Of a DNA stretch of 64,000 nt, positions 1-64,000 are shown in pieces. Under the pieces are notes generated by a model. It worked only from the letters and a program-made list of their open reading frames with translations, was not told where the DNA came from and ran no database searches. The first letter of the stretch is position 1. Each line of letters opens with the position of its first letter. The position numbers and the translations under genes were made by a program. This DNA is from Oceanidesulfovibrio marinus (lineage in GTDB: Bacteria > Desulfobacterota > Desulfovibrionia > Desulfovibrionales > Desulfovibrionaceae), in contig NZ_CP039543.1 in the NCBI RefSeq assembly GCF_013085545.1, positions 1,178,001 through 1,242,000 of the forward strand, given 5' to 3'.

Positions 1-1446
1 ATGGCCGTTGTGGAGCTGGCTGGCCTTGCTCCCCTGCCCCATCACCTCGCAAACCTGGCGCTGCACTGCGGCAACGCGATTCTGCTCTTTCTCGCCCTTG
101 CCGGGCTAACCGGCGCCACCTGGCGTAGCGCCATGGCTGCCGCAATCTTCGCGGTGCATCCCATCCATGTTGAGTCCGTGGCCTGGGTCGCCGAGCGCAA
201 GGATGTCCTGAGCATGACCTTTGCCCTCGCGGCCATTATCGCGCATACGTGCTCGATCACGAAGCCGGATCATTCAAGGCGCAATCGCATTTGGGCGTTG
301 ATCTTCCTGGCGCTGGGGCTGATGGCCAAGCCCATGCTCGTCACCCTCCCCGTCCTCCTGCTGCTCTTTGACTACTGGCCGTTCAGACGCACGACCGCCG
401 TGAAGAGTCTATCAGGCTCCTGGAAAGGGAATGCGCATCTACTCTATGAGAAACTGCCAATGTTCGTTGTCGTCGGCGTCTTCTGTGTCATCGCGCTTTC
501 TTCACAGAGCAAGGCGCTTGCTCCACTTGATGAATGGAGCGTCTGGCAACGCGTCGGAAATGTCCTGACCTCATATGTCGCGTACCTTGGGAAGCTTGTC
601 TGGCCACATCCACTCACCCCGCTCTATCCGCTCCGGAAATCGATCGCTCTTTGGAAGGTCGTATCGTCCGGGCTGATTCTCTTGCTGGCGACCTGGCTCA
701 TTTATCGCGCCCGTCGCGTTGCTCCATACCTTCTTATGGGATGGCTCTGGTACCTTGCCGCCATGCTTCCAGTGGTCGGCATCGTCCAGATAGGCGTGCA
801 ATACATGGCGGATCGTTATGCCTACCTGCCGTTCATCGGTCTCTACATCGCTGCCGTATGGGGCGTACACCAGCTGCTGTTCAGAAGCTGCGCATCCATA
901 TGGTGTCAGGTACTGGCAGGCGTGCTCTGCCTCTCCATTCTCTCTGCATGCGTCTTCCTAAGCAGATTGCAGACCACATTGTGGCACGACACGGAAACAT
1001 TATTTGCATACACGGTTGAGAAGACTCGAAACAATTACACCGCACATAGAATTCTCGGGAAGTATTATTTGGAGCACGGGGACACGCACCAAGCGCTTCT
1101 CCACTATCAGAAACAGCTCGACATCAGGCCAAACGATCCGGAAAGCTACTGGTACGTCGCTTCTGCCTACCTGGCCAGGGACGACTTCCAGCTCGCTGCC
1201 CAGGTTTTGCGCGATGGGCTGTCAAAGCATGAGGATTCTGCCCTGCTCCACAAGTATCTGGCGTTCTCACTCTACAAGTTGGGAATAATCGACGAGGCCC
1301 TCCAAGAGTTTGAGGCGGCGCATGCTCTTGCCCTTGATGACCGTGAAACAATCAATAATATCCAGCAGCTCAAGAAAATATTATCAAACTCTACCAATGG
1401 AACAGGCCGAGACGGTAATTCAACCGATCAAAATGGAGGCCCATGA
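1..1446 (+). CDS. GT-C type membrane glycosyltransferase-like protein with C-terminal TPRs, 5' end outside window
   Basis: A polytopic inner-membrane protein of the family that joins a PMT/TMTC-like hydrophobic region to tetratricopeptide repeats. The signature HPIHVESVAWVAERKD is visible near residue 53, about eight hydrophobic segments fill residues 15-320, and TPR-like helical pairs (ILGKYYLEHGDTHQALLHYQ and following) occupy about 348-455. Family members carry another 80-150 residues before this point, so the ATG at base 1 is probably internal and the gene is cut by the window edge. Its stop overlaps the next gene by ATGA, which suggests translational coupling. The sugar donor and acceptor cannot be read from the sequence. 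Confidence 0.75.
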   Translation: MAVVELAGLAPLPHHLANLALHCGNAILLFLALAGLTGATWRSAMAAAIFAVHPIHVESVAWVAERKDVLSMTFALAAIIAHTCSITKPDHSRRNRIWALIFLALGLMAKPMLVTLPVLLLLFDYWPFRRTTAVKSLSGSWKGNAHLLYEKLPMFVVVGVFCVIALSSQSKALAPLDEWSVWQRVGNVLTSYVAYLGKLVWPHPLTPLYPLRKSIALWKVVSSGLILLLATWLIYRARRVAPYLLMGWLWYLAAMLPVVGIVQIGVQYMADRYAYLPFIGLYIAAVWGVHQLLFRSCASIWCQVLAGVLCLSILSACVFLSRLQTTLWHDTETLFAYTVEKTRNNYTAHRILGKYYLEHGDTHQALLHYQKQLDIRPNDPESYWYVASAYLARDDFQLAAQVLRDGLSKHEDSALLHKYLAFSLYKLGIIDEALQEFEAAHALALDDRETINNIQQLKKILSNSTNGTGRDGNSTDQNGGP

Positions 1447-3182
1447 ATATCTCGAGGATCCGGACATCACTGCTGCTTTGCGCAGCGTTCATTGTCTGCA
1501 TGGCGCCTTTTCTCGGGAAGGCTGCTCACATTGACGATCCGCTCTTTCTCTGGAGCGCTGAACACATTCTGCAGAATCCACTGGATTTCTACGGGTTCTG
1601 CGTGAACTGGTATGGCTGGGATATGCCCATGTGGGAGGTGATGAAGAATCCTCCTCTGACATCGTATTACCTGGCTGCGCTCTTTGCACTCGGAGGCCGA
1701 TCCCTGCTCTGGCTACACGCCGGCATGCTGCTGCCTTCGGCCCTGGCCGTGTTGGGAACCTATAGGCTTGCGGGCCGGCTGTGCTGCAACGCATGGCTGG
1801 CAACACTCCTGACCATATTCTCAGCGCCATTTTTCCTGGCGTCCGGCAGCTTCATGGCGGAACCGTTGCTCATGGCTCTATGGGTATGGGCCGTGTATCT
1901 CTGGGTGCGGGGGGAACAGGAGGACCACGCGATCCTCCTGGCGCTTGGAGCCGTTATCGCCGGTCTTGCCATACTTGCCAAGTACAACGCCCTGGCGCTT
2001 CTCCCCTTGCTGCTGGCCTTTTCCCTCGTCCACTCGCGGCGGGTCCGTATGCGCACGTGCTGGCTTCTGGTTCCGGTGCTCATGGCGCTGCTGTACGAAT
2101 GGTCGACAGCGGCCATCTACGGTCATGGCTTGTTATCCAGCGCCATGGGGTACTCGCTGCTTCACGGAAGCATGGCGTCCAGGGGGATTGCATCTCTGCC
2201 GCGCTCCATCCTCACCGGTCTGGCGTTCCTAGGAGGAGGCCTCCTCGGCTGCAACCTGCTCGCACCGGCGGCGTGGGGACGCCGCTGGATTTGGCTCATA
2301 CTCCTGGCAGCATCGGTTCTGCTCGTATCTATTGCTGTCGGCGGATATTGCGGTGTGGATTACGCCACCATTGGCAACCTGCGCTGGTTCATCGCGATCC
2401 AGGCCGGCATCCTTATCGCCGGCGGGGTATCCCTTCTGGGCGCGCCACTCTACGAAAGCATCCGCACGCCTGACGCCGAAACATTACTGCTCAGCCTGTG
2501 GATCTGGGGACAGTTCATCTTCGCCGCGTGCATCAACTGGACGATCAACAGCCGCTCCATCCTGCCTCTCATTCCTGCCGCAGCCATACTGGTTGTCCGG
2601 ATGCTGGAGCGCCGTATGCCTACCAATGGCCGAGGCGTCACCCGGCAATGGTCGCCTGCCTGGATTATCCCTGTGCTTGTGGCTGGTGGATTGACCATCG
2701 CTCTAGCCTGGTGCGACATGCGCTGGGCCAACGCGGGGCGCGACTTTGCCGAAAACCTAGACCAATATCTGGAAACGAAAGCTCCTGATTTTTCAGGTTC
2801 AGTATTCTTCGCTGGGCATTGGGGGTTCCAGTACGCGATGCAGGACCAGGGGTTCAAGCCGCTGGACCATCATTGCTCCACTGTCCGTCAGGGCGATATC
2901 CTCATTCTGCCGCTGGGCATGCTACAAAAACCCATCCCACTCCAATACTTTGGGAAAAAGGGAGTGATCGATTACCCGGGTTGCAGCTGGCTCGCACTCC
3001 AACATACAGATAGATTGTCCGGATTCTACTCCAGCGTCTTCGGGCCCCTGCCTTTTGTCCTGGCGCCCACGGGGCCGCATCGCTTCCGGATACACCAGGC
3101 GCGGAATACTCTGAACTTCTCGCCGTGCACTCCGTGTGAAGCCGGGCCGATACATCCGCATCGGGAATCTCCCCGGCAATGA
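1443..3182 (+). CDS. Glycosyltransferase family 39/ArnT-like integral membrane protein
   Basis: A 579-residue polytopic membrane protein. The N-terminal hydrophobic segment is followed by an acidic DDP motif in the first periplasmic loop (HIDDPLF, near residue 30), which is typical of the catalytic aspartates of PMT/ArnT GT-C enzymes using polyprenyl-phosphate sugars. About 11 further hydrophobic segments follow to residue 430, then a soluble periplasmic domain. It starts within the stop of the upstream TPR glycosyltransferase (ATGA overlap), so the two probably form one operon for cell-surface glycosylation. The exact substrate is unknown. Confidence 0.75.
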   Translation: MNISRIRTSLLLCAAFIVCMAPFLGKAAHIDDPLFLWSAEHILQNPLDFYGFCVNWYGWDMPMWEVMKNPPLTSYYLAALFALGGRSLLWLHAGMLLPSALAVLGTYRLAGRLCCNAWLATLLTIFSAPFFLASGSFMAEPLLMALWVWAVYLWVRGEQEDHAILLALGAVIAGLAILAKYNALALLPLLLAFSLVHSRRVRMRTCWLLVPVLMALLYEWSTAAIYGHGLLSSAMGYSLLHGSMASRGIASLPRSILTGLAFLGGGLLGCNLLAPAAWGRRWIWLILLAASVLLVSIAVGGYCGVDYATIGNLRWFIAIQAGILIAGGVSLLGAPLYESIRTPDAETLLLSLWIWGQFIFAACINWTINSRSILPLIPAAAILVVRMLERRMPTNGRGVTRQWSPAWIIPVLVAGGLTIALAWCDMRWANAGRDFAENLDQYLETKAPDFSGSVFFAGHWGFQYAMQDQGFKPLDHHCSTVRQGDILILPLGMLQKPIPLQYFGKKGVIDYPGCSWLALQHTDRLSGFYSSVFGPLPFVLAPTGPHRFRIHQARNTLNFSPCTPCEAGPIHPHRESPRQ

Positions 3183-3421
3183 TTCTCCACATTGGACGCT
3201 TGCAAGCCATCTGAAAAACCACGCGCCCTATCCTTATATAAGTCGAACGAAGGCTGCCTCCATCACAGCACATCGGCGGCAGCCATGAACACCGTTCTTC
3301 GCAGCTTCCCTCCGGCGTCTCCTGCGTCCCAAACTCCCGCCGCCCTTCTCCTCCCGATCGCCTTCCCATGCGCGGCGAGATGCAGTACAAGACCCCACTT
3401 CGACTTCAAGGAGTAATAATT

Positions 3422-4036
3422 ATGCCTATCGTATCTGCCAGCGTCAGCCTGACGCGCTACAGAATCGTCGAGGACGTGCCGAACTCCATCTGGCCGGAGA
3501 TCGTCACCCTGCTCAAGCGGTTTTCCTTCAAGGAGATCGAACAGACGTCGGACGAGCGCTCCTACGGCTGGGTGAGCCTTGAGAACTTCCTGGACGCCGG
3601 ATTTCGCACGGCGCCGCCGGAAAAGGGCGAGTACCTCGCCTTTGCCCTGCGCCTGGACACCCGCCGCGTCTCGCCTGCCGTGATCAAGAAACACACGCTG
3701 CTGGCCATGGAAGAGGCCGAGAAGCAGGCCAAGGAAGAGGGCCGCAAGTACCTGAGCCGGGAGCGCAAGAAGGAGATCAAGGAGCAGGTCCGGATCAAGC
3801 TCATGGCGCGCGCCATGCCGATTCCCGCGGTCTTTGACGTGGTCTGGAACACGAGCACGCGCGTCGTCTATCTCGCGTCCACCAACAACAAGGTCCGCGA
3901 GCTCTTCAACAACCACTTCACCGACACTTTCGAGCTCCACCTCGAACCGATGACGCCCTACTTCCAGGCGCTCAACGCCCTGGGCGAGGATGCGCAACCG
4001 GCCATCGATGCAGTGGAATCGACTTCGTTCATGTAG
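3422..4036 (+). CDS. rdgC: RdgC-like protein, N-terminal part
   Basis: A 204-residue protein resembling the N-terminal half of RdgC, a ring-shaped nucleoid DNA-binding protein that limits RecA activity. The opening (MPIVSASVSLTRYRI) and the basic, charged helix around residues 95-135 fit the long RdgC version seen in delta/myxobacteria. The start is set by AAGGAG at 3408-3413, eight bases before the ATG. The gene ends with a TAG followed three codons later, in the same frame, by the ATG of the next ORF. Together the two ORFs cover about 380 residues, so this looks like one RdgC cut in two. Family assignment is from remembered motifs, not a search. Confidence 0.65.
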   Translation: MPIVSASVSLTRYRIVEDVPNSIWPEIVTLLKRFSFKEIEQTSDERSYGWVSLENFLDAGFRTAPPEKGEYLAFALRLDTRRVSPAVIKKHTLLAMEEAEKQAKEEGRKYLSRERKKEIKEQVRIKLMARAMPIPAVFDVVWNTSTRVVYLASTNNKVRELFNNHFTDTFELHLEPMTPYFQALNALGEDAQPAIDAVESTSFM

Positions 4037-4045
4037 GAGACGGTC

Positions 4046-4570
4046 ATGGATCTCTATCTCGGACAGATGAAAGACATCATCCTCGGCCAGGATTTTCTCA
4101 CCTGGCTATGGTACAAGAGCGACGTGACCGGCGGCCTCTTTGAGGACAAGGGCGAGACGTTCGAGCTGCACATGGAACAGCGCGTCTCCGTGCAGGGCGG
4201 CGAGGGCGACACCCTGGAGACCGCCACTGTGTCCGGCGCCACCAGCGAGCTGCGTGAGGCGCGCCTGGGCCTGCGCACCGGCAAGAAGGTGAACCGCGCC
4301 CAGATCCGCATCGAGAAGGACGCCGAGGCCTGGAGCTTCACCCTCAAGGCCGAGGACTTCAGCATCGGCAGCCTGCGCACCCCCACGGTGGAAACCAAGC
4401 TGGAGGAAGGCGACGACCCGGACGCGCCATTCCTCGAAAAGATGTTCCTGCTGGAGAAATGCCTGTCCCACCTCGATGCAGTCTATGCGAAGTTCCTGGA
4501 TCTCCGCTTCGGCACCGGTTGGGGCGAGGAAGTGCAGGCCTTCCGCACGTGGCTGAGCAAGAACGAGTAG
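4046..4570 (+). CDS. RdgC-like protein, C-terminal part
   Basis: A 174-residue protein. The near N-terminal GQDFLTWLWYKSD matches the LGxEFLTWLW block found in the middle of long RdgC proteins, and the SELREARLGLRTGKKV region corresponds to the RdgC C-terminal segment. It is in the same reading frame as the upstream ORF (624 bases from start to start), separated only by TAG GAG ACG GTC. AGGAG at 4035-4039, overlapping that stop, gives it its own ribosome-binding site, so it is probably made as a separate chain that pairs with the upstream protein. A role in recombination control is inferred. Confidence 0.6.
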   Translation: MDLYLGQMKDIILGQDFLTWLWYKSDVTGGLFEDKGETFELHMEQRVSVQGGEGDTLETATVSGATSELREARLGLRTGKKVNRAQIRIEKDAEAWSFTLKAEDFSIGSLRTPTVETKLEEGDDPDAPFLEKMFLLEKCLSHLDAVYAKFLDLRFGTGWGEEVQAFRTWLSKNE

Positions 4571-4613
4571 GCGCGAATCCCACGGAATCCATTGGATTCA
4601 CAGGAGAACTCGC

Positions 4614-5189
4614 ATGAATATCGTGAGCATTCTGGGCAGCCCGCGGCCCAAAGGCAACAGCGCGGCCATGGAACGCCGGCTGCTCGATGCGGCCGAGGCC
4701 CGCGGTCACGAGGTGCAACGATTCGAGCTGGGAAAACTCCAGTATACCGGCTGCATCGCCTGCTTCGGCTGCAAGAAAAAGGCGGACCACTGCATCGTCA
4801 AGGACGATCTGGCCCCGGTCCTGGCCGCAGTGCGCGAGTGCGACGTGCTTGTCGTGGCCACGCCGGTCTACTTCGGCGAGGTCTCAGCCCAGTTCAAGGG
4901 CTTTATCGACCGCTGCTTTTCCTTCCTGGTGCCGGACTACGCCCAAACCACGGAAAAAAGCCGGCTGGCGCCGGGCAAGCAGATGGTCTGGCTCATCGCC
5001 CAGGGCCACCCAAAAACCGACCTCTTCGCGGACATCTACCCGCGCTACGAGTACTTCTTCGACCGCTATATCAACTTCGATCGCTGCCACCTGGTCCGCG
5101 CCTGCGGCGTGTACAACGCCGGCGACGTGGACACCCGCGACGACGTGCGCGAGCAGATCGATACGTTGGCTGAGAAGCTGTTTGGGTGA
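4614..5189 (+). CDS. Flavodoxin-fold NADPH-dependent FMN reductase family protein
   Basis: A 191-residue cytosolic flavoprotein. GSPRPKGNSAAM near residue 8 is the FMN phosphate-binding loop of the NADPH-dependent FMN reductase/iron-sulfur flavoprotein superfamily, and ATPVYFGEVSAQFKGFIDR near residue 83 is the second conserved block. Cysteines at C-IAC-FGC (about 44-50) and one more near 60 resemble the compact cysteine cluster of iron-sulfur flavoproteins, so a cluster is possible. The ATG follows GGAG, seven bases upstream. The electron partner is unknown. Confidence 0.8.
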   Translation: MNIVSILGSPRPKGNSAAMERRLLDAAEARGHEVQRFELGKLQYTGCIACFGCKKKADHCIVKDDLAPVLAAVRECDVLVVATPVYFGEVSAQFKGFIDRCFSFLVPDYAQTTEKSRLAPGKQMVWLIAQGHPKTDLFADIYPRYEYFFDRYINFDRCHLVRACGVYNAGDVDTRDDVREQIDTLAEKLFG

Positions 5190-5193
5190 AGCT

Positions 5194-5335
5194 CCGAGGG
5201 CCTTGCCCTCGGGCTCCCACCAGGGAGCTTAGCTCCCTGGACCCTTCTCTGGGGTCCAGAATTTTCTCAGGTAAAAAAATTGCTCCCTTATTCTGGGGTC
5301 CAGGGGAATTCAATTCCCCTGGCCGCCGGAGGCAT
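5194..5335. repeat. Composite palindromic intergenic repeat, copy A
   Basis: A chain of short hairpins: GAGGGC/GCCCTC, then CCAGGGAGC/GCTCCCTGG, then GGACCC/GGGGTCC, ending in a second GGGGTCC and a palindrome built from AGGGGAATT/AATTCCCCT. The same ordered modules recur at 31416-31507 and 45834-45942. It fills the gap between two convergent genes, so it may act as a two-way terminator or a REP/BIME-like element. Copy A carries an extra A/T-rich insert between modules. Confidence 0.8.
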
Positions 5336-5349
5336 GCCTTTCTCTTTCC

Positions 5350-6960
5350 TTATTCCAAGTGCCCGGCATTAAAAAGCTCCTGCTTCTCGGCCGGGGGCGG
5401 GGTCCACTGGTACAGCCAAGTCTCGGTGAGCGGCTTGCCGTTGGACTCCAGATAGAGCCGGATGTTGATAGGGTCCTGGCTGCCTTCCGGCGGCACCAGG
5501 TCGAACATGGCCCGGTAGCCCTGGATGGCGTGCTGGGGCCGGGCCGAGGTGATTTCCACCCGCCCTGCTGAGGTGGTGATGATCGGTTTGACCTCGGCGT
5601 CCTTATCGAACTTGGCAAGCTCGCCGCCGGCAAAATCCACGACAAACCGCTTGCTGTAGTACTTGCGCTTCTGGCCGATCACCCCGCCGAGGCCGGTAAA
5701 GGTATCAACGGTGTGCGCCAGATGCGGCGGCGCGGGCGGGTTCGTGCCCCAGTACAAGGTGTAGCTGTAGAGCAGCTCCTGCCCGGGCTCGATTTTCTGC
5801 GCCGGGTTCCAGAAGGCCACGATGTTGTCGAAGGTCTCGTCCAGGGTCGGAATTTCGGTGAGTTGCACCGAGCCCTCGCCCCAGTCGCCGGCCGGCTCCA
5901 CCCACACGCTGGGGCGCTTGTCGTAGAACACACCGTCGTCCTGGTAGTGGTCGAAGTTCTGGTCGCGCTGGAACAGCCCGAAGCCTTTGGGATTCTCGTC
6001 CATGTAGGCGTTGAAGCGCAGCGTGCGCGGGTTGCCCAGCGGCCGCCAGATCCACTCCCCGGAGCCGGTGTGCATGGCCAGGCCGTCGGTGTCGTGAATC
6101 TCCTGCCGCCAGTCGTAATCCATGCGGCGGTCGTTCTCCCCGACCATATACATACTGGTGAGCGGTGCGATGCCCAGGCGTTCTATGGGCTTGCGCGGGT
6201 ACACCGAGGCGTCGACCTTCATGGCCAGCGTATCGCCGGGCGTGATGTCAAAGCGGTAGGCGCCGGTGGCGCTGGGCGAATCCAGGAGCGCGTAGATGGT
6301 CACGGTGTTGCTGTTCGGCTCCGGCTTTTGCAGCCAGAAGCTGGTGAACATGGGAAACTCTTCCGGTCGCGGCAACGCGGTGTCGATGGCCAGACCGCGC
6401 GCGGACATGCCGTACTGCATGGCCGAGCCCACGGCGCGGAAGTAGCTCGCCCCCAGGAACGCGGCCACGTCACGCTCCCAATCCGTATGGAACTGCAGGC
6501 GGAAGCCGGCAAAGCCGAGATCCTTGGGCATATCATCGCCATCCAGCCCGGACTTGCCATAGTGGAACATTGCGGGATCGTACTCGATTCTGCGGGCAAC
6601 GCCGTTATCGAGCGAGTAGATGGCGACCGGTGTCTGGAAGAACAGCCCCAGGTGGAAGAGCTCGGCGTGGAACCGGGAGTCGTTGTTCTGCCAGAGCGCA
6701 TGGTCGTGGTCGAACTGGAGTTGCTGGTACTGATCCCACGTCAGGTTTTTCACCGATTTCGGCAGCTCACCCGTATGGCTCACGTACAGATCGTTGGCCA
6801 TGGCGCGGGCCTTGCCCTTGAGCCAGGCGTAGTCGAACGGGCCGGGCATTGTTGTTTCCGAAGTGGCCCCGGCCACGCGGGCGCATGAGGAGGCACAAAG
6901 GAGAAGGATGATGCAAAGGCCGAGGCGCAAGATGGCCGGAACGGAAAAAGCACGTGTCAT
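5350..6960 (-). CDS. Periplasmic glucan biosynthesis protein, OpgG/OpgD (MdoG) family
   Basis: A 536-residue exported protein of the MdoG family, which shapes or branches the beta-glucan backbone of osmoregulated periplasmic glucans. The mature N-terminus begins FDYAWLKGKARAMANDLY, and the conserved stretch WQNNDSRFHAELFHLGLFF and the late WIWRPLGNPRTLRF block are family hallmarks. The start at 6960 is preferred over an upstream in-frame ATG because AGGAAC lies just before it and a hydrophobic signal segment follows directly (residues 8-27, with ASSC as a possible lipobox). No opgH glucosyltransferase is adjacent. OpgG versus OpgD cannot be separated by eye. Confidence 0.85.
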   Translation of the reverse strand: MTRAFSVPAILRLGLCIILLLCASSCARVAGATSETTMPGPFDYAWLKGKARAMANDLYVSHTGELPKSVKNLTWDQYQQLQFDHDHALWQNNDSRFHAELFHLGLFFQTPVAIYSLDNGVARRIEYDPAMFHYGKSGLDGDDMPKDLGFAGFRLQFHTDWERDVAAFLGASYFRAVGSAMQYGMSARGLAIDTALPRPEEFPMFTSFWLQKPEPNSNTVTIYALLDSPSATGAYRFDITPGDTLAMKVDASVYPRKPIERLGIAPLTSMYMVGENDRRMDYDWRQEIHDTDGLAMHTGSGEWIWRPLGNPRTLRFNAYMDENPKGFGLFQRDQNFDHYQDDGVFYDKRPSVWVEPAGDWGEGSVQLTEIPTLDETFDNIVAFWNPAQKIEPGQELLYSYTLYWGTNPPAPPHLAHTVDTFTGLGGVIGQKRKYYSKRFVVDFAGGELAKFDKDAEVKPIITTSAGRVEITSARPQHAIQGYRAMFDLVPPEGSQDPINIRLYLESNGKPLTETWLYQWTPPPAEKQELFNAGHLE

Positions 6961-7084
6961 GATGCGTTCCTGTCTGATCTGGATTGATCCGCCGAAGTTG
7001 ATACAAAACACCTGCAGCCTGGTCGCAGGCGCACGCAACCTCCGGGGAATGTTTTTAAAAATTGCCAGAAGCTTGAAATATACC

Positions 7085-7129
7085 GGGCGGAGCATGAAAT
7101 GCAATTCGAAATTGCCTCATGCCCCGCCC
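7085..7129. repeat. Long imperfect palindrome between msrA and opgG
   Basis: The outer arms 7085-7097 and 7117-7129 pair over 13 positions with one mismatch, and an inner perfect six-base stem (GCAATT/AATTGC, 7101-7115) sits in the loop. On the minus strand it lies after the msrA stop and before opgG. No clean T-run follows, so it may be a weak terminator, an mRNA-stabilising hairpin or a 5' leader element of opgG. Confidence 0.6.
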
Positions 7130-7170
7130 GTCTGCGTGGCCCTGATTCAACGGGATATCCGAGCGATGCG

Positions 7171-7965
7171 TCAGCGCCCCTGTACGGCATCGCGCAGCAT
7201 TTGTTGTGCTTCCGGAGAAAGTCCTAATGACGGCAGCTCGTTATTGAGATTATCGCTGCTGCCGTATCCACCGAGATAGCCGTTGACCCGCGCCACGGCC
7301 GTGGAGTCCCGGAACTCCGCTGCATCCGGATAAATGGCGTAATATTCCGAGGCGATGGGACCGAACCGCCGCAGCATGTACTTCTGATGATAATCCTCTG
7401 CCGGCCAGAACACCGGAGCAGGCAATATTTCCGTATACACGGTCTTGCCCGACTGCGCCTCGCGCCTGGCCTTGCCCTGCTCGGCCGCTTCCCGCTGCGC
7501 CTCGGAGTGGTAGAAGATCACCGATTTGTACTGTTGGGAGAACGCAGGCGTAGTCGGGTTGTGGTCGCGCCAGAATTCGTCCAGCAGCTCGTCGTATGAT
7601 ATTATCTCAGGATCAAAAACAATCTCTAACGTTTCGGTATGATTGCCGAGCTGGTGGTACGTAGGGTTCTGCAACTTACCACCGGCATAGCCCACGCGGG
7701 TGCGCACAACGCCGTCAAGACGCCCGAACCGAGCGTCAGGTCCCCAGAATCAACCCAGGCCAAAGGTGGCGACTTCTGTACGGGGGTGCTTTTGGGCGTC
7801 GATAGTTGGTTTGGACAGTGTCGAAGTTACGTGCATGGAAGGATACTCCAGTACGTTTTGGGGCACGGGGCACGTTGTGCCCGATGCGAATGCCGGCGTG
7901 GCGAGGCCGAAAACTTCTCCGATGACAAACAATGATAGAACGAACGCCATCAGAATCGCGTGCAT
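7171..7965 (-). CDS. msrA: Predicted selenocysteine-containing exported peptide methionine sulfoxide reductase A (in-frame TGA)
   Basis: MsrA reduces methionine-S-sulfoxide in proteins through a catalytic residue in the motif GCFWG. Here that motif reads G-TGA-F-W-G: the TGA at 7750-7752 replaces the cysteine codon (residue 72), and the frame stays open on both sides from 7965 to 7171. Downstream, VRTRVGYAGGK, NPTYHQLGNHTETLEIVFDP and the FWPAEDYHQKY block are standard MsrA. A hairpin fitting a bacterial SECIS follows the TGA. The ATG at 7965 follows GAGAGG; a GTG six bases further upstream is an alternative. A signal peptide (residues 1 to about 28, ending AFA-S) predicts a periplasmic enzyme. 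No cysteine lies after the Sec position, so no classical resolving cysteine is present. Conventional gene calling would truncate it. Confidence 0.85.
7719..7737 (-). promoter_or_regulatory. Putative bacterial SECIS hairpin in msrA
   Basis: In the mRNA, GACGCUC pairs with GGGCGUC over seven base pairs (one G-U) and closes a five-base loop GGUUC. The first loop G is 20 bases after the A of the UGA codon, inside the 16-37 base window, and G in the first loop positions is the known bacterial SECIS requirement for SelB recognition. Confidence 0.7.
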
Positions 7966-8302
7966 TGCCACCTCTCTTTTTCCCTACTGATTTTATCTGG
8001 TTACTGGACAAGGTAACCACTCCGAAATCAAAGACAAGCATGGTGAAATTATTATGGATAAATCGTCATCTGCTGGTATGGATGGGATGTGCTCTTGTGG
8101 GAGCCCTGCGCTATTGATAAGAACGGAGTCAGCATCGGCGGTCATGCGCTCCTTATGACGGGTCGACCGGACCGACATGCTGAAAACATCCTATGATACA
8201 AAGCAGATGGCATAGCACAAGCGCAATGCGACTTGTTAGCGCGCACGCCGCTGCCGGAAATCGCCACGTTTTGTAGCCGACAGAACGGCACAATGAACTG
8301 AC
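7966..8302. other. Divergent intergenic region msrA/recN
   Basis: A 337-base gap between the divergent msrA and recN starts. No gene-like ORF, tRNA or E. coli-type LexA box (CTG-N10-CAG) was seen, although recN is commonly SOS-regulated. No clear Shine-Dalgarno precedes the recN ATG. Confidence 0.5.
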
Positions 8303-9937
8303 ATGTTGGAATACTTGCGCATTCGCAATCTGGCCCTTATCGACGACCTCGAGTTGGATTTCGCCTCGGGCCTTAACGCCCTGACCGGCGAAACCGGCGC
8401 GGGTAAAAGCTTTATCCTCAAGGCGCTCGGCTTTCTCACAGGCGACAAGCTTGAGACGTCCATGGTCCGCCCGGGCGCCGAGAAGGCCACGGTTGAAGCG
8501 ATTTTTGTCCTGGACGGCGAGCAGCTCGTCATTTCCCGGGAGCTTTCTGCGGATTCGGGCCGAAGCCGCGTCAGCCTCAACGATTCTTTGAGCTCGCAGG
8601 ACCGGATCAAGGCCATGCGCCCCCAGCTCCTCATCCACGCCAGCCAACACGGCCAGCAACGGTTGTTGCAGCCATCCTTCCAGGCGCAGATCATTGATTC
8701 CAAGCTGCCGGATCGTTCTCTGCTCGACACAAAGGATGCGCTTGTGCGCGAGATACGATCCATTGCATCGCAGCGTGAAGAAATGGAGGACAAGTGCCGC
8801 GAGCTGGAAACCAGACGCGAGTTTCTGGAGTTCCAGCAAAAAGAGATAGATAAGGTTGCGCCGGAGGCTGGTGAAGAAGAAGCGCTCGAAACCAGGCGGC
8901 GGGCTGTGCGCGACATGGCATTTGCCCGTGAGGCTGTCGATAATGGTCTGGAGTTGCTGCGCAACCCGGAAACAGGTGGCATCATCGATGGTGTGGACAA
9001 GCTGGGCTCGGTTCTCGCCACACTCGAAAAAGCCAACCCGGCCTATGCCACGGAATCCGAACGGCTTACCGAGGTCCGGGAGTTTTTCATCGACCTGGAG
9101 GCAAAGCTTCGCCGCGAGAGCCGTGAGGAATCTGCCGACTCTGATATCGAGGCAATTGAATCGCGGCTCTTTGAGCTGGCTCAGCTCAAACGTAAGCTGA
9201 AGCGATCGCTGGAAGAAATTGTGGATCTTGGTCGCGAGATCCAGGAAAATCTCTCCTTTCTCGATGCATGCGGCCTGGACCGGCAGCGTTTGGCCAAGGA
9301 GGAGAAAGCGGCGGCGGCCAAGTTGCAGGCCGTGCTGCAACAATTAAATGACGCACGCTCCTCAGCGGCCGAGGGCCTTTGCCGCGCTCTGGAAAAAGAG
9401 CTGGCCGGCCTCGGGTTTTCCGAGCATGTCGCCGTTTCTGTGGAGTTCACGCCGCACCCTCTATTTCCCGACTCATCCGACGACGAGGGAAACGCGCACC
9501 TTGCGTCGCTCGTGGAGCAGCGGGCACGATTTCTCTGGCAGCCGAACCCTGGCCAACCCGCACAACCGCTGGATCAGATTGCATCCGGTGGCGAACTCTC
9601 GCGATTCCTGCTCGCGCTGGTCACTCTCTCCGCCCGTGGCGAGGACGCTGCGCTCATCTTTGACGAGGTGGACGCCGGCGTCGGCGGGCGAACGTTGAAT
9701 CGCCTGGCCGACAGAATTCGGAATCTGGCGTCCCAGCAGCAAGTTCTACTCATCACCCACTGGCCGCAGCTTGCAGCAACAGCGGACCGTCATTTCCTTG
9801 TCGAGAAGCATGTCGAAAACGGCCAGACGTATACTCGATGCCGGCGGCTCAATACGAAAGAGGTCAAAGCCGAACTGGATCGAATGGCTGGCGGCGAAGC
9901 AGGTGGGGACCCTGCGCCCCTTCTCCGGCCCATGTAG
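8303..9937 (+). CDS. recN: DNA repair protein RecN
   Basis: A 544-residue SMC-like ATPase, full length for RecN (about 550), acting in double-strand break repair. The N-terminal Walker A is GETGAGKS (about residues 30-37), charged coiled-coil arms run from about 150 to 360, and the C-terminal half supplies the ABC signature ASGGELSRF and Walker B LIFDEVDAGVGG, followed by the H-loop LITHWPQLA. MLEYLRIRNLALID is the standard RecN opening, which fixes the start. It stands alone, with the pilin region downstream on the same strand. Confidence 0.95.
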   Translation: MLEYLRIRNLALIDDLELDFASGLNALTGETGAGKSFILKALGFLTGDKLETSMVRPGAEKATVEAIFVLDGEQLVISRELSADSGRSRVSLNDSLSSQDRIKAMRPQLLIHASQHGQQRLLQPSFQAQIIDSKLPDRSLLDTKDALVREIRSIASQREEMEDKCRELETRREFLEFQQKEIDKVAPEAGEEEALETRRRAVRDMAFAREAVDNGLELLRNPETGGIIDGVDKLGSVLATLEKANPAYATESERLTEVREFFIDLEAKLRRESREESADSDIEAIESRLFELAQLKRKLKRSLEEIVDLGREIQENLSFLDACGLDRQRLAKEEKAAAAKLQAVLQQLNDARSSAAEGLCRALEKELAGLGFSEHVAVSVEFTPHPLFPDSSDDEGNAHLASLVEQRARFLWQPNPGQPAQPLDQIASGGELSRFLLALVTLSARGEDAALIFDEVDAGVGGRTLNRLADRIRNLASQQQVLLITHWPQLAATADRHFLVEKHVENGQTYTRCRRLNTKEVKAELDRMAGGEAGGDPAPLLRPM

Positions 9938-10536
9938 CGGCAGAGGGCTCAGGCGCTGGCACCCGATCTGCAACGATACCTCAAAATGCTCGCAGGAAGA
10001 GCTTCTTGTGGGGGCTTCCGCAGCACAGCGTTTTATATAATTATTTAAACGGAATATGTTGAGTTTCGTCCCTGGTTGTCGGTAATATTTTTTAGCAGCA
10101 ACCAAACCAATAGTCGTAGAACTGACCCTCAGTCTGCGGTTCAACTCATGGCTGTCGTCGTGCGTTGACACCTGCTCGATTACCAGATTGGCGCTTTTGG
10201 TTGAAATAACAGGTCAATGCCCCTGGACCTGAGTCCATCAAGTACAACCGGGAGCACAGTTCCCCCTGGCTTCATATACGCTGTTTCACCTTCTCTACCT
10301 GGACGTTAACACAAGATATTCTTTTTAAGTCCTCTTTCTAGAAGCTTAGGGCACGACTTATCAAGGAGAGGTAAGCACCTCCACATTTCGGAGTTCAGGA
10401 AACCAGAATTTCGTCAACAAGCCGACTTAGCAAATCTTTTTTGAGGCTCGCCCCCAACGCTCTTGAGGCCTAAACAGTAAACAGCTGAATTTACACAACC
10501 TATTCGGTGCGTTCAAAACGCAAAATGCTTATCCGA

Positions 10537-10583
10537 CAAAAAATGATGGCAAGATATACGCTCTTCTACTCCATCATTTTTTG
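10537..10583. repeat. Perfect 13-bp inverted repeat with 21-base spacer
   Basis: CAAAAAATGATGG (10537-10549) is matched exactly by its reverse complement at 10571-10583. The A-run on one side and T-run on the other make it look like a bidirectional terminator of an unseen transcript. It could also be an activator-binding palindrome, as it lies about 280-325 bases upstream of the predicted pilin transcription start. Confidence 0.7.
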
Positions 10584-10835
10584 TTGTTTAACCGTAACGC
10601 CCTATATTGTTAAAACAAATATTTGCGCCATGCCTGCACCCCTGTATTGAAGTCCTTGCGACCAAAAGCTTCGAATAATCGAGGATGATTTTTCGCAGAA
10701 TAGCTACATTTTTTGGAGTTTAAACTCTGTTTTCTGAAGAATGAGCTTCAGCCACCAGGATCTCGACACTCTTGTTACATTTTTTTGCCTTGCTATTTCA
10801 GTATGTTCAGAGTATTTTGCCGCTTGGCAACGTTT

Positions 10836-10851
10836 TGGAACAGTCGTTGCT
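10836..10851 (+). promoter_or_regulatory. Sigma-54 promoter for the pilin gene
   Basis: TGGAAC-N5-TTGCT matches the sigma-54 consensus TGGCAC-N5-TTGCW with one mismatch and correct GG/GC spacing. Transcription would start near 10862, leaving a 90-base leader before the pilin ATG. A sigma-54 activator is encoded about 1.8 kb downstream. Confidence 0.7.
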
Positions 10852-10951
10852 ATAGTTTTGGCAGTAGCTCGATGGGAACCTTCAACCACATGGTTTATTA
10901 GGTCGCACCGAAAGGAACCAACACACCCCTTTTACTGGAGGAGCAATCCGA

Positions 10952-11317
10952 ATGAAGAAGCAGCAAGGTTTCACCCTTATCGAAATCATCGCGGTTCTGG
11001 TCATCCTCGGCATCCTCGCCGCCGTGGCCATCCCCAAGTACAACAGCCTGCAGCAGCAGGCCCGCATCCGCGGCGCCCAGGGCATTATTGCTGGTGCCAT
11101 GTCCCAGCTTTCCCTGACCTACTCCGAGCAACTGCTGAATGCCGGCACCCAGACTGGCGGTGATGGTGGTGACACGATTTGTGATGATGTAGCGGTCACT
11201 GGTGACTATACCCTGGAGTGTTCTACTGACACTCTGGATCAGAACATTACGATTACGGTTTCCGGCGGCGGCCTTGATGAAAACCAGACCGAACTCTGGA
11301 GAAGCCCGGACCAATAA
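10952..11317 (+). CDS. Type IV pilin/prepilin-like protein
   Basis: A 121-residue prepilin. A six-residue basic leader ends at G-FTLIE, the prepilin peptidase cleavage motif with the conserved Glu5, followed by the hydrophobic alpha-1 helix IIAVLVILGILAAVAIP. The C-terminal globular domain is short, with two cysteines (about residues 71 and 84) that could form the D-region disulfide. GGAGGAG precedes the ATG. The upstream sigma-54 promoter, the downstream terminator and the pilus locus beyond the insertion element suggest it is the major or a minor pilin of that system (MshA/PilA-like). Confidence 0.9.
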   Translation: MKKQQGFTLIEIIAVLVILGILAAVAIPKYNSLQQQARIRGAQGIIAGAMSQLSLTYSEQLLNAGTQTGGDGGDTICDDVAVTGDYTLECSTDTLDQNITITVSGGGLDENQTELWRSPDQ

Positions 11318-11335
11318 GCTCTTGGAGCTCGCAAC

Positions 11336-11370
11336 AAAAAAGCCGTGGTTTTTTGACCACGGCTTTTCTT
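11336..11370 (+). terminator. Rho-independent terminator after the pilin gene
   Basis: The stem AAAAGCCGTGGT pairs with ACCACGGCTTTT around a T-rich loop and runs into a T-rich tail, 20 bases after the pilin stop. It ends pilin transcription before the insertion element. Confidence 0.9.
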
Positions 11371-11539
11371 ATGTGATCCCTTGTCAAGCCCTCGCCCTCT
11401 TCGACATCGGCCGTATGGTTTCTCGTTGTCACGGTGTGTGCACGCGGCAGCCTGTTGCATGCCGCGCTGCACGCGCCGTGACAACACCTTGAATTTCCTT
11501 TTCTTATTCGCGCTCACGCTTTTCGCGCCGCGCCAAGTA

Positions 11540-12700
11540 CCGATCCGGTACCAACGTGAGAATCGCCATTTTTATTTCGCACCAACGTGGCAAAAAGCCC
11601 GTCGCGACTTCTCTATGGCTGCGCGGCCAGCGGGCGATACGGCCGCTGCTCCACGCTCAGCCTCCACAAAATCACCACCAGCCGCCGCGCCTTGGCCCCG
11701 GCATCCCGCTGAACCCAGATCCACGCCGCCTCCACGAGCAGACTTCGCAGCCGCCGTTGCCCGACCGGCATGATCCGGCCGCGCCCTTGTCGTTCGCCGC
11801 TCTGGCGCACCGTCGGCGCAAGCCCCACGTAGCTCGCCACCTGTCCGGCGTGGGCGAAGCGCTCCGGACGGAAGAGTTCCAGGCGGAACGTTTCCGCCAC
11901 GATGAGGCCGATCCCCGGCGCGGTGCGCAGACAGCGCGTCGTCTCGGCGTGGCGCGCGTCGCGGAGGAGCTCGGCCAGCTTTGCTTCGACACGGCGTAGC
12001 TCGCCGGTCTGAAAATCCAGCTCGCGCAGATGACTGCCGAGGGTATCGCGAACCGCTGGCTTCAAGTCCAGCGATTCGAGCGCGGCCACGGCGCTACGGC
12101 TCCAGTTGGCAAGGCCAGGCGGCTCGGCCGCGCCGTGCAAAAGGAGCAGGCCCTTGATCCGTTGCTTGACCCGGCGCACCGCGTCCACGAGCTGGTGGCG
12201 TCGCCGCAGCAGGCCGCGTTCGGCTTCTTCACGCGGCGTGGGCACGGCGATCGGCTGGAGCAGGCCTTTGGCCGCGAACTGTGCGAGCTTCAGGCAGTCG
12301 AGCCGATCGGTCTTTGTGCTGGCCACCACTGGCCGCGGGGTGCGGCTCGGGCGGCGACGATGACGGCAATACCGGCCGCCTCGCAGGCGCGGGCCAGGCC
12401 GAATCCCGTGGGGCCGGCCTCGTGGGCGAGGACGCGGATGCGTAAGCCCGCCTCGATCAGGCGACGGATGAAACCTTCCGGGTTGGCGGGGGCCACGAAC
12501 GTGGTCCGGCGGCAGTCTGCGCAGAGCAGCGCCGCATGATAGCTGCGTTTGTGGACATCCACACCGACGACGATGGATTCGCCGCGAACCTACTCGGCAA
12601 AACGGACGAACTGTGCTTCAGATATACGTGCCCCATGCTGCCCTCCTGGCCTTGGTTTACCTGGACTATGCTCCAGAGGAAGGGGGGAGGTCAGCATGGT
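11540..12700 (-). mobile_element. IS110-family insertion sequence (ends approximate)
   Basis: The element lies between the pilin terminator and the sigma-54 activator gene. Ends are approximate because IS110 elements lack clear terminal inverted repeats and target duplications. It is GC-rich compared with the neighbouring intergenic DNA and separates the pilin gene from the rest of the pilus locus. Confidence 0.55.
11613..12562 (-). pseudogene. IS110-family transposase, disrupted by a one-base frameshift
   Basis: The N-terminal DEDD domain is read in one frame from about 12562 (VGVDVHK, then HEAGPTGFGLAR) and continues in another frame from about 12350 (STKTDRLDCLKLAQF), followed by the C-terminal Transposase_20 domain with RTAPGIG and ASYVGLAPTVRQSG. 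Comparing the frames shows that one extra C/G at the run 12349-12351 would restore continuity between VIVAA and PSRTPRPVVASTKTD. The C-terminus is complete (RRLVVILWRLSVEQRPYRP), so only the frameshift, and possibly a lost start, inactivates it. A sequencing error in the homopolymer is an alternative. Confidence 0.85.
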
Positions 12701-12751
12701 ATTCTTATTGGGTCTATCAAGCGTCAATGTCCCTTTCTTGGCCCACCCCTT

Positions 12752-14071
12752 TTAGCCATGCATCTTCAGTGACTTGACATCTATCTCGTACTTCCGGATG
12801 CGATGCCACAAAGAACGCTCCTTAATTCCCAATATCTCGGCAGCGCGGACCTGAACCCCACCGGTCTTGGTCAACGCTGCAATGATAATTGAGCGTTCCA
12901 CTCCCTCAAGCTTGTCATCCAGATTCACGCCTTCATCGAGCGCCAGCTCATCATCGTGCTCGCTCTCGCCAATCGCCAATCCGGTCAGATGCTTGGGCAA
13001 GATAGTGCCATCTTCCGCCAGCACAGCCGCGCGCTCCATAATATTCCGCAGCTCACGGATATTGCCAGGCCATGGGCTGACCAGAAGTACCTGAATCGCT
13101 TCGGGCGAAAGGTGGATATCCTTCTCGTGCTTTTCCAAAAAATACTCAGCCAGGATCGGGATATCCTCCCGGCGGTGCCGTAATGGCGGGAGATGAATCG
13201 GAAAAACATTGAGCCGATGGAAGAGATCCTCGCGAAACTGCCCGTTTTTGATGAGCTCCACAAAATCCTTGTTCGTGGCTGCGATCACTCGGACGTCGAA
13301 TGATATACTTTGCGTCCCCCCCACGCGCTCACATGTGCCATTTTCAAGAGCACGGAGAATTTTTGCCTGTGTTTCCAGTGGCATATCGCCGATTTCATCA
13401 AGAAACAACGTCCCCTTGTCGGCCAATTCGAACTTGCCCTTCTTCTGCGAGACAGCGCCGGTAAACGCGCCCTTCTCGTGGCCGAACAACTCGCTCTCCA
13501 GCAGCCCCTGGGGGATGGCCGCGCAGTTTACCGCGATATAGGGACCTTCACGCCGCTTGGAATGCTTCAGAATCGCCTGGGCAACCAGCTCCTTGCCGGT
13601 GCCGGATTCGCCTGTAATGAGGACAGTGACGTCCGTAGGGGCTACCTTAATTATCTGACTGAGAACACTGCGAATTACCTTGCTCTGTCCAACGATCTCC
13701 GGGAAGAGTTCCCGTGCATCCATCTTGCTCAAAAAATCAGTGATCTGAGTAAATACTTGCGTATAGCGGGAAAGCTCGTCCTTGGTGTTGAACTCTGGCG
13801 CAGACTGCTGCATCGCCGGCAGCTTCTCTGCTTCACGCACAAACGCTTCAACTGGCTTGAGAATGGTGCGTGAAATGAGCCAGCCGGCAATAAATGTAAA
13901 GAGAACCACCGCGATGCCCCAAGCAGCGAGGTAGCTAATGGTATCACCATGTGTATCAATACTATAGAGGGTAAGACGATACGTAACAACAAGCGTAAGA
14001 ATAGCAAGACATGAGAATATAATAGGAACAATTATATTAAGACGTATAAAATACTGTCTGCTTTTCTTCAT
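12752..14071 (-). CDS. Membrane-anchored sigma-54 activator (NtrC family) of the pilus locus
   Basis: A 439-residue enhancer-binding protein. Two hydrophobic helices (about residues 12-32 and 47-68) and a HAMP-like linker precede the AAA+ domain, which has Walker A GESGTGKE (154-161), the sigma-54-contacting GAFTGA (201-206) and Walker [12 protein letters not shown] Fis-type helix-turn-helix closes the protein ([20 protein letters not shown]). It lacks a receiver domain, so it probably senses a signal through its membrane part. It is the last gene of the minus-strand pilus run and the natural candidate to act on the sigma-54 promoter at 10836. The direct target is inferred. Confidence 0.9.
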
Positions 14072-14146
14072 GTCGCAACCAAGGGGATCGCTCTCGCGAT
14101 CCGGCGATCTACAACGCTCCCGATCCTTGTCAGTCTCGGGACGTAT

Positions 14147-15361
14147 CTATTTGACCATCTTGGTCAGGTCGAAGATGGGGAAGAGAATTGCAGCCGCGAA
14201 GAAGCCAACAACTCCAGCGAGACAGACTATAAGAATCGGTCCAATAAGCTCGGACATTCGACCAACCTGGTACTCAACCTCGTAGTCGTAATGCTTGGCA
14301 ACCTCTCGCATCATCAAGTCCAATTCACCAGTTTCTTCGCCGATGGCAATCATGTTGATGATCATCGGCGTGAATGTTCTTGAATTACGGAGAGGACCGG
14401 ATATTCCACGACCTTCCTGCAGCTTGTCACGAAGGTTGTCGAACTCGAGCGAGATTGCAGCGTTGCCGATGGTATTGGAAACGATGCCAACAGATTCGAG
14501 AACAGAGACGCCGGAGGCTTGCAGCAGGGAAAAGATTGAAGCAAAACGAGCCATTGCGCCCTTCTGGAAAACAGGCCCGACAATCGGCATCCTGAGTATG
14601 AATCTATCCTTGATCAGTTTGCCGCTGTCCGTACGTAAGTACAACCAAATGAGGGCTATCAGCCCTATAACGACACCTATAAGATATACCCAATATGCAT
14701 CGAGAAACTCGTAGAGGAAGATGCAAACCTTTGTTGGCAAAGGCAGCTCAATGCCGGCCTTTTTAAATGTCTTGACGAATTGCGGGATAACGAATGTTAA
14801 CAAAAATATGAACGCGCCAATGAGGAGAACAATGACAATTTGCGGATAGAGTAGAGCAGACTTGATCTGCTTTTTAACCTTATATTCATGCTCAATAATG
14901 TAGATAAGGCGATCCAAAACATCTGGTAACGTACCGGAAATCTCCCCAGCGCGGAGCATACTGCAGTATAAAGGAGAAAAGATGTTTTCATGCTTGCTGA
15001 ATGCATTGAACAGTGACGATCCCTGCTTGATATCTTGCCCTATCTCAACAACAGCAGATTTCAATTTCGGATTTTCGCACTGTTGCTCAAGCACATCGAG
15101 CAAAGCAATAATGGAAAGACCAGCATTGAACATAGTCCTGAACTGTTTTGTGAAGAGAATCAGATCCGGTACAGAAACTGTGCTCAACTTGTCATTCAGA
15201 GTTTTTATTAAATTCGACCCTGGTTCGTTGCGAACGACGCGGGAAGGAATCAACCCCCGTGCCGCAAGGATCTGGCGAGCATCATCAGTAGAGTCAGCTT
15301 CAAGAGTGCCGGACACCTCGGTGCCGGTCTCAGTCACAGCCTGATATGAATAATTCGGCAT
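14147..15361 (-). CDS. Type IV pilus/type II secretion inner-membrane platform protein, PilC/MshG/GspF family
   Basis: A 404-residue polytopic protein with the two duplicated GspF domains (about residues 65-190 and 270-395), each ending in hydrophobic helices; the first carries the family motif LILFTKQFRTMFNAGLSI. The N-terminus MPNYSYQAVTETG is the standard small cytosolic domain. It forms the platform that the assembly ATPase drives. It sits between the ExeA-like ATPase and the activator gene; a 237-base non-coding gap separates it from the former. Confidence 0.93.
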   Translation of the reverse strand: MPNYSYQAVTETGTEVSGTLEADSTDDARQILAARGLIPSRVVRNEPGSNLIKTLNDKLSTVSVPDLILFTKQFRTMFNAGLSIIALLDVLEQQCENPKLKSAVVEIGQDIKQGSSLFNAFSKHENIFSPLYCSMLRAGEISGTLPDVLDRLIYIIEHEYKVKKQIKSALLYPQIVIVLLIGAFIFLLTFVIPQFVKTFKKAGIELPLPTKVCIFLYEFLDAYWVYLIGVVIGLIALIWLYLRTDSGKLIKDRFILRMPIVGPVFQKGAMARFASIFSLLQASGVSVLESVGIVSNTIGNAAISLEFDNLRDKLQEGRGISGPLRNSRTFTPMIINMIAIGEETGELDLMMREVAKHYDYEVEYQVGRMSELIGPILIVCLAGVVGFFAAAILFPIFDLTKMVK

Positions 15362-15598
15362 GCCAAACTCCTTGCTCCAAAAGGAGCATCGTTCAACAGC
15401 GTGTCAACGAAATCAATAAGACAAAGCGCGGTTTCCCGCACTGCGACTTACATCCAAACAAGCATTTCCTTGCGCATCCTGGCTTGAGCTGGGCCAAAAA
15501 CGCGCCACACAAATTCGATCCGCCAGACAGGCCTCAAGCCTGCGCCCAAACACCGGGCATCTATGCTGCGCCCCCTTATGTCCGGGTCAACAATCTTC

Positions 15599-17479
15599 TC
15601 ATTCGAATATACTTCGCGGCGGAAAGAGATCGCCGCTTGTCGACGGCTCCACGGGAGCCGCAGCAGGCTGCCATGCAGCAACATCCGTCAGCAGTTCGGC
15701 GTCGCCCCACGCGGCCACAATCTCCGGCGTCTGCTCCACGGGCTGCTTGTGCTCGCGGATAGCGTGCAGCGCTTCCCCTTCGTCCTCGTACGCCTTGGCG
15801 TAGACCAGGGAGAACACCAGCCCATTCTCGACGCTCCACTGCGGCACAATGGCGACACCGGGCTCCTCTGCACTGTTGGAGCGCAAGGAGCTACACGCGG
15901 TGTACGCCTTCTCCAGGGACGTATAGCGGCCAACCTGGACCACAAAGCCGTTTGTCTTGGGCTCATCTGCCGTGTTGACCTTGCGCACGACCGGGAAAGT
16001 CAACGTTGTGCCGGCCGGAACCTCTCCGGTAACTGGCAGAGACGCATTGCCCGCGAGCACCTGACTGACGATCTCATCGGAAAAATGGCCATACACGCGA
16101 TTGATGATCGTCTTGAGATCCGTCGCCTCTGCCAAGGTGATCGTGCCGAGCTCTTCCGGAATCTGGCGGACGCGGGCCGCGGCCTTTCCGGCAGGCTCAT
16201 CATCGCCAGGCAGCGTCCTGGCAATCATTTTCGCGCGATAGCTCAGCGCGTCTGCGACCTGCGCCGTCTTGGTCGGGAGGGATGCTTCCTGGGCTTCAAA
16301 GACATCCTGGGTTTCCGTCAGATCCTGAGTCTCAGCCACATCCACAGGCTCTGCCTTTACCTCCGCAACTTCCTCTACATCGGCATGGAGGTCGGGCTCT
16401 GACATGTCCGCAACGTGTCGGGTCGGCTGCGTCAGCTCCGGCGCATTCCCCAGCGATAGGGAAGACTCTGTCGGTGTTTCGGCCCGTACGGCAATAAGGA
16501 GGCACAGCAGCACGACAACAGCGCCCGCGAGCCACGCATACCGCGAGCCTTCGATATCATCGGCCAGGGCATCCGGCTGGGAAGAGCGCGGGCTGGCGAA
16601 AAGCGACTTGCTGGCGCCGATCTCGGTCCTGGTCGACGGGAACTTGGTGCTCTCGGCGAGATAGTTTTCCTTGGAAACAGTTCGCACCAGCGACCAGTTG
16701 GCGCGGTGATCGTTATTCAAGATCAGTGTCAGAAAGATCTTATGCGCCAGCTTGACAATCTTGCGCGGGTACCCGCCGGTGGCCCGGTACATGGCGTAGT
16801 AGCCGCCCCAGGTGAACAGGGGCGTGCGCGACATGTGCACCCTGGCTAAATTGATGCGATAGTCGATGAGCTCTTTGGTGTGGCGGAAGTTCAGCGGACC
16901 AAGGCGGATAAGGTCGTTGATGCGATCCGCAAAGTTGGGGAAACGCTTGATGACCGGCTCAAACTCAAGCTGTGCAAAGATCACGATCTGGAGCAGCTTG
17001 GAATTGTTGGTCTCGTAGTTCAGCAGCTCGCGCAGGAGCTCCATGCAGCGGTCGTGAATCTTCTGTCCTTCATCGATGATGAGGACAATGGTCTTATTGT
17101 CGTCAATACCGCGCTGGAACAGACAATTCTTGACCCGTTCCTTGAGCGACCATTCCGTGAGGCCGGCTTCCGGAGCCGTGCCTTCCAGCATCTCGCACAG
17201 TACCAGCAGGAGGTCGCGCGGGTTGTCGAAATCCGGGTCGAGAAGGAGGTAGGCTTTTACGGTGTCGTCGTCCGCAAGAACACGGAGGAGCCGGCGGCAG
17301 AGCGTGGTCTTGCCGGTGCCCACGTCTCCCAGAACGACATTGAGGCCACGCTTGAGGCGTAAGGCGATTTCCAGACGGTTGAGGCAGTCCAGGTGCCCAG
17401 GCGACTCATAGAAGAAATCCGGGTCAGGAGAGTTGGAAAACGGCTCGTCCTGAAAGTTCAGGATTTCGAAATACTTCAT
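15599..17479 (-). CDS. ExeA/MshM-like AAA ATPase with transmembrane segment and SPOR-like C-terminus
   Basis: A 626-residue protein. MKYFEILNFQDEPFSNSPDPDF is the ExeA/GspA-type opening, Walker A is GDVGTGKTT (51-59) and Walker B is IVLIIDEGQ (131-139). A single transmembrane helix (about 314-333) leads to a periplasmic part with an acidic low-complexity stretch, a PVTGEVPAGTTLTFP segment like the tail of LysM-type modules, and a SPOR-like repeat (FVVQVGRYTSLEKAYTACSS, about 515-585). ExeA/MshM proteins help the secretin cross or assemble at the peptidoglycan. It follows the secretin gene closely, with 41 bases between. Confidence 0.88.
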   Translation of the reverse strand: MKYFEILNFQDEPFSNSPDPDFFYESPGHLDCLNRLEIALRLKRGLNVVLGDVGTGKTTLCRRLLRVLADDDTVKAYLLLDPDFDNPRDLLLVLCEMLEGTAPEAGLTEWSLKERVKNCLFQRGIDDNKTIVLIIDEGQKIHDRCMELLRELLNYETNNSKLLQIVIFAQLEFEPVIKRFPNFADRINDLIRLGPLNFRHTKELIDYRINLARVHMSRTPLFTWGGYYAMYRATGGYPRKIVKLAHKIFLTLILNNDHRANWSLVRTVSKENYLAESTKFPSTRTEIGASKSLFASPRSSQPDALADDIEGSRYAWLAGAVVVLLCLLIAVRAETPTESSLSLGNAPELTQPTRHVADMSEPDLHADVEEVAEVKAEPVDVAETQDLTETQDVFEAQEASLPTKTAQVADALSYRAKMIARTLPGDDEPAGKAAARVRQIPEELGTITLAEATDLKTIINRVYGHFSDEIVSQVLAGNASLPVTGEVPAGTTLTFPVVRKVNTADEPKTNGFVVQVGRYTSLEKAYTACSSLRSNSAEEPGVAIVPQWSVENGLVFSLVYAKAYEDEGEALHAIREHKQPVEQTPEIVAAWGDAELLTDVAAWQPAAAPVEPSTSGDLFPPRSIFE

Positions 17480-17520
17480 GATATCGCCCAGGCACCCTTT
17501 ATTGCTCCGTCAGGAGATGG

Positions 17521-19230
17521 CTACTGCATCGGCTCGTATTTACCGAGCCCTTCCTTATCGAACGACTCCTGTTCCTTGTCCTGCTGCTCCTGCAGCTTCT
17601 TGGCCTGCACTTCCTCCTCGATCTGTTCGAGGGTCTTCTGCACTTCGCCAGGAGCCCACTGGGCCAGTATGGTCGGCGTAATGAAGATGAGGATGTCGTC
17701 CTTTTCGTCGGACTTGTTCTGGCTCTTCACCAGCCAGCCGAGCACAGGGATGTCCTTGGCGCCGGGAATGCCGGCCTCGCCTTCGGACAGATGGCTGCGG
17801 GTCAGGCCCGAGATGACGATAGTCTCGTTGTCGCGTGTGATCAGGGTCGTCTTGGAGTGGCGCTTGATGATCGTCGGGTAGCCATCCACTGTACGCGACG
17901 GGGTGAAGTCGACCTCGTCCTTCTGGATGAGGATGGCAAGCCGCATGAACTCCTCGTCGATAACGTGCGGCGTGATCTCCAGCTTCAGCACCGCGTCCTC
18001 GAACTGCACTTCAGTCTGGCCGTCTTCGTTGATGGTCACGTAGGGAACGCGGGTACCGTTCTCCGTGACGGCAGCCTGGTTGTCGAGGGTGGTGATCGAC
18101 GGGCTGGAGAGGATTTCGAGCTGGCCTTCGCTGGCCAGGGCGTTGAGCTGGACTTCAAGGATATTGCTGCCGACCTGGCCGAACAGCAGCCCAAGGGACC
18201 CACCAGTCAGGTTGGTGCCGGGGAAGTTCTCCGGAATGAAGTTCAAGGCCAGACCGCTCGGGTTGATGCCGGTGCCCACGCGGGGAACATCCGTCCACTC
18301 GCCGGTATCAGGATCAATATCGCCTTCGGTGGCGCCAGGAGTAAGGTAGAAGCTGTCACCGTTGGCGTTGGCAGCACTCTTGAAGAATCCGCCCCACTGG
18401 ATGCCAAGGCTGCGGGCCACGTTGCTCGAAGTCTCCACGATATGCGCCTTGATCCGGATTTGCTTGCGCGGCTTATCCAGCTTGTCCACCAGGTCGTAGA
18501 TCTTCTTGAGGTCCTGGTAGGCAGCCTCAAGCACCAGGGAGTTGGTGGAGTTGTCCACCGTGACATAGCCGTGCATCTCATTCTTGTTGTCGCCGCCGGC
18601 GTTGGTTCCGGTGCGGTCGCGGACCACGAGTATCTTCTCGATGGTTTCCTTGAGGTTGTCCGCATCGGCGTAGCGAATTGGGATGACGTCACTGATGAGC
18701 GGCTCGTCACCCTTGGACTTCAGCTTCTGCGCTTTCTGCCGCGCTTCCACCTCGGCTATGCGCAGGTCGTTCTCCAGATCGTCCAGGGTGAGCACGCGGA
18801 TGATATCGCCTTCCCAGCGGTAGGTGAGACCGTTGGTGCGCAGGATGCCCTTGAAAACCTGGTCCCAGGGCTTTTTGACGATGTTCACGGTCACCTCACC
18901 GCCAATCTCCGGGCTCAACATAACGCTTTGGTTGGCCGCGCGGGAAAGCGCCTGGATAACGGCGGCCAGGCTGGCGCGGTGCATGCGCAGCGTGATAAGC
19001 CGCTTGGGCAGGGGCCGATCCGGCGGCTCCGGCGGCTCGATCACCCGTTGCCGCGCATCCAGCTGGCGCGGCGTGTAGCTGGGCGAATGGCCCTGCGCGT
19101 TTTCTGCAAGTACGTGCCACTTTTCGATAAAGGAGTCGTTTTGGCTTTGCTCCTTTTTGCAGCCGTATGCAGAGGCAAGGACCAAGGAGAGGGCCAATGC
19201 AGCGAGGATGAGTAAGGTTCGCGTATTCAT
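17521..19230 (-). CDS. Secretin of type IV pilus, MshL/PilQ family
   Basis: A 569-residue outer-membrane secretin. The signal peptide ends near SAYGC, a possible lipobox. A secretin/TonB short N-terminal domain (MHRASLAAVIQALSRAANQ and on, about residues 82-150) and an N1-type domain (DVIPIRYADADNLKETIEKI) come before the C-terminal secretin core, with the conserved VPYVTINEDGQTEVQFEDAV and an FITPTIL block near residue 522. Gene order and domain make-up fit MshL better than classical PilQ (no AMIN domain). Confidence 0.92.
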   Translation of the reverse strand: MNTRTLLILAALALSLVLASAYGCKKEQSQNDSFIEKWHVLAENAQGHSPSYTPRQLDARQRVIEPPEPPDRPLPKRLITLRMHRASLAAVIQALSRAANQSVMLSPEIGGEVTVNIVKKPWDQVFKGILRTNGLTYRWEGDIIRVLTLDDLENDLRIAEVEARQKAQKLKSKGDEPLISDVIPIRYADADNLKETIEKILVVRDRTGTNAGGDNKNEMHGYVTVDNSTNSLVLEAAYQDLKKIYDLVDKLDKPRKQIRIKAHIVETSSNVARSLGIQWGGFFKSAANANGDSFYLTPGATEGDIDPDTGEWTDVPRVGTGINPSGLALNFIPENFPGTNLTGGSLGLLFGQVGSNILEVQLNALASEGQLEILSSPSITTLDNQAAVTENGTRVPYVTINEDGQTEVQFEDAVLKLEITPHVIDEEFMRLAILIQKDEVDFTPSRTVDGYPTIIKRHSKTTLITRDNETIVISGLTRSHLSEGEAGIPGAKDIPVLGWLVKSQNKSDEKDDILIFITPTILAQWAPGEVQKTLEQIEEEVQAKKLQEQQDKEQESFDKEGLGKYEPMQ

Positions 19231-19243
19231 GGCGGCACCGTCG

Positions 19244-19771
19244 CTAATTATAAAGGTTCAGTGGATCCTCGGTAATCGGGATCACACGTTCTTCAACTAT
19301 CTCTTCGGTGGCGTTCTTTTGTCCGATGATCACGTTTTCCTTCGTGATGGTGGACACAAAGTACCCCTCGGCCGTGACGATTTCTTCGCCCCGTTCATAT
19401 TCGAAGCCATTGATGATCGCGAGCTCGCGATCGCCCATGACCACGTATCCGGTGTAGGCCAGGTTGAGCCCCTCGGCAGACTGGAGCTCGGCCTTTTCCT
19501 GGCGCTGGTCTTGACGGGCGAACTTTTCACGATCGTAGAAGGGGTTGCTGGGCCACTTGGTCTCGGCCAGCTCCAGCTTGTACCGCTCCACTTCCGTGAA
19601 CTCATCCTTGTTCGCCAAGCCCTTGACCATATCTACCGTGCTGTTGAGCTCTTGGTAGTTCACCTTGGCGTCGGTCCCGATGTCCTGCTGATTCGCGAAC
19701 AAGTAATAGTATGCCCCGATCAAGAGGCCCACACCCATAACAATCAGGAGAATCGATTCTCGCTTGGACAT
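19244..19771 (-). CDS. PilP/MshK-like pilus assembly protein
   Basis: A 175-residue protein with one N-terminal transmembrane helix (about 8-26), a charged linker and a small beta domain whose YTGYVVMGDRELAIINGFEY and later VITKENVIIG-like pattern resemble the PilP/GspC homology region that contacts secretins. The position between the PilO-like gene and the secretin is exactly that of PilP/MshK. The family call rests on context plus this weak pattern. Confidence 0.7.
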   Translation of the reverse strand: MSKRESILLIVMGVGLLIGAYYYLFANQQDIGTDAKVNYQELNSTVDMVKGLANKDEFTEVERYKLELAETKWPSNPFYDREKFARQDQRQEKAELQSAEGLNLAYTGYVVMGDRELAIINGFEYERGEEIVTAEGYFVSTITKENVIIGQKNATEEIVEERVIPITEDPLNLYN

Positions 19772-19845
19772 CTTGCATCAACCTCGACCCTGTACAGGGC
19801 TTTGCGTTTCAGCCGTACGGCTGCCATGCGGCATCGGACGGCCCG

Positions 19846-20388
19846 CTACGCCTCTTCCGTCACGACGGACAATCTCACCTTCATCTTGACTACAAGACCA
19901 TTGAGTGCTTCCTGCATCTCCAGAGTCTCGATGTGGCGCACATATGGAATACCGCCAAGGTTCTTCAGCAAATCACGGACATTAAAGAACGGACCGAAGA
20001 ACTCGCAGTTCACGATGACCTGGCCGCTGTTCTCGGAAAGGGTCGCAGGGTCAGGAATGACTTCCTGCGGCTCCATCTTCGAGGCCACGGCGGCCTCCTC
20101 GATCTGCCTCGTCACCGCGTCGACCTCTTCCTGGGTCATGGCCTTGTTGGTGACCAGGGCGAGCTCCTTGAGCACCTCGGCCTCATACTGTCGCTTCAGG
20201 TCGAGGTACACGGGGTACAGGATCTCCTGCCGCTTGATCTCGGACTTCAGTGCCACGATGTCGCCGTTGAGCCGGGAGACTTTGTTCTTGCTCTGAATAT
20301 TGAAGAAGAAAGCAAAGAGAATGATGATCGCGAGGCACACCAGTATCTTGATCAGGCTTTGCTTCGGAAGTGGAATTGCGTTGGCCAT
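19846..20388 (-). CDS. PilO/MshJ-like pilus assembly protein
   Basis: A 180-residue bitopic inner-membrane protein: a short cytosolic tail, a transmembrane helix (about 11-30), a coiled coil (about 32-75) and an alpha/beta domain ending in a beta strand (NGLVVKMKVRLSVV), the usual layout of PilO. It follows the PilM-PilN fusion after ten bases. PilO dimerises with PilN and links the cytosolic PilM ring to PilP and the secretin. Confidence 0.78.
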   Translation of the reverse strand: MANAIPLPKQSLIKILVCLAIIILFAFFFNIQSKNKVSRLNGDIVALKSEIKRQEILYPVYLDLKRQYEAEVLKELALVTNKAMTQEEVDAVTRQIEEAAVASKMEPQEVIPDPATLSENSGQVIVNCEFFGPFFNVRDLLKNLGGIPYVRHIETLEMQEALNGLVVKMKVRLSVVTEEA

Positions 20389-20398
20389 GGTTCGGTCC

Positions 20399-22348
20399 TC
20401 ACATCAGATTGATGTGGATTACGAAGTGCAGCACTTCGCCGGAGGTGGAGAAATCTTCGACCACCCGCTTGTGGATGACCGGGGCATCGAACAATCGGGA
20501 GTTTTCAAGCTTGATCAGGTAGCTGGTGAGCGTCGTATCGAACTGTTCCGGATCCCCAAGGACCACGGCGTCCAGAATAAGAAGCTGTTCGCTATCGTCC
20601 TGCCTGGCACTGCGGCCACGGCGGCGGCCCTGCTTCTGCTCCTGCTGTTCCGGCTGCTCTCCGGGTCCCAGGTTCAGCTGCATATCCGTGACCTTGATGG
20701 ACGGCGGCGTGAGCCGCGACAGCTCACTGACCACGGACATGCCTTCGTACATCTGGCTCGCCCGCTTGAGATCGATATTCTTCTGGTTGAGCTTTCTGGC
20801 CCACTGGATCAACAGGTTGCGGTTGACCTGCGGCTGATACTGATTGAGCTGCGCCTGCAACGTGGCTATCTCGGTCTGCTTTGCGCCTATGACGGTCTGC
20901 TGCCATAAATAGATGCCGAAGAGTATGACGACGATCAGGCCGGCCATGGCCATGATGGCGTTGTCCATCCTTCGGACCTGCCGTTCGCGCTCCTTGGCCC
21001 TGTAGGTAAAGAGCAGGTTCGGCGTAATGGTGTTGTCCGAAAGCGCAAGCGCAAGCACCAGGTTGTACTCCAACCGCTCGGACTCCGTGACCGGCCCGAC
21101 GGCGCCGGGGCCGACGTACTCCGGAGACAGTGGGTCCAAAAGCTGGGAGTTGATGCCGAGCTGCGTGTGGATGAACTCCATGAGCATGCGGTTCGTGGTG
21201 ATCTCTCCGGAGAAGAAGATCTTTTCCACACGATCCTTGCCCATGGTGGTGGTGTAGTACTCGAATGTGCGCTCCACCTGACGGACCAGCCGTTCCACGG
21301 CAGGGCGGATCATGCGCAGCACGTCTTCCTGGCCGAGCTCGGCGCCTGGCTGCGCATTGGACATGTCATAGCCCAGCAGCTTGCTGCGCAGCACGTGCTT
21401 GGCTTGGTCCTGCGTCAGGGCCTGCGTACTGGACAGCTGCGGCATCTCGTCTTCCATACTCAGGGAGATGGTAGCCTCGCCGGTGCCGCCCAGGGAGCTG
21501 TAGTTCTCCACCAGCGCCTCGACCATGCTGTTGGTGCCGGCCTTGATGCCGCGGCTGAGAACGATGTTGTTGTTTGTGAAGATGTCGATGCGCGACCAGT
21601 TGCGGCCGACATAAAGATGCGCATACGTGCGCGCGTCGCTTCCCACCCAGCGGGAGCGGTACAGCGTCTGGATTGCGATGGGCGAGATAGTCGCGCCCGC
21701 GAGCTTGACCCCGGCCTTGTGGAACAGGTTTTTGAGGCTCTCTACCTGCTTGCGCGGCGTCAGGTAGACCATGATGGAGAGCTTGGGCTGCCCTTTCTCC
21801 ACCACCTCTTCCTGCACCTCGAAGTCCAGGATGAACTCGCGGTCGTCAAACTGCTTTTCCTTCTTTACCGTCCAGTAGACGGCATCGGGAATCTGACGAC
21901 GGGGAACCTTGGGGATCTGAATGTGCCAGAGCTCGGACTTGGCCGAGGAGACCAGAGACCACGCTTCGTACCCCTTGGGCGAACCGCACGTCTCGGAGAG
22001 CTTGGCTTTGAGAAATTGGGGGAAATCCGGCCGGTCTGGTGCATCCGGCGTTTCGTAGGGAATACGATGAAAACCGAGAAGCTTCGGCCTTCCGCCGGAA
22101 TGGCTGACGCGAGCGACACGCAGGCTGTCCGGGCCGATATCGACGCCAACGACAACCTTGCTGCTGCTCTTGCGGGCCACCTTGGCCCCGCGCGGCGCGC
22201 GAGCCGACCCAGCGCCCTTGCCCCGGCCCTTCTTACCTTTACCCTGCCCCGCACCGCCTCCGGCAGACGACCCAGCGGAGGCGTCGCCCTTACCACGGAT
22301 CACGTTGAGAAGCTTGTCAGTGGACGTATCCTTTCCACCTTTGGCCAT
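20399..22348 (-). CDS. PilM-PilN fusion (MshI-like) pilus assembly protein
   Basis: A 649-residue protein. A Gly/Lys/Ala-rich basic N-terminus (about 1-60) precedes an actin-like PilM domain (KVVVGVDIGPDSLRVARVS near residue 64; later IFFSGEI), and a single transmembrane helix at about 462-483 is followed by a coiled coil and a PilN-type periplasmic domain ending at 649. PilM and PilN are normally separate proteins that bind through the PilN N-terminus; here they are one chain. It is the first gene of the run pilMN-pilO-pilP-secretin-ATPase-pilC-activator. Confidence 0.85.
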   Translation of the reverse strand: MAKGGKDTSTDKLLNVIRGKGDASAGSSAGGGAGQGKGKKGRGKGAGSARAPRGAKVARKSSSKVVVGVDIGPDSLRVARVSHSGGRPKLLGFHRIPYETPDAPDRPDFPQFLKAKLSETCGSPKGYEAWSLVSSAKSELWHIQIPKVPRRQIPDAVYWTVKKEKQFDDREFILDFEVQEEVVEKGQPKLSIMVYLTPRKQVESLKNLFHKAGVKLAGATISPIAIQTLYRSRWVGSDARTYAHLYVGRNWSRIDIFTNNNIVLSRGIKAGTNSMVEALVENYSSLGGTGEATISLSMEDEMPQLSSTQALTQDQAKHVLRSKLLGYDMSNAQPGAELGQEDVLRMIRPAVERLVRQVERTFEYYTTTMGKDRVEKIFFSGEITTNRMLMEFIHTQLGINSQLLDPLSPEYVGPGAVGPVTESERLEYNLVLALALSDNTITPNLLFTYRAKERERQVRRMDNAIMAMAGLIVVILFGIYLWQQTVIGAKQTEIATLQAQLNQYQPQVNRNLLIQWARKLNQKNIDLKRASQMYEGMSVVSELSRLTPPSIKVTDMQLNLGPGEQPEQQEQKQGRRRGRSARQDDSEQLLILDAVVLGDPEQFDTTLTSYLIKLENSRLFDAPVIHKRVVEDFSTSGEVLHFVIHINLM

Positions 22349-23247
22349 GCCGTATCTCCTCGCACCATCCCTGTCGGCCGTCTATGCAGTTGCTCACAGG
22401 AACAACTGCCCTCTCGACTCGAACTACTGCTGAGCCGGTTGATCTACACATGCCTCCAAGAGGGCTATGCAATTCACTCCGCAACAAAGTCTGCTGGTTC
22501 GCAGACTTCTCCTGTTATTGCTCTTTAATTGTAACCGCAATCAAAGTCAATAACTTTTTAGTCAGTGCAATATACATTCGCGGTGTTTCCACCGCTGGGA
22601 CCCGATCAGGGCAACCCACCGACATCATTGCCTGTGCGATTCAGCACACCCAGGTGACGTCAAAAGTAACAGCGGACATCGCCATGTGCCTTGCCCAAAA
22701 TTGCGTATTCCACCTTCATTCGTGACGCAATTTTTGGTGTGCAGCCACACCTTTCGTACGCGCACTGCACAATGGCTAACAGAACCGTTGGCCTTCTTGC
22801 CTGATGTTCGGAGGAAAGCCCCACCGAATACAACCAACACGCTTCGTGCACCTATTCTTTCTCGCGCCCACAAACAGGCACTAACCCCTTCCCAGTGACG
22901 CATCAACCCCCATCTGCAATTGCAAAACGACTACTGCAGTACGAAAACGCAGTCCTATCGCAACAGAAACGCCACCAATATGACGCACCGACCAAATTCG
23001 GCAACATGCCTCACTGCGAATATAAATATCAAGAATGGAATAAATTGGAATTACGAATAGCAAGGGACGATGCTTGGTAGTTTTCGGGTAAATTCTACCC
23101 GCAACCATCCGCAACCGCATTCCGAGGGCACTTCGTGACGCACGGTAGCACGAGCAACCGCGTGTCAATGATGGAAAAACGTGCCATTCCAGTCACGTTT
23201 TCACGACAATACTATGAGGAATACACAGACCGTGCGCAGACGCACAC
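22349..23247. other. Long intergenic region upstream of the pilus operon
   Basis: About 900 bases, lower in GC than its neighbours, between the pilM-N start and the 3' end of the amidase gene. No ORF with a ribosome-binding site and no convincing sigma-54 site (GG/GC spacing) was found on the minus strand. TGACGCA occurs four times in one orientation (22723, 22896, 22981, 23136). Confidence 0.5.
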
Positions 23248-24117
<870 letters not shown>

Positions 24118-24134
24118 TGTATGGAGGTCCTGCT

Positions 24135-25715
24135 CTATTTTTTGGAGCGTCCGCTCGATGAGAACTTCTTCGCGTCCAGCCCGTACTTCTTCACTTTGTA
24201 GTTCACGATGCGGTAGCTCACCCGCAGATCGCGCGCTGCCTGGAGCATGTTGCCCTTGGCCTTTTTCAGCGCGTCGACGAGCAGCTCCTGCTCGAACTTG
24301 GCCACGGCATCACAAAATGAGAGGTTCGTGTCGGTTGCCGAGCTCTCCGCCGTCTGCAGCGTAGGCGGCAGGTGGTAGGTGCGGATCACGGACTCGTCAC
24401 AGAGCAGCACGGCGCGCTCCAGACAGTTCTTCAGCTCGCGCACGTTACCCGGCCAGTCGTACTGGTTGAGCAGCTCGATGGCGGGTGTGGAGACGCGCTT
24501 GATGTCCTTGCTGTACTCCTTGGCGTACACCTTCAGGAAGTGCTCGGCCATGGGCAGGATATCCTCGCGGCGTTCACGCAACGGCGGAATGAAGATCGGG
24601 AAGACGTTGATGCGGTAGTAGAGATCCTCGCGGAACTGGCCGTTCTCCACCTGTTCTTCGAGGTTCTGGTGCGTTGCGCAGATTACGCGGACGTCCACGT
24701 TGATGGTCTGCTCACTGCCCAGGCGCTGGATCTCCTGCTCCTGGATGGCGCGCAGCACCTTGGCCTGGGCCGAAAGAGACAGCTCGCCGATCTCGTCCAG
24801 GAACAGCGTGCCCTGGTGCGCCAGCTCGAACAGGCCCTTCTTGTTCTGCACCGCGCCGGTGAAAGCGCCTTTCTGGTGGCCGAAGAGCTCGCTCTCCACC
24901 AGCTCGGACGGCAGGGCTGCGCAGTTCAGTTTGACCAGGGGCATCTCGGCTCGCGGGCTGGCCTGGTGGATGGCCTCTGCAAAGAGCTCCTTGCCCGTGC
25001 CGGACTCGCCGCGCAGCAGCACCGTGGCGCGGGACGGCCCCACCTGCCGGACCTGGTTGAGCACCAGGCGCATGGGCTTGGAGGAGGCCACGATGTTGGG
25101 CGCCTCGGAGTCCATGTCCGAGCTGCCGGCCATGAGCCCCTGCGCGATGAGGTGCTTCTGCCGGGCGATCTCTTCCTGCAGATACGCCGCCTGGTTGGCA
25201 ATCATGCCGGCCACCACTTCGAGGAAGCGGCAATGCGCTTCAAGCATGTCTACGGGCTCGCGCGGGATATCCACCGACATGGTGCCGATGACTTCCTGGG
25301 CGCCTTCGGAGTCCTTGTTCGGGCTGAGCACCGGCACGCAGACAAAGGCGAGCTTTCCCAGCTCCTCTTCCGTCCGACCGAAGGCCTTGTTCAGAAACGC
25401 AGGATGCTCTTTCATCACAGGCACCACCACAGGCTGCCCGGTGGTGAACACCTGACCGGTGATGCCCTGCCCGGGTTCGTACGTGGCCTGGGCATTCTTC
25501 ATCTGCGCATGCGTGAGCGATACCTTGAGGTGCTTCGTCTCTGGATCAAAGATCGAGATGTGCGGACGAAGCATGCCGTGATCTTCCGCAAGAGTCTTGA
25601 GCAAGGTCTTCAGGCTCGACTGAAACGAGCTTTGCGGGCCCATGACCGAGAGTATCTTGCGCAAGGTGTGCAGATACGGTCCGATCTCCTGGGCGCAGGT
25701 CGCGACATCATCCAT
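24135..25715 (-). CDS. GAF-domain sigma-54 activator, NifA-like
   Basis: A 526-residue activator. A GAF domain (about 30-180, with [20 protein letters not shown]) senses an unknown ligand. The AAA+ domain has Walker [15 protein letters not shown] and [10 protein letters not shown], and the C-terminus carries a Fis-type helix-turn-helix ([20 protein letters not shown]). It lies 21 bases after iorB and 17 before aguB, so it is probably co-transcribed with the enzymes it may control. A possible sigma-54 promoter lies ahead of the first gene of the run. Confidence 0.92.
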
Positions 25716-25736
25716 ACTATCTTTCCTGGCAGGAGG

Positions 25737-26336
25737 TTACGCGTTCGAGGCAAGGGCTGCTTCCGCGCCCAGGTTGGCTGCCTCGAGGTTTACTCCCACG
25801 ATTTTCGGGTTCAGGTTGCGTTCGATGGTCGCCTTCAATGCGTCCACGCCGAACGGCAGGACATCGGTCGCCAGCATGGCGGCCAGAAGCGCAATGTTGC
25901 CGCTCTGTATCGCGCCGGCCTTTTTGCCTAGGCTGCGCGCCGGCATCAGGATGGCCCTGGAGGCCACCTTACGCACCGCATGCTCAATGATGGTGATGTC
26001 CGGGTACTCCGCCTTTCCCAGGGATACGGCCACCGGCGCTACGGACTCCGTGGAGGAGACCACCACGCCGTTGGGCACGAGATACGGCAGGCCGCGATAC
26101 GTCTCCAGCGGCTCGAAGCCGATGAGGATATCCGCTTCGCCCGGGCCGATCTTGGGGCTTTTCAGCCCGCCCAGCAGAATGGTGGAAACCACCACGCCGC
26201 CGCGCTGGGCCATGCCGTGAATCTCGCCCGAGGTTACATAGATGCCCTGCTCCAGCGCGGTCTGCGCCAGCAGGTTCGTTGCCGTCAAAGTTCCCTGGCC
26301 GCCAACGCCCGTCAAAAAGATGCGCGCTTTTTCCAT
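25737..26336 (-). CDS. iorB: Indolepyruvate:ferredoxin oxidoreductase beta subunit
   Basis: A 199-residue gamma-type POR-family subunit. FLTGVGGQGTLTATNLLAQ near residue 6 and GEIHGMAQRGGVVVSTILLG near residue 37 are the IorB hallmarks. The start at 26336 has AGAGGA just upstream; an open frame further upstream overlaps iorA and was not used. Four bases separate it from iorA. With IorA it oxidises aryl pyruvates to aryl-acetyl-CoA and reduces ferredoxin. Confidence 0.95.
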   Translation of the reverse strand: MEKARIFLTGVGGQGTLTATNLLAQTALEQGIYVTSGEIHGMAQRGGVVVSTILLGGLKSPKIGPGEADILIGFEPLETYRGLPYLVPNGVVVSSTESVAPVAVSLGKAEYPDITIIEHAVRKVASRAILMPARSLGKKAGAIQSGNIALLAAMLATDVLPFGVDALKATIERNLNPKIVGVNLEAANLGAEAALASNA

Positions 26337-26340
26337 GAGG

Positions 26341-28263
26341 CTATCCTCTCTTGCGCGCCTTGATGGCGCCGCTCTCTTCGCTTTCTTTGGTGACTTGCGC
26401 GCAAACCATGCAACCGGAGCACTGGACCGGATCCACGGCCACTTCCGAGTCCTCGCGGTAGAACGCCGGGCAGGCCAGAGACTCCAGGCAGGCGTCCACG
26501 GCCGGGCCCTGCTCGGCAACGTCCGCGATCACGGTGGGCTTGCGGCCCATGGAGCGGCGCGCGAACAGCACGCAGGGCTCTTCGGCAATAAGCACCTTGA
26601 CGCCGGGCAGCTCGGCCAGCTCGCTCAGCGCAGCCAGTGACGCATTGAGTTTGTTCGGGTTCACCTTGCGCACGTGCTCCACGCCAACAGCGCGGCACAC
26701 GGCCTCGATATCCACCTTCACCTCGTTCTCGCCGGCCAGCGTGGCGTCCACGCCGGGGTTCGGCTGGTGGCCGGTCATGGCCGTGGTGCGGTTGTCCAGC
26801 ACCACCAACAGCACATTGTGCTTGTTGAACACGGCGTTGACCAGACCGGTAATGCCGGAGTGGAAGAAGGTGGAGTCGCCGATGAAGGCGAGCACGGGGC
26901 GCTTGTCGAACCGGGCCATGCCGGAGCCGCCGGAGATGGACGAGCCCATGCAGAACAGGAAGTCCGCACAGGAGAGCGGCGGCAGGATGCCCAGGGTGTA
27001 ACAGCCGATGTCCGAGGAGTAGACGGCGTTGTCGCCGAACTGCTGGCGCACGGCATAGTACAGCGCACGGTGCGAGCAGCCGGCGCAGAGGTTCGGGGGA
27101 CGCGTGGGCAGCCCTTCCACCGGCTCGGCGGCCGTGGCCGGCGCTTCCGGCGTAAAGGACGGGTCCACGAGCTTTTGCAGGGCGTTGGCCGCCACGCGGG
27201 TCTCGTACTCGCCATAGCGCGGCAGACCGATGCCGCCTTCATGCTCGAAGTCGTGGCCCACGCCGCTCATCTTGCCCAGCACCTCGGTGTCCAGGCCGGC
27301 GCGCTTGGCCAGCTCGCGAATCTCGCGCTCCAGCACAGGCTCACCCTCTTCGAGCACGAGCAGCTTCTTCACCTCGCCCAGCAGCGAGGCAAGGCGCTTC
27401 TCCGGCAGCGGGTAGGTGAGTCCCAGCTCCAGCACGCGGATTGTGTCGCCCAGACCGGTCATCTCCAGCGCGTCATTCATATAGGCGCGGCTGATGCCGG
27501 TGGCGACCACAGCCACGTCGCCTTTGCCGCGCTCAGTCATCCAGGGGCTCTGCTCCGCCTCGGCGGAAACCGCGGCGAGGTGGTCCAGCAGGGCCAGGCG
27601 CATGGAGCGGGCGAACGCCGGGATGGGCACGTACTTGGAAGGATTCTTGACGAACGGCTTGGGGTCGGCCTTGCGGGCGGGCTCCGACACATCGCCGAAC
27701 ACGACCGGTCCGCGGATGTGGTTGACGCGCGTGGTGGTGCGCAGCAGCACGGGACGGCCGGTGCGGCGCGAGAAGAGCAGCGCCTCCTTGGCCATGTCCT
27801 TGCACTCCTGGGCCGTGGCCGGCTCGAACACCGGCAGACCGGCAAGGCGACCATAAATACGGTTGTCCTGCTCGTTCTGGCTGGAGTGGCAGCCCGGGTC
27901 ATCCGCGGACAGCAGCACCAGGCCGCCGGGCGAGCCCACATAGGCGATGGTGCACAGCGGATCGGCCGCCACGTTCACGCCCACATGCTTCATGGTCACC
28001 AGGGTCATGGCGCCGGCAAGCGAAGCGCCGCCGCCCACTTCCAGGGCGACCTTCTCGTTGGGCGAGTACTCGAAATGATAATCCGCGTTTTCCGCCGCGG
28101 CGTGCTTCACGCGGTAAAACGTATCCGGGACTTCGGAGGACGGCGTACCCGGGTAGCAGGTAACGCAGTCAATGCCGGCTTCTATGGCGCCGCGCACAAT
28201 GGCTTCGTTGCCAAGAAGGAGCCGCGTTTCTCCCGGCTTGGTATCCATCAGAGGATGGGGCAT
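26341..28263 (-). CDS. iorA: Indolepyruvate:ferredoxin oxidoreductase alpha subunit, reduced Fe-S domain
   Basis: A 640-residue protein: a POR-type domain first (LLLGNEAIVRGAIEAGIDCVTCYPGTPSSE), then a thiamine-pyrophosphate-binding domain (GCYTLG, MGSSISGGSGMA, FIGDSTFFHSGITGLVNA), and a C-terminal ferredoxin-like tail. AGGAG lies seven bases before the ATG. The tail keeps CSGCMVC and an upstream ACP cysteine but lacks the first CxxCxxC triplet and the last CP cysteine, so only one of the usual two [4Fe-4S] clusters can be built. It pairs with iorB immediately downstream. Confidence 0.93.
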   Translation of the reverse strand: MPHPLMDTKPGETRLLLGNEAIVRGAIEAGIDCVTCYPGTPSSEVPDTFYRVKHAAAENADYHFEYSPNEKVALEVGGGASLAGAMTLVTMKHVGVNVAADPLCTIAYVGSPGGLVLLSADDPGCHSSQNEQDNRIYGRLAGLPVFEPATAQECKDMAKEALLFSRRTGRPVLLRTTTRVNHIRGPVVFGDVSEPARKADPKPFVKNPSKYVPIPAFARSMRLALLDHLAAVSAEAEQSPWMTERGKGDVAVVATGISRAYMNDALEMTGLGDTIRVLELGLTYPLPEKRLASLLGEVKKLLVLEEGEPVLEREIRELAKRAGLDTEVLGKMSGVGHDFEHEGGIGLPRYGEYETRVAANALQKLVDPSFTPEAPATAAEPVEGLPTRPPNLCAGCSHRALYYAVRQQFGDNAVYSSDIGCYTLGILPPLSCADFLFCMGSSISGGSGMARFDKRPVLAFIGDSTFFHSGITGLVNAVFNKHNVLLVVLDNRTTAMTGHQPNPGVDATLAGENEVKVDIEAVCRAVGVEHVRKVNPNKLNASLAALSELAELPGVKVLIAEEPCVLFARRSMGRKPTVIADVAEQGPAVDACLESLACPAFYREDSEVAVDPVQCSGCMVCAQVTKESEESGAIKARKRG

Positions 28264-28274
28264 CCAAAAAGCTC

Positions 28275-28991
28275 CTAGCTTTCTTTGTTCATTTGCGCTT
28301 CCAGTCGCGCAATCTTGTCCTTCAGATACATCTGTGGCCGGGACTCGTCGCTCGCCGCGATCTTCTTCAGCGCGTCAACGGCGCGGGCGTAGTTGCCCGA
28401 CTCCTCGGCAGCGTTGGCGATCATGCGATTGAGCGGCACATAGAAGCTCTCGCCGGCCATGGCCAGCGCGTCTTCCAGCACCTGCAGCGCTTCCTTGCTC
28501 TTGTCGTCCTGCATGAGCGACTGGGCGCGGCCGATGGAGCTGATGACCTGGAAGGTCTGCCCCTGATCCTTGCCCACGGTCTGCCAAGCCTCGGCGGCGC
28601 GTTCGTACTGGCCGGCGTCGGCCAGCTCGGAAGCAAGCTCCAGACGCACGCCTTCCTTCAGCTCGCCAGGCGCGCTTTTGAGAAACTGCTCCAGCGCGGC
28701 GATGCGTTCCTCGCCAGCAGGTTGGGCAAGGATGGTGCCCAGCTCGTTGCTGGCCTTGGTCATGGCCTGCCCCTGGGTGTACTCCCAGATGCCGTAGCCG
28801 GCGATAACGAGCAGGAAGACCACCAGCCCTGCGGCCAGCGGCTTGATGTGGTCGACGATGAACTGCAGCAGCGGGTGCAGATCGTCAGATACTTCGAGGT
28901 CCTCAAGAGCCCCTGCGATGCCGGAGTGATGCTGCGCCGGAGCGCCGTTCGGTTCGCCCTTCGAAGACTTGGTATTGTTGCGTGCGGCCAT
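28275..28991 (-). CDS. TPR-containing single-pass membrane protein (YfgM-like)
   Basis: A 238-residue protein with a low-complexity cytosolic N-terminus, one transmembrane helix (about 51-70) and TPR-like helices to the C-terminus, the layout of the YfgM/TPR_21 family of translocon-associated chaperone partners. GAGGAGG precedes the ATG. It ends 11 bases before iorA and so is probably the promoter-proximal gene of the ior operon. A functional link to IOR is not evident from its sequence. Confidence 0.75.
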   Translation of the reverse strand: MAARNNTKSSKGEPNGAPAQHHSGIAGALEDLEVSDDLHPLLQFIVDHIKPLAAGLVVFLLVIAGYGIWEYTQGQAMTKASNELGTILAQPAGEERIAALEQFLKSAPGELKEGVRLELASELADAGQYERAAEAWQTVGKDQGQTFQVISSIGRAQSLMQDDKSKEALQVLEDALAMAGESFYVPLNRMIANAAEESGNYARAVDALKKIAASDESRPQMYLKDKIARLEAQMNKES

Positions 28992-29040
28992 GGAAGAGAT
29001 TCCTCCTCTCTACGCATTCAAAACGACGTGTTCACCACGA

Positions 29041-29056
29041 TGCAATCACGGAACCG
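29041..29056 (-). promoter_or_regulatory. Candidate sigma-54 promoter of the TPR-iorA-iorB-regulator-aguB run
   Basis: On the minus strand CGGTTC-N5-TTGCA keeps the essential GG and GC dinucleotides at the right spacing and a full TTGCA -12 box, with three mismatches in the -24 box. Transcription would start near 29030, 39 bases before the first ATG. The operon encodes a sigma-54 activator, which fits. Confidence 0.45.
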
Positions 29057-29132
29057 GACTGGCGAAAAAACCGCCAGCCCGCCAACCTGCGATCGCTTTG
29101 GTTTTGCGGACGGACTGTGCTAGTAACAGTCG

Positions 29133-29186
29133 AAGCCGTTGCCGGGAACCCCTCCCGGCGAGAAGGCTTGTAAGTCTTCTCTTACA
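29133..29186 (+). promoter_or_regulatory. Tandem hairpins upstream of proA
   Basis: AAGCC...GGCTT enclosing GCCGGGA/TCCCGGC forms a strong stem with an internal loop (29133-29169). TGTAAG/CTTACA forms a second hairpin immediately after (29169-29186). They sit 137-190 bases before the proA ATG and could be part of a leader if transcription starts upstream. Confidence 0.4.
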
Positions 29187-29322
29187 GGATTGTCAAAAAG
29201 ATTGTCGCGACTTTTTTCTGTTTTTTAAACAAACCTGCCGACATCATTACTGATTTTCAATTTTGACAAAATGGATAATCGACTCGCTTCAATACCGTAC
29301 ATATGGAGAAGGAGCAAAACAC

Positions 29323-30591
29323 ATGTCTGAACAGTCCATTCCTGAGCTCATGCAGACCATAGGCCGCCGCGCCAAGGCGGCTTCCCGTATCCTGGCCGCG
29401 GCCAGCCCGGCCGCCAAGAACCAGGCGCTGGAGGCGCTGGCCTCCCTCATCGAGCAGCGCGGCCCGGAGATTACCGCAGCCAACGAGAAGGACCTTGCCG
29501 CCGCCAAAGAGCGCGGCATGGACGCCGCCCGGCTGGACCGCCTCGGCCTGACGCCCCGCGTGCAGGCGGAGATGGCCCAAGCCTGTCGCGACGTTGCGGC
29601 CCAGGACGATCCCGTGGGCGCCATGGAGACCATGTGGCAGCGGCCCAACGGCCTCCAGGTGGGCAAGATGCGCATCCCCCTCGGCGTCATCGCCATGATC
29701 TACGAGTCCCGCCCCAATGTGACCGTGGACTCCGGCATTCTCTGTCTCAAGGCCGGCAACGCCATCATCCTGCGTGGCGGCTCCGAGGCCATCCACTCCA
29801 ACCTCTACCTTGCCTCCCTGGTGCACGAAGCCCTGGAGAGCGCCGGTCTGCCGGCCAACGCCGTGCAGGTGGTGCCTATCACGGACCGCGCCGCCGTCCA
29901 GGAGCTCCTGACTCTGGAAGACTACGTGGACGTGGTCATTCCCCGTGGCGGCGAGACGCTTATCCGCGCCGTTGTGGAAGGCGCGCGCATGCCCGTGCTC
30001 AAGCACTACAAGGGCGTGTGCCACGTGTACGTGGATGCGGATGCGGATCTGGAGGAGGCCGTGGCCATCGCAGAGAACGGCAAGTGCCAGCGGCCCGGCG
30101 TGTGCAACGCCCTGGAGGCCCTGCTGGTGCACCAGGATGTCGCCGAGCAGTTCCTGCCCATGGTGGCGGACAAGCTCGCTGCCGCCGGCGTGGAGCTGCG
30201 GGCCTGCCCCCGCTCTCTGCCCCTGATGGGCGACAAGGCCGTGCCCGCCACGGACGACGACTGGGGCAAGGAGTTCCACGAGCTGATCCTGGCCGTGAAG
30301 ACCGTCTCCTCCATGCAGGAGGCCCAGGACCATATCGCCGAGCACGGCTCCAACCACACGGAGGTCATCTGCACCCGCAACTACGAGCGCGCCCTGCGCT
30401 TCCTGCGCGAGGTGGATGCTTCCATGGTCGGGGTCAACGCCTCCACCCGCTTCAACGACGGCGGACAACTCGGCCTGGGCGCGGAGATCGGCATCTCCAC
30501 CTCCAAGCTCCACTCCTACGGCGTCATGGGGGTAAAGGAGCTGACCACCACCAAGTTCGTCGTTTTGGGCAATGGCCAGGTCCGCGCCTAG
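29323..30591 (+). CDS. proA: Gamma-glutamyl phosphate reductase
   Basis: A 422-residue enzyme of proline biosynthesis that reduces L-glutamyl-5-phosphate to glutamate-5-semialdehyde with NADPH, full length for ProA. The NADP-binding MIYESRPNVTVDSG, the active-site cysteine in KCQRPGVCNALEALL and the C-terminal FNDGGQLGLGAEIGISTSKL block are clear. AAGGAG lies nine bases upstream of the ATG at 29323, while an earlier in-frame ATG has no such site. nadD follows after 13 bases, so the two are co-transcribed. Confidence 0.97.
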   Translation: MSEQSIPELMQTIGRRAKAASRILAAASPAAKNQALEALASLIEQRGPEITAANEKDLAAAKERGMDAARLDRLGLTPRVQAEMAQACRDVAAQDDPVGAMETMWQRPNGLQVGKMRIPLGVIAMIYESRPNVTVDSGILCLKAGNAIILRGGSEAIHSNLYLASLVHEALESAGLPANAVQVVPITDRAAVQELLTLEDYVDVVIPRGGETLIRAVVEGARMPVLKHYKGVCHVYVDADADLEEAVAIAENGKCQRPGVCNALEALLVHQDVAEQFLPMVADKLAAAGVELRACPRSLPLMGDKAVPATDDDWGKEFHELILAVKTVSSMQEAQDHIAEHGSNHTEVICTRNYERALRFLREVDASMVGVNASTRFNDGGQLGLGAEIGISTSKLHSYGVMGVKELTTTKFVVLGNGQVRA

Positions 30592-30604
30592 GACGCACCG
30601 GCCC

Positions 30605-31393
30605 ATGAGCAATTCTACGGAAGAGCGTCTCGGCGGTCCGGGTTCGGTGTGCATCTATGGGGGATCGTTCAACCCCATGCACTCCGCGCACATCCGCGTC
30701 GCCGTGGCGCTCCATGAAGCCGCCGGCATGGAGCGCGTGGACATCATGCCGGCAGCAACGCCGCCGCACAAGCCGAACTGCCGTCTGCTGCCCATGTCCC
30801 TGCGCATGGCGATGGCCCGCGCCGTGGAAGCGCGACTCAACACCGGCGGCTCAGCCTCTCCCACGCACTACCGCGTCTCCGACCTGGAGGCGCGCCGCAC
30901 GGGACCGTCCTACACCGTGGATACGCTACGCGAGTACCGCCGCACCGAGCCGGATGCGCGGCTCTTCTTCTGCCTCGGCGCCACGGACATGATCGTCCTG
31001 GATACCTGGCACGCATGGCGGGAGCTGTTCGAGCTCGCCACTTTCGTCGTCGTTACCCGCGGTGCGAATGACGTGCAGGACGTGCTCGAATTCATGGGCC
31101 GCTACCCGGACCTCTTCCCGGACGCTTCTTCGGAAATACGCGCCCTCTCCGCCGGCTTCGGCGGCGAGTATCCCCACAGCGGCCCGGAGTACGCACACAT
31201 CCACTGGCGCGGCGGCTGGGCTCCGTTCATGACCATGCCCCGGCAGGATGTCAGCGGCTCCATGATCCGCACCCTGTGGCGCGCGGACCGGTCGCTCCTG
31301 GGCCTCATGCCCGAATGCGTGGAAGACGTGCTGCTGGCGAATGCTCCGGCCGTGGATGCGGCCTGGGGCGCACGGGACTCAGCACAGGGATAG
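30605..31393 (+). CDS. nadD: Nicotinate-nucleotide adenylyltransferase
   Basis: A 262-residue NMN/NaMN adenylyltransferase-family enzyme that makes deamido-NAD. YGGSFNPMHSAHIRVA is the nucleotidyltransferase (T/H)xGH-type motif, PHKPN follows near residue 58, and the C-terminal ISxTxIR motif appears as VSGSMIR. It is about 40 residues longer than typical NadD, with the extra sequence around residues 155-205. The ATG at 30605 has only a weak ribosome site and may be coupled to proA. Confidence 0.88.
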   Translation: MSNSTEERLGGPGSVCIYGGSFNPMHSAHIRVAVALHEAAGMERVDIMPAATPPHKPNCRLLPMSLRMAMARAVEARLNTGGSASPTHYRVSDLEARRTGPSYTVDTLREYRRTEPDARLFFCLGATDMIVLDTWHAWRELFELATFVVVTRGANDVQDVLEFMGRYPDLFPDASSEIRALSAGFGGEYPHSGPEYAHIHWRGGWAPFMTMPRQDVSGSMIRTLWRADRSLLGLMPECVEDVLLANAPAVDAAWGARDSAQG

Positions 31394-31415
31394 CAGATGA
31401 TTCTATCTGGATGAT

Positions 31416-31507
31416 CCGAGGGCGTTGCCCTCGGGCTCCCACCAGGGAGCACTGCTCCCTGGACCCAGATCTGGGGTCCAGGGGGCGTGGGGGACGGCGT
31501 CCCCCGC
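31416..31507. repeat. Composite palindromic intergenic repeat, copy B
   Basis: The same module order as copy A: GAGGGC/GCCCTC, CCAGGGAGC/GCTCCCTGG, GGACCC/GGGGTCC, ending with GGGGGACG/CGTCCCCC. It lies between the convergent nadD and the small exported-protein gene. Confidence 0.85.
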
Positions 31508-31521
31508 ACTGACCGCCAACT

Positions 31522-31839
31522 CTATTTCTTGTCTTCGGGGCGGCGCAGGATGCCTTTGCGGATAAAAACAGTTTCGCCGGGGCGCATGTACATGGAGTCG
31601 TTCCGCTTGGGCAGGGCGATGGTGCAGGGGCTCTCGCGCAGCTCCACCTCCTGGCCCGGTTCGATGATGCCCTTGAGTGGGGCTTCCATGTCGTCCCAGA
31701 ACACCTGGTAGTCGTAGGGAACAGAGTCCTTGTTCTGCAGCAGACCGGCCAGGGCCGGAGCGGCAAACAACAGGACGCCGGCGATGGCGAGAAACACGGC
31801 CCGGCGCGCCTTCTTTCCAAGCAAATCAGAGTGATGCAT
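31522..31839 (-). CDS. Small exported protein of unknown function
   Basis: A 105-residue protein with a Sec signal peptide (basic KKARR, hydrophobic core, APALA-G cleavage site) and a mature domain of about 73 residues rich in beta-prone sequence (VELRESPCTIALPKRNDSMY), ending in lysines. No family recognised. The start is uncertain: an ATG at 31860 in the same frame would add seven residues, and neither has a strong ribosome-binding site. The downstream end abuts palindromic repeat B. Confidence 0.6.
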   Translation of the reverse strand: MHHSDLLGKKARRAVFLAIAGVLLFAAPALAGLLQNKDSVPYDYQVFWDDMEAPLKGIIEPGQEVELRESPCTIALPKRNDSMYMRPGETVFIRKGILRRPEDKK

Positions 31840-32074
31840 CGTTGGTACGACCCGTTGCATAAGGTTGCGGCCGTCCTGGCCCGTAATTCGTCGTATTAAG
31901 TAGGATGCACGGTGGCGGTGCGTGTGACCGAGGCAGGTCACAGTCCGGTCCACGCGTCCATCACCCTCGCCCGCTCTGCTCGTCCGCCTGTTCTTCTGCC
32001 GGATGTCCGAGAGCATCGCCTGGACACGCCATGATTTCCGCGGCCCGGATTGGCGCCAGAAGCCGACAGTGCAA

Positions 32075-32794
32075 TCAGCTTCCGGGGGTCAGCGCTGCGG
32101 GCTGGATGACCGGCTTGAGCGTGGCCTGCTCGAACACACCGTCGCCGTCGCCGTCAAAGAAGCCGTGGACCTCGCCGCTCACCGTATCCTCCACCACATA
32201 GCCGTAGACGCGGCGGTGGTGCTTCTGGCCGGGAGCATTGAAGGCGAACAGCTTGATGCGCACGCCCGACTTGCCTTTTTCCTTGAACACCCGGCCCACG
32301 GTGTCGTCGCCGGGGATGTCCGGAAAGGCGTCGAAGGGCGAGATGTCGCCGAGCACGCGGCCGTCTTCCGCCGCCTCGTCCGAGGCAAGCAGCAGGTCAT
32401 CCACCGTGGGGTACGGGCCTTCGCCCTGCAGCACGATGGCGGGCTCCACCGAACGAATGCCGCCAAAGCCGTTCTTCTGCGCGGAGTCCGTCGCCAGGGC
32501 ACCCTTTTCGCCACCGATGACGTATCCCTGGGCAGTCTCGCCCGGGCCCATCTCTTTTGTGCTGTCGGCAGCGGGCTTGTCCTCTGCCTTGGTCTTTTTC
32601 GTGGTCTGCTTCTTTTCCACGGGTTTCGTTTCTTTCTTGGGCTCCGGCGTCTGCTTCGTTGCCGGCTGGGCGATGGTTTCCTGATCCTGCGGCGGCGGGC
32701 TCTTGAAGAGCGCGCAACCATGCGCAGTCAGCAGCGTGCCTACGGCCACGGCTGCGAGCGCTATCTTTCTGAATTGCGTATGTCGTGTATTCAT
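32075..32794 (-). CDS. Putative lipoprotein with Lys/Glu-rich linker
   Basis: A 239-residue protein. A signal peptide ends at TAHGC, a possible lipobox, then a low-complexity Lys/Glu/Pro/Thr linker (about residues 37-80) leads to a compact C-terminal domain with DGDGDGVFEQ near the end, an EF-hand/dockerin-like Asp-Gly run. AAGAGG precedes the ATG at 32794; an upstream in-frame ATG is less likely. No family recognised. Confidence 0.6.
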   Translation of the reverse strand: MNTRHTQFRKIALAAVAVGTLLTAHGCALFKSPPPQDQETIAQPATKQTPEPKKETKPVEKKQTTKKTKAEDKPAADSTKEMGPGETAQGYVIGGEKGALATDSAQKNGFGGIRSVEPAIVLQGEGPYPTVDDLLLASDEAAEDGRVLGDISPFDAFPDIPGDDTVGRVFKEKGKSGVRIKLFAFNAPGQKHHRRVYGYVVEDTVSGEVHGFFDGDGDGVFEQATLKPVIQPAALTPGS

Positions 32795-33054
32795 ATGGTG
32801 ATTCCTCTTAACGCCTCCAAGCGCATGCATCTGGTAGCACCTCCTGCCCCCTGATGCAAAAAATAATCGCGCCCCCTAAAGATGGGCATGCCCTGCGTCC
32901 GAAAAGACAGACGAGTGAGGAGAAGTCTATCTCCCATCCACCCTGGACGGGTGGGGTGTACTTCCGGCCGTATGCCGGTGCAGGACGGGCGGCGCAACAA
33001 CGCCCCTCGATTTTTGGCAAGGACGCCAAGAAAAACATTCACGGAGGAATAGCT

Positions 33055-33945
33055 ATGTCACTGGTTATCAATCACAACATGATGGCCGCCAACGCAGCGC
33101 GCAACCTGAGCACCTCGTACAGCGATCTCGGCACCTCTGTCCGCCGACTCTCCTCGGGCCTCCGGGTGGGCACTGCGGCTGACGACGCCGCCGGCCTCGC
33201 CATTCGCGAGCTCATGCGCTCGGACATCGCCGCCCTGAACCAGGGTGTGCGCAACGCCAACGACGCGATCTCCATGATCCAGACGGCGGACGGCGCCCTG
33301 GGCGTCATCGACGAAAAGCTGATCCGGATGAAGGAGCTTGCCGAGCAGGCCGCCACCGGCACCTACAGCTCGGACCAGCGTCTGATCATCGACTCCGAGT
33401 ACCAGGCCATGGCCTCGGAGATCACCCGTATTGCCAACGCCACGGACTTCAACGGTGTGTACCTGCTCAACGGCAACCTGTCGTCGGACACGCACAGCGG
33501 TTCCGGGCTGCAGGCCACTGGCAAGATGAAGATCCACTTCGGCACGGCCAACGACTCGTCCGAGGACTACTACTACATCAAGATCAACAGCGCGACTGCG
33601 TCGAGCCTTGGTGTGGGCAACCAATCCGCAAGCGGCGACGGCTTCTCCATCTCCACGCAGGAAGGCGCCCAGAAGGCCCTGTCCGCATTGGAAGACGCCA
33701 TCGTCTCCAAGGACAAGATTCGCGCAAACCTGGGCGCTCTGCAGAACCGTCTGCAGAACACCATCACCAACCTGGAAATCCAGTCTGAGAACCTGCAGGC
33801 TGCCGAGTCCCGCATCTCCGACGTGGACGTCTCCCAGGAGATGACCTCGTTCGTGCGCAACCAGATCCTGACCCAGTCCGCGGTGGCCATGCTCTCGCAG
33901 GCCAACTCCCTGCCGCGGATGGCCCTCACGCTCGTGGGCGGCTAA
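33055..33945 (+). CDS. Flagellin
   Basis: A 296-residue flagellin. The N-terminal D0/D1 domain (MSLVINHNMMAANAARNL, then LSSGLRVGTAADDAAGLAI) and the C-terminal D1/D0 domain (RANLGALQNRLQNTITNLEI to the end) are intact, with a short variable D2/D3 region of about 100 residues. GGAGG precedes the ATG. The gene is flanked by its own terminator and has about 260 bases of upstream DNA. No convincing sigma-28 or sigma-54 site was found there. Other flagellar genes are absent nearby. Confidence 0.96.
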   Translation: MSLVINHNMMAANAARNLSTSYSDLGTSVRRLSSGLRVGTAADDAAGLAIRELMRSDIAALNQGVRNANDAISMIQTADGALGVIDEKLIRMKELAEQAATGTYSSDQRLIIDSEYQAMASEITRIANATDFNGVYLLNGNLSSDTHSGSGLQATGKMKIHFGTANDSSEDYYYIKINSATASSLGVGNQSASGDGFSISTQEGAQKALSALEDAIVSKDKIRANLGALQNRLQNTITNLEIQSENLQAAESRISDVDVSQEMTSFVRNQILTQSAVAMLSQANSLPRMALTLVGG

Positions 33946-34057
33946 CCCACAAGGGAATCTGACTCACAACCATCGCGAAATCAACCAATCGCGGCACACG
34001 AGGGACGCCTGCACACTCCCGATCCGCGACATCTCCCACTCGCCAGACGCGCCAGAA

Positions 34058-34088
34058 AGAGGGCCCCGAAAGGGGCCTTCTTTGTTTT
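34058..34088 (+). terminator. Rho-independent terminator after flagellin
   Basis: A ten-base-pair stem AGAGGGCCCC/GGGGCCTTCT with a GAAA tetraloop is followed by TTGTTTT. It lies between the convergent flagellin and RelA/SpoT genes and may serve both. Confidence 0.9.
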
Positions 34089-34108
34089 ACGAGCATTGAT
34101 CAAAATAC

Positions 34109-36400
34109 TCATCCATGCTGGTGGCCGCCCTCGCCGCGCACAGGCGCGGTCACGCGGATGGCCTCCAGCACGTCGTCCAGGGCTGAGAGCTTGTCCAACA
34201 CCACATAGAGCATGGCCGCTTCGCGCACCTGCACGGTAAAGACGATCTCGGTGTTGCCGTCCACCGTGGAGTGGAAGTGGCCGGCATCGATATTCACGCC
34301 CTCCTGCGCCAGCAGGGTGGAGACGCGGCTGAGCACGCCGCTGCGGTTGCGGGAGATGATACGGATCTTGGCCGGGTACGGCGTCTCCATGTCCCCGCCC
34401 CAAGAAACAGGGATGATGCGTTCGGGCTCCACGTTCTGCACGTTGGGGCAGTCGGCCGTGTGCACGGTGACGCCGCGGCCGCGGCTGATGTAGCCCACGA
34501 TGGTGTCGCCGGGTAGCGGGTTGCAGCAGCCGGCGAAGCGCACGAGCACGTCGTCCACGCCCTTGATGGAAACGCTGTCCATGGACTGGGCGCGCTTGGT
34601 CTCCTCCGGCGTCATGTCGGCCTTGGAGGTCTCTGCCGGGGCTCTGCCCTTCTCCTTGTCCCGCTCCTTCTCCTCAGGCTTGGGCCTGGTGGGCTGGAGC
34701 TTGTTCAGCACCTTGCGCGGCGTGATGCGCGCGTAGCCCACGGCGGAGAGCAGATCGTCCTGCTCCTTGAAGGAGAACTCGCCGGCCAGCTCGTCGAACA
34801 CGCCGTCCTTGAGCGCCTTGGCCACGTTGATGCCCATCTTGCGGCCTTCTTTCTCCAGCAGCTCCTTGGCAAGGGCTATGGCGCGGGCGCGTTCCTCGGT
34901 TCGCAGGTAATGGTGGATGCGCGTGCGAGCCTTGGCCGTGTTCACGAACTTCAGCCAGTCCCGGCTGGGGTGGCGCTGCTTATCCGTGATGATCTCCACG
35001 GTATCGCCGTTCTTCAGCGGCGTAGAAAGCGGCACGAGCTTTCCGTTGACCTTTCCGCCGGCGCAGTGGTCGCCGATGTCCGTGTGGATGAGGTAGGCGA
35101 AGTCCACCGGAGTGGCGCCTTCGGGCAGCTCCTTCACGTCGCCCTGGGGCGTGAAGACGTAGACCTCATCCTTGAAGAGGTCGAAGCGCAGGGAGCGCAT
35201 GAACTCGCGCGAGTCGCTCTCCTGTTTCTGCCAGTCCAGAATCTGCCGGAGCCAGGAGAACTGCTCGGCCTCCTTGGTGCGGACCTTGCCGTGGTCCTTG
35301 TAGCGCCAGTGCGCGGCCACGCCGTACTCGGCGAGCTGGTTCATCTCCTCGGTGCGGATCTGTATCTCGATGCGCTCACCGTCCGGCCCGATGACCGTGG
35401 TGTGCAGGCTCTGATACATGTTCGCCTTGGGCATGGAGATGTAGTCCTTGAACCTGCCGGGCACGGGACGCCAGGCGGCGTGCACCAGGCCGAGCGTGGC
35501 GTAGCAGTCCTTGATGGACTTGAGGATCACGCGGAAGGCAATGATATCGTAGACCTGGTCCAGCGTGAGGTTCTGCTGCACCATCTTGTGGTAGATGGAG
35601 TAGATATGCTTGGTGCGACCGGAGACGCGGCCCGGGATGTCGTTCTCCTGGAGCATCTCTTCGAGCAGGACGATGACCTTCTCGATGTACTCCTTGCCGC
35701 GCACCTGGTAGCGCTCCACGCCGGAGCAGAGCTGGTTGTACATGTCCGGCTTGAGGTAGCGCAGGGAGAGGTCTTCCAGCTCCAGCTTGAGCCTGTGCAG
35801 ACCGAGGCGGTTGGCCAGGGGCGCATAGATGTCCATGGTCTCCTGGCTGATGATCTTCTGCTTCTCAGCCGGCATGAACTCCAGGGTGCGCATGTTGTGC
35901 AGCCTGTCCGCAAGCTTGACTATGAGCACGCGGATGTTCTCGGCCATGGAGAGGATCATCTTGCGGATGTTCTCGGCCTGGGCCTGCTCCTTGGTCTCAA
36001 AGGGCATCTGGCTGATCTTGGTGACGCCCTCGACGATGTCGCCGACCTCTTCGCCGAACTCCTCGTCGATCTCCTCGATGGAGACCTTGGTGTCCTCCAC
36101 CGTGTCGTGCAGCAGGCCGGAGGCGATGGTGGCCTCGTCCAGCCGCATGTCGGCCAGGGTGTTGGCTACTTCCAGGGGGTGGGAAAGATAGGGTTCGCCG
36201 GATCGGCGCACCTGACCGGCATGGGCGGCTGCGGAAAAGACGTATGCCTTTTGGATAAGGTCCACGCCGGAATCCGGCATGTAGGCGCGTACCTTTTCGA
36301 GTATTTCGCCGATGCGTACAATGGGCCTGCTTGCGGGCTTTGGCGCATCCGTCGGCTCGCAGCTGGCTTGATTTTGCTGAGTGGAAATATCGTGAACCAT
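34109..36400 (-). CDS. Bifunctional (p)ppGpp synthetase/hydrolase, RelA/SpoT family
   Basis: A 763-residue protein with the full Rel layout: an HD hydrolase domain (metal ligands AHAGQ, SHPLEV and LLHDTVED, about residues 60-103), a synthetase domain with RFKDYI (the RxKD form of bifunctional enzymes) and IEIQIRTEEM, a TGS domain (VYVFTPQGDVKELPEGATPVDFAY), a zinc-finger region with RFAGCCNPLPGD, and a C-terminal ACT domain. The ATG at 36400 follows AGGAA; an upstream TTG in the same frame is an alternative. A charged linker near residues 580-610 is unusually rich in Lys/Glu. Confidence 0.95.
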   Translation of the reverse strand: MVHDISTQQNQASCEPTDAPKPASRPIVRIGEILEKVRAYMPDSGVDLIQKAYVFSAAAHAGQVRRSGEPYLSHPLEVANTLADMRLDEATIASGLLHDTVEDTKVSIEEIDEEFGEEVGDIVEGVTKISQMPFETKEQAQAENIRKMILSMAENIRVLIVKLADRLHNMRTLEFMPAEKQKIISQETMDIYAPLANRLGLHRLKLELEDLSLRYLKPDMYNQLCSGVERYQVRGKEYIEKVIVLLEEMLQENDIPGRVSGRTKHIYSIYHKMVQQNLTLDQVYDIIAFRVILKSIKDCYATLGLVHAAWRPVPGRFKDYISMPKANMYQSLHTTVIGPDGERIEIQIRTEEMNQLAEYGVAAHWRYKDHGKVRTKEAEQFSWLRQILDWQKQESDSREFMRSLRFDLFKDEVYVFTPQGDVKELPEGATPVDFAYLIHTDIGDHCAGGKVNGKLVPLSTPLKNGDTVEIITDKQRHPSRDWLKFVNTAKARTRIHHYLRTEERARAIALAKELLEKEGRKMGINVAKALKDGVFDELAGEFSFKEQDDLLSAVGYARITPRKVLNKLQPTRPKPEEKERDKEKGRAPAETSKADMTPEETKRAQSMDSVSIKGVDDVLVRFAGCCNPLPGDTIVGYISRGRGVTVHTADCPNVQNVEPERIIPVSWGGDMETPYPAKIRIISRNRSGVLSRVSTLLAQEGVNIDAGHFHSTVDGNTEIVFTVQVREAAMLYVVLDKLSALDDVLEAIRVTAPVRGEGGHQHG

Positions 36401-36760
36401 GCTTTCCTGATACTCGCAAAGCCCTACTTTCTTCAAGTCATGTAAGGGGGTTTACATACAGTTCCCCTCCTTTTGCGACCCCCCATACGGAATTGTTGCC
36501 AATTTGCAAAATTAAGGTAGAATGAGCGACTGCAACGCGCCTGGGGTATTTTGCCAAGTAAAACACCGTGCACAATCACCCACCCGCGGTGCCAAATGTT
36601 TTTCTATCCAATTCGTAGATTTATGGTCGAACGGTTTGCCCAATGCCCGTGAAGGCAGTCCATCGAAACGCCGGCCCCAGACGCACCCTGGCATTGCGCT
36701 CGCGTATCGTGAAAGGTCACGCCGTATGTTACGATGCGCACGTCAGGAAGGAGCTGTACA
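36401..36760. other. Divergent intergenic region, rel/SNF2 helicase
   Basis: A 360-base gap between divergent genes. It contains a sigma-70-like promoter for the helicase (36496-36523). No ORF with coding character was found. Confidence 0.5.
36496..36523 (+). promoter_or_regulatory. Sigma-70 type promoter toward the SNF2 helicase
   Basis: TTGCCA-N16-TAGAAT matches each consensus hexamer at five of six positions. The predicted start near 36530 would leave a leader of about 230 bases. Confidence 0.5.
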
Positions 36761-39700
36761 TTGTCCATGGATAAAGGCGAAGAGAGCCTGGTCAAAGGCC
36801 TGCTCAACGAATTCGTCACCGATTCTATACCCGAATACCTGCTCGAAGGATCCCAGCAGATTGTCGCCAATGGCGGTGTACAGAAGCTCTCGCTCAAAAA
36901 GGGCGAGACCTTCTGGGAGATCAACGGGAACATCCAAGGCGAGGACTTTCAGGTCTACTCTCCCGAGCTTTCTGTCAATCTCAAAGAAAATCGCATCAGC
37001 TACTACTGCAACTGCCCGGACTCATTCTCCGGCGTCTGCAGACACATTGGGGCCACGGCCCTCAAGTTTCTGAGCTCCATGGAGTCGCGCGACGAAGACG
37101 CCGCGCCCGCCAAACCACGTACCGAATGGCGCCAGGTCTTCCGCTCCTTCTTCTCCACAGAGCCGGAGCCCGAAGCCGGACGCCACTACCTCATATACCG
37201 TTTTTATCCGGAACCCGGCCGCCTGCAGGTGGCCTTCTTCCGGGCTCGGCAGAACAAGTCCGGCCTCTCCACGGTGCAGAACGAGGTCACCCTGGAGCAG
37301 ATCATCAACAATCCGGACTGGAGCGAGAACGCTCCCCTGCTGCCCAAGGTGGCCCAGCAGATCGGCGGCTACATCGACTACTTCGGCCATCGAGTGGATA
37401 TTCCCGACGGCCTGCTGGCTTGGTTCTTCCGCGCCCTGCGCCGGGAGTTCTATCTGTTCTGGCGGGATACGGAGCAGCCCTGCCGTGTGGAGCGCAAGAC
37501 CATGCGGCTCATGCTCACGCCTCATCTGGAGGACGAGGGCCTGCGCCTGGAAGTCATGCTGGGCCGCGAAGGCAAGCCACCCTTCCCCATCGTGGGACAG
37601 GAGGCCTACTTCTACGGCCAGATGCCCATCTGGGTCTGCTGGAACAAGGCGTTCTACCCGGTGCAGACCGGGCTGGAGCCCCAGCTCATCCAGGAGATCG
37701 TGGCCGAGCAACCCATCATTTCGCACACGGACATCTCCGAGTTCCTGGACCGCGTCTGGACGCGCCTGCCTGCTTCCGAGCTGCACGGACAGGAAGAGTT
37801 CCTGGAGCAGATGAAGCCCATCTTCGTCCCGGCCACGTACAATCCCAAGCTCTTCCTGGACGAGGAAGGCAGCCTGCTCACCCTGCAGATAGAAAATGTG
37901 TACGAGACCGAGCACGGCGAGGTGTCCCTGCCCGGCCCAAATCCGGATCTGCAGACCGGCAGCTACCAGAGCGAGGCCAAGGCGTACCTCATCCGCCGTA
38001 ATCAGGAGGCCGAGGCCGCACTGACCCAGAAGCTGCAGGACATGAACTTCCAGCCGCGCTCCAACTCCATCTGGTTCCTGGAGCCGGAGGAGGCCATCGC
38101 CTTCCTGCTGGACGCCTACCCCGCCCTGGTGCAGGAGTACCGCGTCTACGGCGAGAAGAACCTGACCCGCTACAAGGTCCGTCTCTCGCAGCCTGTCATC
38201 ACGGCCGAGGTGGAGTCCAACGAGGACGAGAAGTGGTTCGAGCTGGATCTGGCCGTGGAGTACGACGACCAGCGCGTGCCCATCGACAAGATCTGGGAAG
38301 CCTGGACCCAGGGCAAGCGCTACGTCCAGCTCAAGGACGGCTCCTATACCTCCCTGCCGGAAAGCTGGCTGGAGAAGCTGGGCCACAAGCTGCGCAGCCT
38401 GGGTCTGGATCCGGACAAGCCGCCGCAGAAGAAGTTCAAGCAGTTCGAGGCGCCGGTGCTGGATAAGATTCTGGACGACGTGCCCCACGCCGTGACCGAC
38501 TCGTTCTGGGAAAAGCTGCGCACCAAGATCCACTCCTTCAGAGAGATCCGGCAGCTGGCCACACCGGAGGGCCTCAATGCCGAGCTGCGTCCCTACCAGG
38601 GGCAGGGCCTCTCCTTCCTCAACTTCCTCAAGGAGTACGGCTTCGGCGGCATCCTGGCGGACGAAATGGGCCTGGGCAAGACCGTGCAGACACTCGCCTT
38701 CCTGCTCTATCTGCACAACAAGGGCATCACCGGCCCCAACCTCATCGTCGTGCCCACCTCGGTTCTGCCCAACTGGGAGCGCGAGGCCGAGAAGTTCGCC
38801 CCGCTTCTCACGCGGCTGATCATCTACGGCACCCGCCGCGAGAGCCTGTTCAAGAAGATCAAGAAGTCCAATGTGGTCATCACCACCTACGCCCTGCTGC
38901 GGCGCGATCTGGAAGAGCTGCAGAAGTACGAGTTCTCCACGATCATCCTGGACGAGGCGCAGAACATCAAGAACCCGAACACCATTACGGCGCGTAGCGT
39001 GCGCAAGCTTTCGGCCAAGCAGCGCATCTGCCTTTCGGGTACGCCCATCGAGAACAACCTTTTCGAGCTCTGGTCGCTCTTCGAGTTCCTCATGCCGGGC
39101 TTCCTCGGCTCGCAGCACTCCTTCCAGCGCGGTATCGTCAAGCCCATCAAGGACGGCGACGCCGAGACTCTGGACTACCTGCGCCAGCGCGTGAAGCCGT
39201 TCATCCTGCGCCGCACCAAGAGCGAGGTGGCCAAGGACCTGCCGCCCAAGATCGAGAACGTTTACTACTGCGCCCTGGCCGACGAGCAGCTGGAGCTCTA
39301 CGCATCCCTGGCCAAAAAGCTCAAGGAGCAGGTGCTGCAGGACGTGGACGAGAAGGGTATCGCCAAGAGCCAGATGTCCATTCTCGATGCGCTGCTCAAG
39401 CTGCGCCAGATCTGCTGCCATCCCAGACTGCTCAAGCTGGACATGCCCGGCGTCTCCACCAACCTGCCCTCTGGCAAGTTCGACGCCTTCAAGGACATGG
39501 TTACGGACATCATCGAGGAAGGCCACAAGGTGCTGGTCTTCTCCCAGTTCGTGCAGATGCTGCATATCATCCGCAGCTGGCTGCAGATCAGCCAGACGCC
39601 CTTCGCCTATCTGGACGGCGCCTCCAAGGACCGCTTCGACCAGGTGGACCGCTTCAACAACACGCCGGAGATTCCCATCTTCCTTATCTCCCTGAAGGCG

Positions 39701-39976
39701 GGCGGCACCGGCCTGAACCTCACGAGCGCGGACTATGTCATCCACTACGATCCGTGGTGGAACCCGGCCGTGGAGAGCCAGGCCACGGACCGCACCCACC
39801 GCATCGGCCAGACGCGGCAGGTGTTCTCCTACAAGATGATCTGCCAGAATACGGTGGAGGAGAAGATACTCAAGCTGCAGGACCAGAAGCGCGACGTGGC
39901 CGAGGCCATCATCCCCGGCCAGGACGCCTGGAAGAGCCTGACGCGCAACGATCTCGAAATGCTTTTCGAGGTTTAG
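36761..39976 (+). CDS. SWIM zinc-finger SNF2-family helicase
   Basis: A 1071-residue DNA-dependent ATPase. A SWIM zinc finger (C83-x-C85...C93-x-H95, in YCNCPDSFSGVCRH) is followed by a long central region. The C-terminal SNF2 motor has motif I ADEMGLGKT (about residue 634), motif II LDEAQ (about 731) and motif VI DRTHRIGQT with the VxxPWWNP-like YDPWWNPA. This is the bacterial SWIM-SNF2 layout linked to transcription or genome maintenance. AAGGAG at 36748-36753 is seven bases before a TTG at 36761, preferred here; an ATG two codons later is the alternative. The MFS gene follows after 19 bases. Confidence 0.92.
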   Translation: MSMDKGEESLVKGLLNEFVTDSIPEYLLEGSQQIVANGGVQKLSLKKGETFWEINGNIQGEDFQVYSPELSVNLKENRISYYCNCPDSFSGVCRHIGATALKFLSSMESRDEDAAPAKPRTEWRQVFRSFFSTEPEPEAGRHYLIYRFYPEPGRLQVAFFRARQNKSGLSTVQNEVTLEQIINNPDWSENAPLLPKVAQQIGGYIDYFGHRVDIPDGLLAWFFRALRREFYLFWRDTEQPCRVERKTMRLMLTPHLEDEGLRLEVMLGREGKPPFPIVGQEAYFYGQMPIWVCWNKAFYPVQTGLEPQLIQEIVAEQPIISHTDISEFLDRVWTRLPASELHGQEEFLEQMKPIFVPATYNPKLFLDEEGSLLTLQIENVYETEHGEVSLPGPNPDLQTGSYQSEAKAYLIRRNQEAEAALTQKLQDMNFQPRSNSIWFLEPEEAIAFLLDAYPALVQEYRVYGEKNLTRYKVRLSQPVITAEVESNEDEKWFELDLAVEYDDQRVPIDKIWEAWTQGKRYVQLKDGSYTSLPESWLEKLGHKLRSLGLDPDKPPQKKFKQFEAPVLDKILDDVPHAVTDSFWEKLRTKIHSFREIRQLATPEGLNAELRPYQGQGLSFLNFLKEYGFGGILADEMGLGKTVQTLAFLLYLHNKGITGPNLIVVPTSVLPNWEREAEKFAPLLTRLIIYGTRRESLFKKIKKSNVVITTYALLRRDLEELQKYEFSTIILDEAQNIKNPNTITARSVRKLSAKQRICLSGTPIENNLFELWSLFEFLMPGFLGSQHSFQRGIVKPIKDGDAETLDYLRQRVKPFILRRTKSEVAKDLPPKIENVYYCALADEQLELYASLAKKLKEQVLQDVDEKGIAKSQMSILDALLKLRQICCHPRLLKLDMPGVSTNLPSGKFDAFKDMVTDIIEEGHKVLVFSQFVQMLHIIRSWLQISQTPFAYLDGASKDRFDQVDRFNNTPEIPIFLISLKAGGTGLNLTSADYVIHYDPWWNPAVESQATDRTHRIGQTRQVFSYKMICQNTVEEKILKLQDQKRDVAEAIIPGQDAWKSLTRNDLEMLFEV

Positions 39977-39995
39977 CCGCGACAGCGAGCTCGAT

Positions 39996-41207
39996 ATGCC
40001 CGACCGATCGGGGACAGAAAAGCTCCCCCGCCATCTGCTCATCGCTTTGGGCGTGCTCTGGCTGCTTATGTTCACCATACGCAGCCAGTTCATCGCCATC
40101 CTGCCCCTGTTGCCGGCTATCGGCCAGGAGACCGGCGCCTCCACGGCGTCGCTGGGCTGGCTCGTCTCGGGCTACGCCCTGGCCATCGGCGTCACCACCC
40201 TGTTCTGGGGACCGGTCTCCGACCGCATCGGCCGCCGCAAGATCCTGATCATCGGCTCAGCGTCCGTGGCCGTGGCCCTGGTGCTGCACGGCTTCATGCA
40301 CAGCTACGCCGGTTTTCTCATCGCCCGCGTGGTCACCGGCATGGTGGCCGGCATGTGCACCTCCGGCATTCTGGCCTACATGGGCGACGCCTTTCCCGCC
40401 AACCGCCGCGGCTGGGCCATGGGCGTGGTCATCAGCGGTTTTGCCTTCGGCCAGGTGGCCGGACTGCCGCTGGCCACGTGGATGGCGGGGATCCACGGCT
40501 ATCGCACGCCGTTCGTGGCTTTTGGCGGGCTCATGGTCCTGTGCGCCGTGGGCATCTGGTTCTTCGTCCCCCAGCCGGAGAATGTGGTCCCGAGGCGGCG
40601 GCCCCTGTCCGAACTCATGGCCGACTACCGCCATATCCTGGCCTCGCGCGAGCTGGGCACGGCCATGGTGGTCGGCATCCTCATCCTCTCCGGCATGTCC
40701 GTGTACATCACCTACCTGCCCATCTGGATGAACGAAGTCCTGCACATGACGCCGCAGCAGACGGCCTGGACCTTCTCTTTCGCCGCCGTGGCCATTCTGG
40801 TGGCTGCGCCGCGCGCCGGCAGGCTCTCGGACCGCATCGGCCGGCGTTGGGTCATTGCCGGCGGCACTGCGGCCGTGGGCGTCCTCGTGCTGCTCACTCC
40901 CCTTGCCGGCCTGTTCCCCTACGGCATCACCGTTCTGTACTTCGTGATGATGGGCTTTGGCTCGTCCCGCGCCTCCGGCTTTCGCACGCTGCAGACCGAG
41001 CTCGTGCCGGACGCATTTCGCGGCCAGTACCTCTCCCTGGGCAACGCCTTCGAGCAGCTCGGCTTCGGACTGGGCAGCGCTCTGGCCGGCCTGCTCTACG
41101 GTTCCTTCGGCTTTTTTGCCAACTGCGTCTCAGTCTCCATCTTCTCCGCAATCGTCGTAGTCTTCGTGTTCCTGCGGCTGCCCGAGACGCGCAGCGCTTC
41201 GGCGTAA
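39996..41207 (+). CDS. Major facilitator superfamily transporter
   Basis: A 403-residue protein with 12 predicted transmembrane helices. The loop 2-3 signature GPVSDRIGRRK (about 68-78) and its repeat RLSDRIGRRW in the second half mark the MFS fold; it resembles the multidrug-efflux type. It follows the helicase by 19 bases and may be co-transcribed. The substrate is unknown. Confidence 0.88.
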   Translation: MPDRSGTEKLPRHLLIALGVLWLLMFTIRSQFIAILPLLPAIGQETGASTASLGWLVSGYALAIGVTTLFWGPVSDRIGRRKILIIGSASVAVALVLHGFMHSYAGFLIARVVTGMVAGMCTSGILAYMGDAFPANRRGWAMGVVISGFAFGQVAGLPLATWMAGIHGYRTPFVAFGGLMVLCAVGIWFFVPQPENVVPRRRPLSELMADYRHILASRELGTAMVVGILILSGMSVYITYLPIWMNEVLHMTPQQTAWTFSFAAVAILVAAPRAGRLSDRIGRRWVIAGGTAAVGVLVLLTPLAGLFPYGITVLYFVMMGFGSSRASGFRTLQTELVPDAFRGQYLSLGNAFEQLGFGLGSALAGLLYGSFGFFANCVSVSIFSAIVVVFVFLRLPETRSASA

Positions 41208-41354
41208 TTCACAACTTCGCCGGCGCCTGCCTGGGCGGCTTGATCTACGCCGCCTCGGCTCTACGACGACCTCCATCGCCTCTGCCGCCGTCACTGGCGT
41301 CATCCTCGTTCTGCCCCGCCGCTCTGTGTAGAATGCGGCGCGCACCCAATAATA

Positions 41355-41396
41355 GGAAAAGGCCCCCGCGCAGCAACCTGCATGGGGGCCTTTTCC
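41355..41396. terminator. Bidirectional terminator between MFS and patatin genes
   Basis: A 13-base perfect stem, GGAAAAGGCCCCC with GGGGGCCTTTTCC, encloses an inner CAG/CTG pairing. With A- and T-rich flanks on both sides, it can stop the converging MFS and patatin transcripts. Confidence 0.85.
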
Positions 41397-41424
41397 AAAG
41401 ACACTGATCACAACGGAAATGCCG

Positions 41425-42642
41425 CTACGGCGTGAAGCCCGGCGGGTGGTCCTGCCAGGCGGCACCGGCCAGGGAACGCTCCCGGCCCAGATCGAAGAGC
41501 GTATTCATCACGCCGGGATCGAAGATCTTGGTGGTCGCCGGCACGAAGCTGTCCGGAATGAAGGTGAGGTTGTAGTCGAAGCCGTCGCGGTTGGCGAGCA
41601 GGTAGAGCCGGTCCAGAGCGCCGATGCCCTGGTTGCGGATCAGGCTGGATACCGCTGTGCCGGCAATGTCGGCAAGCTTGCGCTTGACCGGGTCGTACGT
41701 GCCCGCGACCTTGTTGTTCATGATGATGTACATGTTCTTCTCACGGTCGTGGAAGTTGGCCCCCTGCGCGGCAGCCGCGCTTGTGGGGTCTATAAATGGC
41801 CCGTAGAGGAAGACCTGCGTAACCACGCCGCCGTCCACATGCATCTCGTCATACTTGTGCCCCGCGGCCTTCACTTCAATATACTGCGGCGGAAAGACAG
41901 CCGGAATGGACGACGAGGCGAGCAGGACCTCGCGGAAAAGATCGAGCCGGCCAGCCTTGGCGATGCGCCCCATGTCCCAGATCATGGACCGCTGCGCATC
42001 CAGGTTGGTGGTGGCGATGAACAGCCGGCGGCCCTTGTCGTGCTCAGCTGCGATGGCCTTGAGCATCTTCGCGTCGATGTACTTGGCGGCGAGCTCGGCC
42101 AGTGGTTTGGTGTCGGCTATGGAGTCGCCGCCGATGATCTGGAAGATGCGCTTGAGGATAAACACCTTCTTGGCGTCGATGGTGGTGTACACCTTGCGCA
42201 GCTGATCGTCGTACTTCGGCCCCAGGAAGGCGAAGGGCGCGATGAGCGAGCCGGTGGACACGCCGGTGACGAGGTCGAACTCTGGCCGGTCGCCTGCCTG
42301 TGTCCAGCCGAAGAGAACGCCCGCACCGTAGGCACCGTAATCACCGCCTCCGGAGATGGCCAGGAAGTTGAGCGGATCGGCTGTCGGCCAGGGCAGTCCC
42401 CTGGATTCGTAGTACGCCTGCCGCTGTTTGACTGATTCCACGAGCGTGTGCTGGAAGGCCGGGTTGAACTCATCCGCCCACGTGCGCACGCTCTGCAGGC
42501 CGTCTACCTGGGCCATGTCCTCATACTTCTCGGGCAGGGCCCTGCGCGGCAGCGCAGCGCAGGAGGTGAGCAGGATCGCTGCGGCGGCCAGCACCAGCAG
42601 CGTTTTCAGACAGGCGTAGCCCGGATGGGTGAATCGGGTCAT
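41425..42642 (-). CDS. Patatin-like phospholipase lipoprotein
   Basis: A 405-residue predicted lipoprotein (lipobox LLTSC, lipidated C28). The patatin fold is shown by the oxyanion glycine run SGGGDYGAYGAG (97-108), the nucleophile elbow GVSTGS with Ser129, and the catalytic aspartate D270 in HVDGGVV. Such enzymes hydrolyse acyl esters of phospholipids. The gene stands alone between a terminator and a divergent HAD gene. Confidence 0.92.
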   Translation of the reverse strand: MTRFTHPGYACLKTLLVLAAAAILLTSCAALPRRALPEKYEDMAQVDGLQSVRTWADEFNPAFQHTLVESVKQRQAYYESRGLPWPTADPLNFLAISGGGDYGAYGAGVLFGWTQAGDRPEFDLVTGVSTGSLIAPFAFLGPKYDDQLRKVYTTIDAKKVFILKRIFQIIGGDSIADTKPLAELAAKYIDAKMLKAIAAEHDKGRRLFIATTNLDAQRSMIWDMGRIAKAGRLDLFREVLLASSSIPAVFPPQYIEVKAAGHKYDEMHVDGGVVTQVFLYGPFIDPTSAAAAQGANFHDREKNMYIIMNNKVAGTYDPVKRKLADIAGTAVSSLIRNQGIGALDRLYLLANRDGFDYNLTFIPDSFVPATTKIFDPGVMNTLFDLGRERSLAGAAWQDHPPGFTP

Positions 42643-42982
42643 GGAATCCTCATGGCACTGTTTGGGAAGGGCAAAAATATCACGCCTCTGCCAAGCTTAG
42701 TATGTGTATCAGATAAAGTGATCGAATCAAAATCATCGATTCGGCGCTTCGGCGCGGCATATTCCGGGTATCCGACCATGCACGAGAGGAGATTCCGCCG
42801 CACCGTTGGAGCCCCGCGCAGTCGGAAGCCTCCGCCCGGCAAGAGTTCGCGGCGGCATCGCGCTGCCTGGGCGAGCGCTTCTTCAGCAGGTGAGAAGGTT
42901 TTGACCACTGTTGACTCCACACGCCAAAAGGAGTCCAAAGATACAATGTCCCTGTATCCCGCCCTGCTCTATGGAGAACTCA
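42643..42982. other. Divergent intergenic region, patatin/HAD
   Basis: A 340-base gap. It contains the inverted repeat CGAATC-N9-GATTCG near 42722-42742 and a possible 20-codon leader ORF (42946-43008, starting MSLYPALLY) overlapping the HAD start, preceded by AAAGGAG at a rather long spacing. Nothing else was seen. Confidence 0.4.
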
Positions 42983-43639
42983 ATGACCGAGACATCGAAG
43001 ACGCCTGATTCCCAAGCCCCCGTCACCACACTGTTCTGCGACGTCGGCGGCGTGCTGCTCACCAACGGCTGGGACCGCAACGCCCGCAGCCTGGCCGCCG
43101 AGACCTTCCAGCTCGACGCCGAGGACATGAACGAGCGACACCACCTCACCTTCGATACCTACGAGGAAGGAGAGCTCAGCCTGGACGAGTACCTCGACCG
43201 GCTGGTGTTCTTCAAACCTCGATCTTTTACTCGGGAAACGTTCAGGAAGTTCATGTTCGACCAGTCCAAGCCCTATCCGGAGATGATCGAGCTGGTACGC
43301 CGGATGAAGGCGGAGCACGGCCTCAAGATCGTGGTGGTCAGCAACGAGGGCCGGGAGCTCACCGAGCACCGCATCCGCACCTTTGCCCTGGACTGCTTTG
43401 TGGATGTCTTCGTGTCTTCGAGCTTCGTGCACTTCCGCAAGCCCGACAAGAAGATCTTCCGCCTCGCCCTGGACATCGGCCAGGCAAAGCCGGATGAGGT
43501 GGTCTACATCGACGACCGCTCCCTGTTCGTGGAGGTGGCCTCCTCGATAGGCATCCGCGGCATCGTGCACAAAGACCTCGCGAGCACACGGCAGCAGCTT
43601 GAAGCCATGACCTACAGCACGTCGCCCTGCCCGATTTGA
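42983..43639 (+). CDS. HAD-superfamily hydrolase
   Basis: A 218-residue HAD subfamily IA-type phosphatase. Motif I is degenerate: FCDVGGVLL has Asp at the nucleophile position and Gly where the second Asp would be, as in many HAD-IA members. Motif II is VVVSNEGREL, motif III is the lysine in FRKPDKKIF, and motif IV is VYIDDRSLFV. GGAG six bases before the ATG at 42983 sets the start over the upstream ATG at 42971. The substrate is unknown. Confidence 0.88.
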   Translation: MTETSKTPDSQAPVTTLFCDVGGVLLTNGWDRNARSLAAETFQLDAEDMNERHHLTFDTYEEGELSLDEYLDRLVFFKPRSFTRETFRKFMFDQSKPYPEMIELVRRMKAEHGLKIVVVSNEGRELTEHRIRTFALDCFVDVFVSSSFVHFRKPDKKIFRLALDIGQAKPDEVVYIDDRSLFVEVASSIGIRGIVHKDLASTRQQLEAMTYSTSPCPI

Positions 43640-43900
43640 TCTTCTCGCAGCATGCACGGACGTTTTTCGGGGAAAACGAGCCGCCAGCTGCGACCACCTG
43701 AAGCCGCTCGGTCTCGCCCCGGCCAATCCCGGCCCGGGCCAGACGTGTTGTGCCATTCCATGGGGAAAAACGAAATCTTTTGCCCCGTCCCGCAGACTGT
43801 GCTCTAACAGTACATGGTGGAATCCTTTCGAAACGCCCGGAGAATGCACTCGGCAACAAAACGACAGGCAACCCGCCTTGCTGCCTGGAGGAGGTAGGCC

Positions 43901-45145
43901 ATGCGCAAGATTCTGATCATCGGCTCCGGCGCCGGCGGCACCATTGTCGCCAACCAGCTCCGCAAGGAGCTTTCGGACTCGGACTGGTCCATCACCATCA
44001 TCGATCGCAGCGACAGGCACCACTACCAGGCCGGCTGGCTCTTCATCCCCTTCGGCATCTACTCGCTGGAGGAGTGCATCAAGCCCAAGCGGGAGTTCAT
44101 TCCCAAGGGAGTGGATTTCGTTCTCGACGAGGTGACGCGCGTGGATGTCGAGAACCGGAAGGTGGAAACGCGGCTGGCCTCCTATGACTACGACTATCTG
44201 GTCATCGCCACGGGCTGCCGGGTCAAGCCGGACGAGGTGGAGGGCATGGAGGAAGGCTGGGGCACGGACATCCACACCTTCTACACGCCGGACGGCGCCG
44301 AGGCCCTGCGCAAGCCGCTGAAGTACTTCACCTGCGGCAAGCTCGTGGTGAACATTGCCGAGCTGCCGTACAAGTGCCCCATCGCGCCGCTGGAGTTCGT
44401 GTTCATGGCGGACTGGTACTTCACCGCCACAGGCGTGCGCGACGCCGTGGAGATCGAGCTGGTCACGCCCCTGGACGGCGTGTTCACCAAGCCCGTGGCG
44501 TCCAAGGCCCTGGGCGTGATCGCCGAGAAAAAGAAGATTCTGGTCACGCCAAACTATCAGGTGGCCAAGGTGGATGTGAAGAACAAGACCCTGGAGTCGC
44601 ACGACGGCCGGGAGGTGGGCTATGACCTGCTGGTCTCCATCCCGCCCAACTTCGGCGCCGACGCGCTCATCGAATCCGAGCTCACCGACCCCATGGGTTA
44701 CGTGCCCACGGACAAGCACACGCTCAAGGCACAGGGGCTGGATCGGGTCTACGTCCTGGGCGACGCCACCAACGTGCCCACATCCAAGGCCGGCTCCGTG
44801 GCCCATTACCAGTCGTACACCCTGGTCGAGAACCTGCTGCGCGAGATCGACGGCCACGAACCGCTGCCCACCTTTGACGGCCACGCCACCTGCTTTCTGG
44901 ACTCCGGCTTCGAGAAAGCCATCCTGCTGGACTTCAACTACGACGTGGAGCCGCTGCCCGGAAAGTTCCCCTTCCCCGGTCTGGGACCGTTCAGCCTGTT
45001 GCAGGAGACCCTCTCCAACCACTGGGGCAAGATGATGTTCCGCTGGGTGTACTGGAATCTGATGATGAAGGGGCTGGACTTGCCGCTGGAAAGCCAGATG
45101 ACCCTGGCCGGCAAGGTGCGCAAGGGCGCCGAGTGCACAATCTAG
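43901..45145 (+). CDS. Sulfide:quinone oxidoreductase-like FAD-dependent oxidoreductase
   Basis: A 414-residue flavoprotein: an FAD-binding GxGxxG (IIGSGAGGTIVANQL), the ATG motif VIATGCRVKP, and the second FAD contact YVLGDATNVPTSKAGSVAHYQ. Cysteines C159 (YKCPIAPLEF) and C331 (ATCFLDSG) sit where SQR-type enzymes place their redox cysteines. A C-terminal amphipathic tail is consistent with membrane association. It is followed after 12 bases by a DUF1641 gene, a recurring partner of SQR-like proteins. A role in sulfide or other thiol oxidation is inferred. Confidence 0.85.
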   Translation: MRKILIIGSGAGGTIVANQLRKELSDSDWSITIIDRSDRHHYQAGWLFIPFGIYSLEECIKPKREFIPKGVDFVLDEVTRVDVENRKVETRLASYDYDYLVIATGCRVKPDEVEGMEEGWGTDIHTFYTPDGAEALRKPLKYFTCGKLVVNIAELPYKCPIAPLEFVFMADWYFTATGVRDAVEIELVTPLDGVFTKPVASKALGVIAEKKKILVTPNYQVAKVDVKNKTLESHDGREVGYDLLVSIPPNFGADALIESELTDPMGYVPTDKHTLKAQGLDRVYVLGDATNVPTSKAGSVAHYQSYTLVENLLREIDGHEPLPTFDGHATCFLDSGFEKAILLDFNYDVEPLPGKFPFPGLGPFSLLQETLSNHWGKMMFRWVYWNLMMKGLDLPLESQMTLAGKVRKGAECTI

Positions 45146-45157
45146 GGGAGGTGCGAC

Positions 45158-45829
45158 ATGGCACACAACGATGAGGTGCTGGAGCGGTTGAGCGCCCTCG
45201 AGTCGCAGGTCGCCCTTCTGGTGGAACGCATCGAGCCCGTTACGCGCTCTGCCCGATCCGTAGAGGAGCTCAAGAACGAGCTGGCCCCGCGGGTGGAGGA
45301 GGCCGTGCGCGCCCTCATCGTGGAGCTCTCGGACGTGGAGGCCGACTTCCTGCTCGAAGACATGCTCTTCCTGCTCAAGAAGAGCCTGCGCAACGTGCGC
45401 AACCTCACCTTCATGATGGAGTCCATGAGCAACCTCATCGACTTTGCCGCCACGGCCGAGCCGCTGCTGAAGACGACCATCCACCAATGGATTCAGGAGC
45501 TGGACGAGCTGGACAAACGCGGGGTGTTCTCGTTGCTCAGAAAACAGCTTGAGCTTTTGGAGCGCATCGCGGACGAGTTCGACGAGGACGACCTGAACGC
45601 CATGAACGACAGTCTGGTCGGCCTGCTGGGCCTGGCGCGAGGGCTTGGAGACAAGAACGCCGTGGCCGTGCTGGAACGGCTGGCCGCCGCACCGGCCAAG
45701 GTGGATCTGGACACGGTCCAACCCGTGGGCCTGCGGGGCATGGTGCGCGCGGCCCGCGATCCGGAGGTGCGCCGCGGCATTGGCGTGATGCTCGAGCTGC
45801 TCAAAGCCGTGGGCAGCAACGGTCAGTGA
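45158..45829 (+). CDS. DUF1641-like protein
   Basis: A 223-residue, almost entirely helical acidic protein. LVELSDVEADFLLEDMLFLLKKSLRN and the later GLRGMVRAARDPEVRRGIGVMLELLKAVG resemble DUF1641 proteins found next to SQR-like or formate dehydrogenase genes. It begins 12 bases after the oxidoreductase and is very probably its partner. The biochemical role is unknown. Confidence 0.75.
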   Translation: MAHNDEVLERLSALESQVALLVERIEPVTRSARSVEELKNELAPRVEEAVRALIVELSDVEADFLLEDMLFLLKKSLRNVRNLTFMMESMSNLIDFAATAEPLLKTTIHQWIQELDELDKRGVFSLLRKQLELLERIADEFDEDDLNAMNDSLVGLLGLARGLGDKNAVAVLERLAAAPAKVDLDTVQPVGLRGMVRAARDPEVRRGIGVMLELLKAVGSNGQ

Positions 45830-45833
45830 GTTG

Positions 45834-45942
45834 CGAGGGCTCCGCCCTCACGCTCCTGCCAGGGACTGACGTCCCTGGACCCGTTTCTGCGGTCCAGAGG
45901 AACTGAATTCCCCTGGCAGGGGTATGGGGACGGCGTCCCCAT
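45834..45942. repeat. Composite palindromic intergenic repeat, copy C
   Basis: Modules GAGGGC/GCCCTC, CCAGGGAC/GTCCCTGG, GGACCC/GGTCC, an AATTCCCCTGG block and GGGGACG/CGTCCCC occur in the order of copies A and B with scattered base changes. It lies between the convergent DUF1641 and ssb genes. Confidence 0.8.
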
Positions 45943-46165
45943 CGAAAGGGAAAGGGAGAGCCTTCCAGCGGAAAGCTCTCCCTTGGCAATGTTTGAAGCA
46001 GCGAAGAATCAAGAAACAGGAAGAGGAGCCTCTCAACAATAGAAAGTTTGTTCTGTGGCAAGAAAGGCGAGTTTCGCGCGAAGGAAGTATATGCGAAAAT
46101 ATTCGACCTTCGGGCGGAACGAGCCTGACGCCGCCACAGGGCAAAAGATCACTGTTGGGTGGCTT
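45943..46165. other. Intergenic DNA beside repeat C
   Basis: The rest of the 336-base gap between DUF1641 and ssb. It includes a near-perfect inverted pair, GGGAGAGCC...GGCTCTCCC-like (AGAGCCTTCC and GGAAAGCTCT, about 45955-45983), which could help terminate either gene. No ORF was accepted. Confidence 0.4.
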
Positions 46166-46687
46166 CTAAAACGGAACGTCGTCCATGCCGCTGGCCTCGG
46201 ACGGGAAGGCCGGTCCCATGTCCTCGTCCGGGTAGTCCGGCGGTCCCTGCTCGCGGGGGCCCTGCTGGCGTCCCTGCTGGCCTTGCTGCTGCCGCTGCTG
46301 CGGACGGCCACCCTGCTGCGGGCGCTGGCCCTGAAAATCGCCCTCGCCGTCGCGCTGGCTGTCCAGGAACTGGACGTTGAAGGCCTTGATCTCGGTGGTG
46401 TAGCGGTCCTGGCCCTGCTGGTCCTGCCACTTGCGGGTCTGCAGGCTGCCCTCCACGTAGGCCAGGCGGCCCTTGCGCAGATAGTTGGCCACGGTCTCGG
46501 CCTGGCGGCCCCAGACCACGACCCGGTGCCACTCGGTCTGGTCCACCTTGTTGCCGTCGCGATCCTTGTAGGACTCGTCGGTGGCAAGGGTGAGGTTGCA
46601 GACAGGTGAGCCGCCCTGGGTGTAACGAAGCTCGGGATCACGCCCCAAGCGCCCGATAATCATAACTTTATTCAGGCTTCCGGCCAT
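46166..46687 (-). CDS. ssb: Single-stranded DNA-binding protein
   Basis: A 173-residue SSB. The OB-fold ([19 protein letters not shown] to about residue 110) has the usual [12 protein letters not shown] block. A Gln/Gly/Arg-rich disordered linker (about 118-152) leads to the acidic C-terminal tip MDDVPF that recruits repair and replication proteins. GGAGG precedes the ATG at 46687. Confidence 0.97.
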
Positions 46688-46760
46688 GCGTTGCCTCCAT
46701 AAAATATCGTTTGATGCGAGCTCCCAGACTGACACGGGAGGACGCACCGGTCAATTCGAA

Positions 46761-47123
46761 TCAATCTTCAGCCTTGGGCGCCATCTTCTCCAGCTTGGCC
46801 AGAGCATCCTCGATCTCGTAGGAAAGCGTGTCGGCGGTGTGCGGGTCCCAGTCCGAGAGCGCGCGCTCCAGCTTGGACTTGCGGTCCTGCGCCGTGGCCA
46901 GGACAGGCTCCATGTCAGCCACAAGCTCCTTGGACCAGTCGCCGAAGCGGGCCTGGTCGGCCAGGGCGTCCACCATCTCCAGCAGGCCGATCGTGGGCTC
47001 GGGGCCCGGAGCGCCGGAGCCTCGCGCAGGCCACGCCAGGGCCGTGAGGCGCGGATAACGCTCCTCCACGTCCTCGGGCCGGTAGGTGTAGGCGCTCACG
47101 CGAATCTGCAGAATCTTGCCCAT
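46761..47123 (-). CDS. Conserved hypothetical protein
   Basis: A 120-residue cytosolic protein starting MGKILQIRVSAYTYRPEDV, with a strong ribosome site (AGGAGG) before the ATG. It is rich in acidic residues and helices in its second half (DALAKLEKMAPKAED end). No family recognised. It lies between the biotinyl-domain gene (157 bases upstream) and ssb, on the same strand, and may be the last gene of the acc run. Confidence 0.7.
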   Translation of the reverse strand: MGKILQIRVSAYTYRPEDVEERYPRLTALAWPARGSGAPGPEPTIGLLEMVDALADQARFGDWSKELVADMEPVLATAQDRKSKLERALSDWDPHTADTLSYEIEDALAKLEKMAPKAED

Positions 47124-47280
47124 CCGGCACCTCCTCGCTTCTGACCTGCCGCCGCAGGCTGTTGTCCTGGCCGCACTATATGCGGCGGTCTGGTTCCCGG
47201 ACGACTCATGGCCCGGCGCGGTATGCCGAACGCCGGACGACGACTGCCCGGTCCACGCGCAGACGCGGCCGCAGGCGGTG

Positions 47281-47931
47281 CTACTGCCGCTCCACCCACT
47301 CGGTCTGCACGCGCACCACCACGTCCTCGATCTGCGAGAGCTGGTCCGGCGGGCAGACGCCGATGAGCGGCGCGCCCATGTCCACGTTCTCGTTGGGCTG
47401 GAAGTACACAGCATAGATGACCCCTTCCGGTCCCTCGTAGAACACCGGGGACTCCCGCTTCATGCGCGACATAATGAGCAGCTCCATGCCGGGCCGCACC
47501 GTGATGGAGCTGGCGCCCGAGGACTTGACCTTCTGGTCGATGTCCGGCGTGAAGTAGTACTTGGCGCGCTCCGGCGCGGGGAAGAGGTACAAGGTTTGTT
47601 TGAGGATGATGGAGATGACCTCGTCCTTGGAGAGATAGTGGCGCAGCGTGGCTATCTGCTGGCCGGCCTCCACGAACTGCCCTCCCAGCTCCTTGTTCAG
47701 CGAGACGACCTCGCCGGACTCGGTGGCGTTGATGGGCTTCTTGTTGCGCTCGCGCTCGATGTGGGCGAGCACGGTGCCGGGCTTCTCCTTGTAGGTTCCC
47801 GTAACGCCGGCAACGGTATCGCCAGGCTTCAGTTCCGGGAATGTAAGCACGCCGGTATGCGGCGTGTAGACATTCTGTTCCTCGTACGGGGAGGCTTTGA
47901 GCTCTTCGAGGAGCTTCGTGATGTCGAGCAC
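47281..47931 (-). CDS. Biotinyl/lipoyl-domain protein of acetyl-CoA carboxylase (BCCP-like)
   Basis: A 216-residue protein following the carboxyltransferase by 15 bases. Two biotinyl-like beta-hairpin regions are visible: an N-terminal one around VYTPHTGVLTFPELKPGDTV and KPINATESGEVVSLNKELG, and a C-terminal one around residues 145-195. The classical biotin site EAMKM is absent; the nearest equivalent is SRMKRESP near residue 155, with one lysine in the right context. It is probably the carrier for this ACC, but whether that lysine is biotinylated is uncertain. Confidence 0.7.
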   Translation of the reverse strand: MLDITKLLEELKASPYEEQNVYTPHTGVLTFPELKPGDTVAGVTGTYKEKPGTVLAHIERERNKKPINATESGEVVSLNKELGGQFVEAGQQIATLRHYLSKDEVISIILKQTLYLFPAPERAKYYFTPDIDQKVKSSGASSITVRPGMELLIMSRMKRESPVFYEGPEGVIYAVYFQPNENVDMGAPLIGVCPPDQLSQIEDVVVRVQTEWVERQ

Positions 47932-47946
47932 TCGATCCTCCCGTGC

Positions 47947-50214
47947 TTAACGGTAGTAGAGGTTGCGGCCGCCCATGGTGAGCAGGGCCTGTTGGAGATT
48001 GCCGCGCACCTCGCGGCGGTCCCAGATGCCTTGGATGTGCCCGCGGGACAGGGCCCGGTACGCCTTGTGGTAGTCCGGGGGAATGTCCATGCCCGTGGTC
48101 TCCTTGATGACGCCCGGACCGGCAAAGCCGATGTTGGCCGAACGGATGGAGAACTGGTACGGCGAGCAGCCCAGAAACGACGCCACAGGGCCGGCGTAGG
48201 AGTTCGTGTCGTAGAGCACGAGGTAGAGCCCGCCGGCGTCGATGTAGCGGCGTATGGCCATGGTGCAGCGCGGCATCTGGATGACGCCGTTGACGCCTTC
48301 CTGGATGCGGATGCCGGCCGTGCCGTGCACATAGGCCAGGAAGGGAAAGTGCTTCTTGCGGGCGCGTTCGGCCGCACGATAGAACTTCTCGCCCTCGGCC
48401 GCGCCCACGGAGCCGCCGCGGAAGTCGGCTGTAAGCATGGCCACGATGAGCTGGATGCCGTCGATGCGGGCCTCGAAGGTCTTGCAGGCGCTTTTCAGAC
48501 CGGTCTTCTTCTTGGCCTGCTCCAGCTTCTGGGCAAATCCTTCGTAGTCCAGCGGGTTCTGCGACTCGATCTCTTCATTGAACTCATAGATCGAGTTGGC
48601 ATCGAAGACGTTGTAAAGATACCAGTGGTACTCCATGCGGAAGTGGTGGCCGCAGTAGCTGCACACGCCGGCGAAGTCGCCGTACAGGTCCGGCGCCCAG
48701 AGATCCAGGCAGCCGTGGGTGGCGGCGTTGGGGCAGCTTATGGCGCGGTCCTCGCGGGCTTTGGGGCTCACGTACTTCCAGGCGCCGCTCTGCGAGCCGT
48801 TCTCCTCTTCCCAATAGGAAAGCTGGGTGAGCTGCTGCTCCTTTTCCGGCGGCAGCGCCTTGGGCTTGGAGAGCACGTTCCTGAGCTTGTTCACCGGCGT
48901 CAGCACCCGGTCCCACACGTACGAAACTTCCGCGCCGACCTCTTCCACGGTGCGCCGCACTTTTTTGGAGTGCTTGCGGAACATGTCGTACTTGAAGAAG
49001 GAGTACACGGACCAGAGCATCTCGTACGCCGAGGAGTGCGCCCGTTTCCACGTGGGCCGCGGATCGAGGAAGGCCTTGCGGCTCATGTTGCCGAAGCGCT
49101 TGTAGCGGCGGACCAGCAGGTCCTCGCGCGCATTGGCCGACAGGCCCCAGCGTACGTACAGGCTCTCGGCGTCGGTGCGTGTGGTCTGCATGCGCTTGCG
49201 CCGACGCAGGGCCCAGGCGCGGAAGAGCTTGATGCCGCGGACCTTGAGCACGACTTCGTCCGTGGCGCTGATGACCTCCTGCCGCAGCAGCTTGAAGAAG
49301 TCGTAGTGCTCGGGACGCGCGCCCAACGGAGGCTCGGGCACGATGCGGTCGATGTAGCCCATGCGCTTGTTGTCTTCGGCAGTGATCTTCAGATTCCTGG
49401 CCGCGTTCTCGATGAACTCCACGGGAGCGCGCTGGCCCTGGCGGATGCCGGACTCGATGGCCGCGGCGCCCTCGGGCGAAATGACCGAGTAATAGCCGTG
49501 GGAGAGCATCAGCCTTTTGTCGGCCAGGCCGATGGCCTCCGCGCCGCCGGAGCCGCCCTCAGAGAAGACAGCGATGACGGGCACCTTGAGCGAGGCCATC
49601 TCGTAGAGGTTCTTGGCGATCTGCTGCGCCGCGCCGGGGTAGTCCTCGATGGGATAGGAGCCGGGCGTGAAGACGTAGGTGTGGATCGGAATGTTCTCGG
49701 TCTCGGCGACCTTCATGTAGTGCAGCGCCTTGGCGTTGCCCCAGGGCTTGACCGATCCGCCGTTGCGGAACTCCTGGCCGTGGCCCTTTTCCTGGCCGAT
49801 GACCATGACAGGCTGGTGCTGCACGCGGCCGCGCATGCGCCGGGTGATGTAGGCCCGGGCGATGAGCATGGAGGGGTCGATGGAGTACTCGTCCTGACCG
49901 CCGATCTCGGTGTAGTTGTCGTAGACGTTTTCCAGGATGTCCTTGAGACAGATGCGCTGGGGATGGCGGACGATGCGCACCTTGTCCATGGGGGTGAGCT
50001 CGCGTTCGAGCCTGTTCTCCTGGAAGGTAAAGAGGTCTTCGAGGGACGCGAGCTCGCGCACCTTGTCCGGGAACGCCAGGGTAGGCTCGCGCTTCAGGAA
50101 CTCGTCGAGCTTGGTCTTGAGGAGCTCGATATGCTCGTTGGTCCTGTTCCCGAAGATATCCTGGATGTATCTGAGTCGCTCGCCGAGGAGCTGGAGTTTC
50201 TTATCGGTATCCAT
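47947..50214 (-). CDS. Acetyl-CoA carboxylase carboxyltransferase, alpha-beta fusion
   Basis: A 755-residue fusion of the AccA-type domain (about residues 1-330, with RGRVQHQPVMVIGQEKG and VFSEGGSGGAEAIGLADK) and the AccD-type domain (about 460-755, with RGGSVGAAEGEKFYRAAE and GYxxG-like oxyanion region). In front of the AccD part a zinc-ribbon-like set C-x6-HGC...C-SYC appears with unusual spacing. In most bacteria these are two proteins. Upstream by 25 bases is accC, and 15 bases downstream is the biotinyl gene, so the whole enzyme is encoded together. Transferring CO2 from biotin to acetyl-CoA is the expected reaction. Confidence 0.88.
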   Translation of the reverse strand: MDTDKKLQLLGERLRYIQDIFGNRTNEHIELLKTKLDEFLKREPTLAFPDKVRELASLEDLFTFQENRLERELTPMDKVRIVRHPQRICLKDILENVYDNYTEIGGQDEYSIDPSMLIARAYITRRMRGRVQHQPVMVIGQEKGHGQEFRNGGSVKPWGNAKALHYMKVAETENIPIHTYVFTPGSYPIEDYPGAAQQIAKNLYEMASLKVPVIAVFSEGGSGGAEAIGLADKRLMLSHGYYSVISPEGAAAIESGIRQGQRAPVEFIENAARNLKITAEDNKRMGYIDRIVPEPPLGARPEHYDFFKLLRQEVISATDEVVLKVRGIKLFRAWALRRRKRMQTTRTDAESLYVRWGLSANAREDLLVRRYKRFGNMSRKAFLDPRPTWKRAHSSAYEMLWSVYSFFKYDMFRKHSKKVRRTVEEVGAEVSYVWDRVLTPVNKLRNVLSKPKALPPEKEQQLTQLSYWEEENGSQSGAWKYVSPKAREDRAISCPNAATHGCLDLWAPDLYGDFAGVCSYCGHHFRMEYHWYLYNVFDANSIYEFNEEIESQNPLDYEGFAQKLEQAKKKTGLKSACKTFEARIDGIQLIVAMLTADFRGGSVGAAEGEKFYRAAERARKKHFPFLAYVHGTAGIRIQEGVNGVIQMPRCTMAIRRYIDAGGLYLVLYDTNSYAGPVASFLGCSPYQFSIRSANIGFAGPGVIKETTGMDIPPDYHKAYRALSRGHIQGIWDRREVRGNLQQALLTMGGRNLYYR

Positions 50215-50239
50215 GGTGAATCGTATTGGTACGGAAGCG

Positions 50240-51658
50240 CTAGAATTCCAGCAGCTCGTCCGTTTTTTCCTTGAGGAAGGCGAGGTTGGATTTCAGGGGC
50301 CGGCCTTGCGCGTCCTTGCCTTCGAGGACGAATGCGTCGATGAGCTGCTTGCCGCGGGCCTTGGCCTGTTCGAGATCCTTGCCCCAGACAATGGCCAGCG
50401 CCAGGTTGGGGTCGTACTCCGTGGGGATCTCGTAGGGGTCGTCCGTGGGGACCTGGGTGTAGACCTGGAGCCAGTCGTGCTCGGGCCAGCCGTACTTCTC
50501 GATGCGGCCGATCCACGGCGCGAACTTGTTGGCCGGGTCCTCGGCGATGATCCGGTACTCGATGCCCACGCCCTCGAATGTGATGTCGGACTGAGTATAG
50601 CCCATCTCGTCGCCCAGACCCAGACGAATCTGCTCGGCAATGAGGTCCACGTTCGGGTCGCCCTTGATCCGGGAGATCATGGCGGAAACGCCGTTCTCCA
50701 CCTGGATGCGGGTGTTGACCTCCATGAGGAAGGGCTTGCCCACGGGAGTGACGATCCACTCCCACGTGCCCACAGAGTCGTAACCCACCTTGGAAGCCAT
50801 CTTCAGGGAGTGGTCCACGATGTCGTTGAGCACCTTGTTGCCGTTGAAGCGGTAGGAGATGGAGTCCGGCGCGAACCCGGGGGCGACCTCCACGCGCTTC
50901 TGCCGGCCCGTGGACTGGATGGTGCAGTTGCGGGTGCCGAAGTGGACCGGCGGCTCGCCGGTTCTGCTGGCCAGCACCTGCACTTCGAGGTGGTTGAACT
51001 CGTGGACGCGTTGCTCGATGAGCACGCCCTCGTCGTTGAACTGCCGCATAGCGTAGTTGCGGATGCGTCGGTACACAGAGCGGAACATGTCCGGGTCGTG
51101 CACCTCTTCGATGCCCATGCCGCCGCCTCCGGCCGAGGCCTTGACCAGGACCAGGGGCTTGTCGATGCCCTGCTCGGCCTGGAAGGCGAAGAGGCTTTCG
51201 GCGATCTCCTCGGCTTCAAGCTCATCGTAGATGGGCTTGTCCGAGCCTGGGACCGTGGGCACCTCCAGGGTGCGCGCCAGGCGCTTCGTATTGATCTTGT
51301 CTCCCAGGTCGCGGATGACGCGCCAGGACGGTCCGATGAATATGAGCTTGCGGTTGCGCTCCGTCACCCGGCGGGCGAATCGGAAGTCCTCTGCAAAGAA
51401 ACCGTAGCCGGGATGCACTGCGGTCGCGCCGCTGGCGTCGGCCACAGCCATGATCTCGTTGGCGTCGTGGTAGGAGGCCACCCGGTAGAGGCTCTTTTCG
51501 CCGCCCTTCTCGCGCGCAAGGCGCACGTGGCCGGACTGTGCATCCGCCTCGGTGTACAGGGCCACGAAATCGTGTCCGAGCTTCATGCAGGCGCGCATGA
51601 TGCGCACCGCTATCTCGCCCCGGTTGGCCACCAGGACCTTATGTCGTGAAACACTCAC
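50240..51658 (-). CDS. accC: Biotin carboxylase subunit, divergent (ATP-grasp)
   Basis: A 472-residue ATP-grasp enzyme. The opening VLVANRGEIAVRIMRACMKLG and VHPGYGFFAED are those of biotin carboxylases, and the ATP-binding glycine loop is KASAGGGGMG rather than the usual GGGRGM. The active-site EMNTRIQVEH appears as LMEVNTRIQVENG, with Asn in place of the His. These changes and the fused partner point to a divergent clade of ACC. The start follows the PilZ gene by 25 bases. Confidence 0.88.
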   Translation of the reverse strand: MSVSRHKVLVANRGEIAVRIMRACMKLGHDFVALYTEADAQSGHVRLAREKGGEKSLYRVASYHDANEIMAVADASGATAVHPGYGFFAEDFRFARRVTERNRKLIFIGPSWRVIRDLGDKINTKRLARTLEVPTVPGSDKPIYDELEAEEIAESLFAFQAEQGIDKPLVLVKASAGGGGMGIEEVHDPDMFRSVYRRIRNYAMRQFNDEGVLIEQRVHEFNHLEVQVLASRTGEPPVHFGTRNCTIQSTGRQKRVEVAPGFAPDSISYRFNGNKVLNDIVDHSLKMASKVGYDSVGTWEWIVTPVGKPFLMEVNTRIQVENGVSAMISRIKGDPNVDLIAEQIRLGLGDEMGYTQSDITFEGVGIEYRIIAEDPANKFAPWIGRIEKYGWPEHDWLQVYTQVPTDDPYEIPTEYDPNLALAIVWGKDLEQAKARGKQLIDAFVLEGKDAQGRPLKSNLAFLKEKTDELLEF

Positions 51659-51683
51659 AAATCGTATCCTTACAAGAATTGGG

Positions 51684-52079
51684 TCAGTCGTTGTCGGGAT
51701 CCTGGCTGGATTCCCGAGCGCGCTTCTGATTGATCATCCGCTTCTGCGTCTCGAGAACGAGCTTGTCCAGCCTGGCTTCGTTGCGCGGGTCGAGCTCCTC
51801 GAAGCTCACGCCCACCTGCCCGTCTGGCAGTAAACGCTGCACCTTGGCGTACAATCCGGAAACATAGGACTGGTCCTCCATGAACACTTCGCATTCAAAG
51901 ACCTCGCCCCACTGAAAGCTGCCCTCGGACGCCATAATGCACATGCCGACGGCGCTCAGGTCCCGTGCTGGATAGCTCTCCTCGCGTTCGGGGATATACA
52001 CCCGAAGCCCGTGCACATTCACGCGATATGCGCGACGCTTGTTGTCGCGATCCGGAACGTTGAATTTAAACTTGTCCAC
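51684..52079 (-). CDS. PilZ-domain protein
   Basis: A 131-residue single PilZ domain. The c-di-GMP signatures are present as an N-terminal KRRAYRV (RxxxR) and DLSAVGM (DxSxxG), followed by the expected beta strands, and a charged C-terminal tail. It sits between motB (39 bases) and accC (25 bases) on the same strand, so it is probably co-transcribed with the stator genes and may modulate the flagellar motor. Confidence 0.88.
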   Translation of the reverse strand: MDKFKFNVPDRDNKRRAYRVNVHGLRVYIPEREESYPARDLSAVGMCIMASEGSFQWGEVFECEVFMEDQSYVSGLYAKVQRLLPDGQVGVSFEELDPRNEARLDKLVLETQKRMINQKRARESSQDPDND

Positions 52080-52118
52080 GCGGACCTCTGCCGGGAAATA
52101 GAGCCGTCACGTCCGGCG

Positions 52119-52859
52119 TCAAGGGTTACCCACCCGTTTTTCGAGCACAAACTCCACCCGCCGGTTCTTGGCGCGGTTGTCCGGCGAGGTGTTGGGATAG
52201 ATCGGGTCCATGTCCGCCAGACCGGTCGCCGTCATCCTGCTTGCTTCCACGCCGTCCTCCAGCAAAAGGCGCAGCACATTGACCGCGCGCATTGCGGAGA
52301 GCTCCCAGTTGTCCTTGAATCGGCTGTCCTCCGGGGGCGGCGTGTTATCGGTAAATCCGCGGATGTCGATATGCTGATCGTTCCGCTGGATGAACAAATC
52401 CTTGAGCTGCGACAGCACCTTGCGGCCTTCGGGCGTAATCTCGGCCTTTCCCGGAGCAAAAAGCACCCCGGAGGGCAGGCGCAGGGTAATGACGCCTTCG
52501 TCGAAGACCGCTCCGATGACGCCTTCGAGCCCCTTGCGGTTCATGAAGGTGCGCATCTCGGTGTAGACCTTGCGCTGGTCGGCCAAAAGCTGGCGCTGGA
52601 GCAGCACGGACTCCATGATCGCGCCCTCTTCCTGCTCCACCCGCATGTGGGTGGCGGTCATGCCTTCCCTGCCCAAGGCCTGGCGCACCGCAGTAAATGA
52701 GTCGGTGAAGCGCGTCAAGTCTATTGTGGACATGGAGTACAGCAGCACGAAGAACACGAGCAGGAGCATGCACACGTCGGCGAAGGTGACGATCCACTCA
52801 TCTGGCCCGTCATTGTCTTCGTCGATCCCCACTCCTACCGGGAATTCATTGTCTGCCAC
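52119..52859 (-). CDS. motB: Flagellar motor stator protein MotB
   Basis: A 246-residue protein with a short cytosolic N-terminus, one transmembrane helix carrying the stator aspartate region (WIVTFADVCMLLLVFFVLL, about residues 23-41), and an OmpA/MotB peptidoglycan-binding domain (about 110-240, with IDIRGFTDNTPP and NWELSAMRAVNVLRLLL). It overlaps the 3' end of motA by 14 bases. Confidence 0.95.
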   Translation of the reverse strand: MADNEFPVGVGIDEDNDGPDEWIVTFADVCMLLLVFFVLLYSMSTIDLTRFTDSFTAVRQALGREGMTATHMRVEQEEGAIMESVLLQRQLLADQRKVYTEMRTFMNRKGLEGVIGAVFDEGVITLRLPSGVLFAPGKAEITPEGRKVLSQLKDLFIQRNDQHIDIRGFTDNTPPPEDSRFKDNWELSAMRAVNVLRLLLEDGVEASRMTATGLADMDPIYPNTSPDNRAKNRRVEFVLEKRVGNP

Positions 52860-53607
52860 CGGAACGACGCTCCTTGGGTGAAATGAACGAGGACAACTTC
52901 TCGTAGACCAGGCGCGGGTTGTTATTTTCCAGAATCGACTTCGCGCCCTCGAAGATGATGTTCAGCTGCACCTCTTCCTGCAAGGTCCTGGCCTTGAGCT
53001 TGCCCGCGATGGGAATGAACAGCAGGTTGGCCATGAGCGCGCCGTAGAACGTTGTCAGGATGGCCACGGCCATGGCCGGCCCAATGGACTTTGGATCATC
53101 GAGCTGGGAGAGCATCTGCACCAAGCCGATGAGCGTTCCGATCATTCCAAAGGCCGGCGCGTACATGCCCAGGCGCTTGAACACGGCGATGGACACGTTG
53201 TGGCGCCGCTTCATGGTCGCGATCTCGATCATCACCGTGTCGCGGATGAGCATGGGGTCGGCGTTGTCGGCGATGAGCTGGCACGCCTTCTTGAGCAGCG
53301 CGTTCTCGGTCTTGATCTTCTCCAGGGCCACCAGGCCTTCCCGGCGGCTGATCTCGGCGATGCGCACCATGGTCGAGACCACTTCCTGCGGCTTGACCTT
53401 TTTAATTCCAAAGGCGCGTGCGCCGCCGCCGAACGCCTGGAGCACTTCTTCCAGGGGAAATGTCACACAGGTAGCCGCGAACGTTCCGCCGATGACGATC
53501 ATCAAGCCTGGAATGTTCACGAATATGGAGATGGACCCACCGAGGAAGATGGCGCCGAGCACCAGTGCGAATCCTACGATGATTCCAAATAGCGTTGCAA
53601 TATCCAT
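52846..53607 (-). CDS. motA: Flagellar motor stator protein MotA
   Basis: A 253-residue stator channel protein with four hydrophobic helices (about 1-25, 31-50, 147-167, 180-200). The conserved YAPAFGMIGTLIGLVQML and the cytosolic region with RRHNV are standard MotA. It is the first gene of the run motA-motB-PilZ-accC-accAD-biotinyl. Its start lies just ahead of the divergent purine nucleoside phosphorylase. Confidence 0.96.
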   Translation of the reverse strand: MDIATLFGIIVGFALVLGAIFLGGSISIFVNIPGLMIVIGGTFAATCVTFPLEEVLQAFGGGARAFGIKKVKPQEVVSTMVRIAEISRREGLVALEKIKTENALLKKACQLIADNADPMLIRDTVMIEIATMKRRHNVSIAVFKRLGMYAPAFGMIGTLIGLVQMLSQLDDPKSIGPAMAVAILTTFYGALMANLLFIPIAGKLKARTLQEEVQLNIIFEGAKSILENNNPRLVYEKLSSFISPKERRSGGRQ

Positions 53608-53759
53608 TGTCCGTGCCTAAGCTTGCTCCGCCTGCTGCGGAGGAGTTATGCCGAAGCCCGGGTATGTCCGCAGCTTCAACGACCTGTGCATCCTCTTCAA
53701 GTCCTTCCCAAAATCGCCCACTGCGATGGGAAGAACCTTTAACTTCCGGGGTGGATTGT

Positions 53760-54614
53760 ATGCAAAAACCTGAAAAAGTCCAGGAAGCCGTAGAGGTTAT
53801 TCGCGCCATGCCCCAGGTGCGCCAAATGCCGCGCCTGGGTCTTGTTCTCGGCACGGGTCTGGGCGGAGCAGCCTCTGCTCTGAAAACAGATTATTCCGTG
53901 CCATATGAGGACATTGCAGGCTTCCCTACCTCCACCGTGCATAGCCATTCCGGCCGTCTTGCCTTCGGCTCCCTGGCCGGCGTGCCCGTTGCCGCGCTCA
54001 TGGGCCGCTTCCATCTGTACGAAGGGTATACCCCCGAAGAGGTCGCCTTCGGCGTGCGCGTCCTGGCCGGCCTCGGCATCCACACCCTGGTGGTCACCAA
54101 CGCGGCCGGAGCCCTGAACCCGCTATTCGACGCCGGCTCCCTGATGGCGGTTACCGACCACATCAACCTGACCGGGACAAGCCCCCTGACCGGCCCGAAC
54201 CACGACGCCTGGGGGCCGCGCTTTCCGGATATGAGCCGCGCCTACGATCCGTTCCTGGTCCAGGCCGCCATGGACGCCGCCATGCGCATAGGCATCCGTC
54301 TGGAAAAAGGCGTCTACATTGGCGTTCGCGGTCCGCAGCTGGAAACGCCGGCCGAGACGCGCATGCTGCGCGCCCTGGGCGCGGACGCCGTGGGCATGTC
54401 CACGGTGATGGAGGTGCTGGCGGCCCGGCACATGGGCCTGCGGGTGCTGACAATCTCGTCCCTGACCAACAAAAACCTGCCCGACTGCATGGCCGAGACC
54501 AGCCTGGAGCAGGTCGTCGCCGCGGCGGAAGCATCCTCCCAAAATCTGGGCAGGCTGCTCGCGGAGCTGGCGCCGGCCCTGGACACCCCGAGTCGCGGCA
54601 ACGATGCTGCTTAG
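53760..54614 (+). CDS. Purine nucleoside phosphorylase
   Basis: A 284-residue trimeric-type PNP, cleaving purine nucleosides with phosphate. LVLGTGLGGAASAL near residue 28, the HSHSGRLAFG phosphate region, MGRFHLYEGY and VTNAAGALNP are the PNP_UDP_1 class II signature motifs. Unusually long open sequence extends upstream of the ATG at 53760, where GTGG/TGTATG provides the only reasonable start. It faces motA across about 150 bases. Confidence 0.9.
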   Translation: MQKPEKVQEAVEVIRAMPQVRQMPRLGLVLGTGLGGAASALKTDYSVPYEDIAGFPTSTVHSHSGRLAFGSLAGVPVAALMGRFHLYEGYTPEEVAFGVRVLAGLGIHTLVVTNAAGALNPLFDAGSLMAVTDHINLTGTSPLTGPNHDAWGPRFPDMSRAYDPFLVQAAMDAAMRIGIRLEKGVYIGVRGPQLETPAETRMLRALGADAVGMSTVMEVLAARHMGLRVLTISSLTNKNLPDCMAETSLEQVVAAAEASSQNLGRLLAELAPALDTPSRGNDAA

Positions 54615-54716
54615 CACATTTTAACCTCGACCCCAAACTCCCAGCGCAAACAATTTGCTATTGTCTTAAATGCTTGCATACGCGCATCCTAACCTTTCTT
54701 AAGGTTGTGCCATGCG

Positions 54717-56534
54717 CTAGAACTTCGACTCCGGAATCTTGAGGATCACCAGGTCCGTGAGCCCGAAGCGCTTCTTGAGCTCTTCCTTGATGTCCTTGGT
54801 TTCCTGCAGCTTCTTGCGCGGCCCGATCATCACCCGGTACCACAGCCCCTTGTTCTTGACCTGCGAGGGCACCACATGGGCGCGGATGCCGCGCTTCTTG
54901 AGATCAGCCACGCGGTTCACGGCGCGGTACTCCTCGCGCCAGGAGCTCTCCAGCACGGCGTAGACCATACCCGGCTCGGCAATACTCGCGACCCTGGGCC
55001 TGGTCGCATTGTGCTGCTGCGATTCCGCTTCGGCTGTGCCTGCCTGGGTCGCATTGTCCGCGGCCGGTTTGGGAGCTGCCGGTTTGGGCGCGCTCATGGC
55101 CGTGGCGACCTGCGTCGCGTTGTGGGGCGCATTACGAGGCGCAGTCGCATTCGCTCCAGCCGCCGTGGGGACGACCGGCTTGGGCTCAGCCTTCTCTGGC
55201 TCGGCCTTCTTGCGTTCGGCGATTTTAGGCTCAACCACCTGAGGCACTGCTGACCGGTTGGCGGAGATGGCGCTCTGAGCGGCCCGCTCCGCCGTGGCGT
55301 TTTTCGCGGCTGCTGCGACGGTGGAAACTTGCGCGGCCGCACTTTCGCCGGCCTGCCGCGAGGGTGCAGGGGAAGGCGCCGCTGTCGTATTGGCGGGGCT
55401 CACCTTCGAGGCGCTTGCGCTCAAAGATGTCGCATTGGCGGAAGTCGCGTTGGCCCTGTGCCCGGCCAGGCTGGCGTTGCCCGCTGCCAACGTGCCGTTC
55501 ATGTCCTCAAAGCCGGGCGACTCGATGACCGTCACAGAGCCTTCGTGGCTCATGTTCAGACCGGACTCTTTGGTGGGGCCGGCAGTCTTGTTGCCGCCTT
55601 CGACCTCCAAGGCCTCTCTGGTCGCATTGGCCTCCGCCTGCTGTGATTTTTCTGTCTGCGCCGCGGCGGCCTCGTCGGCTCGGACGGCCGTGGCTGCGCG
55701 TGCGGCCCGCGTGGCATTGACGCTCCTGGTGCCGTTCGTGCCCAGGATGTATCCGGGAATCCGCCGTTCCTCCACCACCTCCCAGCCGTCACCGGTTTTC
55801 TCCGGAGCCTGTCCCGCGCTCTCCTGGTTGGCGCTCTCCTGGCCGGGTTGGCTCGTGTCCGGAGCGAGCGACTCCAACCGCCCCAACGGTCCTGCTTCGG
55901 CATCGGGAGCGGCCACGGAGGTCTGGGGCTCGTCCTTACGCTGCTCTTTCAACAAGGCGGCGCGGAGAAAGGCGCGCTTCATGGTGGCGTCGGCCAGGAC
56001 CCTGTTGTCCCCGGCCAGCTCATAGGCGGTCTCGCTCTCGGCCTTGGCCTGTTCCAGCTGCCCTTCCAGCTTGTAGATGACAGCGAGAAAGGCGTGGGGC
56101 ACCCAGTTCTTTCCGTACAGCTCGGTGGATCGCTCGAAATAGACGCGGGCATTGTGGAACTCGCCCAGCTCGAAAGCGGCGAAGCCGGCCCCTTCCTGGG
56201 CAAGCTCCCAGTCCGGGCTCTCATCGATGGCTAATTTGAAATGCCGGAACGCCGGCTTCCACTTCTTGGCGGAGAAGTAGGCGTCGCCCTTGCGCCAGTT
56301 GATGACCGCCGGCGAAGCGCCCTGGGCCAGCGCAATATCATACTGCTCCAGCGCGCCGTTGAGCGAGCCGGCCTTGAGATACGCCAGCCCCCTGCGCTCG
56401 GCGGCCGTGGTCGGTTCCGGCGGTGCGAGGGTGTTGGAAGCGGATCTGGCTCCCTGGCACGCAGTCAGGCCGAAGGCGGCAATGGCGAGATACAGCAGCA
56501 ACGCCGCACCGCGGCGGCCAAGGAACGTGGTCAT
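54717..56534 (-). CDS. TPR and SPOR-domain lipoprotein with an N-glycosylation-sequon-rich linker
   Basis: A 605-residue predicted lipoprotein (signal helix, lipobox LTAC). Residues about 45-195 form TPR-like helices, 250-510 form a low-complexity Ala/Glu/Asn/Thr-rich linker and 520-605 form a SPOR domain (MVYAVLESSWREEYRAVNRV), which binds denuded septal peptidoglycan. The linker carries 16 N-X-S/T sequons between N267 and N509, ten of them NAT, many written AAT-GCG-ACN. GGAG nine bases upstream supports the ATG at 56534; a GTG 15 bases earlier is an alternative. The sequon number is far above chance and suggests heavy N-glycosylation by a PglB-type enzyme. Confidence 0.85.
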   Translation of the reverse strand: MTTFLGRRGAALLLYLAIAAFGLTACQGARSASNTLAPPEPTTAAERRGLAYLKAGSLNGALEQYDIALAQGASPAVINWRKGDAYFSAKKWKPAFRHFKLAIDESPDWELAQEGAGFAAFELGEFHNARVYFERSTELYGKNWVPHAFLAVIYKLEGQLEQAKAESETAYELAGDNRVLADATMKRAFLRAALLKEQRKDEPQTSVAAPDAEAGPLGRLESLAPDTSQPGQESANQESAGQAPEKTGDGWEVVEERRIPGYILGTNGTRSVNATRAARAATAVRADEAAAAQTEKSQQAEANATREALEVEGGNKTAGPTKESGLNMSHEGSVTVIESPGFEDMNGTLAAGNASLAGHRANATSANATSLSASASKVSPANTTAAPSPAPSRQAGESAAAQVSTVAAAAKNATAERAAQSAISANRSAVPQVVEPKIAERKKAEPEKAEPKPVVPTAAGANATAPRNAPHNATQVATAMSAPKPAAPKPAADNATQAGTAEAESQQHNATRPRVASIAEPGMVYAVLESSWREEYRAVNRVADLKKRGIRAHVVPSQVKNKGLWYRVMIGPRKKLQETKDIKEELKKRFGLTDLVILKIPESKF

Positions 56535-56561
56535 GCTCGCACTCTCCACACAATATCCACG

Positions 56562-57023
56562 CTACTCTGCAGTAGTGGGCCGGAGCTTGCTCAAGACATC
56601 GCGCAGTTGCTGGAGCGTCTGGGCGTCTGCATTATCGCCGAGCTTGTCGGCAAGCGCCCCGGCGCGGCTGGCCAGATCGTCCACCATGTCTTGCAGCATC
56701 ATCTCGCGTACGTCTCCGGGCAGCGAAGCCAGCTTGTCCAGCTGGGCCTGCATGTCGTCCACCCGCCCTTCCAGGGCCTGGTTCGCGTCATTGCTGGCAG
56801 TCACAGCGCTCTGCACCTGGGCGGCCATGTCCTTCTGGCTGGAGGACAGCGTATAGTACACACCGCCCATGCCCAGGATGGCGATAAACGACACGATGAG
56901 CGCGAGCCATCCGATGTCGCGACGTGCCTTGATGCTGCCCGCCGACTCCGCCCTGGGGATGACACCTCCGGCGCTGCCGGGCTCCTTTTTCAACGGGACC
57001 ACTTTCTCTTTCGCGGAATCCAT
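56562..57023 (-). CDS. Coiled-coil single-pass membrane protein
   Basis: A 153-residue protein with a charged cytosolic N-terminus, one transmembrane helix (about 38-58) and a periplasmic helical/coiled-coil region (ASNDANQALEGRVDDMQAQLDK and on). GAGGG precedes the ATG. It lies 27 bases upstream of the sequon-rich lipoprotein in the same direction, so the two probably form one operon. No family recognised. Confidence 0.75.
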   Translation of the reverse strand: MDSAKEKVVPLKKEPGSAGGVIPRAESAGSIKARRDIGWLALIVSFIAILGMGGVYYTLSSSQKDMAAQVQSAVTASNDANQALEGRVDDMQAQLDKLASLPGDVREMMLQDMVDDLASRAGALADKLGDNADAQTLQQLRDVLSKLRPTTAE

Positions 57024-57188
57024 GGCGTACCCTCTGTAAACGCTGCGTAAAAAGATATTGGAATGTATGGCAATGCAACAGCATTCCACAGTAGACCGTT
57101 GTGCAAGATACTCAAATCTCAAATTATTCTCAAGTATTTCTTGAAATCACGGCAAACTGCGGCCAATTCCCCATCGTTATTTATCCAT

Positions 57189-57217
57189 TTGATCTTTATC
57201 CTTTTTTTGTATACAAT
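57189..57217 (+). promoter_or_regulatory. Sigma-70 promoter upstream of the small ORF and fapA
   Basis: TTGATC-N17-TACAAT matches the consensus at four of six and five of six positions with ideal spacing. The predicted start near 57224 is only about 13 bases before the small-ORF ATG. Confidence 0.65.
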
Positions 57218-57236
57218 AAATTCATGGGAGAAATAT

Positions 57237-57380
57237 ATGACCATCACACCATGCGCCGAAGCAGTGTGCGAAGCTGCGCACTTTCGCCCTGCCGAGGGCC
57301 TGTCCGTTACCAGGTCTCTCAACGTCCTCACGGGTCAGACTCGATGCATGGATACCGCTCGGCCCGGCGTAACCGGGTAG
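57237..57380 (+). CDS. Putative small protein (47 residues)
   Basis: An ATG with GGGAG six bases upstream, directly after a good sigma-70 promoter, opens a 47-codon ORF beginning MTITPCAEAVCEAAHF and containing Cys6, Cys11, His15 and Cys37. No family recognised. It ends 77 bases before the fapA GTG, so it could be a leader peptide or a small metal-binding protein. The coding evidence is only promoter plus ribosome site. Confidence 0.4.
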   Translation: MTITPCAEAVCEAAHFRPAEGLSVTRSLNVLTGQTRCMDTARPGVTG

Positions 57381-57457
57381 ATTCACAGGACGCATGCTTG
57401 AAACAAACAGCTACAACGTCCCGTGTGACGGGCGCATGACTTCCGGAGGTCCTCGCT

Positions 57458-59473
57458 GTGGGACGCACCATTATCCATATTGATTCAGACAACGAACAAG
57501 CTGCGCGTAAAATTGCCGCCGAACGATTCAGGCTCTCGCCGGACTCAATCCACATCGAACCTGCCGGGCAAGACGTGTTCGCCGCCTCGGTGAAGCTTCC
57601 CGGCCCGTTGACCGTGCGCATGGACAAGGACCTGCTCGAAGCGCGGGTGGACGCATCCCCCCCGGAGCCGGGCATGCGCGCCCCTTCTCGCGCCGAGATC
57701 ATGAACATACTCGCTGCCGCGGGCATCAAGATCCCGCCTAAGCAGGTTTCGCTGGAAACTCTCATGCAGCGCCTTGCCCAGGGCGAGGCCGTGCAGAACC
57801 TGCTCATCGCCGAGGGCAGGCCGCCTCAGCGCTCCCGTGACGGCAACATAACGCCGCAGGGGGACTGGAGCTTCCCTGTGGTGCCGGGCGACGACATCGG
57901 CGTGATCGTGCCCGCAGAGGATGCGCAGCCCGGCATGCTCGTAACCGGCACAGCCATGCCTCCCCAGGGCCCGGCCATGGGCGAGCCTCTGGAGTTCACG
58001 GAAAAGCCCTTCTGCCGTATCGACAAGAACTCCTACACCGTGCGCAGCGAAACTTACGGCATGGTGCAGTTCGTCAAGAACTTGCTGAGCATCAAGCCGG
58101 CCTTCACCGTGCAGGAGAACGGCCTGGCCCTGGTGGCGGACATCTTCGCCCAGGACAACGAGGGCCGGCCGTTCACGGCCGCGCGCTACCGGGACATATT
58201 CGCCATGCTCGACTTCGTGGAGGGCTTTGACGAGCACGCCGTGGACCAGGCCATCGCCAGCGCCAAGGAAACCGGCGCGGCCCAGCGCATGAGCACCGTA
58301 TGCCGCGGCCGCAAACCCGTGCATGGCATCGACGGCTGGTTCGAGATGCTCTACCAGGACGAGCGCAGCGCCGTGGGCTCCCAGTCCAAGGACGGCTCCA
58401 TCGACTTCCGGGAGCGCGGCGTGGTCCGCTCCGTCAAACAGAACGAGCTCATCGGCATACTGCATCCGCCCGTGCCCGGCACGCCCGGCCGGGATATCTT
58501 CGGCCGCATCGTCCCGGCCTCGGACGGCCGCCCCTTCGACCTTGTCTGCGAGGAAAACGTGGCCGTGCTGGAGGACGGCAAGACCTATTACGCCACGCTG
58601 GAGGGCATGGTCTTTCTGCACGGCAACCAGCTCAACGTAACCGACGTGTACAAGACCAAGGGCGACGTGAACCTGACCACGGGCAACCTCTCCCTCGAAA
58701 AAGGCTCCCTCTACGTCTCAGGCTCCATCCTCACCGGGTTCAATGTCTACTCCCCGGCCAACGTCTATGTGGAGGAGGTGGTGGAGAGCGCCAACGTCAA
58801 GGCGGAAGGCTCCGTGGAGGTCAAAGGCGGCATCATCATGGACGGCGGAGGCCAGGTGCGTGCAGGACAGAACATCTCGGCCCTGTTCATGAAGAACGCC
58901 AACGTCGTTGCGGACGGCAACGTGATCGTGAAGCACGAGATCTCCACCTCCGAGGCGCGCGCAGACGGCAAGGTCATCGCCATGGCCGGGCGCGGCAAGG
59001 TGTTTGGATCGCAAATCCATTGCGGCGAAGGAATGGAGGTGCAGGAGTTGGGCAACGAAGCCGGCGTGGAGACCATTGTCCATCTGGGCCGGCAGCTGCA
59101 GCTCGACCCGGCCCTGATTGCACGGAAAAAGGAGCTTACTTCCCTGCTGGACAAGATTTACGACAAGCTCGGCTCTGATTCGCCCAAGGCCATTATGCAG
59201 CGGACCAGACCTGATCTGCGCGAGTCCGTCAAAAAAATTCTGCAGACGCGCATTCAGGCAGCGAAGGAGCTTGCGGAAATCACCAACGCCATCCGCGAGG
59301 AACGCGCCAGGCAGCGCCGGGACACCCAGGCGCAGATCAAGGTCCACAAGCTCGCCTACCCGGGCGTGATTATCCACGGCTACGGCTCGCGGCTCGACAT
59401 CACCGAAGCGACGGCCGCCTGCCGCATCTACTTCGACCAGTCCGAAAACATGCTCGTCATCGGCACCTTATGA
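57458..59473 (+). CDS. FapA (DUF342) family flagellar assembly-like protein
   Basis: A 671-residue protein. An N-terminal Jag-like stretch (GRTIIHIDSDNEQAARKIAAERF) precedes the beta-helix core with YGMVQ, VPGTPGRDIFG and GDVNLTTGNL repeats and a C-terminal coiled coil (about residues 540-620). This is the FapA/DUF342 layout, linked to motility and to polar localisation of signalling enzymes. The GTG start follows GGAGG. Confidence 0.88.
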   Translation: MGRTIIHIDSDNEQAARKIAAERFRLSPDSIHIEPAGQDVFAASVKLPGPLTVRMDKDLLEARVDASPPEPGMRAPSRAEIMNILAAAGIKIPPKQVSLETLMQRLAQGEAVQNLLIAEGRPPQRSRDGNITPQGDWSFPVVPGDDIGVIVPAEDAQPGMLVTGTAMPPQGPAMGEPLEFTEKPFCRIDKNSYTVRSETYGMVQFVKNLLSIKPAFTVQENGLALVADIFAQDNEGRPFTAARYRDIFAMLDFVEGFDEHAVDQAIASAKETGAAQRMSTVCRGRKPVHGIDGWFEMLYQDERSAVGSQSKDGSIDFRERGVVRSVKQNELIGILHPPVPGTPGRDIFGRIVPASDGRPFDLVCEENVAVLEDGKTYYATLEGMVFLHGNQLNVTDVYKTKGDVNLTTGNLSLEKGSLYVSGSILTGFNVYSPANVYVEEVVESANVKAEGSVEVKGGIIMDGGGQVRAGQNISALFMKNANVVADGNVIVKHEISTSEARADGKVIAMAGRGKVFGSQIHCGEGMEVQELGNEAGVETIVHLGRQLQLDPALIARKKELTSLLDKIYDKLGSDSPKAIMQRTRPDLRESVKKILQTRIQAAKELAEITNAIREERARQRRDTQAQIKVHKLAYPGVIIHGYGSRLDITEATAACRIYFDQSENMLVIGTL

Positions 59474-59612
59474 TTTTTCCTGGCAGAACCCCGCCGGTTT
59501 GACCTCCTGCGTTGAATGCAGTATGAGCGCCTGTCTGCTTCAGTCATCGAATCGAATCGATTCAACTTGATTCAACAACGCAACCACACCTCCATTAAGA
59601 GAGCGTTCCACT

Positions 59613-60395
59613 ATGTTCAACGATAAGAAAGTTGTCGTGGTCATGCCGGCCTACAACGCCGAACTGACCATCGAAAAGACCCACGCCGAATGTATGGCGC
59701 AAGGCGTTGTCGACCAGGTCATCGTGGTCGACGACTGCAGCAAGGACGCCACCGTCTCCGTTGCCAACAACCTCAAGGACACGCTGGTCCACAAGCACGA
59801 AACCAACAAGGGCTACGGCGGCAACCAGAAATCCTGCTACCGCCTGGCGCTGGAGCATGACGCGGACATCGTGATCATGGTCCACCCGGACTACCAGTAC
59901 ACGCCCAAGCTCATCCCGGCCATGACCACGCTCATCGGCAACGATCTCTACGATTGCGTGCTCGCCTCCCGCATCCTGGGCGGCTACGCCCTGCGCGGCG
60001 GCATGCCCATGTACAAGTACGTGGCCAACCGCGCCCTGACCTTCATGGAGAACGTGCTCGTGGGCGCCAAGCTCTCCGAGTACCACACGGGCTACCGCGC
60101 CTTCTCCCGCCACCTGCTGGAGACCCTGGACCTCTCCCCCACGTCCAACGACTTCGTCTTCGACAACCAGATGCTGGCGCAGGTTATCTACGCCGGTTTC
60201 GAGGTCGCCGAGGTGAGCTGCCCCACCCGCTACGAGCCCGACTCCTCGTCCATCAACTTCAAGCGCAGCTGCATCTACGGTCTCGGCTGCCTGCGCACCG
60301 GCCTGGACTTCCGGCTCTGCAAGCTCGGCTTCAAGGAGCACCCGCTCTTCCCGCCGGATCTCAAGAAGAGGAAGAATCCCAGCTGCAAGGCGTAA
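59613..60395 (+). CDS. Family 2 glycosyltransferase, dolichol-phosphate mannosyltransferase-like
   Basis: A 260-residue GT-A enzyme. VVVMPAYNAELTIEKTHAEC is the donor-binding opening, the aspartates of VVDDCSKD and of HPDYQY are the expected metal/nucleotide contacts, and YHTGYRAFSR is the acceptor loop common in DPM1/GT2-type proteins. Membrane helices are absent. It is followed after nine bases by an SGNH-type membrane protein. The product may be a polyprenyl-phosphate sugar, but this is inferred. Confidence 0.88.
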   Translation: MFNDKKVVVVMPAYNAELTIEKTHAECMAQGVVDQVIVVDDCSKDATVSVANNLKDTLVHKHETNKGYGGNQKSCYRLALEHDADIVIMVHPDYQYTPKLIPAMTTLIGNDLYDCVLASRILGGYALRGGMPMYKYVANRALTFMENVLVGAKLSEYHTGYRAFSRHLLETLDLSPTSNDFVFDNQMLAQVIYAGFEVAEVSCPTRYEPDSSSINFKRSCIYGLGCLRTGLDFRLCKLGFKEHPLFPPDLKKRKNPSCKA

Positions 60396-60404
60396 GAGAA
60401 CGTA

Positions 60405-61577
60405 ATGCTCACCCTGCTGCGCGCTCTGTGGACTCTGATCCGATGGGTCTTACTCACCGTTCTGCTGGTTGAGCTCTGCTCCTTCGCCGTCATCACCGTT
60501 TCCAACCTCGTGATCTACGGCAATCTGCGCGAAGGGAGCCGCGTCTACTACGATCCCTATACCCTCTTCCTCAACCTGGAGGGTCCGAAAAAGACTGTTC
60601 CGCAGCCGGAGTCGCCGAAGTCCATCATCTGGTGCTTTGGCGGCTCCACCATGCGCGGGCAGACGGACAACCCTGCAGCAACCATCCCCAGCTTTCTCGC
60701 CAGAAAGCTGAGCGCCGACGGACATGACGGCGTGCTCGTCCGCAACTGGGGCGAGGACTCCTTCAACAGCCTGCTGGAAGCCAACTACCTGCAGAAGCTC
60801 TCCATCGAGCAGAATGAAACGCCCGACCTGATCGTATTCTACGACGGCGCCAACGAAAGCGTGTACTTCTCGCAGTACCGCACGCCATACGCACACCACG
60901 GCTACCGCCGTCTCAGGGCGCTCATAGAGAGCTATCACCGGAGCGCGTTCGGGCTGCTCAAGCCGATCAACGCCGCGGTCCAGGCTTCGTTCACCAAGGA
61001 GCTTGTAGACAAGTTCAAGCAGGTGGCAGTGCCCGTCGACAAGGACGACCCTGCTTTCATCATGTTCGCGAATCTGGTGGAGCAGCGCTACGCCCGTCTT
61101 GCACAGGAAGCGCAGTATCGCGGCGCCCAGTTCGCCGTGGTCTGGCAACCAGCCATGTGGGCGGAACATGGAGATGTCGCACCGGCGGTCAAGGCGCTGG
61201 AGCAGGACCATTTCATCAATACCGAGCGGTTCGGCACAATGCGGTCCAACTTCCAGACCGTATACAACACGCTGCGCTCCCGGCTGGGCAAACACGACTT
61301 CTTTGTCGATTTCTCCAACGCCCTTGTCGACAGAACCGAGGCGGCGTACCAGCCCGATGGCGTGCATCTGACGGATGCAGGCCGGGAGATGGTCGCAACG
61401 AAGCTCGCACCGGTGGCGCTGGAGTACATGTCGCGCTCAACGCGCTACAGAAAGCGCCTGCAGGCGACCGCGAATCCTGCGGGGCAACAGGCACCCTTGC
61501 AGTCTCCCGGATCGGATCGGCCAGACGCTCCTGCCCCTACCGCTCCTCCGGCGGAGACGGCCCCGGCTGCGCAGTAA
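60405..61577 (+). CDS. Membrane-anchored SGNH/GDSL-type hydrolase
   Basis: A 390-residue protein with one N-terminal transmembrane helix (about residues 10-35) and a periplasmic SGNH domain: GGSTMRG holds the nucleophile Ser, YDGANES the Asn block and PDGVHLTDAG the catalytic Asp-His pair. A Pro/Ala-rich C-terminal tail follows residue 360. The adjacent glycosyltransferase suggests acyl-editing of a surface glycan or lipid. Confidence 0.8.
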   Translation: MLTLLRALWTLIRWVLLTVLLVELCSFAVITVSNLVIYGNLREGSRVYYDPYTLFLNLEGPKKTVPQPESPKSIIWCFGGSTMRGQTDNPAATIPSFLARKLSADGHDGVLVRNWGEDSFNSLLEANYLQKLSIEQNETPDLIVFYDGANESVYFSQYRTPYAHHGYRRLRALIESYHRSAFGLLKPINAAVQASFTKELVDKFKQVAVPVDKDDPAFIMFANLVEQRYARLAQEAQYRGAQFAVVWQPAMWAEHGDVAPAVKALEQDHFINTERFGTMRSNFQTVYNTLRSRLGKHDFFVDFSNALVDRTEAAYQPDGVHLTDAGREMVATKLAPVALEYMSRSTRYRKRLQATANPAGQQAPLQSPGSDRPDAPAPTAPPAETAPAAQ

Positions 61578-61711
61578 GCCACCTGGCTGCCGCCCTCCTC
61601 TACTCTTCATGGCCGCGGGCAACGCCCGCACCTCTTCCAAACGGCCCAAGCGGGATTTCAGATCGGCCATTGCCGGATGCGCACGCCGGGAACCTTCCTC
61701 AGCAAAAGGAA

Positions 61712-61731
61712 ACGGCGCCTTGCGGCGCCGT
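61712..61731 (-). terminator. Terminator of the small exported-protein gene
   Basis: On the minus strand a perfect eight-base stem ACGGCGCC/GGCGCCGT with a GCAA loop is followed by TTTCCTTTT, just after the stop at 61741. Confidence 0.75.
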
Positions 61732-61740
61732 GTGGTGGCC

Positions 61741-62190
61741 TTACTTGGCGGCTGCCTCGCGCCGTCTGGTGGCGCACAGCGGCAGCTCCTGTCCGCCGGA
61801 CAGGAGCACCACCCCGTCGATGCGGTTGCCGTTGTCGCTGATGGTACCCTTGAAGGAGTGGCCGCTGCCGTGAATGCCGGTGATGGTGTTGCCGTGAATC
61901 AGCCCGGCGATATGATAGGTGGTTTTACTGCCCAAGGGGCTGATGCTGTAGACCACGCCGAAGATGCGGTTGGCGAGCCCTTCGTGCACGGCCTCCGTGC
62001 CCTGCTCCAGATGCGCCTCCAGCCTGACGGCCAGGAACTGGCCCTCCCAGACTCCGGTCACGTTCCAGGGCGTGGGCGGGGCCTGCGTGTTCTTGGCTGC
62101 CTGCAAGGGTGTGCCTGTCGCGCCAAGGATGACGCACAGTGCCAGTATGGCTATGGCCAGAAATCGAAAAGAAAGAGATGGGCGTTTCAT
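61741..62190 (-). CDS. Small exported protein of unknown function
   Basis: A 149-residue protein with a Sec signal peptide (residues 1 to about 31, ending LQAA-K) and a beta-rich mature domain (WNVTGVWEGQFLAVRLEAHLEQ, then YHIAGLIHGNTITGIHGSGHSF) suggestive of a lipocalin- or DUF-type small barrel. No family recognised. Its ATG overlaps the stop of the next upstream gene by four bases, so it is translationally coupled to the large membrane protein. Confidence 0.7.
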   Translation of the reverse strand: MKRPSLSFRFLAIAILALCVILGATGTPLQAAKNTQAPPTPWNVTGVWEGQFLAVRLEAHLEQGTEAVHEGLANRIFGVVYSISPLGSKTTYHIAGLIHGNTITGIHGSGHSFKGTISDNGNRIDGVVLLSGGQELPLCATRRREAAAK

Positions 62191-64000
62191 TTCGTCTCCT
62201 TTGAACGCCCGGCGCGTTGCGCCGCCGAACGGATGTCGATGAGTCTTTGATGCGGTCCTATCCGCTCTCCGGGAAAACGCTCCTCGTCGAGAAGCGCAAA
62301 CTGCCCATGCGCCTGTTGCACCACATCGACTATGTATTCGTCAAATGGGGCGAAGAACGGCACGCCGCCGCGGTAGGTGTCGGAGCGGTGCGGTGGTTTG
62401 GGCGCCGTCTTGGGCGCGCCTAGCGATTCCGCTACGCTGGCGATGGGTTCCGCAGCCCAGGAGGCCCACCCCGGTAGACCGAGCGCTTGGGACAGGGGCA
62501 TGTACTCCTTGGCCGGATGCAGGAACTCCGGGCTGTAGTTGCGGTCGTCCACGACCAGGTAGTCGATGCCCTCTTCCTGGCACATGCGAATGATGGCCTC
62601 GGCGTCGTCCGAGTAGTAGGCGCCGAAAATCTTGTACAGCCGGGGCTCTACCTTGTCCCACAACCCCACGCACCACGGCTGGGACGTCTCGAACGTGGCG
62701 TAGACCCGGCGGCGGCCAAAGGTCAGCACATCATCCATAAGCGCGGGATGGCCGGCAATCACGGCATCCTTGTCCGTGCGGCGCACGGCCTCGTACAGCG
62801 GCGCGTACTCCTCGTAATGGTAGAGCCCTTCCCCCTGCAAGCGCGCGCCTGCGAGCATTGCCAGGGCGAGGACCAGGACTGCGCCCGCCACGCGCCAGTT
62901 GCGTCCTGTGGCTAACCGGGCCGTGGCTGCTCCCAGGGGGATGCCCAGTGCGAGGCACCAGAGTATATGCACGCTGTACTCGATGTACCGCTCCGGCAAG
63001 AACAGCTTGAGCAGCACAAGGCTCGACACCCAGTACAGCAGCAGCGAGGCGGCAATGATGGCCGCAATGGACGCCGAGTTGCGCGCCGCCGTGCGCCACG
63101 GCGCCTTACGCACAGTCATGAGCAGTAGTATGCCAAAGCAGACAGCGGCCACACCGCCCAGAGCCGGCCCCCAGACCTGGAAAGGCATGAGCTTTTCCAG
63201 CGGGCTGAGCAGCGCCAGCTTGAAAAGCGAAGGCGTGGGGAAGATGTCCAGCCGACCTGCGTCCGTAAAAATGACGCGGCCGACCATGTTCGCCTTGCTT
63301 ATCAGCGGGCCGAACCCTGCCGCAGTGAGAGCGAGATTGAACGCCAGGGTGACGGCCCCGCCCACGGCAAAGGCCGCAGCGATGGTGATGGTGCTCGCGC
63401 CGGCCGGCAGCGCCTTCTGCTTGCCATGGGTCATGTCCCACAGCCAGGCCAGGCCGAACGCCCCGGCGCACAGGGCGAAGATGTATGGAATGAACAGCGC
63501 CTCCAGCACGAGGCAGAGCAGCGCCAGCCGGCCGCGATCCGCCGTCCACGCCCAGAGCAGGCAGACCAGCAACGGGCCTGCAAATGCGCGGGCCAGGCCG
63601 CCGGAAATGTTGTGCAGAAAGTATGGGTGGAGCCAGAACACGGCCAGCGCGGCGAACCCAATGTAGCGGCCCAGACTGCCGCCGCCGACGATGCGTCGGG
63701 CCAGGCCGAAAACCGCCCCGCCCATGAGCGTGTACAACGCGCCGGCCACGAACTTGGAGACGATGAGAGGATCGCCCCCGAAGAGTGCAAACAAGCGGTA
63801 CAACCCGCGCACGCCCCACGAGACGTACTGCGCCGAAAACTGGGTCAGGATATCGCGGGGGGAGTAGAGCTGCGGATCGATCCAGGAGCGCATCCAGAAA
63901 AGCTGCTGGCGCACGTCGTCGTTGACGACAAAGGGATCGAACAAAAATCGCCCGTGGGCGATGAGAAAGATGAACGCCGTAATCGCAAACGCCGCCGGGA
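62187..64000 (-). CDS. Large integral membrane protein, GT-C/PMT-like, cut by the window edge
   Basis: At least 604 residues are visible, and the frame stays open to the edge, so the N-terminus lies outside. Ten or so hydrophobic helices fill the N-terminal two thirds, with an HGRFLFDPFVVNDDVRQQ loop that resembles the periplasmic acidic loop of GT-C enzymes. The C-terminal part is a soluble domain containing DYLVVDDRNYSPEF. A glycosyltransferase role is only an inference. Confidence 0.65.
   Translation of the reverse strand, partial: PAAFAITAFIFLIAHGRFLFDPFVVNDDVRQQLFWMRSWIDPQLYSPRDILTQFSAQYVSWGVRGLYRLFALFGGDPLIVSKFVAGALYTLMGGAVFGLARRIVGGGSLGRYIGFAALAVFWLHPYFLHNISGGLARAFAGPLLVCLLWAWTADRGRLALLCLVLEALFIPYIFALCAGAFGLAWLWDMTHGKQKALPAGASTITIAAAFAVGGAVTLAFNLALTAAGFGPLISKANMVGRVIFTDAGRLDIFPTPSLFKLALLSPLEKLMPFQVWGPALGGVAAVCFGILLLMTVRKAPWRTAARNSASIAAIIAASLLLYWVSSLVLLKLFLPERYIEYSVHILWCLALGIPLGAATARLATGRNWRVAGAVLVLALAMLAGARLQGEGLYHYEEYAPLYEAVRRTDKDAVIAGHPALMDDVLTFGRRRVYATFETSQPWCVGLWDKVEPRLYKIFGAYYSDDAEAIIRMCQEEGIDYLVVDDRNYSPEFLHPAKEYMPLSQALGLPGWASWAAEPIASVAESLGAPKTAPKPPHRSDTYRGGVPFFAPFDEYIVDVVQQAHGQFALLDEERFPGERIGPHQRLIDIRSAAQRAGRSKETK

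Follow-up and report, generated by a model that had tools for sequence, protein, structure and literature searches.

The stretch of Oceanidesulfovibrio marinus DNA analyzed here, referred to as the window, is 64,000 nucleotides long. On its minus strand, positions 7965-7171 translate as a single frame of 264 codons followed by a TGA stop, and the sole internal stop of this frame is another TGA at 7752-7750, at residue 72. The features of the gene are:

7171..7965, minus strand: Sec-MsrA gene (predicted), 264 codons plus TGA; PMSR on residues 66-199, PF20939 on residues 217-258
7885..7965, minus strand: probable signal peptide, about residues 1-27; Kyte-Doolittle maximum 3.11, cleavage after TPAFA guessed by eye
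7870..7872, minus strand: Cys32, the sole Cys besides the Sec position; partnership with Sec72 speculative
7750..7752, minus strand: in-frame TGA, predicted to be read as Sec, residue 72; the same codon is TGA in 47 loci and TGC/TGT in 69
7719..7737, minus strand: SECIS-like hairpin with a stem of 7 pairs; its loop, GGUUC, starts at base 20 past the UGA

The TGA at residue 72 stands at the catalytic Cys position of the GCFWG motif, which becomes FGLG-U-FWGPD here (...ATFGLG-U-FWGPDARF... in the translation). Homology to MsrA was found on both sides of it: the Pfam PMSR domain matched residues 66-199 across the TGA (3.1e-43), and PF20939 (MsrA_helical), the Pfam entry for the selenoprotein MsrA helical domain, matched residues 217-258 (4.9e-6; 26.7 bits against a cut-off of 23.7). 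The initial annotation had described MsrA sequence that continues for 264 codons around G-TGA-FWG and a protein without a resolving cysteine after the Sec position. Both descriptions hold. There is no Cys after Sec72, and the only Cys of the protein, left out of that annotation, is Cys32, 40 residues before Sec72. Translation table 11 breaks the gene, and the list of open reading frames (80 residues or more) has just a 178-residue piece beginning after the TGA. Because a TGA taken as a stop cuts the gene to a fragment, this gene, like its relatives, is easily overlooked.

The gene is flanked by an MdoG gene and a RecF/RecN/SMC-type gene, and no Msr neighbor was found beside it. Sigma-70-like and terminator-like sites near it were no more frequent than expected by chance. 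An inverted repeat with one mismatch, GGGCGGAGCATGA...TCATGCCCCGCCC, was seen by eye at 7085-7129 between the MsrA and MdoG genes; it is absent from the output of the terminator scan, and the listed MdoG frame, whose start codon is uncertain, begins inside it at 7104. An IS110/IS116-type transposase is encoded at 11616-12329 on the minus strand. Across the 47 loci whose catalytic codon is TGA, a neighboring gene clustered as one family in nine; eight of these nine were scanned, and each has an MsrB (SelR) domain.

These 47 loci comprise the window gene and 46 others. In the same subfamily 69 loci have TGC or TGT at this codon, and 27 loci are canonical Cys forms; the tally stood at 14 TGA among 110 loci, and all 33 new loci from the phylum and class searches then carried TGA. 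In the family of O. marinus 150 of the 199 genomes had a match at E<=1e-10. Among the matches listed, only three of the family genomes carry TGA, O. marinus included, and the best TGA-free match has an E-value of 5.5e-36. The other genome of the genus in that search (G010) gave only a stop-free match (1.0e-29). At E<=1e-40, 28 of the 395 genomes of the phylum and 9 of the 348 genomes of the class were matched, every one of them with TGA (28/28 and 9/9, O. marinus included in each). A search of genome contigs gave 11 TGA and 69 TGC/TGT loci among the best 80 of 206 loci, a ratio that is not a natural frequency because the Cys was part of one search pattern. The 11 TGA loci belong to Chloroflexota, Acidobacteriota, Planctomycetota, Actinomycetota, Verrucomicrobiota and Thermodesulfobacteriota. 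Two of the Cys forms (L056 and L058) are from Thermodesulfobacteriota/Desulfobacterota by title, so not every subfamily member there has Sec. The Cys forms (L056-L132; among the best 80 of 206 loci) are rich in halophiles, namely haloarchaea, Halanaerobium, Salinibacter, Salinicoccus and haloalkaliphilic Thermoplasmata.

The sequence after the TGA was compared in seven pairs. The dN/dS ratios were 0.04, 0.15, 0.10, 0.24, 0.09, 0.15 and 0.28, the last for the window gene with L024; they are rough in five of the seven pairs because dS is 1 or more there. The codons downstream of the TGA are under purifying selection. Where the initial annotation had considered that relatives might decay after the TGA, conserved and selected sequence was found instead. 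A change of TGC or TGT to TGA needs only one base, Cys forms do exist, and the same genome holds another MsrA, a Cys-type protein that looks by eye like an MsrA-MsrB fusion with a hydrophobic N-terminal segment; the window gene could on these grounds be a dead gene with a nonsense mutation at its Cys codon. Its frame, however, is intact to the end, the TGA is shared with 46 other loci, 11 of which come from named genomes spread over six phyla, and the low dN/dS range of 0.04-0.28 includes a pair with the window gene itself. We give this pseudogene explanation almost no weight. An error at one base was also considered since the genome is represented here by a single assembly. The same codon is TGA in the other 46 loci, found in other assemblies, and the hairpin described below goes with TGA as a group, which makes a sequencing or assembly error very unlikely, to the point that we set it aside.

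A quick tree was built from 116 subfamily rows and 6 canonical rows. It parts the subfamily from canonical MsrA with a support of 99. Six changes between Sec and Cys are needed on this tree, in which 54 of the 118 inner branches are weak, and its starred branches force only one. Measured by path, the closest neighbors of the window are rows of Chloroflexota and of other families in the same phylum, and the highest identity to the window protein (58%) is that of L024, from its own family. The window is in none of the starred sets, and the tree therefore does not distinguish vertical descent from transfer.

Within the TGA group 30 of the 47 loci have no Cys after Sec and 17 have one or more. Two or three C-terminal Cys residues were observed in L139, L149, L151, L157, L158 and L160, with partial agreement between lineages in where they lie after Sec (165/190; 161/193/201), and these may possibly be resolving cysteines. 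L149 (G593, from the same phylum as the window) has two TGAs in its MsrA, one at the catalytic Cys and one at the motif Trp (GUF-TGA-G). Its frame is otherwise open, and the second TGA would be an error, a mutation or a double recoding.

The O. marinus genome (4,761,435 bases in one contig) contains the machinery for Sec insertion. The selB gene (2450025-2451914; 370.8 bits, 1.0e-110) and the selA gene (2454526-2455869; 610.4 bits, 2.2e-183) both scored over the cut-off. A tRNA-Sec at 1415085-1415173 scored 81.8 bits (gathering score 47), and ARAGORN assigned it the anticodon TCA. The selD gene (325026-325961; 331.4 bits, 7.4e-99) itself has one in-frame TGA, as do two of this genome's three formate dehydrogenase alpha genes that passed the cut-off. 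SelA, SelB, tRNA-Sec and SelD are therefore all encoded, and the search for selA, selB, selC and selD that the initial annotation had proposed found the full set. The bases 13-48 from the TGA fold with -14.3 kcal/mol in selD and with -12.0 and -10.3 kcal/mol in the fdhA genes, values that serve as illustration only since other TGA triplets gave -1.4 to -13.4. Across the subfamily, 12 of 14 TGA-form genomes and 9 of 35 Cys-form genomes had a selA scoring over the cut-off (Fisher 0.0002). Ten archaeal genomes were then left out because archaea are not known to use SelA, and the comparison became 12/14 against 9/25 (0.006). The two TGA genomes without a selA match over the cut-off, those of L059 and L062, are both MAGs.

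The hairpin after the TGA lies at 7737-7719, with the arms GACGCTC and GGGCGTC and a 5-base loop, GGTTC, which has G first and begins at the 20th base after the UGA, as the initial annotation had placed it. In the bSECIS model as given in the passages of PMC13188914 on this element, the apical loop is small, has a G at position 1 or 2 and is mostly 16-37 nt from the UGA. The loop GGUUC at base 20 agrees with this, and the GUU triloop that RNAfold produced on the isolated hairpin by an extra G-C pair within the loop is also G-first. When the arms were counted in a fixed register (bases 16-22 and 28-34 from the T of TGA), those of the window paired fully (7/7), which occurred in 0.65% of 2000 synonymous recodings with the gene's own codons. 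The fold of bases 13-39 was equaled by 5.6% of 2000 recodings and, in a second run, by 3.4% of 1000. Dinucleotide shuffles gave z values of -4.31 for a 23-base piece, -2.33 for a 29-base piece and -0.08 for a 48-base piece. Taken alone, the window hairpin is borderline against synonymous recoding. A scan of the 64-kb window at the Rfam gathering thresholds had no matches, a result that is neutral and speaks neither for nor against the hairpin.

The fixed-register count misses hairpins that are shifted by one base, as in L161-L165 (one family), or bulged, as in L024, the nearest family relative, with 3/7 fixed-register pairs; free folding against recodings was therefore used as well. By this measure (bases 13-39) the median z was -2.41 for the 47 TGA loci and -0.23 for the 69 Cys loci, with a Mann-Whitney value of 3e-16 that is too small because the loci are related. 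The recoding P was below 0.05 in 35/47 TGA and 7/69 Cys loci, and the fold beat 90% of the recodings in 43 of the 47 TGA loci as compared to 9 of the 69 Cys loci (42/47 and 9/69 when rerun with 500 recodings). L024 (0.31 and 0.36) and L164 (0.43) did not fold better than their recodings. Six or seven fixed-register pairs were counted in 20/47 TGA loci and in 1/69 Cys loci. A count of six or more stem pairs around the loop in the minimum-energy fold separated the groups poorly (47/47 vs. 58/69). Of the 47 TGA loci, 34 have the loop GGTTC and 8 have AGTTT. Pair 19/31 is T-A in 26 TGA loci and G-C in 8, and pair 18/32 is C-G in 22 of the 47, A-T in 4, T-A in 3, G-C in 1, T-G in 4 and unpaired in 13. 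These two-sided changes keep the pairing and partly follow amino-acid changes. The outermost pairs are standard in fewer loci (16/34 in 15/47, 17/33 in 21/47). A tree-based paired test of hairpin against Sec had six pairs on all branches and one on well-supported branches, and with one pair it cannot reach significance. L058, a Cys form (TGC) from a selA-bearing Syntrophobacterales MAG, also folds better than its recodings (0.022); its hairpin is perhaps a relic SECIS after a recent change from Sec to Cys.

Near-cognate read-through takes place in bacteria, and the UGA of the window gene could in principle be read as Trp or Cys instead of Sec. Against this stand the full Sec machinery, a hairpin that goes with the TGA form, the presence of Cys at this position in the 69 subfamily and 27 canonical loci, and the use of TGA as the terminator of the MsrA gene itself. 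We consider non-Sec read-through highly improbable. With the catalytic-codon TGA, the conserved coding after it, the hairpin, the complete machinery and the domain match all directly observed, the window MsrA is, as far as sequence can tell, almost certainly a selenoprotein, the reading that the initial annotation had called probable; the 46 other TGA loci and the behavior of the hairpin as a group strengthen it.

The AlphaFold2 model of the protein has a mean pLDDT of 88.8, with 90 or more at 212 of 264 residues. It shows helices between residues 196 and 262 and is of low confidence over about the first 50 residues, with residues 22-33 under 50. The seven best PDB matches are all chains of CoMsrA, the selenoprotein MsrA of Clostridium (Alkaliphilus) oremlandii (PDB 4lwj, 4lwk, 4lwl, 4lwm, 4u66), with TM scores of 0.89-0.90 on the target and 42-43% identity; for 7c13_A the entry is titled as a glutaredoxin structure and the molecule name is MsrA. 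Ranks 8-45 were other MsrA or MsrAB entries and CoMsrA with the helical domain deleted. Glu111, 39 residues from the catalytic residue, falls at the place of CoMsrA Glu55 and is invariant across 46 aligned sequences.

The N-terminus reaches a 12-residue Kyte-Doolittle maximum of 3.11, and the window MsrA probably has a signal peptide and is exported. A strongly hydrophobic N-terminus supports the periplasmic location in the initial annotation; the signal peptide itself was judged by hydrophobicity. An exported look (hydrophobicity of 1.8 or more) was found for 30/47 TGA loci and 15/69 Cys loci, and among the N-termini of the TGA loci there were 10 with a lipobox-like site and 7 with an RRxF-like motif; these export tests are heuristics resting on uncertain start codons. 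At least one Cys lies within 60 residues before Sec in 27 of the 47 TGA loci, the lipobox ones included. In L024 it is at the same distance (40 residues) as Cys32 in the window, and in L153-L156 and L159 it is 52-53 residues before Sec, near the end of the hydrophobic part. That Cys32 is a partner of Sec72 is speculative. The AlphaFold2 model does not place Cys32 and is therefore silent on a Sec72-Cys32 bond. Among the matches listed from the open-access literature, no description of an exported or periplasmic Sec-MsrA was recognized in the titles and the beginnings of the abstracts.

We think it very probable that the window gene encodes a selenoprotein: an exported peptide methionine-S-sulfoxide reductase with a single selenol, of the same type as the C. 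oremlandii MsrA. Its Sec insertion, export and activity we infer, and its reductant we guess. When ribosomes arrive at the UGA at codon 72, SelB and Sec-tRNA-Sec, made by SelA with selenophosphate supplied by SelD, would bind the hairpin just downstream and Sec would be inserted. The exported protein would then fold with its active site held by the helical domain, and Sec72, aided by Glu111, would attack methionine-S-sulfoxide to give methionine and a selenenic acid. A periplasmic thiol protein supplied across the membrane may reduce the selenenic acid (over the cut-off the genome has one DsbD_TM match, a DsbD-like protein, and three glutaredoxin-like matches), or the reduction may go by way of a Sec-Sec dimer or a Sec72-Cys32 bond. 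Glutaredoxin is a cytosolic protein. For the phylum of the window as a whole we suggest, tentatively and as an idea that may well prove wrong, that Sec-MsrA is mainly exported (as a soluble periplasmic protein, a lipoprotein or a Tat-like substrate by lineage), that it would form a selenium-dependent route of protein repair beyond the cytoplasm, that a periplasmic thiol relay recycles it in place of cytosolic glutaredoxin, and that in some lineages an N-terminal Cys close to the signal peptide (Cys32 here) is an in-chain partner of the selenol. Export, if real, raises the question of how a lone oxidized selenol gets re-reduced outside the cytoplasm. With 47 TGA and 69 Cys genes, this one subfamily offers a natural series on what drives the exchange of Sec and Cys.

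The canonical Cys-type MsrA and MsrAB proteins share the catalytic fold with the window protein and presumably its reaction. They differ in a GCFWC motif and in having 2-4 Cys after the catalytic one (27 family loci; counted to the end of the frame, fused MsrB parts included). The window gene also fits the bacterial selenoprotein MsrA known from surveys. In the relevant passages of a 2026 review of the prokaryotic selenoproteome, MsrA with a GUFWG/H motif is noted in certain bacteria (PMC13188914), and MsrA is among the selenoprotein families in those of the Global Ocean Sampling survey (PMC2398784); these passages make no mention of MsrA export, whereas the window protein is probably exported. 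The closest known system is CoMsrA. Its active site is FALG-U/C-FWGPD, and like the window protein it has no Cys after Sec, a C-terminal helical domain and a Glu 39 residues from the catalytic residue; the two proteins are 42% identical over 202 alignment columns, with a TM score of 0.90 on the target. According to the passages on the enzyme in PMC4333827 and PMC4479559, CoMsrA is 20-fold more active with Sec than with Cys, requires the helical domain for activity, depends on Glu55, and is recycled by glutaredoxin but not thioredoxin, partly via a dimer joined at the catalytic residues. CoMsrA has 209 residues, no Cys and Sec at residue 16, whereas in the window protein Sec comes 56 residues later, and the part before it includes a hydrophobic stretch and a single Cys. 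A 1-Cys Sec-MsrA with this domain layout is already characterized, and the window gene is not new in kind; what appears less familiar, in comparison with the known Sec-MsrA proteins, is its apparent export from the cytoplasm.
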